A stretch of DNA of 34,304 bases. Source: an uncultured Oscillospiraceae bacterium. GTDB lineage: Bacteria > Bacillota > Clostridia > Oscillospirales > Ruminococcaceae. Under the pieces are notes generated by a model. It did not search any database and was not told the DNA's origin. It saw only the letters and a list, made by a program, of their open reading frames with translations. The stretch is from assembly GCA_949741215.1 (NCBI GenBank), contig CATJLA010000108.1:1-34304 (forward strand). Direction: 5' to 3'. Positions 1-34,304 of the stretch are shown piece after piece. The position numbers and the translations under genes are program-made. Each line of letters starts with the position of its first letter. Within the stretch, counting starts at the first letter, position 1.

Positions 1-300
1 CATTCCGGCAAGGGCACTGCTGTGGGCCTCAAAGCGGTGGGGGTTCCGCTCCCCGTCCCGCCGGATATAGGGCCCCTGGGGGTTTTGGGGGTCCGGCCAC
101 CAGTAAGGCCCCTCGCTGAAATAATCATGAGCATCCCCGCTTGCCGCCGGAGAAGGGGTAAAGGTCACACTATACGGCCCGGACATCGCCTGCTTCTCGC
201 CTTTGGCGAGAAGGGCCTCCTTCAGCGCCCCGCCCTCAGGGGAGGCCAGCAGCTTTTCCAATTCCGCCGCCCGTCCCGGGGATAAAAAGATTCGTTCCAT
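1..300 (-). CDS. Alginate lyase family protein (5' part only; runs off the window)
   Basis: The first 100 codons of a minus-strand gene are visible, starting with ATG at 300 behind the ribosome binding site AGGAG. Residues from about 50 to 85 read HDYFSEGPYWWPDP followed by GPYIRRDG and NPH. This is the N-terminal signature of the alginate lyase / poly-uronate lyase family (Pfam alginate_lyase, PF05426), which cleaves uronic-acid polysaccharides by beta-elimination. There is no signal peptide, because the protein starts MERIFLSPG, so it may act on imported oligosaccharides in the cytoplasm. The catalytic residues lie outside the window, so the exact substrate (alginate, glucuronan or another uronate) cannot be told. 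The GH2 and GH106-like genes near 17-22 kb fit the same polysaccharide theme. Confidence 0.8.
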   Translation of the reverse strand, partial: MERIFLSPGRAAELEKLLASPEGGALKEALLAKGEKQAMSGPYSVTFTPSPAASGDAHDYFSEGPYWWPDPQNPQGPYIRRDGERNPHRFEAHSSALAGM

Positions 301-390
301 AAAAATCAGCTCCTTTTGAAAAAATTCGGCATCGCCTGCCGGTTCCTTCTCAAAAACAGAAATGAAAACATAGGGCCTCACCCACCGGCA

Positions 391-432
391 GAAAAAGCCC
401 CAAACAGCAGGAAAAACCGGCGTGTTTGGGGC
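391..432 (-). terminator. Intrinsic terminator of fakA
   Basis: A perfect 10-bp stem, GCCCCAAACA (397-406) with TGTTTGGGGC (423-432), is followed on the minus strand by a run of five T. It begins 12 nt after the fakA stop codon. It lies between fakA and the alginate-lyase-like gene on the same strand, so the two are probably separate transcripts. Confidence 0.85.
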
Positions 433-444
433 TGCATTCTGCTT

Positions 445-2133
445 TTATTCTACCGAAACCAGGAAGTAATAAACCGGCTGATTTCCCTCAATCAGCACCA
501 GCTCAATGCTGGAAGGCAGACGAGCCCGCAGAGCAGATTCCACCTTTTTGGCCTGCTCGGCAGAGATCTCCTCGCCGTAAATCAGGGTGATAAAGGAACT
601 TTCCTTGTTGGCTTTTATCAGGTTTTTCACCAGCCGGATACAAGCCTTGGTCAAATCCCGCTCCGTAAAGGTAAGACGGCCGTTTTCCATCCCCAGCAGG
701 TCTCCCCGCTTGATCTTGTAGCCATCATACTCCGAATCCCGGGCGGCAAAGGTAATCTGCCCGGAGCCAACCCGCTCCATAGCCTTATTCATGGCAAGGA
801 TATTATCATCCCGCCCGGCCTCCGGCTCAAAAGCCAGCATGGCAGAAAGCCCTTGAGGAATGGTACGGCTCTGCAGCACCCGAACAGTACGGTCCGCCAG
901 ACGGATGGTCTGCTCCGCCGCCATGATAATATTCTTGTTATTGGGCAGCACAAACACCGTTTTGGCCGGTACTGACTGGATTGCCCTGAGAATATCGTCA
1001 GTAGAGGGATTCATGGTCTGGCCGCCGCTTACAATTTTCTGTACGCCCAAGTCATAAAACAGCTTTTGTCCCCCGTCTCCGGCAGCAACAGCCACAAATC
1101 CGTACTCCATCTCCGGGTTAACCGGCGCATAGGGGAACTCATCTGCAGGGACGTCCTGCGTCCGGGCAGCATCCTGCACCTTTTTCTGCTGGGCGGCATG
1201 CTGTTCCCGCATGTTTTCAATCTTCATATTGGTTAAGGAACCGAACTTCAGCGCCTCCTGCAGCGCTTTGCCGGGATTATCGGTATGCACATGGCATTTG
1301 ATAATCTCCTCATCCTCCACCACAACCACACAGTCGCCGATTGACTCCAGATAGCCCCGCAGCTTCATGGAATCAGGCGTATCCTCCTGCTTGTTTACCA
1401 AAAATTCGGTGCAATAGGTAAAGTTGATCACTTCGTCATAAGCGCCGGCCGCGTTTACAAACTCGTCCTCCAGCTGGCTGCGGCTCTGGCGGATAACCTC
1501 CTCCTTCAAGGGTACAATCCCATTGCCGGCAAACACCTGTCCCATGCCCTCAAAGATAATCAACAGCCCCTTGCCGCCGGCATCCACCACACCTGCCTTT
1601 TTCAGGACAGGCAGCAGCTCCGGAGTCTGTTCCAACGCATCAGCCGCCGCACGAATAATAACTTCCCACAGGCTCCACAGGTCCGTCTCCGGATTCTCGT
1701 CCAAAAACACCTCGCCCTTTTCGGCAGCTAATCGGGCAACGGTTAAAATCGTGCCCTCGGTAGGCTTCATTACCGCCTTATAAGCCGCCTCCACGCCTAA
1801 GCCCAAGGCGGCGCACATCTCTTGAGGGGTAGGGCTGTTTTTTCCGGCCAAGCCCTTGGAAAAGCCCCGGAACAGCAGAGACAAAATCACCCCGGAGTTT
1901 CCCCTCGCTCCCCGCAGCAAGGCAGCGGCAGTAATGCTGGCGGCTTCCGGCACGGTGATATTCTCCCCGGCCTTTTCCAGCTCCCGCTTGGCGGCGCCTA
2001 TAGTCATAGACATATTGGTGCCGGTATCCCCATCCGGCACAGGAAAAACATTCAAAGCGTCAACCAGCTTTACCTGATTGGCTATGTTGTTGGCTGCTGA
2101 AATCACAGCGTCTCGCAGCAAAATTCCATTCAT
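445..2133 (-). CDS. fakA: Fatty acid kinase catalytic subunit FakA (DAK2/DhaL domain, YloV family)
   Basis: The protein has 562 residues, close to the usual FakA length of about 550. The N-terminal DhaL/DAK2 ATP-binding domain (about 1-200) carries the metal-binding motif NVFPVPDGDTGTNM near residues 29-42 and the glycine-rich RGARGNSGVILS near 75-85. The C-terminal half (about 300-562) is the FakA middle and C-terminal region. In the family, FakA phosphorylates fatty acids presented by a FakB (DegV) carrier protein so that exogenous fatty acids can enter phospholipid synthesis. No FakB gene is in the window. The Asp23/Gls24 gene (yloU) that often precedes it in Firmicutes is also absent. The ATG at 2133 has AGGAG about 11 nt upstream. 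The next gene upstream is more than 380 nt away, so it is probably transcribed alone. Confidence 0.9.
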   Translation of the reverse strand: MNGILLRDAVISAANNIANQVKLVDALNVFPVPDGDTGTNMSMTIGAAKRELEKAGENITVPEAASITAAALLRGARGNSGVILSLLFRGFSKGLAGKNSPTPQEMCAALGLGVEAAYKAVMKPTEGTILTVARLAAEKGEVFLDENPETDLWSLWEVIIRAAADALEQTPELLPVLKKAGVVDAGGKGLLIIFEGMGQVFAGNGIVPLKEEVIRQSRSQLEDEFVNAAGAYDEVINFTYCTEFLVNKQEDTPDSMKLRGYLESIGDCVVVVEDEEIIKCHVHTDNPGKALQEALKFGSLTNMKIENMREQHAAQQKKVQDAARTQDVPADEFPYAPVNPEMEYGFVAVAAGDGGQKLFYDLGVQKIVSGGQTMNPSTDDILRAIQSVPAKTVFVLPNNKNIIMAAEQTIRLADRTVRVLQSRTIPQGLSAMLAFEPEAGRDDNILAMNKAMERVGSGQITFAARDSEYDGYKIKRGDLLGMENGRLTFTERDLTKACIRLVKNLIKANKESSFITLIYGEEISAEQAKKVESALRARLPSSIELVLIEGNQPVYYFLVSVE

Positions 2134-2336
2134 TACGAAATACTCTCCTCTTTTTGCTCACTCAGGCAGAACTGCCCGGAAAATGCCTTCTGAAAAAACG
2201 GTGAGATTATTTACAGAATGCCAGATATCTTGCAAAATGTCAAGAAGTTTCTCCGGTCTTGCCCCATGCCAATGCCTATTTTCCAGGGACGTCCCGGGCA
2301 GACGGGTCTGTGCGCTCCCAGACAAGCTGCATAGGT

Positions 2337-2365
2337 ATTATATAGTATAACATAAATTTTCTAAA
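2337..2365 (-). promoter_or_regulatory. Candidate promoter of fakA
   Basis: On the minus strand there is TTTAGA (2360-2365), 17 nt, then a perfect TATAAT (2337-2342). Transcription would start about 200 nt before fakA. A perfect TTGACA at 2238-2243 has no fitting -10 box. I see no gene in the 380-nt stretch 2134-2514, only this promoter and one copy of the dispersed GGGACGTCCC motif (2286-2295). Confidence 0.5.
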
Positions 2366-2514
2366 AAGTATTTACGAATTTTGAATATTCCTGAAAAAGT
2401 TCTGCTTTTAGGGCTTATTTCTGTTTCATTTTCTAAAATCTATGCCATTGCGGCTTTTTTCGGTCTAACAAAACAGGCTTACACCAAATTTTCTCTTACG
2501 CACCCTTACCGGGG

Positions 2515-3165
2515 TTACAATGCCTCCCCCAAACAAATCTTCAGCAGCTGCTCCGGCGTATCCACAAAATAATCCGCCCCTGCCAGCATATCCCTCTCCC
2601 GAAATCCCCAGGTCACCGCTGCACAGGGCACCTTGGCGTTCCCGGCAGTAGCCACATCCACCTCTGAATCTCCCACATACAGGCATGATCCCGTCAGCTG
2701 CTCCATCATCTGCCATAAATGCTCCGGCGCGGGCTTCCGGGGCAGGCCGTCCCGTTCTCCCTCCGCCATGGTCAGCAGCTCCCCAAAAAGAATTTTACAC
2801 AAGGCCTTTACCGCAAAATCCGGTTTATTCGAGAGCACCGCCGTTCTCACTCCTGCCGTTTTCAAAGCGGCCAACAGCTCCATAATCCCGGGATAAACCT
2901 TCGCCTTGCCGGGCAAAATCCCCCTATAAATCTCCTGAAACCGCGCCACGCAGCGGCTGACCAGCTCCTCCTGCCCCTGCACGGCTTCCGGCAAAGCATT
3001 TTGAATCAAATACCTTGCCCCATTGCCCAAAAAGCTCTGGATTTCCTCCTGCCTCCGCTGTGGAAAGCCCTGTTCCCGCAGCGTTTGGTTCGTGCTGTCG
3101 GTCAGGTCCTCCAAAGTATCCAGCAGGGTGCCGTCCAGATCAAAGATTACCGTTTGATATACCAT
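2515..3165 (-). CDS. HAD-superfamily phosphatase (phosphoglycolate phosphatase-like)
   Basis: This 216-residue protein has the three HAD motifs: FDLDGTLLDT (about residues 8-17) with the nucleophile aspartate, VLSNK (about 111-115) with the motif II serine, and YVGDSEVDV (about 163-171) with the acidic metal ligands. The helical cap between motifs I and II makes it subfamily IA, which includes phosphoglycolate phosphatase (Gph) and pyrophosphatase PpaX. These enzymes remove phosphate from small metabolites in the cytoplasm, and the substrate cannot be assigned from sequence. The ATG at 3165 has AAAGGA about 7 nt upstream. The gene is divergent from the GNAT gene. A second, less similar HAD gene lies at 22818-23489. 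Confidence 0.85.
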   Translation of the reverse strand: MVYQTVIFDLDGTLLDTLEDLTDSTNQTLREQGFPQRRQEEIQSFLGNGARYLIQNALPEAVQGQEELVSRCVARFQEIYRGILPGKAKVYPGIMELLAALKTAGVRTAVLSNKPDFAVKALCKILFGELLTMAEGERDGLPRKPAPEHLWQMMEQLTGSCLYVGDSEVDVATAGNAKVPCAAVTWGFRERDMLAGADYFVDTPEQLLKICLGEAL

Positions 3166-3194
3166 TTACAATCATCCTTTCGATAAAAAGGGTA

Positions 3195-3223
3195 TTTTCA
3201 TTTGTGTGAATTTTTGCTATACT
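3195..3223 (+). promoter_or_regulatory. Candidate promoter of the GNAT gene at 3356
   Basis: TTTTCA (3195-3200), 17 nt, then TATACT (3218-3223) preceded by TG to give an extended -10. It points toward the acetyltransferase gene 133 nt downstream. Confidence 0.55.
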
Positions 3224-3355
3224 GAAAGCAGAAAAAACCTTCCCCAAAGCTCTGCAAGGCCAAGCGGTGCTTCGTCCCCCAAAGCTGTTAGGACGGTACT
3301 GCCCTTTGCGGCCCAGGCGCTTTGAGGAAAAGCCGTGTGGAAAGAAGGAGAACTT

Positions 3356-3862
3356 ATGGAACCAAAAATTTGCTGGCAGCCGGTGCAGCCCCACCAGGTA
3401 GAAGCCCTTTGCCGGCTGGCAGCGGGCATTTGGCGGGAGCATTACGGCCAGCTTTTAGGAGAGCGTCAGATCAGCTATATGCTGGAGAAATTCCAGTCCC
3501 CTCAGGCGGTAAAGGAACAGCTTGCCGCCGGAAATTACCGCTATTACTTTGTGCAGGCAGAGGAAACCGCCGCCGGTTATGTGGGTATCCGGCTGGAGCC
3601 GGAGCAGAACAGCCTGTTTTTAAGCAAGCTGTACCTAAAAAAGGAGTATCGGGGGCAAAAGCTCGCCTCCAAAACCCTGGGCTTTTTGGAGCAGCTATGC
3701 CGGGAGCAGGGCCTCACCCGTATCTGGCTTACGGTAAACCGGGAGAATACAGGCTCCATAGCCGCCTATAAGGCCATGGGCTTTACGGTATTTCAGGAGG
3801 ACTGCACCGATATCGGCGAAGGCTTCGTCATGGATGATTTTTGGATGGAAAAAAGGCTGTAA
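3356..3862 (+). CDS. GNAT-family N-acetyltransferase
   Basis: The protein has 168 residues from the ATG at 3356, chosen because AAGGAG sits 7 nt upstream. An in-frame ATG seven codons earlier has no such site. The GNAT fold shows in the beta4 strand (SLFLSKLYLKKEYRG), the acetyl-CoA loop (EYRGQKLASKTLGFLEQ, in place of Q/RxxGxG/A), and the C-terminal NRENTGSIAAYKAMGF motif. That last motif is the usual helix and beta strand of small-molecule or protein N-acetyltransferases. The enzyme would move an acetyl group from acetyl-CoA to an amine, but the substrate is unknown. It has its own promoter and a strong terminator, so it is a single-gene unit. Confidence 0.85.
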   Translation: MEPKICWQPVQPHQVEALCRLAAGIWREHYGQLLGERQISYMLEKFQSPQAVKEQLAAGNYRYYFVQAEETAAGYVGIRLEPEQNSLFLSKLYLKKEYRGQKLASKTLGFLEQLCREQGLTRIWLTVNRENTGSIAAYKAMGFTVFQEDCTDIGEGFVMDDFWMEKRL

Positions 3863-3879
3863 CCCGCCTCAGCACTGTG

Positions 3880-3917
3880 AAAAGGCTTCCCTGCCGTTTG
3901 GAACAGGGAAGCCTTTT
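3880..3917. terminator. Bidirectional terminator between the GNAT and HIT genes
   Basis: A 13-bp perfect stem, AAAGGCTTCCCTG (3881-3893) with CAGGGAAGCCTTT (3904-3916), has a T-run on both strands. It lies between the stop codons of two convergent genes and can serve both. Confidence 0.9.
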
Positions 3918-3919
3918 TG

Positions 3920-4345
3920 TTACAGATTCGCTTTAATTTTTGCAATAATCTCAGCGTAGCCCTCTTCTGTAAGATACTTGGGAGGCTCCACATTCATCTC
4001 AAAGGTGCCGCCAAAGGTATGCCCGCCCTCCTGCTTAGGCACCAGATGGCAGTGGAGGTGAGGCAGCTTGTCGCTGTACATGCCATAGTTCATCTTTCTG
4101 GGGTTCACCGCTTTGGCAATGGCCTCGGCCGCCACCCGGATGTCCTTGGCAAAAGCGTTGGCATCCTCGTCGCTCAGCTCATAAAACTCATTGACATGAT
4201 CCTTGGCATATGCCACAATGCACCGTCCGTAGTAAGTTTGCTCCCGAAAAAGATACAGCTTGGAAACGCCCATGTCACAAATATAAAGCATCAGGCTGTC
4301 CAGCTTTTCGTTTTCCGAGCAGTACATGCAGTTAGGGTCTTTCAT
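3920..4345 (-). CDS. HIT-family protein (histidine triad nucleotide-binding hydrolase)
   Basis: The histidine triad HLHCHLVPK lies near residue 95 of this 141-residue protein. This is the catalytic HxHxH motif of HIT hydrolases and transferases, which cleave nucleoside phosphoramidates or dinucleotides. An N-terminal CMYC (residues 6-9) could bind zinc. The ATG at 4345 has AGGAGG 7 nt upstream; a longer in-frame reading starting at 4492 has no ribosome binding site and crosses the promoter. The Ap4A-hydrolase or phosphoramidase role is family knowledge, and the real substrate is unknown. Confidence 0.88.
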   Translation of the reverse strand: MKDPNCMYCSENEKLDSLMLYICDMGVSKLYLFREQTYYGRCIVAYAKDHVNEFYELSDEDANAFAKDIRVAAEAIAKAVNPRKMNYGMYSDKLPHLHCHLVPKQEGGHTFGGTFEMNVEPPKYLTEEGYAEIIAKIKANL

Positions 4346-4390
4346 CGCACATCCTCCTAAATACCCGCATAGGGCTTTCTTTTTGCCCTC

Positions 4391-4419
4391 ATTATAGCAA
4401 GTTTTCACCCAAGATGCAA
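4391..4419 (-). promoter_or_regulatory. Promoter of the HIT gene
   Basis: On the minus strand there is TTGCAT (4414-4419), 17 nt, then TATAAT (4391-4396) preceded by TG. Transcription would start about 40 nt before the ATG at 4345. The promoter separates this gene from the oadB-oadG unit upstream. Confidence 0.65.
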
Positions 4420-4442
4420 CAGCCCCAACGCATTTTTCTTCA

Positions 4443-4476
4443 GGACAAGGCAGCAAACTGACCGCCTGCAGCCCTG
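4443..4476. repeat. Diverged copy of the short element also at 12595-12628
   Basis: 34 nt align without gaps to 12595-12628, with 25 identical positions by eye. The shared core includes CTGAC, GCCTGC and GCCCTG. It lies between the oadG-like stop and the HIT promoter and can fold on itself (GGACAAGGCAGC with GCAGCCCTGTCC). Confidence 0.4.
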
Positions 4477-4498
4477 TCCCCAAGCCTTGCAAACATGT

Positions 4499-4633
4499 TT
4501 ATTGCTCCTCTTTGTCAACGGTTAATCTGGAAAGCAGCGTTACCACCAGCATAATTGCAATAATCACACCAAAAATGCCAAGCATCCCCAGCCCCATAAT
4601 CTCAAAGGACTGCATTAAAGCTTCCATATTCAT
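4499..4633 (-). CDS. OadG-like small subunit of a sodium-pump decarboxylase
   Basis: A 44-residue protein has one membrane segment (about residues 13-34, IMGLGMLGIFGVIIAIMLVV) followed by a short charged tail ending VDKEEQ. This is the layout of the gamma subunit (OadG/MmdD type), which anchors the soluble carboxyltransferase to the membrane subunit OadB. It is shorter than usual gamma subunits (about 80-130 residues) and lacks their proline/alanine linker. The ATG at 4633 has GGAG 10 nt upstream. It starts 19 nt after the oadB stop, so the two are in one operon. The assignment rests on the neighbour and topology, not on a diagnostic motif. Confidence 0.65.
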   Translation of the reverse strand: MNMEALMQSFEIMGLGMLGIFGVIIAIMLVVTLLSRLTVDKEEQ

Positions 4634-4652
4634 AAACAAAACGCTCCTTTTC

Positions 4653-5783
4653 TTATTTCAGCAGCATAGGCACCAGCTTCAGGATCATGCCGCCGGCCAC
4701 CACCGAGGCAATCTGTCCCGAAACATTCGCTCCAATCGCATGCATCAGGATATGATTCTGGTTATCCTCCTTCAGCGCCATTTTCTGCACCACCCGGGCA
4801 GACATGGGGAAGGCCGAAATGCCCGCCGCACCGATCATGGGATTCACCTTGTTTTTCATAAACAGGTTCAGCAGCTTGGCAAACAGCACGCCGGCAACGG
4901 TGTCAAACACAAAGGCAATCAAGCCCAAAGCCATAATCAGCAGGGTTTGCCAGGTAACAAACTGCTCTGCCCGCATGCTGAAGGAAATGGTAATCCCCAG
5001 CAGCAAAGTAACCAGGTTGGCAAGGGTACCTTGAGCCGTTTCGGAAAGCCGCTCCAAACAGCCGCATTCCCGCAGCAGGTTGCCAAACATCAAAAAGCCT
5101 ACCAGAGAAACGGAAGCCGGGGCGACAAAGCCGGCGATCATCGTCACCAGCACCGGGAACAGGATCCTGGTGGTTTTGGAAACGGATTTGGGATTGTAGG
5201 GCATCCGGATCATCCGTTCCTTTTTAGTGGTAACCAGCTTAATCGCCGCAGGCTGGATAATCGGCACCAACGCCATATAGGAGTAGGCGGCCACCGCAAT
5301 CGGGCCGATATAATTGGATTTAAGCACCTGAGAAACCAGGATAGAGGTAGGACCGTCCGCCGCGCCGATAATGCCGATAGAAGCAGCGTCTCTCAGATCA
5401 AAGCCAAACAGTACCGCCATGGTAATGGTAAAGAAGATACCAAACTGAGCGGCGGCGCCGAACAAAAACATCTTGGGATTGGAAAGCAGCGGGCCGAAGT
5501 CAATCATAGCGCCGATGCCGATAAACAAAAGGAGAGGCAACGCTTCTGAGGCTTCAATTCCCACCTCAAACAGCCACTGAATAATGCCCTGGGATTCCCC
5601 AACGCCTTCTATTGTTTGGGTAAGCACGCCGGAATCGGGCAGATTTACCAGAATAGAGCCAAAGCCCATAGGCAGCAGCAAAGCGGGCTCAAAGTCCTTT
5701 TTAATAGCGAGGTAGATTAAAATGCCGCCGATCACATACATCAAGCAGCTTTTCCAAAATAAGGGGTCACTAAAAAAATCCAT
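4653..5783 (-). CDS. oadB: Sodium ion-translocating decarboxylase beta subunit (OadB/MmdB/GcdB family)
   Basis: This 376-residue membrane protein has about nine hydrophobic segments. It carries the conserved motifs FIGIGAMIDFGPLL (near 100), SIGIIGAADGPTSI (near 155) with the aspartate used in sodium transport, and PMSARVVQKMA near the C-terminus. The family couples decarboxylation of oxaloacetate, methylmalonyl-CoA or glutaconyl-CoA to sodium export. No alpha or biotin-carrier gene is in the window, so the substrate is open. The ATG at 5783 follows GAAGGAGG by 8 nt. An upstream in-frame ATG at 5855 lies inside the leader terminator and is not the start. Expression appears to be controlled by the structured leader at 5832-5977. 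Confidence 0.9.
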   Translation of the reverse strand: MDFFSDPLFWKSCLMYVIGGILIYLAIKKDFEPALLLPMGFGSILVNLPDSGVLTQTIEGVGESQGIIQWLFEVGIEASEALPLLLFIGIGAMIDFGPLLSNPKMFLFGAAAQFGIFFTITMAVLFGFDLRDAASIGIIGAADGPTSILVSQVLKSNYIGPIAVAAYSYMALVPIIQPAAIKLVTTKKERMIRMPYNPKSVSKTTRILFPVLVTMIAGFVAPASVSLVGFLMFGNLLRECGCLERLSETAQGTLANLVTLLLGITISFSMRAEQFVTWQTLLIMALGLIAFVFDTVAGVLFAKLLNLFMKNKVNPMIGAAGISAFPMSARVVQKMALKEDNQNHILMHAIGANVSGQIASVVAGGMILKLVPMLLK

Positions 5784-5831
5784 GGGTATTCCTCCTTCAA
5801 TTATTTGCCCAAGGGCCCAACACAATAATAA

Positions 5832-5870
5832 AAGACCTATGTTCTTATTCTCCATAAGAACATAGGTCTT
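5832..5870 (-). terminator. Leader terminator (expression platform) upstream of oadB
   Basis: A perfect 16-bp stem, AAGACCTATGTTCTTA (5832-5847 in plus-strand reading) with its complement at 5855-5870 and a 7-nt loop, is followed on the minus strand by TTTTATTATT. The first arm transcribed (5870 downward) begins AAGACCTATG. The same bases form the closing helix of the aptamer-like fold at 5861-5977, so the two structures exclude each other. Confidence 0.85.
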
Positions 5871-5977
5871 GTCATTTCAAGCTAAACCAGTTTCCCTGCC
5901 GAAACAGGCATTCCGGCAAAAAACAGTGCTGTTGACTTAGCTCCAGAGAACATCTCTGCTGACTACTCCCCTAAGGC
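5861..5977 (-). promoter_or_regulatory. Candidate riboswitch, yybP-ykoY (Mn2+) type architecture
   Basis: The leader RNA reads CCUUAGG, GGAGUA, GUC at its 5' side and GAC, AAGA, CCUAUG at its 3' side. The outer and inner helices therefore pair across an internal loop of GGAGUA against AAGA. This matches the hallmark of yybP-ykoY manganese riboswitches, where GGGGAGUAG faces AAGACC. A hairpin (CAGAGA-UGU-UCUCUG) follows the first motif. A second arm carries GUCAACA opposite ACUGG, resembling the other conserved loop. Ligand binding would hold AAGACCUAUG in the aptamer and block the terminator, giving an ON switch. Known targets are metal transporters, so a sodium-pump gene is unusual. The Na+ (DUF1646) riboswitch class is an alternative that I cannot check from memory. 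Confidence 0.65.
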
Positions 5978-5996
5978 AAAATCCTCTTTATACCAT

Positions 5997-6024
5997 ATTA
6001 TAACAAGAAAGCCGGGAATGTCAA
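5997..6024 (-). promoter_or_regulatory. Promoter of the oadB leader
   Basis: A perfect TTGACA (6019-6024), 16 nt, then a perfect TATAAT (5997-6002) on the minus strand. RNA would start near 5990, about 15 nt before the aptamer-like fold, giving a leader of roughly 205 nt. Confidence 0.85.
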
Positions 6025-6193
6025 CCATTTTTTCCTTTTTCCAACGACGTCCCGCAAGCCCTAACCTCCCACCCTAACAAAACCTCACCCAAAGGCAGAA
6101 AAAAGCAAAAAAGCAGTCCCGTCGCCCCAAAAAAGATTTCACAAATAACCTCCCCCAACCCCCCAAAAATATACCTCCTCGCCATCAAAATCC

Positions 6194-6234
6194 GTCCCGC
6201 AGGGACACCACCCCTCTTCACTATTCACTATTCC
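6194..6234 (-). repeat. Short repeat element, copy 1 (GGAATAGTGAATAG plus hairpin)
   Basis: On the minus strand GGAATAGTGAATAG (6221-6234) is followed by GTGAAGAGGGGTGGT, a small hairpin (GTCCC-TGC-GGGAC at 6194-6206) and GGATTTTGATGG. The same 14 bases, then GGTTGGT, a hairpin and GATTGGAATG occur at 32065-32106. A 66-codon open frame here starts with GTG inside the repeat and shows no recognisable protein, so I do not call a gene in 6025-6240. Confidence 0.5.
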
Positions 6235-6283
6235 TTTTTACTTATATTGTATAGTCATATTATCGATGATGAAAAGGCTGTAG

Positions 6284-6955
<672 letters not shown>

Positions 6956-6976
6956 GCTTGGAGTATTTTTGCCGGC

Positions 6977-7065
6977 TTTACCGGTGCATTAACTTCCGAT
7001 GGTGCTTTACACTGACAGCGGGCATTTTGAGCCTGGGCGCTGCCCGGTGTAAGGCCACCGGTAAA
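6977..7065. repeat. Three-tier nested inverted repeat downstream of the recombinase
   Basis: Three sets of complementary arms are nested. The outer pair is TTTACCGGTG (6977-6986) with CACCGGTAAA (7056-7065), a perfect 10 bp. The middle pair is CTTTACAC (7005-7012) with GTGTAAGG (7047-7054), 8 bp with one G-T. The inner pair is CGGGCA (7019-7024) with TGCCCG (7041-7046), a perfect 6 bp. It could be a structured RNA, a recombination site or the 3' end of the recombinase transcript. There is no T-run, so it is not a simple terminator. Confidence 0.6.
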
Positions 7066-7103
7066 ACTAATTCCTTTCCCGTTCTGCTGCTTTGGGGACA
7101 TCT

Positions 7104-7128
7104 GCCGGGCCGGCGCTTCCGGCCCGGC
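7104..7128. repeat. GC-rich hairpin, possible weak terminator of the recombinase
   Basis: A perfect 10-bp stem GCCGGGCCGG / CCGGCCCGGC has a 5-nt loop and is followed on the plus strand by only TTGATTT. It lies 150 nt after the recombinase stop. Termination here is possible but not clear. Confidence 0.45.
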
Positions 7129-7159
7129 TTGATTTGGGGCTGGCTCTTAATGGAAGAAC

Positions 7160-7181
7160 AATTGTTTCACGTGAAACAATT
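7160..7181. other. parS centromere site (ParB/Spo0J binding)
   Basis: A 22-bp perfect palindrome contains TGTTTCACGTGAAACA (7163-7178), identical to the consensus parS of Bacillus subtilis and many other bacteria. ParB loads here and spreads to organise and segregate the origin region. It lies in a gene-free stretch. Chromosomal parS sites are usually near oriC, so the window is probably in the origin-proximal part of the chromosome. Confidence 0.9.
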
Positions 7182-7323
7182 TCTATCGTTCTTACCTTTC
7201 CTGCGGTTATCTGGTCCGCAATAGGATTTGGCCAAAAAAATTGCGGAAATACTGGAGCACACCTGCAAATTTATGGGCTTGCAGTTCCGTCCCGAAAGAA
7301 AAAACGGTTGATTTGCACCAACA

Positions 7324-7361
7324 AAAAACTGCTGCGAGGCTGAAATCCTGCAGCAGTTTTT
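7324..7361. terminator. Terminator between the recombinase region and purC
   Basis: A 12-bp perfect stem AAAAACTGCTGC (7324-7335) / GCAGCAGTTTTT (7350-7361) has T-runs on both strands. The purC stop is at 7466, so this probably ends the purC transcript from the minus side and any plus-strand transcript from the recombinase side. Confidence 0.85.
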
Positions 7362-7465
7362 ATTTTGGGGATGGTACAGCGCTATGAACAGGTTTTTGGT
7401 ATTTGGGAAGCATCAAAAAAGTATGCAGGCCCGCACGACGTCCCAAAAGGAGAAAACAGACTGCT

Positions 7466-8149
7466 TTATTTGCCCAGAATAAAAGCGGTAAGCTCCATAG
7501 GCCCTACAATTTTGCCGTCCTTATACACCCGCATATTGCCGCTGGCAATCTCGTTAATGAGAATAACCTCATTTCCATGGTAGCCAAATTCAAACTTGAT
7601 GTCATACAAGTCCAGGCCCTTTTTCTTCAGGTCGTCAGCCACAATTCGGGTAATATCCAAGGTCTGCTGCTTCATGCTGACATACATTTCCTCGCTCATA
7701 ATTCCAAGGGCGGCCAGAGCGTCAGGGGTAATCAGCGGGTCGCCCTTGGCGTCGTCCTTCAGGGTAGTTTCCACATAGCCGCCGGGCAGTTCGGCGCTGT
7801 CCTCAATATAAGCTCCGTAACGGCGGATAAAGCTGCCGGTTGCCTTTAAGCGGCAGATAACCTCCAGCCCTTTGCCAAATACCTTGGCTGGCAGCACCTC
7901 CATGGTAGCGTCCTTAAGGTTTGCGCTGATGTAATGGGTTTTTACGCCCGACTTTTTCAGTATCTCAAAAAAATGGATGGAAGTTTCCAAATTCGCCTTG
8001 CCAATGCCCTCAATGGTCAGGCCCACAGAGTTTTCACCAGGGTCAAACACGCCATCCTTGCCGGTACAGTCATCCTTGAACTTTAACAGCACGTTGCCGT
8101 TTTCCAACGAAAATACGTCCTTGGTTTTACCCTCATAAATCTTTTTCAT
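7466..8149 (-). CDS. purC: Phosphoribosylaminoimidazole-succinocarboxamide synthase (SAICAR synthetase)
   Basis: The 227-residue protein begins [12 protein letters not shown], the ATP-binding start of PurC, and continues with [21 protein letters not shown]. Later motifs are [17 protein letters not shown] (near 95) and [10 protein letters not shown] (near 195). Length and motifs match the short bacterial PurC. It joins CAIR and aspartate with ATP in step 8 of purine synthesis. The ATG at 8149 has AAGGA about 11 nt upstream. No other pur genes are in the window, and purC appears to be transcribed alone. I found no clear promoter: TATGAT near 8210 has a poor -35. Confidence 0.95.
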
Positions 8150-8291
8150 AGTCCCAAATCCTTTCCATCCTAAAAAGTAAAAGCCTACTGTATATTTTTA
8201 TCATAAATTACCGGTATACGCAAGCTCTTTTCCCCTGTTGAAGGGGATTTTCGGCAAAATCATATAAAAAGCACCTTATTTAGGGAAGATA

Positions 8292-8978
8292 TTAGGCTTT
8301 TTGGGCATAGGTTTCCTCCGAATCAGGATGCTTTCTGGTTCCGTTGCTTTTTGCCGGATTTCCCAGGGCGTCTGTGCGGGCTGGGTTCTCCGCGAAAGCC
8401 GCCTCATACTCGGTTCCGGCCGGCAGTTCCGTCAGGATGGCATCGAAGTGATCCCCCTTGCCGTCTCCGTCGCCAAACAGGATGTTCTCTCCATAGGTCT
8501 TGTCCAGGTCATCAAAAGCCCCCAGATTCTTGGACGCAGGCTTCAGCGCACAGACAAAATCGGCGATACTGGTGACAGTTACGGTGTTCGTTTCGCTGTT
8601 GTAAGCGACCCATTCCGCCTCCTTGTTCAGCGCGTCAATATAATCCTGAACTGTCTCATAGGTTCCGGACAGGGTGATGCCGCCTGTGGTTTCCACCCGG
8701 TCAATGCCGTCGATATTATGGAAATCAACGCCGCCCCCACCGGCAAAATCAGGCAGTTCGCCACCCGGGCCATCGCGTCCGGCACCGTCTCTGCCGCCGT
8801 TTCCTTTGAAATCAGGCATTCCTTCCGGCAGCTCACCGTCAGGAAACTCTCCCATCATTCCACCGCCGAAGCCGCCTTTTCCGCCGCCGGCTACCGTGTA
8901 GGGGAAGTCTGTATCCTCCAAAAAGTGGTTCAGAGAGGTTTCAACAACAGTTTTCAGATAATCGTAATAGATGCCCAC
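8292..8978 (-). pseudogene. Internal fragment of a secreted tannase-like (subtype B) alpha/beta hydrolase
   Basis: An open frame of 228 codons starts with a GTG at 8978. It resembles the central insertion of subtype B tannase-like esterases: YYDYLKTVVETSLNHFLEDTDFPY, a glycine-rich stretch, then KNLGAFDDLDKTYGENILFGDGDGKGDHF near residues 145-175. The signal peptide, nucleophile motif (GxSxG) and oxyanion strand that should precede this part are missing, as is the catalytic His region after it. The last 15 residues do not look like the family, which suggests a frameshift or rearrangement. It begins right after the terminator of the upstream gene and has no promoter. AGGGG stands 6 nt before the GTG, so expression of a short protein cannot be excluded. 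Confidence 0.65.
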
Positions 8979-8988
8979 TTCGTCCCCT

Positions 8989-9022
8989 TATAAAAACAAA
9001 ACCGGGGCAAAATTCCCCGGTT
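8989..9022 (-). terminator. Terminator of the YhcH-GNAT-DivIVA-NifX operon
   Basis: An 8-bp stem AACCGGGG / CCCCGGTT (9000-9007 with 9015-9022) has a 7-nt loop and is followed on the minus strand by TTTGTTTTTA. It lies 22 nt after the stop of the NifX-like gene. Confidence 0.85.
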
Positions 9023-9043
9023 TCGCTTTCTTCACGCATCCGT

Positions 9044-9451
9044 TTAATGATGTCCGCCACAGCCATGCTCCCCGCAGCTGTGCCCACCGCAGCTATGCCC
9101 CTCCCTATGCCCGTGGTGATGATGCTCACACACCACATCGGGCTGAAAGCGCAAAGTGCCGGCCAGCAGCTCTGTCACACTGGCGTCCGCCTCTCCGGTA
9201 ACGCCGGGATAAAGAGCAATCCCCGCCTCGGCCAAAGCTGCACGCGCGCCGCCGCCAATACCGCCGCAGATCAAAGTATCCACTCCCAGGCCCTTCAAAA
9301 AGCCTGCCAGCGCACCATGGCCCGTGCCCTGAGCACTCACCACTGTCTGAGACGTCACCGCCTGCCCCTCTGCCTCATAAATCTTAAAATTCTCACAGTG
9401 CCCAAAATGCTGGAACACCTGCCCATTCTCATATGTTACCGCAATTTTCAC
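9044..9451 (-). CDS. NifX/NifB-associated family protein (dinitrogenase Fe-Mo cofactor biosynthesis domain) with histidine-rich tail
   Basis: The 135-residue protein starts (V)KIAVTYENGQVFQHFGHCENF, the typical opening of the PF02579 domain, and has the ribonuclease-H-like core with LICGGIGGGARAALAEAGI. The C-terminus is rich in His, Cys and Gly (CEHHHHGHREGHSC and repeats to the end) and looks like a metal-binding tail. Family members bind iron-sulfur or iron-molybdenum cofactors, but stand-alone copies in non-diazotrophs have no proven role. I chose GTG at 9451 because GGAGG is 9 nt upstream. The ATG three codons earlier touches the ribosome binding site. It is last in a four-gene operon, 56 nt after the DivIVA-like gene. 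Confidence 0.8.
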   Translation of the reverse strand: MKIAVTYENGQVFQHFGHCENFKIYEAEGQAVTSQTVVSAQGTGHGALAGFLKGLGVDTLICGGIGGGARAALAEAGIALYPGVTGEADASVTELLAGTLRFQPDVVCEHHHHGHREGHSCGGHSCGEHGCGGHH

Positions 9452-9507
9452 GGACGTCATCCTCCCTTTTGTTCTTTCAACTCGCTTCAAAAGCCTCATA
9501 ACAGTTT

Positions 9508-10185
9508 TTACCCTTCTATCATCAAAACCTCCAGCTCACCTTCAGCAACTTCTTCCCTGTTCACCTTCAAACGGCTTCTGGCTTCATCCAGCTTGTTGTC
9601 CAGCTGCTCCAAATGCCGGTACAGTGCGGCGCTGGTCTGCTCTGAGGCCTCCCGCAGGCTTTCAATCTCCTTATGGAACTCCATCAGCCCCTGTTCAATC
9701 TCCTCCGAGGTCTTTGCAGACTGCCGGAGAATCTCCTGGGACCTGGCGCTGGCTTCATCAATAATCTGCTTAGCCGTGTGCTTCGCTTCAATCAAGGACT
9801 GCCCCATCTCCAGCGAAAGCTCGTCATACCGCTTGGCCTTGTACTCCATGCTCTCTACCCGAAACTGCAGCTGCCGTCCCCGCTCCGCCTGGATTCTCGC
9901 CTCCCGCTCCTGCTCCTCTGCCCTGCGGGCGGTTTTCTGGGTACTTTGCCGAATCTGGTTCAGCTCCTCTGTCAGCGCTTCCACCTGGCGGCGGGCCTCT
10001 GCCAGCTGCTCCTCCATCTCCCCGGCCCGGTTTCTAATCTCCTGATAATCCGTCTCCTTCTGCTCCATCAGCTGGTGCAAATTGTTCTGCTCCTGCTGAT
10101 TTTTCTCCTGCTGCCGTGCAATATAGCTGAGCACTGCCCGCCGGTCGAATCCAAACAAAGCCTTTTTGAACACAATGTTTTCCAT
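9508..10185 (-). CDS. DivIVA-like coiled-coil protein
   Basis: 225 residues, nearly all predicted coiled coil (about 22-215) rich in Glu, Gln, Arg and Ala. The N-terminus FKKALFGFDRRAVLSYIAR resembles the DivIVA/GpsB lipid-binding start (GYDxxxVDxFL), which targets such proteins to curved membrane at poles and septa. The sequence lacks a transmembrane segment. A role in division or polar organisation is plausible but unproven, as the family is diverse. The ATG at 10185 has AAGGAG 9 nt upstream. It sits 46 nt after the GNAT gene and 56 nt before the NifX-like gene, in the same operon. A second coiled-coil protein is at 29977-30435. Confidence 0.7.
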   Translation of the reverse strand: MENIVFKKALFGFDRRAVLSYIARQQEKNQQEQNNLHQLMEQKETDYQEIRNRAGEMEEQLAEARRQVEALTEELNQIRQSTQKTARRAEEQEREARIQAERGRQLQFRVESMEYKAKRYDELSLEMGQSLIEAKHTAKQIIDEASARSQEILRQSAKTSEEIEQGLMEFHKEIESLREASEQTSAALYRHLEQLDNKLDEARSRLKVNREEVAEGELEVLMIEG

Positions 10186-10231
10186 AAATTTACTCCTTTA
10201 TTTTCCGCCAAAGCACTGCCCTGCCCATGGC

Positions 10232-10855
10232 TTATCTGACGTCGTAATCCTTCGGGCTCAACTCAATAGCCCCAAAAGCTTGCGCCTTCTCTCCCAAATC
10301 CCCCGTTTTTCCGGGGGCCAAAATCTCCCAGCACTGCAAAAACCCCTCCCACCGGGCAAGGCTCATGCCAACGCTCTGCGCCACCCGCTGGGAGGCAAAA
10401 TTTTTATGTCCAATCTTCGCCAAAACCGCTAAAACCTCCGGCTGCTGCAGTGTCCGGCAAACCAAAGCGGCTACTCCCTCCCGGGCAAAGCCTCTGCCCC
10501 GGTAGGGCTCGTCCAAGCCGTAACCAATCTCCACCCTCCCCGCCTGATCAGGAGGGCCCTTAAACAAAATCCCGCCAATCCTGCGGTTTTCCTCTTTCAA
10601 AACCATTTCCCAAAGACGAAACCACCGACCCTCTTTTCCCGCGCTTTTCCCTGCGGCAATATACCGCCGGAAAAACCCCTCCGGGTGCTCCTCCCTGTGG
10701 GAAACAAGCAGCCCCAGCTTTTTTTCCAAGGCCGCCCCGCCTCCGGGCATGCAAAGCAGCTCCATCTCCTCAAAGGAAAGCCGGTAAAGCCACAGACGCT
10801 CCGTTTCTGTCACGTCCCCAAGCAAAGCCGCCCCGCTGATAAAAGCCTTTTCCAT
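10232..10855 (-). CDS. GNAT-family N-acetyltransferase (RimJ/RimL-like)
   Basis: The 207-residue protein has the RimJ/RimL pattern: RRIGGILFKGPPDQAGRVEIGYGLDEPYRGRGFAREGVAALV near residues 90-130, with the acetyl-CoA loop RGRGFA, followed by GHKNFASQRVAQSVGM. Family members acetylate ribosomal proteins, other proteins or small molecules; this target is unknown. Its ATG at 10855 overlaps the upstream stop (TAATG), so translation is probably coupled to the YhcH-family gene. Confidence 0.82.
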   Translation of the reverse strand: MEKAFISGAALLGDVTETERLWLYRLSFEEMELLCMPGGGAALEKKLGLLVSHREEHPEGFFRRYIAAGKSAGKEGRWFRLWEMVLKEENRRIGGILFKGPPDQAGRVEIGYGLDEPYRGRGFAREGVAALVCRTLQQPEVLAVLAKIGHKNFASQRVAQSVGMSLARWEGFLQCWEILAPGKTGDLGEKAQAFGAIELSPKDYDVR

Positions 10856-11313
10856 TACCAGTCAACTCGTACCTTAAACACGGCTTTTTTCACCTGTCTG
10901 TCACAGCCGGGCGGGCAGATCGAAGGCCTATGCCCATCCTGAGGGAAAAACGCCATAAACTCCCCGGCATGCAGGATATGTACCACCCCGGCCCCGGTGT
11001 AAAGACGAATATCCCGCTCCGGATCATACTCTCCGGCCGGCTGCAGGCTGCTCCGATTGGCATACCCCATCCCCTCGGCGCCCCGCAGCACGCACTGGAT
11101 GTCCGCATAATTCCCATGAGTTTCCCACGGAATCTCCCTTTCAGCCTTTGTTTCAATCTCCTGAATCATCACAAACACCTGATCCCCGTCAATGGGGTAC
11201 CGCCCCGCCTCCATTTCCTCCAGATTGTGAGAAAGGGCAAAGTCCGCCGCTTTTGCAAAATTCCCGCTGATCCCCCGATACTGCGCAAGGTTTTCTATCT
11301 TATCAACTATCAT
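10855..11313 (-). CDS. YhcH/YjgK/YiaL family protein (DUF386)
   Basis: A 152-residue protein of the cupin-like PF04074 family. Recognisable blocks are GDQVFVMIQEIETKAEREIPWETHGNYADIQCVLRGAE (about 43-80), YTGAGVVHILHAGEFMAFFPQDGHRPSI and a C-terminal KKAVFKVRV. The conserved His, Glu and Asp residues form a metal site. Members occur with sialic acid, ascorbate-type sugar and beta-galactosidase genes and are thought to act as sugar anomerases or isomerases, but the exact reaction is not settled. It is the first gene of the operon. GAGGG precedes the ATG at 11313 by 8-9 nt, and the promoter is at 11401-11429. Confidence 0.85.
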   Translation of the reverse strand: MIVDKIENLAQYRGISGNFAKAADFALSHNLEEMEAGRYPIDGDQVFVMIQEIETKAEREIPWETHGNYADIQCVLRGAEGMGYANRSSLQPAGEYDPERDIRLYTGAGVVHILHAGEFMAFFPQDGHRPSICPPGCDRQVKKAVFKVRVDW

Positions 11314-11400
11314 CCTTTAATCCCTCTTTTCTTTTGCCGGCATTGCCTTCCAGGACGCCGCGCCTGCCTTTATCCGGCGCAGCAGTGCCGTTTTATTGTC

Positions 11401-11429
11401 ATTATAATATACTTTCCGGCCGAATACAA
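11401..11429 (-). promoter_or_regulatory. Promoter of the YhcH-GNAT-DivIVA-NifX operon
   Basis: TTGTAT (11424-11429), 17 nt, then TATAAT (11401-11406) on the minus strand. It lies about 90 nt upstream of the first gene. Confidence 0.65.
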
Positions 11430-11503
11430 GGGAAAAACGTCGGTTGCCACATTCTGACACTGTCAAAAATAAAACCAATTTCCTGTACAAAACTCCTATC
11501 CGC

Positions 11504-11533
11504 AAAAAAGCGCCGCAAATCATTTTACGGCGC
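11504..11533 (-). terminator. Terminator of ldh
   Basis: A 10-bp stem (GCGCCGTAAA / TTTGCGGCGC, one G-T pair) with a 4-nt loop is followed on the minus strand by six T. It lies 7 nt after the ldh stop codon. Confidence 0.9.
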
Positions 11534-11540
11534 AAATTGC

Positions 11541-12512
11541 TTATTCCTTTATTTCCTCAAAGCACGTTCGGAGCAGCTCGCAGGACTTGTGCATTCTCTC
11601 TCTTTCCTCTTCTGTCAGGCTTAAGGTCAATACCTCCCTAATCCCCTTCCGGTTGACGATACAGGGCACCCCGGCGTATACCTCTCTCTCGCCATACTCC
11701 CCGTTGAGCATGGAGGAAACCGTAAGCACACTGTTTTCATTGCCAAAAATAGCCCTGGTAATCCGTACCATAGCCATGCCAATGCCATAATAGGTCGCCT
11801 TTTTTGCCCGAATGATCTTCTGAGCCGCATCCCGCACCTCCAGGCCAATTTCCCCCAGCCGCTCCTTCGGATACTGCTGCGGGAACTGCCTGCAAAGCTC
11901 CAGTACCGGCTTGGTGGCAATCATCGCCTGGGACCACGGCACAAACTCGCTGTCCCCATGCTCCCCCATTACATAGGCGTGGGCGTTGCGGGGGTCGATG
12001 TCAAAAAGCTCTCCCAGCTGGTAGCGCAGACGAGCCGTGTCCAACGCAGTGCCGGTACCCAGCACCCGGCTGGGCGGAAACCCGGAAATCGCCTGTGTTA
12101 CCCGAGTCATCACATCCACCGGGTTGGTGGCTACCAAAAAAATCCCTCCAAAGCCGGAACCAACCACCTGCCCCACCACCAAGCGGAACACCTCCCTGTT
12201 CCGCTGCAGCAGCTCCAGGCGGGATTCCCCCGGCTTCTGGGCCACTCCCGCGCAAATCACTGCCAAATCCGCATCCCGGCAGTCAGAGTAGTCCCCCGCA
12301 TAAATCCGCATGGAACCAGGCGCAAAGGCAAGGCCATGGTTCAGGTCCATTGCCTCTCCCTCCGCCTTCTGCCGGTCCAGGTCAATCAGCACAAGCTCGT
12401 CGCACCCGCCCTGATTCAGCAGGGCATACGCATAGCTCATCCCCACCAAACCGGTGCCTATCAGCGCCACCTTCCGGTTATCCTTTGCTTTTTCCAAAAA
12501 TTTTGTTTCCAA
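11541..12512 (-). CDS. ldh: L-lactate dehydrogenase
   Basis: From a TTG start at 12512 the protein has 323 residues, the usual L-LDH length. It shows the NAD-binding loop KVALIGTGLVGMSYAYALL (about 14-32), AGVAQKPGESRLELLQRN with catalytic-loop arginines, VATNPVDVMT, and the catalytic histidine motif VMGEHGDSE near 185. The enzyme reduces pyruvate to L-lactate with NADH. The TTG start follows AAGGAAGG by 8 nt. An ATG much further upstream (12608) would add 32 unrelated residues and crosses the likely promoter (TATAAT at 12567-12572 with no good -35). Malate dehydrogenase is less likely given the active-site loop, but the two families are related. Confidence 0.88.
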   Translation of the reverse strand: METKFLEKAKDNRKVALIGTGLVGMSYAYALLNQGGCDELVLIDLDRQKAEGEAMDLNHGLAFAPGSMRIYAGDYSDCRDADLAVICAGVAQKPGESRLELLQRNREVFRLVVGQVVGSGFGGIFLVATNPVDVMTRVTQAISGFPPSRVLGTGTALDTARLRYQLGELFDIDPRNAHAYVMGEHGDSEFVPWSQAMIATKPVLELCRQFPQQYPKERLGEIGLEVRDAAQKIIRAKKATYYGIGMAMVRITRAIFGNENSVLTVSSMLNGEYGEREVYAGVPCIVNRKGIREVLTLSLTEEERERMHKSCELLRTCFEEIKE

Positions 12513-12594
12513 ACGCAGATCCTTCCTTTCCCCTTTGTTTGCCTTTAGTTTGCGGAATAGAAAGGAAATTATAACAAAAGCCCCCAAAATTTCC

Positions 12595-12668
12595 GGACGT
12601 AAGCGCAAGCTGACAGCCTGCGGCCCTGCTCAAAAAAAGCCCGGGAACATCAAACTGCTGTCACGTCC
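12595..12668. repeat. Small element bounded by inverted GGACGT / ACGTCC copies
   Basis: A 74-bp segment between ldh and the ABC-F gene starts GGACGTAAGCGC and ends CTGTCACGTCC. TGACAGC and GCTGTCA form a second inverted pair inside. It contains a 6-bp hairpin (GCAGGC / GCTTGC on the minus strand) and shares TGTTCCCGGGCTT with the copy of the motif at 22441. It looks like a tiny mobile or palindromic unit. Confidence 0.45.
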
Positions 12669-12680
12669 CCAAAAACAGCG

Positions 12681-14270
12681 CTACTTTTGCAGCACAACGG
12701 TTTGGGTGGCAACCTTTTCCTGAAAGGCCCGGTCGTGCTCCACAAACAGCAGGGTGGGGGCGTATTCTAAAATCAGCTCCTCCAGCTGAATGCGGGAAAG
12801 CAGATCAATATAGTTCAGCGGTTCGTCCCACAAAAACAGGTGGGCAGGGGTTGCCAGACTGCGGGCCAGCAGCACCTTCTTTTTCTGCCCCTCGCTGAAG
12901 GTAGAAAGCTCCCTCTCCAGCTGGGCGCGGCTTACATCCAGCTTGCGCAAAATCGCCTTGACCAGGCTTTCCTCCAGCCCTTCCCTCTGGCACAGCTCCC
13001 GGATCGTCCCGGTTAAAAAAGAGCTGTCCTGGGCTACCTGGGAGATGATCAGGCCGCTGCCCGCCTGCAGGCTTCCCTCATGCTCCAGCTCCCCCAAAAT
13101 GGCTTTGAACAGGCTGGTTTTCCCGCTGCCGTTGCCGCCCTTCAGCAGCACCCGGTCTCCCCGCCTTACGGTAAGGCTCACCGGCCGGAACAAGGGCTTT
13201 CCTCCCGGGTACGCCACCGTGACGTCCCGCAGCTCCAGAACTCGTTCCTTGGGGTAAGGCAGCAGCTGCAGCCCCAAAGGGTCGTGCTTTTCCAGATCCT
13301 TCAGCAATCCGGTTTTCTCCTCAATAGCCCGCTCCTGCCGCTGCTCAATGGCCTTGGAGCGCTTCATCATCTTGGCGGCCTTGTGCCCTATGGCGCCCCT
13401 GTCAAAGGTATGCCCGCCTATTTTGGTGGCCTCAATTTTATCGGACCAACCCGCCTTTTCCCGCGCTGCAGCTTCCAGCCGCCGGATCTCCTTTTTCAGC
13501 CGCTGGTTTTTCTCCCATTCAAAGACGTCCTGCCGGTCCTTATTCTCCTGCCAGCTGGAGTAGTTCCCCCTCTGCACCTCGATGGTCTTCCGGTTTACCG
13601 AGAGCACATGGTCCACAATTTCGTCCACAAAGCGTCTGTCATGGCTTACCAGAATAAACCCGGACTTCTGCCTTAAATAAGCCGCCAAGGTTTTCCGGCC
13701 CTCCTCGTCCAGGTGGTTTGTGGGCTCGTCAATCAGCAAAAAGCTGTTTTTCTTCAAAAAAAGGGCGGCCAGCATCAGCTTGGTGCGCTCCCCCTGACTT
13801 AAGGTTCCAAGGGGGCGCTCCAGCACCTCCGGCTGTACCCCAAGCCGGCCCAGTTCCCGTTCCATCAGCTCTTGCAGCCGGTATCCCTCATGAGCCTGGT
13901 ACAAGCTCAGCAGCTCACCATACCGCTCCAGGCTTTGGGGGGTGTTTTCCTCCAAAAGCCGGTCCATCTCCTGCTCCCATCGGTGGAAGGGGGCAATCAC
14001 CTCCCGCAGCGCCAAAAAGGACTGCCGCTGGGGCTCCACGGAATAGGGAAAGTACTCAAACTCCACCGAGGCGGTTATGCTGCCGGAATACTGGTAGGGC
14101 GGCGCTCCCCTTGCCGCCAAAAGCCGCAGCAGGGTGGTTTTTCCTCTGCCGTTTCGTCCAATAAAGCCCAGCTTCCATTGGGTATCCAGCTGAAAGCAGG
14201 CATCCTGGAACACCGGCTCATATGCACCCTCGTAACAAAAGGTCAAGCGGTCTATTAAAATCTGTGACAT
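12681..14270 (-). CDS. ABC-F ATPase, Lsa-like ribosomal protection protein
   Basis: The 529-residue protein has two ATPase domains. The first has Walker A GRNGRGKTT (about 39-47), signature LSQGERTK and Walker B LLIDEPTNHLD. The second has GGNGSGKTS (about 390), FSEGQKKK and LWDEPLNYID. A long charged helical linker (about 235-330) lies between them. There is no membrane segment, so it is not a transporter. The opening, LTFCYEGAYEPVFQDACFQLDTQWKLGFIGRNGRGKTT, resembles Lsa-type proteins that displace lincosamides, pleuromutilins and streptogramin A from the ribosome; resistance here is inferred. The ATG at 14270 follows AAGGGG by 9 nt. The long leader with a 6-codon ORF and terminator suggests antibiotic-induced attenuation. 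Confidence 0.85.
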   Translation of the reverse strand: MSQILIDRLTFCYEGAYEPVFQDACFQLDTQWKLGFIGRNGRGKTTLLRLLAARGAPPYQYSGSITASVEFEYFPYSVEPQRQSFLALREVIAPFHRWEQEMDRLLEENTPQSLERYGELLSLYQAHEGYRLQELMERELGRLGVQPEVLERPLGTLSQGERTKLMLAALFLKKNSFLLIDEPTNHLDEEGRKTLAAYLRQKSGFILVSHDRRFVDEIVDHVLSVNRKTIEVQRGNYSSWQENKDRQDVFEWEKNQRLKKEIRRLEAAAREKAGWSDKIEATKIGGHTFDRGAIGHKAAKMMKRSKAIEQRQERAIEEKTGLLKDLEKHDPLGLQLLPYPKERVLELRDVTVAYPGGKPLFRPVSLTVRRGDRVLLKGGNGSGKTSLFKAILGELEHEGSLQAGSGLIISQVAQDSSFLTGTIRELCQREGLEESLVKAILRKLDVSRAQLERELSTFSEGQKKKVLLARSLATPAHLFLWDEPLNYIDLLSRIQLEELILEYAPTLLFVEHDRAFQEKVATQTVVLQK

Positions 14271-14310
14271 CGCGCATTTCCCCTTTCTCAAGCCTCAAAA
14301 TTGGGCTCAC

Positions 14311-14352
14311 AAACAAAAACAGGCTGCAGGAAAGCATCTTTCCCCAGCCTGT
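14311..14352 (-). terminator. Attenuator terminator in the ABC-F leader
   Basis: On the minus strand ACAGGCT (14346-14352) pairs with AGCCTGT (14319-14325). An inner stem GGAAAG-ATG-CTTTCC lies between them, and TTTTTGTTTG follows. It is 40 nt before the ABC-F ATG and far from any upstream stop codon, so it acts within the leader. AGCCT at 14370-14374 could pair instead with the terminator's first arm. Confidence 0.75.
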
Positions 14353-14521
14353 AGCCTGCCCAAAAACAGAGGCTTCTTCCCATTCAGGGATGAATACCCG
14401 ATTTCCGGCTATACTAATGCTGAAAGCTGCACATCTTCCCTGCAAACCTCCCTCAGGCACAGCAACACAGCGATGTCCCAACAACACCGCTTTTCCTGCG
14501 CAAAAGGGATTTTCTTGCTTT

Positions 14522-14542
14522 TTACCGGGAAGATTTCTTCAT
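14522..14542 (-). CDS. Leader peptide MKKSSR of the ABC-F gene
   Basis: A 6-codon ORF, ATG AAG AAA TCT TCC CGG TAA, follows GGAG by 8 nt, about 95 nt into the transcript and 170 nt before the leader terminator. Short leader ORFs with good ribosome binding sites typically precede inducible ribosome-targeting resistance genes, where drug-stalled ribosomes change leader folding. Coding is supported only by its position and ribosome binding site. Confidence 0.55.
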   Translation of the reverse strand: MKKSSR

Positions 14543-14636
14543 CTTTTCAGCTCCAGTCTATGCAAATTTCTCTTGTAGGGGACGCCGAAACCCGTGGCCT
14601 GCCACAAGGCGCCGAGCCCTCTGTAAGATTACAGCT

Positions 14637-14666
14637 ATTATACCATTTCGGCAGATATTCTGTCAA
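14637..14666 (-). promoter_or_regulatory. Promoter of the ABC-F gene
   Basis: Perfect TTGACA (14661-14666), 18 nt, perfect TATAAT (14637-14642) on the minus strand. RNA would start near 14630, giving a leader of about 360 nt before the ATG at 14270. Confidence 0.85.
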
Positions 14667-14722
14667 GGGGTTTCCAGCGCTTGGGTAATCGGAACAAGCA
14701 GGCTTGCCTGAGGGCATGGAAA

Positions 14723-14745
14723 AATAAACCGGCACTCACGTCCCG
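14723..14745. repeat. 23-nt repeat, copy 1 (second copy at 30705-30727)
   Basis: AATAAACCGGCACT followed by CACGTCCCG. It is identical to 30705-30727 except for one C/T change. Both lie in gene-free DNA, and both include the dispersed ACGTCCC motif. Confidence 0.7.
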
Positions 14746-14759
14746 CCTAAATCGAGAAC

Positions 14760-14781
14760 AAATGTTTCACGCGAAACATTT
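14760..14781. other. parS-like site, one central mismatch
   Basis: TGTTTCACGCGAAACA (14763-14778) differs from consensus parS by one base, and the flanking AAA/TTT keep the outer palindrome. It lies 7.6 kb from the perfect site at 7160-7181, in the gene-free gap between the divergent ABC-F and helicase genes. Clusters of slightly varied parS sites are usual in Firmicutes. Confidence 0.7.
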
Positions 14782-14834
14782 TTGCTGCCTGGGCGGATTG
14801 TTTACCCTGTAAAAAAATAAGTTCCGTTTAGGTG

Positions 14835-14863
14835 TTGTATTTTCCAGAATTTTCCGGTATAAT
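14835..14863 (+). promoter_or_regulatory. Promoter of the DEAD-box helicase gene
   Basis: TTGTAT (14835-14840), 17 nt, perfect TATAAT (14858-14863). RNA would start near 14870, giving a 130-nt leader that contains a terminator-like hairpin. Confidence 0.7.
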
Positions 14864-14901
14864 AAGGACATTACTGAAAAATCACCGGTTGACGTCATAA
14901 A

Positions 14902-14933
14902 AGCGGGAAATTTGAAAACCCCGCTGTTTTTTT
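14902..14933 (+). terminator. Terminator-like hairpin in the helicase leader
   Basis: AGCGGG (14902-14907) pairs with CCCGCT (14920-14925) across a 12-nt A-rich loop, and a run of seven T begins 1 nt later. It lies between the promoter and the helicase ATG, so it may attenuate transcription. Confidence 0.6.
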
Positions 14934-14999
14934 GCCCTCCCTGCTGCACAAAGCCTTTTATACGACGTCTTATGGACATTTTTAGAAAAGAGGAACCGA

Positions 15000-16760
15000 A
15001 TGAGCGTACTATTTTCCCAGTTGGAGCTCCCTGCCCCTTTGGCCCGGGCTGTGGAGGCCATGGGCTTTACCGAAGCCACTGAAATTCAGGCCAAGGCTAT
15101 TCCGCCCTTACGCCGCGGGCTGGACGTGATTGGCCGCTCCCAGACCGGAACCGGCAAAACGTTGGCTTTTGGCATCCCGGCGGTGGAGCTGATTGACCCC
15201 CGTTTGAAAGCTGTACAGGTGCTGGTGCTCTGCCCTACCCGGGAGCTTGCCCTGCAGGCCTGTGCGGAAATCCGCAAGCTTTCCCGGTTTAAGCGGGGCA
15301 TCCGGGCTACTGAGATTTACGGCGGCGCCCCTATGCAGCGCCAGCTTGCCTTTTTGCGGGAAGGCGCAAATGTAGTGGTAGGCACGCCCGGACGGATTAT
15401 GGACCATATGCGCCGGGGCTCTTTGGATTTAAGCCGGGTGAAATTTGCAGTGCTGGATGAGGCTGACGAAATGCTGAGCATGGGCTTTAAGGAGGATATT
15501 GAAACCATCCTCCGCCAAACCCCGGCAGAACGGCAGACAGCCTTGTTCTCCGCCACGATGCCTCCGCCTATTTTAGCGCTGACAAAGCAGTTTCAGCGCG
15601 CCCCGGAGCTGATTGAAATTGATAAAAAACAGCCCTCGGTCAAAGCCATCCGTCAGCTGTATTATGACGTCCCCTCCAGTAAAAAGCGGGACGCACTGCA
15701 TCTTATATTGCTCCACCACGCCCCAAAGCTTGCCATGATTTTTTGCAATACCAAGCGGATGACAGAAGAAGTCAGCCTGTTTCTCAAAAGCCGGGGGTTC
15801 CTTGCCGAGGGCTTGCACGGAGATATGCGGCAGCCCCAGCGTACCCAGGTTCTCAGCGCTTTCCGGCACGGCAGAATCAACCTGCTGGTGGCAACCGATG
15901 TAGCTGCCCGGGGCATTGATGTGGAAAATATCGATTTTGTAATCAACTATGACCTGCCTCAAAATCCGGAGTATTATATCCATCGGATTGGCAGAACCGG
16001 CCGGGCGGGCAAAACCGGCACCGCTATTACCCTCTGCTCCGGCAGAAGCCAGGTTCATGAGCTGCAGCAGATTGCCCGGGCGGCCAAATCCCAGCTGGAG
16101 CCCCAAAAGCTCCCGGCTTCCAAAGAGTTTGCCCAAAAGCAGCAGCAGGAGCTGATGAACCGGCTGGAGGCAAAGCTCTCTCAAAGCCGGAATTTCAGCT
16201 GTATGCCTCAAATCGAGGCTTTGATCCAAAAGGGCTTTTCCCCGGAACAAATTGCCGCTCTGCTGCTGGAAATCCAGCTTGGCAGCATGGATTTTGCCCT
16301 CCCTGCGCCGGAGCTTCCCGCTCCCGCTTCGTCCCAGGAGCCTGCCATGAAAAAGGTACTGCTTACCGCAGGGCGGCAAAGCGGCGTTGCCCCCAACCAT
16401 GTGATGGGAGCGGTTACCGAGTTCACCCAGCTTTCCGGCAGGGAGATCGGCAAAATTGAAATTTACGATCAGTTTACCCTGGTAAGTGTGCCTGCCGGCT
16501 ATTTGCCCCAGCTGCTTTCCGAGATGAGGCAGTTCAAAATCTGCGGCACCCCGGCAGAGGCCCGGGAATATACCGGGCAGCCTCTCCCCTCCCTGCAGCC
16601 TAAAGCGCTCCACAGGGCCGCCGCAAAGCCGGCCGCGGAGAATAAACCCCGAAGCCGCCGGAAAAACCGCGGCAGTGCCGTCCCTGGGGATAACCCCCAC
16701 CACCCTGTGCCGCCGGTGCGGGAGCAGTACAGCATCCGGCAAAACGCCTTTGATTTTTAG
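15000..16760 (+). CDS. DEAD-box ATP-dependent RNA helicase (CshA/DeaD/DbpA type)
   Basis: 586 residues with all helicase motifs: Q motif GFTEATEIQ (about 22-30), SQTGTGKT (49-56), PTRELA, GTPGR, VLDEADEML (near 152-160), SATMP, then ATDVAARGID and HRIGRTGRAG in the second RecA domain. A C-terminal DbpA-type RNA-binding domain (about 455-530, VLLTAGRQSGVAPNHVMGAV) is followed by a basic tail (SRRKNRGS) that helps bind RNA. The enzyme unwinds RNA in ribosome assembly, RNA decay or cold adaptation. The ATG at 15000 has AGAGGA 5-6 nt upstream. It is transcribed alone from the promoter at 14835-14863 and ends at a strong terminator. Confidence 0.92.
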   Translation: MSVLFSQLELPAPLARAVEAMGFTEATEIQAKAIPPLRRGLDVIGRSQTGTGKTLAFGIPAVELIDPRLKAVQVLVLCPTRELALQACAEIRKLSRFKRGIRATEIYGGAPMQRQLAFLREGANVVVGTPGRIMDHMRRGSLDLSRVKFAVLDEADEMLSMGFKEDIETILRQTPAERQTALFSATMPPPILALTKQFQRAPELIEIDKKQPSVKAIRQLYYDVPSSKKRDALHLILLHHAPKLAMIFCNTKRMTEEVSLFLKSRGFLAEGLHGDMRQPQRTQVLSAFRHGRINLLVATDVAARGIDVENIDFVINYDLPQNPEYYIHRIGRTGRAGKTGTAITLCSGRSQVHELQQIARAAKSQLEPQKLPASKEFAQKQQQELMNRLEAKLSQSRNFSCMPQIEALIQKGFSPEQIAALLLEIQLGSMDFALPAPELPAPASSQEPAMKKVLLTAGRQSGVAPNHVMGAVTEFTQLSGREIGKIEIYDQFTLVSVPAGYLPQLLSEMRQFKICGTPAEAREYTGQPLPSLQPKALHRAAAKPAAENKPRSRRKNRGSAVPGDNPHHPVPPVREQYSIRQNAFDF

Positions 16761-16841
16761 CCTGCTTCCCCTCCCCTTTCTTCTTCAGGGACGTCGCGCC
16801 TTTTTTGTGCTTCAGGTTCTGAAAAAGCCTTATAACAGCCC

Positions 16842-16892
16842 AAAACCGCCTTTTACACTGTGCAATACAGGTGCAAAAGGCGGTTTTTGTTT
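16842..16892 (+). terminator. Terminator of the helicase gene
   Basis: A 13-bp perfect stem AAAACCGCCTTTT (16842-16854) / AAAAGGCGGTTTT (16875-16887) is followed by TGTTTTTT. It also lies downstream of the convergent GH106-like gene and may act on it weakly. Confidence 0.9.
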
Positions 16893-16962
16893 TTTCGGAG
16901 CGCGTGTTGACAGAGGCTGCCCCGCTTTTGGATCGGTTTTTAGCTGCAGGCTCTTTGGGGCG

Positions 16963-19900
16963 TTATTCAGGCTTCTGCTCTAAAATTTCCGGAGTGGAAA
17001 GAACGCCTTCCTCTGCCAGACGGTAATCATAGCACCAGCAGTCCCCGGTGGTGCGCCAGCTGTTTGGGCCGATCCACCGTTCCTTCAAGTCTGCTAAATG
17101 TACCGGTCCAAACCCGTTGCGGCGATGCCCGTACAGGGTGAGATGGAAAACATGCTCTCCCGCGGCAAGCCCCGGCAGTGTAAGGGTGTAGGGCGGGTAG
17201 ATGACCGGCAGCTCCTCGCCGTCATCTACCCGGAGAGTTTGCAGCGCTCCCCGATACTGCCCGGAACGGAACTGCACGGCGCCTCCCTCTGTGTGCACCG
17301 GAAGATGGTAGGTAATGTTCCCACCGTAAAAAGGCAGCCCCTGGGCGGTGATGTCCCCAAAGGAAAGCAGCTTTCGGGCGGGAATCAGCCGGGTGTGACG
17401 TCCGTTTGCCTCTACGCCGAAATTGCCCAGCAGGTAGGCCCACTCCAGGTTGGCCCGGGCTCCAAAGGGGATTTCCGCCTCCAGAAGATTCTCTCCGGGG
17501 TGCAGGGGCGGCAGCGCCACCGTTTGGATGGATTTATCGGTATACCAGCCGGTGATTTTATTCTCCACAGGCGCTCCGTTCAGCCACAGGCGCACCTTTT
17601 CGGCGTCCTCAATGGCAAGGGAGCTGCCCTCAAAGCTTTGGGCGGCGTTTATGCTCCACCGAAGCCGAACCGTGTGGGTAAGAGGCTCGTCAGGAATCAC
17701 CCAAGGCTGTGCCACCGCTTTTTTCCGCTGAGGCAGGCCCAATTGGGCGCGGCAGTTGTCATCCAGACGAAGAATCTCCTCCTCAGGCTGCCAGGCTCCG
17801 CCATCCAGAGAGTACTCCGCCATATCCAGCAGCAGAGCGTTGGGCTCGCTGAGAGTATAGGGGACCTCTTTAGGCAGCGGCTTGGGCACGCCGTTTGGCT
17901 TCTCCCACGCTGCGCCGGAATGCGGAGAGGCGCTTACGTCCCCGGAAACGGGCTGCAGCCATAAAAGCAGGCTGTCGTAGTCATACAGGCGGTGGGTGAT
18001 CTCGGTTTTGCCCTCCTGCACGGTATAAGGGATAGGGGCAGTTTCCCCGGTAAGGGTGTTGTACAGGGTAGGCTCCCAACAGCCGTCCAGGCGGATCCGC
18101 AGCTCCTGAAAACGGGAAATGTCCTTATTGTAGGGCTCGGTTCCGTGGGCGATAAACAGCCAGCGGCCGGCGGTATCCTGCCGCAGCTGGCAAAGCAGGT
18201 TGCCGGTAAGGGAGCCGGCTTGATCCCGCAGCTCCACCAGGCGGGCAGGCTCCGCGGCGGTAAGCACCGCGCCCCGGGTAAAGGGCACCTGCAGGCTCAT
18301 CTCCGCAAGCTTTTGGGGACGTAAGCTGGGCTTTGCGTCCTCATACACCGGGGCAGGGCCTGCAAAGATCAAGCGCCCGCCGGAGCGGACAAAATCCTCC
18401 AGCCGGTCCAAAGTAGTTGCCCGCAAAGTTTCGCACCCCGGGACGATCACGACGTCGTATGCCATTGCGCCTACAGGGAGGGGGGCTCCTCCCTGCTTAC
18501 AAAGCTCCGGCAAAAGGCTTTCGCTGATGAAATCGAAGTCAATGCCGCCAAAAAGCAGCCATTTGGTGATATTTTGGAAATTTTCATCCAGCTCCTCCCG
18601 GATCAGGGCGGTTTGCTCCATAGGGCCCCAGTGGAGCCAGTAGCTTTCGATAGGGTGAATTACCCCCACCTTTACCACCGGTTTGCCCCGGGTAAGGGCG
18701 GTGTTCAGGCGGGCAAAGTGGTCTTCTACCCGGCTGTACTGCCGCCACCAGGGGGATTGGTAGCTGATAGAGGCCGGGTAATCCCGTTTGGCCTCCCCCG
18801 CCATGGAAACCCAGGAAAGATGGGGCACCCGCACCGTTACCCCTAAGGCCGCCTGCCAGTCGCCATGGAGTTTATGGCCGCGGAAGTCAAAATCCCAGTT
18901 GGTTACGCCATACAGCTCGCTGAGCATCCCCTCCCGCCCAAACTGATGAACAGCGGACTGCGCCTGCTTGGCGGTGGTGTACTCAAAGCCGGCGCAAAGC
19001 ATATCGATACCCGGCAGCTCAAAGCCGCAGTAGCTGCGCATGGCCTCCCCCAGCGCTGCCGTCTGGCTTTTTAAGGTGGGTTCTTCCATCATGTGGCCGG
19101 TGAGGGCCAGGTGGTGCTCCCGGCACCAGCCGCCGCAGTTATCCGCAAAGGCCTGGGTAAAGCGCTCACAGATATGGTCGTGATAATGGTACCGTATCAG
19201 GGACGGGGGCGCATTCTTTTTATCCCACACCAGCTCCGGCACCCCTGCAAGAAGGTCTTCCCCATAGGCTTGCTCAAAGGTTTGGGGAAGATCGTCAGAC
19301 CAGGGGAGGATCAGATCCGTTTGATCGGTGGCAAAAAGCAGGGCGGACTTGTGGGTAAACTGAGGCTCATCGGTAAAAATGGCGGGAATTGTTTGGTCAA
19401 ATTCCCCGGAAACAGTGCGGTTGTAGCTTTCGTAGGTAATTTCTATAAACCGGTCCATGGCTTTTTTGTCCAAGGTGTTCACATAGGTTTGGTTGTTGTA
19501 CCAGGGATCCGGGTCAGGCAGCTCTAAATAAGCGTACCACTTAGCGCCTTTTGCCGGGGCATCGGCCGGGATGGCGCTGTAGGCCTGCAGAAAACCGTCG
19601 GCATCCAGCTGGATATCATAGCAGGCCAGCAATTTTCCCTTACCGGAGGGCTTGGGGGTAAAGCGCAAAAACCGCGCCCGGTACTGCTCGTCCTTAGTAA
19701 CCAAACCGCCCGCCGCGCCGGAGGGCCAGCGGTCCTCGTCGTAAAGCCAGGCAAGCATTTGCTCGCTTTTGGCTTTTTGGACGCAGGCGCGGACTAAGGC
19801 CATATACTCGTCACTGAGATAGGAGGTCGCCATGCCGGTGCGTACATGGAGATGCGCACCGCCAAAGCCCATCTGCTTCAGCACCTCCAGCTGCCATTCC

Positions 19901-20019
19901 AGCTCTTTTTGCTCCAGCTTGCAGTTCCATGCCCAGAAGGGCGCGCCTCGGTACTCGGCGGTAGGGGTTTGAAAAAGCTTTAAGTCCAGCTTAGGCTGTT
20001 GGTTCTTTTTGTAAAGCAT
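16963..20019 (-). CDS. Large glycoside hydrolase, GH106-like (alpha-L-rhamnosidase family)
   Basis: The 1018-residue protein opens EYRGAPFWAWNCKLEQKELEWQLEVLKQMGFGGAHLHVRTGM (about 22-62) and then YDEDRWPSGAAGG. This is the TIM-barrel start of GH106-like proteins (Pfam Glyco_hydro_106), which include alpha-L-rhamnosidases acting on rhamnogalacturonan and related plant glycans. Further blocks are IPAIFTDEPQF, with a likely catalytic acid, and a glutamine amidotransferase-like DVVIVPGCETLR near 505. Beta-rich galactose-binding-like domains lie toward the C-terminus. There is no signal peptide, so it is cytoplasmic. Substrate is inferred from family only. It follows the GH2 gene by 104 nt and has AGAGGGG 7 nt before the ATG at 20019. 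Confidence 0.78.
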   Translation of the reverse strand: MLYKKNQQPKLDLKLFQTPTAEYRGAPFWAWNCKLEQKELEWQLEVLKQMGFGGAHLHVRTGMATSYLSDEYMALVRACVQKAKSEQMLAWLYDEDRWPSGAAGGLVTKDEQYRARFLRFTPKPSGKGKLLACYDIQLDADGFLQAYSAIPADAPAKGAKWYAYLELPDPDPWYNNQTYVNTLDKKAMDRFIEITYESYNRTVSGEFDQTIPAIFTDEPQFTHKSALLFATDQTDLILPWSDDLPQTFEQAYGEDLLAGVPELVWDKKNAPPSLIRYHYHDHICERFTQAFADNCGGWCREHHLALTGHMMEEPTLKSQTAALGEAMRSYCGFELPGIDMLCAGFEYTTAKQAQSAVHQFGREGMLSELYGVTNWDFDFRGHKLHGDWQAALGVTVRVPHLSWVSMAGEAKRDYPASISYQSPWWRQYSRVEDHFARLNTALTRGKPVVKVGVIHPIESYWLHWGPMEQTALIREELDENFQNITKWLLFGGIDFDFISESLLPELCKQGGAPLPVGAMAYDVVIVPGCETLRATTLDRLEDFVRSGGRLIFAGPAPVYEDAKPSLRPQKLAEMSLQVPFTRGAVLTAAEPARLVELRDQAGSLTGNLLCQLRQDTAGRWLFIAHGTEPYNKDISRFQELRIRLDGCWEPTLYNTLTGETAPIPYTVQEGKTEITHRLYDYDSLLLWLQPVSGDVSASPHSGAAWEKPNGVPKPLPKEVPYTLSEPNALLLDMAEYSLDGGAWQPEEEILRLDDNCRAQLGLPQRKKAVAQPWVIPDEPLTHTVRLRWSINAAQSFEGSSLAIEDAEKVRLWLNGAPVENKITGWYTDKSIQTVALPPLHPGENLLEAEIPFGARANLEWAYLLGNFGVEANGRHTRLIPARKLLSFGDITAQGLPFYGGNITYHLPVHTEGGAVQFRSGQYRGALQTLRVDDGEELPVIYPPYTLTLPGLAAGEHVFHLTLYGHRRNGFGPVHLADLKERWIGPNSWRTTGDCWCYDYRLAEEGVLSTPEILEQKPE

Positions 20020-20123
20020 GGTAATTCCCCTCTTTTACAAAATAAAAGGCTTGGGTGCCTTTTCCTATAAAACTGGTTGCTTTTTTGGCTTCAGCCGCGC
20101 TATCGCACATGGCCAAAAATTAC

Positions 20124-21878
20124 CTACGGTAATTTTTCAATAGCCGCCTTGGCCGACATCGCCTCCTTCATCCCCTCATAAATCCTATCGGAGAACTTAC
20201 GGCTTCTATCGTAGGAGTAAAGGCCGTTCTGCTCCTGCTCCACATCGGTAAGTTGCGTATAGCACAGGGCGCAGATGTTGGGATTTTCCAGCAAAACCGC
20301 CGCTAAACCGGCAAACCGGCGGAGCACCTCGTCCTCACTTTCCGGCCGGACGCCGTAGCCCCAGTTGTTGCTGCTTTCCGGATTGGGGTTCCACCAGGTG
20401 CCGCCGTACTCGCTGACAAAATAGGGCTGCCCTGCATACTTCTGCCGTTTTGGGAAGGTCTCATAAGGCTCGCCGCCTTCTGCCATAGGGGCAAACTTCG
20501 CCCGGAAAGCTTCCGGGTCCTGGTCGTACTGGTGAATATCATAAATATCGGTGATTACATGGAAGTTGCCGCTGGTATCAATCACCGGGCGGGTAGGGTC
20601 AAGAGCTTTGGTTGTTAAATAGGTAAGACGAAGCACCTCATCGTTTTGCCGGGCAGCGGTTTTGGGGTCATCCCAGGTTTCGTTAAAGGGACACCAGCCC
20701 ACAATAGCGGGATGATTAAAGTCCCGCTCCAGCTCCTCCAGCCACTCGGGCAGGAAGTTTGCCAGCCCGGCCTCGGTGGTGATATTCAAGCCCCAGCTGC
20801 CCATCTCGCCCCAAACAAGGTAGCCAAGCTGATCCGCCCAGTAAAGGTAGCGCTCCTCAAACACCTTTTGATGCAGCCGCGCCCCGTTAAAGCCAAGCTC
20901 CATAGAAAGCTCGATGTCACGCCGCAGCGCTTCGTCTGTAGGGGCAGTGTAAATACCGTCAGGGTAATAGCCTTGATCCAGAATCAGCCGCTGGAACACC
21001 GGGCGTCCGTTCAGGCGCATTACCTTGCCATCCCATTGCAGAGAGCGCATCCCAAAGTATCCAAACACCTGGTCGGCTGTACCGTCGCCATTTTGCAGGG
21101 TTAGGGTGAGATCATACAGGGCAGGGGTGTTGACGTCCCAAAGGTGCAGCTCGTCCAAAGGCAGCTCCATAGTAACGCTTTGGGCCCCGCGGCGCGTTAC
21201 TTTGCCTACAGGCCGGCCCTCAAAGCCGGCGGCGGCGGTAAGGGTAAGGCCCTCGGTACAGCCGTTTAGGGCAACCTGCAGGGAAACGATTCCATCCTCC
21301 GGCTGAGGATAGACCTTGTAGGACCGGATGTAGGTTTCCGGCAAAAATTCAAGCCAAACTGTCTGCCAGATGCCGGTGGTACGGGTGTAGTCGCAGCCGG
21401 AGGAGGCGTATTTATCCGCTTGTTTTCCCTTGGGCTGCAGCCCGGAGCGCACATCGTCCTCGGCACATACCACAATGGTATTTTCACCAGGCTGCACCAG
21501 CTCGGTGACGTCCAGCCCAAAGGAGAGGTACCCACCCTTGTGGGAGCCGGCTTCGGCGCCGTTTACCCAAACGGTGCAGCGGTAATCCACAGCGCCAAAA
21601 CGAAGCATTACCTTACCGGAAAGCTGCTCCGGAGTGAGGGTAACGGTTCTGCGGTACCACGCAGCGGGGATGAAATCAGTATACCCGATGCCGGAAAGGC
21701 GGCTTTCCGGGCAAAATGGCACGGTGATGGTTCTGGAAAAGGGCTGCTCCCAAAGGCGGCGGGCTTTTCCGCTTGCGCCAAAGTCAAACTCAAATTCCCA
21801 GCTGCCGTTCAGGTTCAGCCAGCTTTGTTCACTGCGGCGCAGCTGGGGGCGGGGGTATTCTGGGCGGGGGATAGACAT
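20124..21878 (-). CDS. Glycoside hydrolase family 2 enzyme (beta-galactosidase/beta-glucuronidase-like)
   Basis: The 584-residue protein has the GH2 order: sugar-binding domain (about 1-170, LNLNGSWEFEFDF, WYRRTVTL, VWVNG), immunoglobulin-like domain (about 180-280), then TIM barrel. The acid/base glutamate is in GWCPFNETWD (near 415) and the nucleophile glutamate in YFVSEYGGTWW (near 500). It has no signal peptide. GH2 members release beta-linked galactose, glucuronate, mannose or other sugars; this specificity is not evident. I chose the ATG at 21878 because AAGGAG lies 9 nt upstream. It is the first gene of an operon with the GH106-like enzyme, and together they probably take apart oligosaccharides after uptake. 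Confidence 0.9.
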   Translation of the reverse strand: MSIPRPEYPRPQLRRSEQSWLNLNGSWEFEFDFGASGKARRLWEQPFSRTITVPFCPESRLSGIGYTDFIPAAWYRRTVTLTPEQLSGKVMLRFGAVDYRCTVWVNGAEAGSHKGGYLSFGLDVTELVQPGENTIVVCAEDDVRSGLQPKGKQADKYASSGCDYTRTTGIWQTVWLEFLPETYIRSYKVYPQPEDGIVSLQVALNGCTEGLTLTAAAGFEGRPVGKVTRRGAQSVTMELPLDELHLWDVNTPALYDLTLTLQNGDGTADQVFGYFGMRSLQWDGKVMRLNGRPVFQRLILDQGYYPDGIYTAPTDEALRRDIELSMELGFNGARLHQKVFEERYLYWADQLGYLVWGEMGSWGLNITTEAGLANFLPEWLEELERDFNHPAIVGWCPFNETWDDPKTAARQNDEVLRLTYLTTKALDPTRPVIDTSGNFHVITDIYDIHQYDQDPEAFRAKFAPMAEGGEPYETFPKRQKYAGQPYFVSEYGGTWWNPNPESSNNWGYGVRPESEDEVLRRFAGLAAVLLENPNICALCYTQLTDVEQEQNGLYSYDRSRKFSDRIYEGMKEAMSAKAAIEKLP

Positions 21879-21921
21879 ACTGTCACGCTCCTTTTTATTT
21901 TGTAAGGGTTTGTTTGGTTTC

Positions 21922-21950
21922 ACTATACAACAAGACGACTAATTTTACAA
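21922..21950 (-). promoter_or_regulatory. Promoter of the glycosidase operon
   Basis: TTGTAA (21945-21950), 17 nt, TATAGT (21922-21927) on the minus strand, 40-45 nt before the GH2 ATG. I saw no clear catabolite-responsive (cre) palindrome next to it. Confidence 0.6.
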
Positions 21951-22021
21951 GAAAAAAGATAGAAACTACATAAAATTTTTTGCTTTTACCGGCGACGTCC
22001 AAAATGTGGGATGTCCCAAAC

Positions 22022-22049
22022 AAAAAACCCGGCTTTGCAGAAAGCCAGG
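22022..22049 (-). terminator. Terminator of the four-helix-bundle gene
   Basis: A 9-bp stem (CCTGGCTTT / AAAGCCGGG, one T-G pair) with a 4-nt loop is followed on the minus strand by six T. It lies 20 nt after the stop codon at 22069. Confidence 0.9.
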
Positions 22050-22068
22050 CCATAAAAGCGCATTATTT

Positions 22069-22407
22069 TCAGCTGCCTTTTGCCGTTTTCAGGGAAGAGA
22101 TCAGCAGTTTTTTCAGTTCAATGCAACGGGCGAGCACCGTGTTGTCGTCATAATAGCCGCTTTCCAGCAGCAGTTCCAGCCAGTATTCGCTTTCGGAGCA
22201 TTCTTTTAGGGCAATTTGCAGCTTAAAGACGAAATCCTGCCTGCTGCCGGCGTAAAAGGCCTCACGGATATTGGCGCCGATGCTGGTGCCGGAGCGGATA
22301 AGCTGGGTGGTAAGCACCGTTTCGTTGGTTCGGGTGCGTATCATATTGCAAATCCGAATCATCTCCAGCGCAAAGGCTTTGGATTTTTCCTGCAAAGGGC
22401 TGGCCAT
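22069..22407 (-). CDS. Four-helix bundle protein (S23 / 23S rRNA-intervening-sequence family)
   Basis: 112 residues, all helical. The core VLTTQLIRSGTSIGANIREA (about 30-50) with DFVFKLQIALKECSESEYWLELL (about 57-80) is the signature of the TIGR02436 four-helix-bundle family. These proteins were first found as ORFs inside 23S rRNA intervening sequences and also resemble the Avd subunit of diversity-generating retroelements. No rRNA, reverse transcriptase or variable repeat is nearby, so this is a free-standing member of unknown function. The ATG at 22407 has GAGGAGG 9 nt upstream. Confidence 0.85.
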   Translation of the reverse strand: MASPLQEKSKAFALEMIRICNMIRTRTNETVLTTQLIRSGTSIGANIREAFYAGSRQDFVFKLQIALKECSESEYWLELLLESGYYDDNTVLARCIELKKLLISSLKTAKGS

Positions 22408-22523
22408 AGAAAGAGTCCTCCTCTCTGTAAAGCTGCTGGCGGGACGTAAGCGGGCTTTTGTTCCCGGGCTTATCATCGGGGTATCTGCCCTAAATTAATT
22501 TGCAAAAGAGCAGATAAAAAGCA

Positions 22524-22551
22524 AAAAGCCGAACATAACTGTTCGGCTTTT
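22524..22551 (-). terminator. Terminator of tRNA-Ala
   Basis: A 12-bp perfect stem (AAAAGCCGAACA / TGTTCGGCTTTT) with a 4-nt loop continues on the minus strand into TGCTTTTTA. It starts 1 nt after the tRNA 3' end. Confidence 0.9.
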
Positions 22552-22552
22552 A

Positions 22553-22625
22553 TGGAGCATAGGGGGATCGAACCCCTGACCTCCACACTGCCAGTGTGGC
22601 GCGCTCCCAGCTGCGCTAATGCCCC
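22553..22625 (-). tRNA. tRNA-Ala (anticodon GGC)
   Basis: 73 nt fold as a complete cloverleaf. The acceptor stem GGGGCAU/AUGCUCC contains the G3-U70 pair that marks tRNA-Ala, with discriminator A. The D arm is GCGCAGCUGGGAGCGC, the anticodon stem CCACA/UGUGG has loop CUGGCAG, and the T arm is AGGGGUUCGAUCCCCU. The anticodon GGC lies at 22590-22592. The 3' CCA is not encoded. Its own promoter and terminator flank it, so it is a single-gene unit. Confidence 0.97.
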
Positions 22626-22653
22626 ATACAGCAGCCTCTATTGAGACCGCTCC

Positions 22654-22685
22654 ATTATAATAGCATACTCTTTTTAAAAACGCAA
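22654..22685 (-). promoter_or_regulatory. Promoter of tRNA-Ala
   Basis: TTGCGT (22680-22685), 17 nt, then TATTAT (22657-22662), which overlaps a perfect TATAAT (22654-22659). Transcription would start about 20 nt before the tRNA. Confidence 0.65.
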
Positions 22686-22817
22686 GGGGTTTTTTGAAAA
22701 AATTTGAAAAATTTTCGGAGAATATTCAAAAGCCTACGGCTGCCCTATGTTGTCAATTTGGAAGGAAGCCTCCCTCAAAGCCGCCGGATGCAATCGGCAG
22801 TGCCGTCATTGTAATTT

Positions 22818-23489
22818 TTAGACTTCGCTGCTGCTCCCTCCCCAAAACTGCTGCAAAAGAGCCGGAACCTCCCGGATAGAGGAAAGTACAGGCGCGCCGC
22901 ACTGCTCCAGCTGCTGCCTGCTTTGATGGCCGGCGGCAATCAGCACCGGCCTGCAGCCCATTTGAACGGCTGTTTCATAATCGTGGGTGCTGTCTCCGAT
23001 GAAAACAGTCTGTTCCGGCACAGCCAGGCCTTTTGCAAGCCAGGTAAGGCCCAGTTGGGTTTTGCTGCCGGCATAAATATCATCCCGCCCCAAAATCTCC
23101 TCAAAATACCCGGCTACACCGGAACGGGCGGTTTGTTCCAGCAATAAAGTTTTCTCACTGGCGGAAAGCAGCAGCTGTTTGCAGCCTGCCCCCTGCATGG
23201 CTTTCAGAATATCGGCAGCGCCTTCCATTAAAGAATAGGCGTGGTTTTGCTGACGGTACATGGCAAACCACTCGTTGGCAAGCTGCTGATAAGGGTGACG
23301 GGTAAAGTCAAATCCGGCAAGCCGGTAGTACTCTTCTATAGGAAAGCGGAAAATCTCCCGGTAGCGGGCAAAATCAATCTCTGCGGGGTACCCATGGCTT
23401 TCCAGCAGCCGGTTCATCAACACCACCCCTTCCTGGACGTCATCCAGCAGGGTGCCGTTCCAATCCCAGATGATCCAGTGAGTAATCAT
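22818..23489 (-). CDS. HAD-family hydrolase
   Basis: The 223-residue protein has the motif I variant IIWDWNGTLLDD (residues 6-17), LLLSASEK as motif II (near 108) and VFIGDSTHDYETAVQMG (near 165-180) as motif IV. The helical cap places it in HAD subfamily I, close to phosphoglycolate phosphatase-like proteins. The DWNGT form of motif I is common in a Clostridia group of uncharacterised HAD proteins. The phosphorylated substrate is unknown. The ATG at 23489 has AAAGGAG 10 nt upstream. It is divergent from rimM with back-to-back promoters. Confidence 0.83.
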   Translation of the reverse strand: MITHWIIWDWNGTLLDDVQEGVVLMNRLLESHGYPAEIDFARYREIFRFPIEEYYRLAGFDFTRHPYQQLANEWFAMYRQQNHAYSLMEGAADILKAMQGAGCKQLLLSASEKTLLLEQTARSGVAGYFEEILGRDDIYAGSKTQLGLTWLAKGLAVPEQTVFIGDSTHDYETAVQMGCRPVLIAAGHQSRQQLEQCGAPVLSSIREVPALLQQFWGGSSSEV

Positions 23490-23520
23490 AAGGTGATCGC
23501 TCCTTTGTTCGTTTTTCTAT

Positions 23521-23550
23521 ATTATATAGGAAAAGAGCGGAGAAAGTCAA
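23521..23550 (-). promoter_or_regulatory. Promoter of the HAD hydrolase gene
   Basis: TTGACT (23545-23550), 18 nt, perfect TATAAT (23521-23526) on the minus strand. Confidence 0.75.
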
Positions 23551-23561
23551 TGCGGCAGCTC

Positions 23562-23590
23562 TTGCCAAGGGAACAAACCGCTGATATAAT
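23562..23590 (+). promoter_or_regulatory. Promoter of rimM-trmD
   Basis: TTGCCA (23562-23567), 17 nt, perfect TATAAT (23585-23590). RNA would start near 23597, giving a leader of about 98 nt, most of which can fold (23605-23676). Confidence 0.8.
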
Positions 23591-23604
23591 TAGGAAAGGA
23601 GCAA

Positions 23605-23676
23605 GGCGGATCAGTGTTTTTCGCTCACAGAGCAAACCGGAGGTTTAGCCGGCAAGCGCCCCTGTGAAGCACCGCC
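23605..23676 (+). promoter_or_regulatory. Structured leader of rimM-trmD (three-way-junction fold)
   Basis: GGCGG (23605-23609) pairs with CCGCC (23672-23676), and TCACAG (23625-23630) with CTGTGA (23662-23667). Two hairpins sit inside: AAACC-GGA-GGTTT (23634-23646) and GGC-AAGC-GCC (23651-23660). It fills nearly all the leader between promoter and ribosome binding site. It could be an autoregulatory protein-binding site or a riboswitch. I do not recognise a known class. Confidence 0.45.
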
Positions 23677-23694
23677 CATAAGAAAGGATAGCCT

Positions 23695-24213
23695 ATGAAA
23701 AAACAGTTTTTGGAAACCGGGGAAATTGTAACCACACATGGAATAAAAGGTGAGGTTAAAGTTTACCCTTGGTGTGACAGCCCGGAGTTTTTACTGGATT
23801 TTGATCGTCTTTACTTGGATTCTGCCGGAAAAAAGCAGCTTACAGTAACCTCTGCCCGGCTGCAAAAGAATATGGTGCTGCTTACCTTTGAGGGTGTTGA
23901 TTCTATTGAGGACGCCAAGCCCTTACGGGGCAAAACCCTTTATTTGAACCGGGATGACGTGCAGATGGAAGAGGGCGAGTACTTCGTCCAGGATTTAATG
24001 GGCCTGGAAGTGGTAAATGCCGACGATCTGCGCCCCTATGGTACGCTTACCCAGGTAAGCCAAACCGGCGCTAACGATGTCTATCACATCCTTTTTCCGA
24101 ACCAGAAGGAATATTTGATTCCCGCCATTCCTCAGGTGGTTATCCGCACCGATTTGGAGGAGGGCAAAATGTATATCAGACCGTTAAAGGGGCTTTTTGA
24201 CGATGAGAATTGA
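23695..24213 (+). CDS. rimM: Ribosome maturation factor RimM
   Basis: 172 residues, the usual length. The N-terminal domain shows LETGEIVTTHGIKGEVKVYPWCDSPE (about 5-30), the standard RimM opening. The C-terminal PRC-barrel domain has EGEYFVQDLMGLEVV (near 95) and DVYHILFPNQKEYLIPAIPQVV. RimM helps 30S subunit maturation by binding S19 near the head of 16S rRNA. The ATG at 23695 has AAAGGA 7-8 nt upstream. Its end overlaps trmD by 11 nt, so translation is coupled. Confidence 0.95.
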   Translation: MKKQFLETGEIVTTHGIKGEVKVYPWCDSPEFLLDFDRLYLDSAGKKQLTVTSARLQKNMVLLTFEGVDSIEDAKPLRGKTLYLNRDDVQMEEGEYFVQDLMGLEVVNADDLRPYGTLTQVSQTGANDVYHILFPNQKEYLIPAIPQVVIRTDLEEGKMYIRPLKGLFDDEN

Positions 24214-24991
24214 TATAGCAACCCTTTTTCCGGAGGTCTGTGAGGCTTACACACAGGCCAGTATTATCGGCAGAGCGCAAAAGGCGGGCAAGATTACCAT
24301 CTGCTGTCATCATATCCGGGACTACACCCTGGATAAGCACCGCCGGGTGGACGACACCCCCTACGGCGGCGGTAAAGGAATGCTGATGCAGGCCGACCCC
24401 ATTTACCGCTGTTATGAGAGCGTAACCGAGCTGCTGCCCCAAAAGCCCCATGTGATCTACCTTTCTCCCCAGGGCAAAACTTTTACCCAGCAGCGGGCTG
24501 TTCAGCTTGCGGGACTGGAGCACATCTTTCTCATCTGCGGCCATTACGAGGGCGTGGACCAACGGGTTTTAGACGAAATTGTGGACGAGGAAATCTCCCT
24601 GGGCGATTTCGTCCTTACCGGTGGGGAGCTTGCCGCCTTAGCTGTAGCCGACGCCGTAGCCCGCCTGTGTGAGGGCGTTCTGGCAGAGGAGGTCTGTTTT
24701 ACAGAGGAGAGCCACTACAACGGCCTGCTGGAATACCCCCAGTACACCCGCCCCCCTGTGTGGCACGGCAGAGCCATTCCGGAGCTGCTGGCCAGCGGGC
24801 ACCATAAGAATATTGAAACCTGGAAGCGGCAAAAATCCCTGGAAGCCACCCGCCGTAAGCGCCCGGAGTTGCTGAAAACGGCAGCGCTCACCAAAGAGGA
24901 CATCGCTTTTCTCCGCCAATTAGAGCAGCAAATCGCTGATGAACAGGCATTTCTGCAGGAGCTGGAGCAAAAAATGGCCGAAGATCAGTAG
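24203..24991 (+). CDS. trmD: tRNA (guanine-N1)-methyltransferase TrmD
   Basis: 262 residues. It has the knot-forming SPOUT motifs: IATLFPEVCEAY start, DDTPYGGGKGMLMQADPI (about 50-67), YLSPQGKTFTQQ, LICGHYEGVDQRVLDE (about 110-125) and EISLGDFVLTGGELAA. TrmD methylates G37 of tRNAs next to the anticodon and prevents frameshifting. The ATG at 24203 lies inside rimM, with AAAGGGG upstream. The C-terminus carries an extra helical tail (LRQLEQQIADEQAFLQELEQ). rplS, which usually follows trmD, is not here. Confidence 0.96.
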   Translation: MRIDIATLFPEVCEAYTQASIIGRAQKAGKITICCHHIRDYTLDKHRRVDDTPYGGGKGMLMQADPIYRCYESVTELLPQKPHVIYLSPQGKTFTQQRAVQLAGLEHIFLICGHYEGVDQRVLDEIVDEEISLGDFVLTGGELAALAVADAVARLCEGVLAEEVCFTEESHYNGLLEYPQYTRPPVWHGRAIPELLASGHHKNIETWKRQKSLEATRRKRPELLKTAALTKEDIAFLRQLEQQIADEQAFLQELEQKMAEDQ

Positions 24992-25182
24992 CTTCTTTTT
25001 TAGGGGACGGGACAGCGCTTTTGTTTTTGCCGCCTTCCGGGAAGCCTTTTTCAGGCCGGTAAACAGGAGCCATGCGCCTCGTCCTAAAAGCAAAAAGAGG
25101 CATGAAAAGCCTGAAAAACCGTTGGATTTCCGTTGATATCCCTAAAAATGAAAGTTCTCACTTGGTACACCTGCTTAGATTG

Positions 25183-25211
25183 TTGAAAACTTTATAGTAA
25201 TCTTGTACAAT
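25183..25211 (+). promoter_or_regulatory. Upstream promoter toward the HPr gene
   Basis: TTGAAA (25183-25188), 17 nt, TACAAT (25206-25211). RNA would begin near 25218, directly before a small hairpin GGGG-TGAAAAG-CCCC. In the stretch 24992-25182 I see no gene and only weak hairpins after trmD. Confidence 0.5.
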
Positions 25212-25290
25212 CAAAAGGGGGTGAAAAGCCCCAATAACTATCCAACAAGCAGAACTTTGCCTTTTTCTGGCTCTGATTTTCAAAAATAGA

Positions 25291-25319
25291 TTGACGAAAT
25301 TTGAAAATGTGCTTATAAT
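25291..25319 (+). promoter_or_regulatory. Main promoter of the HPr gene
   Basis: TTGACG (25291-25296), 17 nt, perfect TATAAT (25314-25319). The HPr ATG is about 100 nt downstream. Confidence 0.8.
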
Positions 25320-25423
25320 GCTTATCAAAGGGCGGTTTGTGCAGAAGGCGGCTGTGCCTGAGGCCGGCGCCCTGGTCATTTGGTTGGATGATTGATGAAT
25401 TGAAAGTGGGAGAGTATGTAGTT

Positions 25424-25687
25424 ATGTTTGTGAAAGAAGTTATGGTTCAAAATCAGGTTGGCTTACATGCCCGTCCGGCTACCTTCTTTATCCAAAAGGC
25501 GAATGAATTTAAGTCCTCGATTTGGGTGGAAAAGCAGGAGCGCAGAGTAAATGCCAAAAGCTTGCTGGGCGTTCTTTCCTTGGGGATTGTAGGCGGAACT
25601 ACAATCCGGGTTATTGCTGACGGCTCTGATGAGCAGGCTGCGGTGGAAGGTTTAATTAAGCTGGTCGAGTCCGGCTTCACCGAGTAA
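25424..25687 (+). CDS. HPr-family phosphocarrier protein
   Basis: 87 residues, the HPr length. VQNQVGLHARPATFFIQKA contains the phosphorylated histidine (about residue 14), and RRVNAKSLLGVLSLGI contains the regulatory serine (near 46) phosphorylated by HPr kinase in Firmicutes. HPr passes phosphate from enzyme I to sugar-specific PTS enzymes, and in its Ser-P form works with CcpA in carbon catabolite control. No ptsI gene is adjacent. The ATG at 25424 has GGGAG about 11-13 nt upstream, a somewhat long spacing. Earlier in-frame starts would add residues unlike HPr. It is a single-gene unit with its own promoter and strong terminator. Confidence 0.92.
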   Translation: MFVKEVMVQNQVGLHARPATFFIQKANEFKSSIWVEKQERRVNAKSLLGVLSLGIVGGTTIRVIADGSDEQAAVEGLIKLVESGFTE

Positions 25688-25714
25688 TTTTACCTATCAT
25701 GACAAATGGCTGAT

Positions 25715-25761
25715 TGCGCCGCTCCGGCAGTTAAAACCGGTGCGGCGCAGTTTTCTTTTTT
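25715..25761 (+). terminator. Terminator of the HPr gene
   Basis: TGCGCCGC (25715-25722) pairs with GCGGCGCA (25742-25749). An inner CCGG/CCGG pair extends the stem, and TTTTCTTTTTT follows. Confidence 0.9.
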
Positions 25762-25831
25762 CTTCCTGCGGCTCGGTTTCAGCCCCGCAGAATAAAAGCA
25801 ACCACTTCGTCACAAAAAGGAGGCCGCCCTT

Positions 25832-27682
25832 ATGCCCAATCCAAGACTGCCCTACCTGGTTGAAAAGGTAAAAAAGCTCCCCTACGAGCCAGGGGTTTAT
25901 ATTATGCGGGATAAATCCGGCACCGTTATCTATGTAGGCAAGGCCAAGGCTCTGCGCAACCGGGTAAGCAGCTATTTCCACAGCGTGGAAAAGCACCTGG
26001 AAAAGGTTTACAGCATGGTAATGAATGTTTATGACTTCGATTATATCGTTACCGACAGCGAGTTTGAGGCCCTGGTGCTGGAATGCAGTATGATCAAGCA
26101 ATATAACCCCAAGTATAACATTCTGCTCAAGGATGATAAGGGTTACCACTATATCCGCATCTACCCGCCCAAATGGAGCCGTATCACCGCCGAAAAGCAG
26201 CGGGACGAAGCGGAAGCCCAATATATCGGCCCTTACATGAGCTCCTATGTGGTGCGGGAAACAGTGGACGAGGTGAACCGGGCATTCCAGCTGCCTACCT
26301 GCGGCAAGCAGTTCCCCCAGGATTTCCGCAAAGGCCGCCCCTGCCTGAACTTTCATATCAAGCAGTGTATGGGGGTATGCACCGGCAAAATTTCAGCGGA
26401 GGAGTACCAGGAGGTGCTGGACCAGGCACTGGACTTTATCAAAGGCGGCTCCAATGAAACCATGAAGCTTTTACAGCAGCGGATGGAGCAGGCTGCAGAG
26501 AACCTGGACTTTGAAAAAGCAGCCCGCTACCGGGATAGGATCCGGGCCATTGAGCGGATTCACGAGCACCAAAAGGTTATCTTCACCAAAGCGGACGACC
26601 TGGATGCCGTAGCCGCTGCCCAAAACGGGGATACTGTCTGTATCGTACTGTTGAAAATCCGGCAGCACCGCCTGGTGGATAAGCAGGAATTTATGATAGG
26701 CCAAAGCGAGAGCTTAGAGCAGGCCCGTCGGGAATTTTTGCTGCGGTACTACACCGGAGCGGGAGGCAGCGACGTCCCAAAAACCGTAGCCCTGGACGGC
26801 GACTGCCTGGAAATGGAGCTGATAGCCCGCTTTTTGCGGGAAAAGCTGGGCAAAAAGGTAGAGCTTACTGTCCCGGCTCGGGGGGACCTGAAAAAGCTGG
26901 TGGAAATGGCCCGGAACAACGCCTCCCAGCGGCTTTCTCACGAAACGGCCCACTCCGGACGGGAAATTGCCGCCCTGGATGAGCTTGCCCGCCTTCTTGG
27001 CCTGCCCCACCCGCCGGAGTATATTGAAGCCTACGATATCTCAAACATCGGCTCGGACACAGTGGTAGCCGGCATGGTAGTGTACGAAAATGCCCGCCCC
27101 TTAAAAAGCGCCTACCGCAAGTTTGCCATTCAAACGGTAGTGGGCACCGACGACTACGCCAGTATGCGGGAGGTTTTAACCCGCCGGTTTCGTCGCTACC
27201 ATGAGGAGCAGGAGCTGGGTACCCCCTTTGCCCGGCTGCCGGATTTAATCCTGTTGGACGGCGGCGCAGGCCATTTGTCTGCGGCCCTGCCGGTGCTTGC
27301 GGAGGCCGGGGTCTCGGTGCCGGTGTTTGGCATGGTAAAGGATAACCGCCATAAAACCCGTGCCATCGCCGCTACCGGGGGCGAGATTGCCATTTCTTCT
27401 TACCGCTCGGCCTTCACGCTGGTTTCCGCCATTCAGGAGGAGGTTCACCGGTATTCCATCCAGTATTCCCGTTCCAAGCACCAAAAAAGCAGCTTTGAGC
27501 TTGCGCTGACGCAGGTGCCGGGCATTGGCCCGGGGCGTGCAAAGGCGTTGTACCGGAAGTTCAAAACCCGCAAGGCCATGGAGCAGGCCACCCTGGAGGA
27601 ACTCTGCGCCGCTGAGGGCATGACCAAACCGGCGGCGGAACATCTCTACGAATTTCTGCATCAGCCGGAGGGTGAGGCTTGA
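25832..27682 (+). CDS. uvrC: Excinuclease ABC subunit C
   Basis: 616 residues with the UvrC domain order. The GIY-YIG nuclease (about 14-95: PGVYIMRDKSGTVIYVGKAKALRNRVSSYF) makes the 3' cut. The UVR domain (about 205-240: MEQAAENLDFEKAARYRDRIRAIE) binds UvrB. The RNase H-like domain (about 385-540: YDISNIGSDTVVAGMVVYENARP, LILLDGGAGHL) makes the 5' cut. Helix-hairpin-helix motifs (about 555-610: VPGIGPGRAKALYRKF) bind DNA. The ATG at 25832 follows AGGAGG by 8 nt. It starts 70 nt after the HPr terminator, and I see no clear promoter of its own. Confidence 0.97.
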   Translation: MPNPRLPYLVEKVKKLPYEPGVYIMRDKSGTVIYVGKAKALRNRVSSYFHSVEKHLEKVYSMVMNVYDFDYIVTDSEFEALVLECSMIKQYNPKYNILLKDDKGYHYIRIYPPKWSRITAEKQRDEAEAQYIGPYMSSYVVRETVDEVNRAFQLPTCGKQFPQDFRKGRPCLNFHIKQCMGVCTGKISAEEYQEVLDQALDFIKGGSNETMKLLQQRMEQAAENLDFEKAARYRDRIRAIERIHEHQKVIFTKADDLDAVAAAQNGDTVCIVLLKIRQHRLVDKQEFMIGQSESLEQARREFLLRYYTGAGGSDVPKTVALDGDCLEMELIARFLREKLGKKVELTVPARGDLKKLVEMARNNASQRLSHETAHSGREIAALDELARLLGLPHPPEYIEAYDISNIGSDTVVAGMVVYENARPLKSAYRKFAIQTVVGTDDYASMREVLTRRFRRYHEEQELGTPFARLPDLILLDGGAGHLSAALPVLAEAGVSVPVFGMVKDNRHKTRAIAATGGEIAISSYRSAFTLVSAIQEEVHRYSIQYSRSKHQKSSFELALTQVPGIGPGRAKALYRKFKTRKAMEQATLEELCAAEGMTKPAAEHLYEFLHQPEGEA

Positions 27683-27811
27683 CAAGCTGCCGTTTTTATA
27701 TGATAATAAGTAAAACAGCGCATCATAAAGCTGTTGGGACGTCGCGCATTTTAGCTGTGCAGGAGCTCCCATTCAGTTCCCCAAAAAACAAGAAGATAAG
27801 CAGGTGATTTT

Positions 27812-28459
27812 TTGAACGCTCTTATAAAACAAGCGAATGAACTGTTACAAAACCACGGCTTTTCGTATGCTTTTTGCGGCGGATGGGCGATCGATTTGTT
27901 TCTTTGGACAGAAACGCGGAAGCATGGCGATATTGACATTCTTGCCTATTGGCCGGAACGGGACACGATTATTCAGTATATGCAGTCCCTTGGGTTTCAG
28001 GTATATGAAATGCTTGGTGGCGGAAAGGTTCATCATATTACCGATATTCATCATCAGATAAAAGAAAAAAGAAATATTTTTTGCTGTACACAGGACTGTG
28101 AGATGGTGAGCTTATCAGCAACAGATGAAGCGGATATCTATTATCTCGATTTCAAGCACATCAGGCAGACAAAATTAAATTTTATTGAATTTTTGTTCAA
28201 CAGCAAAGACGATACGGATTTGTTGTATGCACGCAACCCAGCTGTTAAATTGGCGCTGGCCGATGCTGTTTTATATAACGGCAGTTTGCCGTATCTGTCG
28301 CCGGAAATGTGCCTGCTTTATAAGTCTACAGATACCGAGAGAGAAGGCTATCAAAACGATTATGACAATGCCATAGCGAACATGAACCAACGGCAAAAAA
28401 GGTGGCTGGATAACGCTTTGGCAACCATGTATCCTGAAGGCCATAAATGGAGATTATAA
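27812..28459 (+). CDS. Nucleotidyltransferase-fold protein (aminoglycoside/lincosamide nucleotidyltransferase-like)
   Basis: A 215-residue protein starts at TTG (27812) with AGGTGA 4-5 nt upstream. FCGGWAIDLFLWTETRKHGDIDILAYWPERD (about 21-51) is the catalytic motif of minimal nucleotidyltransferases like ANT(2'') and LnuA: GGW, TRxHxDIDI with the metal-binding aspartates. Later parts differ from the known resistance enzymes, so the substrate (antibiotic or other) is uncertain. The gene is clearly more AT-rich than its neighbours (for example AAATTAAATTTTATTG at 28174) and stands between housekeeping genes uvrC and rsmD. A GGGACGT motif copy lies just before it. Recent acquisition by transfer is likely. 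Confidence 0.75.
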   Translation: MNALIKQANELLQNHGFSYAFCGGWAIDLFLWTETRKHGDIDILAYWPERDTIIQYMQSLGFQVYEMLGGGKVHHITDIHHQIKEKRNIFCCTQDCEMVSLSATDEADIYYLDFKHIRQTKLNFIEFLFNSKDDTDLLYARNPAVKLALADAVLYNGSLPYLSPEMCLLYKSTDTEREGYQNDYDNAIANMNQRQKRWLDNALATMYPEGHKWRL

Positions 28460-28578
28460 TGTTAAGTAAGGGGAATAGGGTATGTGCTTTGCATGTCAGC
28501 CTGTTGGCACAGCCTCTATTTTGCCTTGCCGAACGGATTATAAATATTTTTATAAACTTATAAAATAAGGAAATTGCT

Positions 28579-29139
28579 ATGAAAGTAACCACAGGAACCG
28601 CAAGAGGACGAAATTTAGCCGCCCCCCAGGGGCTTTCTACCCGGCCTACCTCAGATATGCTGAAGCAGGCGCTTTTCAATATCATCCAGTTTGAGGTGGA
28701 AGGGTCTACCGTGCTGGATTTATTTGCGGGCTCCGGCCAGCTGGGAATTGAAGCATTAAGCCGCGGGGCAAAGCAAGCGGTTTTTGTGGATAAAAGCAGG
28801 GAGGCCCAGGAGATCATCCGGCAAAACCTGCTGCACACGGGGCTGCAGGCCTCCGCCCAGGTTGTGGCTATGGAGGCGTCAAGCTTTTTGGCCGGCACCA
28901 AGCTCCAATTTGACCTTGCCTTCTTAGACCCCCCTTACCAGCAAGACATCCTGCCCTCCCTGCTGCCTGTTGTAGCCGGGAAGATGAGCAGCTTCGGAGT
29001 CATCCTCTGCGAAACGGAAAAGGGTGAACTCCTGCCTGAAACTGCCGGGGATTTTGAGAAGAAAAAGGAATATCGCTACGGCAAAAGCCAACTGACGGTC
29101 TACCGCAAAAAGGACGAACCGGACCAACAGCCTGAATAG
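28579..29139 (+). CDS. rsmD: 16S rRNA (guanine(966)-N(2))-methyltransferase RsmD
   Basis: 186 residues. GRNLAAPQGLSTRPTSDMLKQALFNII (about 10-37) is the RsmD opening, VLDLFAGSGQLGIEALSRGA (about 48-66) is the SAM-binding motif, and FDLAFLDPPYQQ (near 113) is the catalytic DPPY. RsmD methylates G966 of 16S rRNA. The ATG at 28579 has AAGGA about 8 nt upstream. In many Firmicutes rsmD is next to coaD, as here. Confidence 0.94.
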   Translation: MKVTTGTARGRNLAAPQGLSTRPTSDMLKQALFNIIQFEVEGSTVLDLFAGSGQLGIEALSRGAKQAVFVDKSREAQEIIRQNLLHTGLQASAQVVAMEASSFLAGTKLQFDLAFLDPPYQQDILPSLLPVVAGKMSSFGVILCETEKGELLPETAGDFEKKKEYRYGKSQLTVYRKKDEPDQQPE

Positions 29140-29226
29140 TAGCCGCAAAACTGCCCGGCCCAGGACGTCCCCGGAAAAGGTGGAAAAACAACCCGAAATA
29201 AGCCAAAACTATGGCAAAACAGAGCT

Positions 29227-29264
29227 AAACCAGCCCAAAATCAATCAAAAATCAGCTGGTTTTT
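29227..29264 (+). terminator. Probable terminator of rsmD
   Basis: AAACCAGC (29227-29234) pairs with GCTGGTTT (29255-29262), followed by TTTG. The loop is 20 nt, so it is moderate in strength. coaD lies 60 nt downstream and may be read through. Confidence 0.5.
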
Positions 29265-29321
29265 GACGAAAAATCCGCCGCACCCTCGTTTCCATGTATA
29301 GAAGAAAGGATGAGCCAAACT

Positions 29322-29828
29322 GTGAGTATTGCAGTCTGTCCCGGCAGCTTTGACCCTATTACCAACGGGCACCTGGATATTATCCGCCGCGCCAGCAAGC
29401 TGTTTGAGCAGGTAATTGTGCTGGTGATCATAAATGTGGACAAAACCCCCACCTTTACTGACAATGAACGGGTGGAAATGGCCCAAAAAGCGGTTGCCGG
29501 CCTGCCAAACGTCACGGTGGACTGCTTTAACGGCCTGCTGGTGGATTATGTCCGTAAGGCAGGGGCCACGGCTATTATCAAGGGCCTGCGGATGGTAACC
29601 GACTTTGAGTACGAGTTCCAGATGGCATTGGTGAACAAAAAGCTGCTGCCTTATGCCGAAACGGTGTTTTTAACCGCCAACAACGAGCATCAGTATTTAA
29701 GCTCCAGCGTGGTGCGGCAGGTGGCCCGGTTTGGCGGGGATGTAAGCGGGTTTCTTCCCAAAGAGATTTACGGCCAGGTAATAGCGCGGCTCTGCCCGGA
29801 AAGGCAGGGGGCAAATGGGCTGCAGTGA
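29322..29828 (+). CDS. coaD: Phosphopantetheine adenylyltransferase
   Basis: 168 residues from GTG at 29322. SIAVCPGSFDPITNGHLDIIRRA holds the TxGH-type nucleotide-binding motif. ERVEMAQ, KGLRMVTDFEYEFQMALVN (about 84-102) and YLSSSVVRQVA follow, all standard CoaD blocks. It makes dephospho-CoA from 4'-phosphopantetheine and ATP. The ATG at 29310 touches AAAGG directly and leaves no spacer, while GTG has AAGGA about 11 nt upstream, so GTG is the better start. The C-terminus is a few residues longer than usual. Confidence 0.95.
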   Translation: MSIAVCPGSFDPITNGHLDIIRRASKLFEQVIVLVIINVDKTPTFTDNERVEMAQKAVAGLPNVTVDCFNGLLVDYVRKAGATAIIKGLRMVTDFEYEFQMALVNKKLLPYAETVFLTANNEHQYLSSSVVRQVARFGGDVSGFLPKEIYGQVIARLCPERQGANGLQ

Positions 29829-29915
29829 CGTCCCGCAGGCTTTGTTGTGCAAAAGCCTGGGGTGAAGCACCCTATGGATTGGAAAAACTGCCTGGCAAGG
29901 GGCTTAACCGCCTTT

Positions 29916-29944
29916 TTGACTGGGCTTTGAAATAGAGTTTTATT
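29916..29944 (+). promoter_or_regulatory. Possible promoter of the coiled-coil gene at 29977
   Basis: TTGACT (29916-29921), 17 nt, TTTATT (29939-29944). The -10 is weak. Two small hairpins (CAGGCTTT/AAAGCCTG and GGGTG/CACCC) lie between coaD and this site without a T-run. Confidence 0.4.
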
Positions 29945-29976
29945 GTATGCGCTGGGGAAATTTAGGAGGTTTTTCA

Positions 29977-30435
29977 ATGAACATCGAAGAAATTTTGGAT
30001 ACACTGGACGATATGCTGGATAAAGCCTGGAGCCTGCCTCTTTCTGGCGGCCGATGTGTAGTGGACGCAGACAAGGTGCGGGATTTGATCGACGATATCC
30101 GGTTGAATATGCCCTCGGAGATCAAGCAGGCCAAGGCGGTAGTGTCGGACAGGGGGGATATTATCACCACGGCCCGGCGGGAGGCGGAGGCCATTGTCCG
30201 CAAGGCGGAGGAACGGGCCCGCGCACTGATTGCTCAGGAGGAGGTTGTGCGTCAGGCACAGGAGCGAGCTGCTGAAATCATGGCCCAGGCGCAAACAAAG
30301 TCCCGGGAGATGCGCCAGGCGGCCTACGATTTTTCTGACAACATGCTTCGTCAAACGGAGGAGACGCTGGCACAGTCTCTTTCTCACGTTAAATCTACCC
30401 GGTCGGCGCTGCGGTCGGCAGGAACGCACCGGTAA
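29977..30435 (+). CDS. Coiled-coil protein, ATP synthase b-subunit/DivIVA-like, of unknown function
   Basis: 152 residues. After a short start (MNIEEILDTLDDMLDKAWSL) comes VVDADKVRDLIDDIRLNMPSEIKQAKAV and then a long Ala/Glu/Gln/Arg coiled coil (about 65-140). Proteins with this layout lie near coaD in many Clostridia and are annotated as ATPase or cell-division initiation protein. There is no membrane segment, so it is not a true F0 b subunit. A cytoskeletal or septum-related role is a guess from the DivIVA-like pattern. The ATG at 29977 has AGGAGG 8 nt upstream. Confidence 0.75.
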   Translation: MNIEEILDTLDDMLDKAWSLPLSGGRCVVDADKVRDLIDDIRLNMPSEIKQAKAVVSDRGDIITTARREAEAIVRKAEERARALIAQEEVVRQAQERAAEIMAQAQTKSREMRQAAYDFSDNMLRQTEETLAQSLSHVKSTRSALRSAGTHR

Positions 30436-30449
30436 AACAAATGCCAAAT

Positions 30450-30506
30450 AAAACAGAGGAATGAAGCGATCTGCATGCTGCTTCGTTCCTCTGTTTTGCT
30501 TTTTGT
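30450..30506 (+). terminator. Terminator of the coiled-coil gene
   Basis: A 17-bp stem (30451-30467 with 30480-30496, one T-G pair) is followed by TTGCTTTTTG. It lies 15 nt after the stop. Confidence 0.9.
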
Positions 30507-30521
30507 AGGATTGCTTTGCCA

Positions 30522-30560
30522 AGGCTGCCTGGAATATTTCCCGGCAGCCTGTTGTTTTTC
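30522..30560 (+). terminator. Second terminator-like hairpin
   Basis: AGGCTGCC (30522-30529) pairs with GGCAGCCT (30543-30550), with an inner GG/CC, followed by GTTGTTTTTC. It probably backs up the terminator 25 nt upstream. I see no gene between here and the malic enzyme gene. Confidence 0.6.
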
Positions 30561-30704
30561 TGTTGGTTCTATTCGCTTCATCGGGATAGATGCTGCCGCT
30601 GCACTTAACACCTATTGACGAGGCGCACCGGTTCACTGCAGGTTTTGCGGATTGATCCTTCAGAAGTTTTGCTTCCCGGCTGGCCTTGAATTAGGCTGTA
30701 TCAC

Positions 30705-30727
30705 AATAAACCGGCACTTACGTCCCG
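30705..30727. repeat. 23-nt repeat, copy 2 (first copy at 14723-14745)
   Basis: AATAAACCGGCACT followed by TACGTCCCG, one base different from the copy 16 kb away. It lies just downstream of the malic enzyme stop codon. Confidence 0.7.
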
Positions 30728-30737
30728 AAAAAAAGGG

Positions 30738-31910
30738 CTACAGACGGGCTGCCCCGGTTTTTCTGGCAGCTTCCATCACCGCTGCTGCTACTGCCGGCGC
30801 AATTCTTGGGTCAAACGCTTTGGGCAGCACATATTCTGCGGAAAGCTCCTCTGGAGTGATCAGACCCGCAATGGCGTAAGCTGCCGCTATTTTCATCTCC
30901 TCGTTGATGGCTTTTGCCCGCACATCCAGCGCCCCACGGAACAAGCCCGGGAACACCAGCACATTATTCACCTGGTTTGGGTAGTCCGACCGGCCGGTGC
31001 CCACCACTTTGGCGCCTCCGGCTTTGGCCTCGTCCGGCAGAATTTCCGGCACCGGGTTGGCCATAGCGAACACAATAGCATCCTGATTCATGGTGCTTAC
31101 CATCTCGGCAGTTACCAGGTTGGGGGCGGATACTCCAATAAACAGGTCGGCCCCAACCAAAGCGTCCTTCAGGGCGCCCTGCTTCCGCTTCAGGTTGGTG
31201 ATCTTTGCCATTTCCTGCTGAGCGCCGGTGAGGCCCTCCATACCCTCGCAAATAATCCCGGACTTATCGCACATGGTTAGGTGCTTTAGTCCTACCTGCA
31301 TTAACAGCCGGGCAATGGAAATGCCCGCAGAGCCTGCCCCGTTGATGACTGCACGGATCTCCGAAAGCTGCTTGCCCACCACCTTCAGGGCATTGAGCAC
31401 TCCGGCCAGCACTACGATAGCGGTGCCGTGCTGATCGTCGTGAAAAACCGGGATATCCAGTTCCTCCTTCAGCCGGCGTTCGACCTCAAAGCACCGAGGG
31501 GCGGAGATGTCCTCCAGGTTAATGCCGCCGAAGGTAGGAGCCAAATACTTTACCGTTTTGATAATCTCCTCCGGGTCCTTGGTATCCAGGCAGATGGGGA
31601 AGGCATCCACCCCGGCAAAGGCCTTAAACAATACTGCTTTGCCCTCCATCACAGGCATGCCGGCCTCGGGGCCGATATCCCCCAAGCCCAGCACGGCAGT
31701 GCCATCGGTTACCACGGCAACCAGGTTCCACTTGCGGGTATACTCGTATACCTTGTCTTGGTCCCTGTGGATTTCCTTACAGGGCTCTGCCACACCGGGG
31801 GTATAGGCAACCGCCAGGTCGTGAGCGTCCTTTACGGGAACCGTGGGGGTAACTTCCAGCTTACCACGATGATTTTTGTGCAGCAAAAGAGATTCTTCTT
31901 TAACATCCAT
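30738..31910 (-). CDS. NAD(P)-dependent malic enzyme
   Basis: 390 residues, the short bacterial malic enzyme form. VAYTPGVAEPC (about 34-44) holds the catalytic tyrosine, and VTDGTAVLGLGDIGPEAGMPVMEGKAVLFKAFAGVDAFPICLDT (about 68-112) is the family core with the catalytic lysine. FHDDQHGTAIVVLAG (near 155) binds metal, and INGAGSAGISIARLL (near 190) is the nucleotide-binding loop. It converts malate to pyruvate and CO2, or runs in reverse. The ATG at 31910 has AGGAGG 9 nt upstream. Its last codons overlap a weak terminator (GGGGC / GCCCT plus seven T, ending near 30727). Confidence 0.95.
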   Translation of the reverse strand: MDVKEESLLLHKNHRGKLEVTPTVPVKDAHDLAVAYTPGVAEPCKEIHRDQDKVYEYTRKWNLVAVVTDGTAVLGLGDIGPEAGMPVMEGKAVLFKAFAGVDAFPICLDTKDPEEIIKTVKYLAPTFGGINLEDISAPRCFEVERRLKEELDIPVFHDDQHGTAIVVLAGVLNALKVVGKQLSEIRAVINGAGSAGISIARLLMQVGLKHLTMCDKSGIICEGMEGLTGAQQEMAKITNLKRKQGALKDALVGADLFIGVSAPNLVTAEMVSTMNQDAIVFAMANPVPEILPDEAKAGGAKVVGTGRSDYPNQVNNVLVFPGLFRGALDVRAKAINEEMKIAAAYAIAGLITPEELSAEYVLPKAFDPRIAPAVAAAVMEAARKTGAARL

Positions 31911-32064
31911 AGTTTACTTCCTCCTAAAATCAGGCTATATTTTCAACATTTACCAGTTGTCTTTGTCAAGGACAAGAGTGCCGCCCTATCATTCTCCACC
32001 TCCAAATAAGCCTCCTGCTATTTCGCCAACAGCAAGTCAACTCATTCCGGAGCAACATTCCAAT

Positions 32065-32106
32065 CGCGCCGCCTTACCGGCGCGTACCAACCCTATTCAC
32101 TATTCC
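32065..32106 (-). repeat. Short repeat element, copy 2 (GGAATAGTGAATAG plus hairpin)
   Basis: The 14 bases GGAATAGTGAATAG (32093-32106) are followed on the minus strand by GGTTGGTA, a perfect hairpin CGCGCCG/CGGCGCG (32065-32071 with 32078-32084) and GATTGGAATG. The layout matches the element at 6194-6234, though the hairpin sequence differs. Confidence 0.5.
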
Positions 32107-32122
32107 CTCTTCCTTCTTCCCT

Positions 32123-32149
32123 GCGGAAGTGTTCCGAATACACTTCCGC
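32123..32149 (-). terminator. Hairpin after the response regulator gene
   Basis: A perfect 9-bp stem, GCGGAAGTG (32123-32131) with CACTTCCGC (32141-32149), starts right after the stop codon. It lacks a T-run on the minus strand, so it may protect the RNA end rather than terminate. Confidence 0.5.
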
Positions 32150-33745
32150 CTATATGTTTTTGAATTGCAGCGGAGAGTATCCAGTATATTTTTTGAAGCA
32201 CAGGCTAAAGTACTGAGGATTACTGTACCCTACCATCCGGGCAATTTCGTAAGCCTTCAGGTTGGTATTCCGCAGCAGCTCCTTGGATTTGTTCATCCGA
32301 GTTTCGGTAAGGTAATCGGTAAAATTGATATTCTTCTCCTTTTTGAAAATGGTACTGAAGTAAGAGGAGCTGATGTGCACCTTCTGCGCTACGTCCTGAA
32401 GGGAAAGATCCTCGTTGCCATAGTTTTCCTCAATGTAGGCGATAGCCTGGTCCACAATCTCCTTCTGCTGGCTGATTCGCTGCTCGTTAATGCCTCTGGC
32501 GATCTCATGCACCAGCTTTTCCAGCACCTGGAAGATGTCATCCAGAGTAGGCAGGCCCATAATGCTATTGGCAATGCTGTAAAACCGTTCCACCTTGTTT
32601 TCATAATCCGGCTGTGCCCAGTTTTCCGCCTCTTTGATCATCAGCACCGCAATTTCAATGCCTACCAGACGCATTTTCTCCAAGGTAACGTTTTTTTGTT
32701 CCAGCACACTGCATCGGATTTTCTCCAACGTAGTCAGAGTTTCCTCCACCATGCCCAGCTTTACTGACGCCACCAGCTCCTTCTCCAAATCGGAGATGTT
32801 AATGCTGTCCCGCCGGCCGGGCAGGTGAATATCCTGGATGGAAATAATCCGGTTTTTGCCCACAATATGCCGGTATCCCACTGCAGACTGCGCCTCGCTG
32901 TAGGACTTGGCGAGCCCCTTAAAGCCCTCCCGGATTCTGCCCACCCCTACCGTTACAGTGCTTTGAAAGTGATCCGCTGCCATCTGGCAAAGCTCATCGC
33001 CCCGGTGGTAGATGGTTTTTACAGCCTGCTCCTCGCCCCCTTCCGGCACGTTGACGATCAGCGCAAAGGCATCGCCCCCCAAATCGCAGGAAACCACCCG
33101 GAAATCCTTGCCAAACAGGCTTTCCGCCATATTCAGGGCGCCGCATTTCAGCAGCTCCTTTTCCATCACCTTGCTACCGTCCTGGCGGTTAAAGTAGTCG
33201 TCAACCTTGATATCCAGCACCACAAACCTGTCATCCTTTAAGGGGATTTCCAGAAAATTCAGCTCCGATTCAATCTCCTGCTCCGGAATTTTGGACCGCA
33301 ACAGCCGGTAGATAAAGTTATGCCGCAGCACCGGCAGGCTTTCGGTAATCTGGCGGGCCAGCTTCTGCTCCGCCTCAATCTGGCGTTCCACTCGGCGCAC
33401 CACTTTTCCCAAAATCTCCTTGTTCACCGGCTTGGAGAGGTATTTTTCCACCTTTAAGGTAATTGCCCGCTGGGCGTACTTAAACTCCTCATAGCCGGAC
33501 ATCATAATAAACTTGCAGCTAAACCCCCGGGTTTTGGCTTCTTTTACCATCTCCAGGCCGTCCATCTCCGGCATACGGATATCCGAGATTACAATATCCG
33601 GGTTTTCCCGCTCCATCAGCTCCAAGCCCTCCACACCGGTGGCAGCGGTACCAACAATTTCGCAGTCCAGCTCCTCCCACTTCATGTTCTGGAGCAGCCC
33701 TCGCCGGATGATGCTTTCGTCGTCAATAATTGCAACCTTATACAT
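32150..33745 (-). CDS. Response regulator with AraC-type DNA-binding domain (YesN family)
   Basis: 531 residues. The N-terminal receiver domain (about 1-120) has VAIIDDESIIRRG with the acidic pocket, PDIVISDIRMPEMDG with the phosphorylated aspartate near 55, MMSGY and YLSKPV. The middle region (about 150-410) is helical and undefined. The C-terminus (about 430-528) has two helix-turn-helix units (LSLQDVAQKVHISSSYFSTIFKKE and NLKAYEIARMVGYSNPQYFSLCFKKYTGYSP). YesN-type regulators usually pair with a YesM sensor kinase next door and control sugar ABC transporters and glycosidases. No kinase is adjacent here. The ATG at 33745 has AGGGAG 8 nt upstream. Confidence 0.92.
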   Translation of the reverse strand: MYKVAIIDDESIIRRGLLQNMKWEELDCEIVGTAATGVEGLELMERENPDIVISDIRMPEMDGLEMVKEAKTRGFSCKFIMMSGYEEFKYAQRAITLKVEKYLSKPVNKEILGKVVRRVERQIEAEQKLARQITESLPVLRHNFIYRLLRSKIPEQEIESELNFLEIPLKDDRFVVLDIKVDDYFNRQDGSKVMEKELLKCGALNMAESLFGKDFRVVSCDLGGDAFALIVNVPEGGEEQAVKTIYHRGDELCQMAADHFQSTVTVGVGRIREGFKGLAKSYSEAQSAVGYRHIVGKNRIISIQDIHLPGRRDSINISDLEKELVASVKLGMVEETLTTLEKIRCSVLEQKNVTLEKMRLVGIEIAVLMIKEAENWAQPDYENKVERFYSIANSIMGLPTLDDIFQVLEKLVHEIARGINEQRISQQKEIVDQAIAYIEENYGNEDLSLQDVAQKVHISSSYFSTIFKKEKNINFTDYLTETRMNKSKELLRNTNLKAYEIARMVGYSNPQYFSLCFKKYTGYSPLQFKNI

Positions 33746-33819
33746 CCATTTTACTCCCTTTACAGCATTCCCTGTCTCCGGGTATTTTTATTTCCGCCCT
33801 TTTGGCGGTATACATTTTA

Positions 33820-33848
33820 ATTATAGCACAATTCCCCGCCTGCAACAA
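33820..33848 (-). promoter_or_regulatory. Promoter of the response regulator gene
   Basis: TTGTTG (33843-33848), 17 nt, TATAAT (33820-33825) with an extended TG on the minus strand. A small hairpin CCGCC-CTTTT-GGCGG lies in the leader. Confidence 0.6.
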
Positions 33849-33930
33849 CTGTTTTCCCTGGCCGCCACCCGCCAAAATCACAGGACATGACAGCATCTCT
33901 ATGATTCGGTGCACCCTGGAAGGCCTCCCC

Positions 33931-33986
33931 GGCGACCCATGCGCCTGCTTTGATCCTTCCGGAAAGCTTTTGGGCGACCCATGCGC
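33931..33986. repeat. Direct repeat GGCGACCCATGCGC (two copies)
   Basis: Identical 14-mers at 33931-33944 and 33973-33986, 42 bp apart, in the gene-free gap between two divergent promoters. The second copy is followed by TTATGTCGCCC. I see no gene in 33849-34111. Confidence 0.6.
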
Positions 33987-34111
33987 TTATGTCGCCCGCC
34001 AACAAAGCAAAAACATACCCGCAAGCCCTTTTTCGGCCTTGGGAACAGGCGCTTGTCAGCGCCGGAAAATCGGCTGTTACGTCCCACAAAAAGAAAAACA
34101 GCGGTTTGAGA

Positions 34112-34141
34112 TTGACTTTCCAACTTGTTGTGGATTATACT
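34112..34141 (+). promoter_or_regulatory. Promoter of the ribonuclease Z gene
   Basis: TTGACT (34112-34117), 18 nt, TATACT (34136-34141). RNA would start about 30 nt before the ATG at 34179. Confidence 0.75.
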
Positions 34142-34178
34142 AAAAATACCTGATTTTAACGAAAGGAGTGCTACCGCA

Positions 34179-34304
34179 ATGGACGTTTGTTTACTTGGCA
34201 CCGGCGGTATGATGCCCTTGCCTGGCCGCTGGCTTACCTCCTGCTGGGTGGAGCATAACGGCAAGGCCTTACTGATCGACTGCGGAGAAGGCACCCAGAT
34301 TGCC
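34179..34304 (+). CDS. rnz: Ribonuclease Z (5' part only; runs off the window)
   Basis: The first 42 codons read [18 protein letters not shown] and then [12 protein letters not shown]. This is the start of the tRNase Z beta-lactamase fold as found in Clostridia (LGTGGMxPLPxRxLTS, LIDCGEGTQ). The enzyme trims tRNA 3' ends, which fits the tRNA-Ala gene here lacking an encoded CCA. The metal-binding HxHxDH motif lies beyond the window. AAAGGAG is 10 nt before the ATG. Confidence 0.85.

Follow-up and report, generated by a model that had tools for sequence, protein, structure and literature searches.

A putative P4-less Mn2+ riboswitch upstream of a stand-alone oadB gene in an uncultured Oscillospiraceae bacterium

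In an uncultured Oscillospiraceae bacterium, a gene for the beta subunit of a Na+-translocating decarboxylase, oadB, is preceded by a leader which very probably represents a P4-less riboswitch of the Mn2+ (yybP-ykoY) class, acting as an ON switch by antitermination and controlling an orphan OadB. Here, we infer Mn2+ as the ligand as well as the direction of control, since the established members of the class behave in this way. If this holds true, the targets of Mn2+ riboswitches, which are otherwise met before metal exporters, would be extended to a subunit of a decarboxylase sodium pump. The element was identified in a stretch of 34,304 nucleotides, which is called the window throughout the text.

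Anatomy of the leader upstream of oadB

The promoter, the leader, the terminator and oadB are all located on the minus strand, at the place given by a preliminary description of this DNA; coordinates are written 5' to 3' along this strand. The perfect promoter claimed there is indeed present, since the sigma-70-type promoter TTGACA-16-TATAAT (6024-5997) matches the consensus at 12 of 12 positions, with a spacer of 16 nt between TTGACA and TATAAT and a TG preceding the -10 box (extended -10). A divergent serine recombinase (Resolvase domain, PF00239) at 6296-6955 on the plus strand adjoins the promoter.

Within the leader, GGGGAGUAG lies opposite AAGACC, and the latter strand is the opening of the terminator. 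Here, GGAGUA (5969-5964) faces AAGA (5870-5867) between the helices P1.1 (UAGG, 5973-5970, paired with CCUA, 5866-5863) and P1.2 (GUC, 5963-5961, paired with GAC, 5873-5871), which is the L1 arrangement of the Mn2+ class and bears out the earlier observation of a leader strand facing AAGACCU across a helix. P1.1, the switch helix, covaries in 31 other oadB leaders, in P1.2 a CG to UA exchange is seen in relatives, and GGAGUA is identical in them. A pattern search of the own genome with a gap of 60-90 nt gave no match, the actual gap being 92 nt. Between the two L1 strands lies the P2 hairpin (5958-5944), which is present in the minimum-energy fold and whose helix covaries in relatives, as well as P3. 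The lower helix of P3 is formed by GAGCUAAGUCA (5943-5933) and UGGUUUAGCUU (5889-5879) and is backed by covariation, and an upper P3 hairpin (5924-5890) is predicted by folding. Between them lies the L3 bulge ACAGCACU (5932-5925), in which A5930 in third place occupies the position of the Mn2+-sensing adenosine, as judged by decomposition of the leader and comparison with the solved aptamers (PMC6754395). As a whole, the aptamer spans 5976-5859, and the folding energy of the whole leader lies 4.6 standard deviations below that of dinucleotide shuffles (z -4.6).

The intrinsic terminator (5870-5832; 17 pairs, 5-nt loop, -23.7 kcal/mol) starts exactly at the AAGACC strand, so that the 3' strands of L1 (AAGA) and P1.1 (CCUA) at 5870-5863 are also the start of its 5' arm. 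The preliminary description was right about this shared strand, the helix being one pair longer than the 16 bp given there. The same overlap is found in most relatives, the 5' arm of the terminator beginning at most one or two bases away from the L1 3' strand in the majority of 40 oadB leaders. Since the arm begins at this strand, P1.1 and the terminator exclude each other. Downstream, a Shine-Dalgarno sequence AGGAGG (5796-5791) precedes oadB (5783-4653).

The residues of the core are highly conserved among the relatives. GGAGUA is combined with (A/G)AGA in all 29 oadB leaders where P1 could be placed, and it is present in all 136 such exporter leaders; the named oadB leaders contain GGAGUA in 31 of 31 cases, with AAGA, GAGA or CAGA opposite, although this constancy of L1 weighs less than the covariance results because the loci were partly chosen by the GGAGUA motif. 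L3 usually comprises seven nucleotides with an A in third place, namely UCANNNN in most oadB leaders and ACAUACU in mntP leaders. In the window L3 has 8 nt, one more than usual, a length that also occurs in some exchanger and ATPase leaders. The decomposition script demanded an A in third place, so that its constancy there is no independent test; in an unconstrained alignment of the leaders, which does provide such a test, the column of this A is invariant. The solved aptamers display the L3 heptamers UCA41AUUC (L. lactis) and ACA48UACU (X. oryzae), in which A41 and A48 coordinate Mn2+ via N7 (PMC6754395).

It could be argued that the leader is a variant of the class with a different ion as its ligand, such as Na+, Ca2+ or a divalent metal other than Mn2+, a specificity that would fit the gene of a sodium pump. 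Beyond the fact that oadB is no classical target, a group difference beside the core points in this direction, since the surroundings of L3 are mostly GCG[UCA....]C/CGC in oadB leaders and UCA[ACAUACU]UGG in mntP leaders. However, this difference concerns the closing pairs and leaves the contacting residues untouched, and an L3 of the UCA.... type is also present in the Mn2+ aptamer of L. lactis (PMC6754395). Furthermore, the mntP type of L3 is the one used in the window's own subclade, and models trained on either exporter or oadB leaders find the other group. A switch to another ion is therefore considered improbable.

The layout of the junction is less typical. P4 is a peripheral helix of the four-helix aptamer and makes no contact with the ligand. 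In the crystallised Mn2+ aptamers it is present (PMC9190785), whereas in the window its place is taken by a short A-rich linker, GAAAU(G) (GAAAU, 5878-5874), resulting in a three-way junction. Because P4 is absent, the element was filed as a P4-less variant. The linker between P3 and P1 measures 5-11 nt in 28 of 31 and in 22 of 23 leaders and typically reads GAAAUG, and in this bacterial family most leaders of mntP, ATPase and exchanger genes have no P4 either. In the oadB leaders of [Clostridium] symbiosum and C. transplantifaecale (L302:1070-1172 and L304:981-1083), the P2 hairpin is apparently gone and the stretch past P3 is longer.

Covariance models and the reach of Rfam

A first covariance model, R1, was trained on ten exporter-associated leaders only (mntP, P-type ATPase and Na+/Ca2+ exchanger). 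Since a MAFFT alignment of the raw leaders misaligned P2 and P3, the apical loops were trimmed by hand before R1 was built. Searched against 148 kb at E<=10, R1 returned ten matches, which are exactly the ten oadB leaders and no others, the window scoring 22.6 bits; across the whole own genome the window was the only match (E 0.05). Adding the oadB leaders to R1 gave R2, with which matches were obtained in 98 of the 148 genomes of the family and in 222 of the 394 genomes of the order. A third model, R3, was built from 31 other oadB leaders with the window excluded from training. In the own 2.33-Mb genome, R3 scored the window at 55.4 bits (E 9.3e-11) with no further significant match, and it recovered all 12 exporter leaders tested, each at E<=2.4e-8.

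The preliminary description had asked for covariation in related oadB leaders, and this was clearly found: 19 of the 23 pairs vary in both partners across the 31 leaders and 93% of the paired cells are standard pairs, in an alignment which was fitted to the model and thus somewhat favours the structure. None of 500 shuffles reached any of the covariation measures, and slid controls gave 28-42%.

On the contrary, Rfam is silent on the leader. At the gathering cut-off, no riboswitch was found in the window, and the sole family above it was a tRNA at 22553-22625. The Mn2+ model RF00080 (yybP-ykoY; gathering cut-off 45 bits) gave no match in the window even at E<=10, and neither did a Na+, DUF1646 or any other ion-riboswitch model among 4227 Rfam families. 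The longest sub-threshold match of the window (E<=10) is SSRC10 (RF02617), which several oadB leaders match over its full length; a reading of the window element as an sRNA was considered and set aside. Sub-threshold matches to microRNA and plastid families are a mere echo of the terminator hairpin. Two weak RF00080 matches elsewhere in the own genome lack the leader layout and were taken as chance.

The scan for RF00080 and DUF1646/Na+ models, suggested earlier as a check, thus came back empty, which we put down to the poor coverage of RF00080 and not to absence of the element. Over the 148 family genomes, RF00080 gave weak matches in 16, none above 45 bits and the best leader at 35 bits. The clear ones among them are located before genes for MntP, GDT1, P-type ATPases and Na+/Ca2+ exchangers and resemble textbook Mn2+ aptamers. 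No family genome passed the RF00080 cut-off, in comparison to the 98 of 148 found by our own model R2, and many mntP leaders were missed. Likewise, Rfam at its gathering cut-off found no element at 20 oadB loci of the GTDB set. Since no mntP leader of the family reaches the RF00080 cut-off either, a silent Rfam scan is no evidence against membership here. Because the model misses the whole group, the annotation of Mn2+ regulons in gut Firmicutes is probably incomplete. At one further locus, a fluoride riboswitch (L013:2762-2851; 38.9 bits, above the cut-off) lies just downstream of an oadB with its own Mn2+-type leader.

These data also bear on two further readings. A Na+-I (DUF1646) riboswitch, the alternative considered in the preliminary description, has the attraction that such riboswitches occur upstream of oxaloacetate decarboxylase genes (PMC9337991). 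Nevertheless, the lack of any Na+/DUF1646 match at E<=10 and an anatomy comprising every recognisable element of the Mn2+ class make it very improbable. That the leader is a plain attenuator or 3' hairpin with a fortuitous resemblance to yybP-ykoY would fit the absence of hits at Rfam cut-offs, but is hardly credible given the leave-out match of R3, the strong covariation and the presence of the same element before metal exporters. The assignment to the yybP-ykoY (Mn2+) class proposed from the start is favoured by the cores of both loops (L1 and L3), the discriminator A, the overlap of P1.1 with the terminator, the covariation and the same aptamers before mntP, P-type ATPases, GDT1 and Na+/Ca2+ exchangers.

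Distribution of the element and the stand-alone OadB

Among oadB orthologues of at least 66% identity, the leader motif is present in 10 of 22, the window included. In the GTDB set the element was detected at 31 of 80 oadB loci; all 31 matches precede oadB in the same orientation, and the 307 kb searched contain no further one. Named carriers include [Clostridium] symbiosum ATCC 14940, Clostridium transplantifaecale, Marasmitruncus massiliensis, Pseudoflavonifractor capillosus and Bittarella massiliensis. This association is a conserved one in Oscillospiraceae and recurs in Lachnospiraceae and Christensenella-type gut clostridia. In the family, about 32 of 148 genomes have the switch before oadB. 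At least roughly half of the oadB orthologues examined have no such element, which is therefore not essential to oadB.

The genes downstream of the family matches encode MntP (40), P-type ATPases (37), OadB (24 plus 8 seen earlier) and Na+/Ca2+ exchangers (10), a classification which leaves out 20 of 218 matched regions, in which the script did not find the motif where it was expected. GDT1 is also preceded by the same type of aptamer in this family. OadB, already regarded as an unusual target in the preliminary description, is indeed non-classical, yet recurrent and conserved. A few family matches also precede Na+/phosphate cotransporters (Na_Pi_cotrans; L223, L257) and CitMHS-type ion transporters (L226, L259, L266), which add to the non-classical targets and again have a Na+ flavour. 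No switch target other than oadB was detected in 13 of 32 family genomes, although the strict filters may miss weak ones, and mntP is still encoded in almost all genomes with an oadB switch. The own genome's mntP (G000:C125:9684-10139, L368) has no Mn2+-riboswitch match, the window element being the only one detected there.

The target itself was described correctly as a sodium-pump decarboxylase gene. The 376 aa protein gives a full-length match to the OadB family (PF03977, E 1e-154; TIGR01109, E 4e-127) and has a solved homologue (6IVA, E 3e-97). Equivalents of D203, Y229, N373, G377, S382 and R389, which we take to be the essential residues on the basis of the K. pneumoniae enzyme, are present in the window OadB; those of D203 and Y229, mapped on 6IVA, are D143 and Y169 and are invariant. 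Throughout the stand-alone clade, the residues that bind Na+ and decarboxylate carboxybiotin are as invariant as in ordinary OadB.

Phylogenetically, the gene belongs to a clade apart from operon-encoded oadB (support 100/100), with ~50% identity to the operon paralogue. In the tree, elements are present on the deepest branch of this stand-alone clade, and within the window's subclade (100/100) four of eight members have the mntP-type L3. Repeated loss or replacement of the element in the clade is probable.

The window oadB is not encoded beside alpha and gamma subunits. No decarboxylase gene was recognised beside oadB in the window or in the neighbourhoods of 18 relatives, using a simple ORF calling that is unreliable at two loci rich in GC, L052 and L057. 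The own genome is 88% complete; the window oadB is the only OadB found there, and an operon with mmdA-like, biotin-carrier and oadA-like genes, which lacks a beta gene, lies on another contig. Most likely, the stand-alone OadB serves as the membrane beta subunit of a biotin-dependent carboxyltransferase whose genes lie apart from it, in this genome the operon just named.

On this point a different view of the protein has to be weighed, which leaves the reading of the aptamer unchanged but takes the stand-alone OadB to be an Mn2+ (or Mn2+/Na+) exporter or another membrane protein of Mn2+ stress and no longer a decarboxylase subunit. Metal exporters are most of the genes with this aptamer in the family, oadB stands without an adjoining alpha or gamma subunit in the neighbourhoods examined, and the 13 of 32 genomes in which it is the only detected switch target would also fit. 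However, the invariant Na+-site and catalytic residues, the own genome's carboxyltransferase operon with its missing beta gene and the retention of mntP in almost all these genomes speak against it, so that such a conversion appears rather unlikely. Since the residues are conserved and the operon lacks its beta gene, a functional beta subunit under Mn2+ induction is favoured over a repurposed exporter.

Proposed mechanism and comparison with known systems

For the leader, the following mechanism can be envisaged. At low Mn2+, the AAGACCUAUG strand would pair downstream and form the strong terminator, leaving oadB off. When Mn2+ rises, L1 (GGAGUA/AAGA) would dock on L3 around an ion held by N7 of A5930; this docking would stabilise the weak P1.1 (UAGG/CCUA) and remove the strand from the terminator, and RNA polymerase could then read into oadB. 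The calculated ligand-free energies of the window leader (terminated -58.9 versus antiterminated -46.5 kcal/mol) suggest that the default is off and that the ligand and co-transcriptional timing are needed for the ON state. In the ON switch of L. lactis, Mn2+ stabilises P1.1, and the same terminator overlap is present (PMC11087558). The ON direction predicted earlier agrees with this precedent, as P1.1 and the terminator overlap in the same way.

Physiologically, an excess of Mn2+ would lead to more Na+ extrusion through an OadB-containing pump. More speculatively, this might power or balance the Na+-coupled Mn2+/Ca2+ exchangers under the same switch. In the open-access literature, no direct experimental precedent for a link between Mn2+ and a Na+ pump was found, and no paper joining the yybP-ykoY or manganese riboswitch with decarboxylases or OadB, although a subscription paper may exist. 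We tentatively raise the possibility, which we hold to be somewhat doubtful, that the stand-alone OadB clade is an unrecognised part of Mn2+ homeostasis, either as an Mn2+-induced Na+ pump energising Mn2+ export or as an Mn2+ transporter itself. If true, there would be at least 13 genomes in which oadB is the only gene detected under an Mn2+ riboswitch. The conserved link between the switch and oadB in itself suggests a coupling of Mn2+ stress to the sodium-motive force in these anaerobes and, since cultured carriers exist, the hypothesis is directly testable.

In comparison to the known Mn2+ class (RF00080; L. lactis yoaB and X. oryzae), the window element shares L1 with GGAGUA/AAGA, an L3 with the Mn2+-sensing A, a weak P1.1 whose 3' strand is shared with the terminator and the upstream layout of an ON switch. 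It differs by the absence of P4, with an A-rich linker and a three-way junction instead, by its L3 of 8 nt, by falling under the detection of RF00080, and by preceding the gene of a Na+-pump beta subunit and not of a metal exporter.

SSRC10 (RF02617) resembles the window in its GGGAGuag, CGUC and GaGaC elements and as a terminated leader. In contrast, it has been described as an sRNA of S. pyogenes and adjoins a transporter gene in streptococci, being located upstream of the putative calcium transporter gene SPyM3_0440 (PMC3675131). The streptococcal SSRC10 is probably an attenuated transcript of an Mn2+ riboswitch before this gene. The Na+-I riboswitch (DUF1646 motif) is likewise an ion-responsive ON switch and sometimes located before oxaloacetate decarboxylase genes (PMC9337991), but it is a different RNA without a match here. 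Finally, compared to the beta subunits OadB, GcdB and MmdB (PF03977; 6IVA), the window OadB is full-length and has kept its catalytic and Na+-site residues, whereas it belongs to a separate, strongly supported clade and is encoded by a gene that stands alone.
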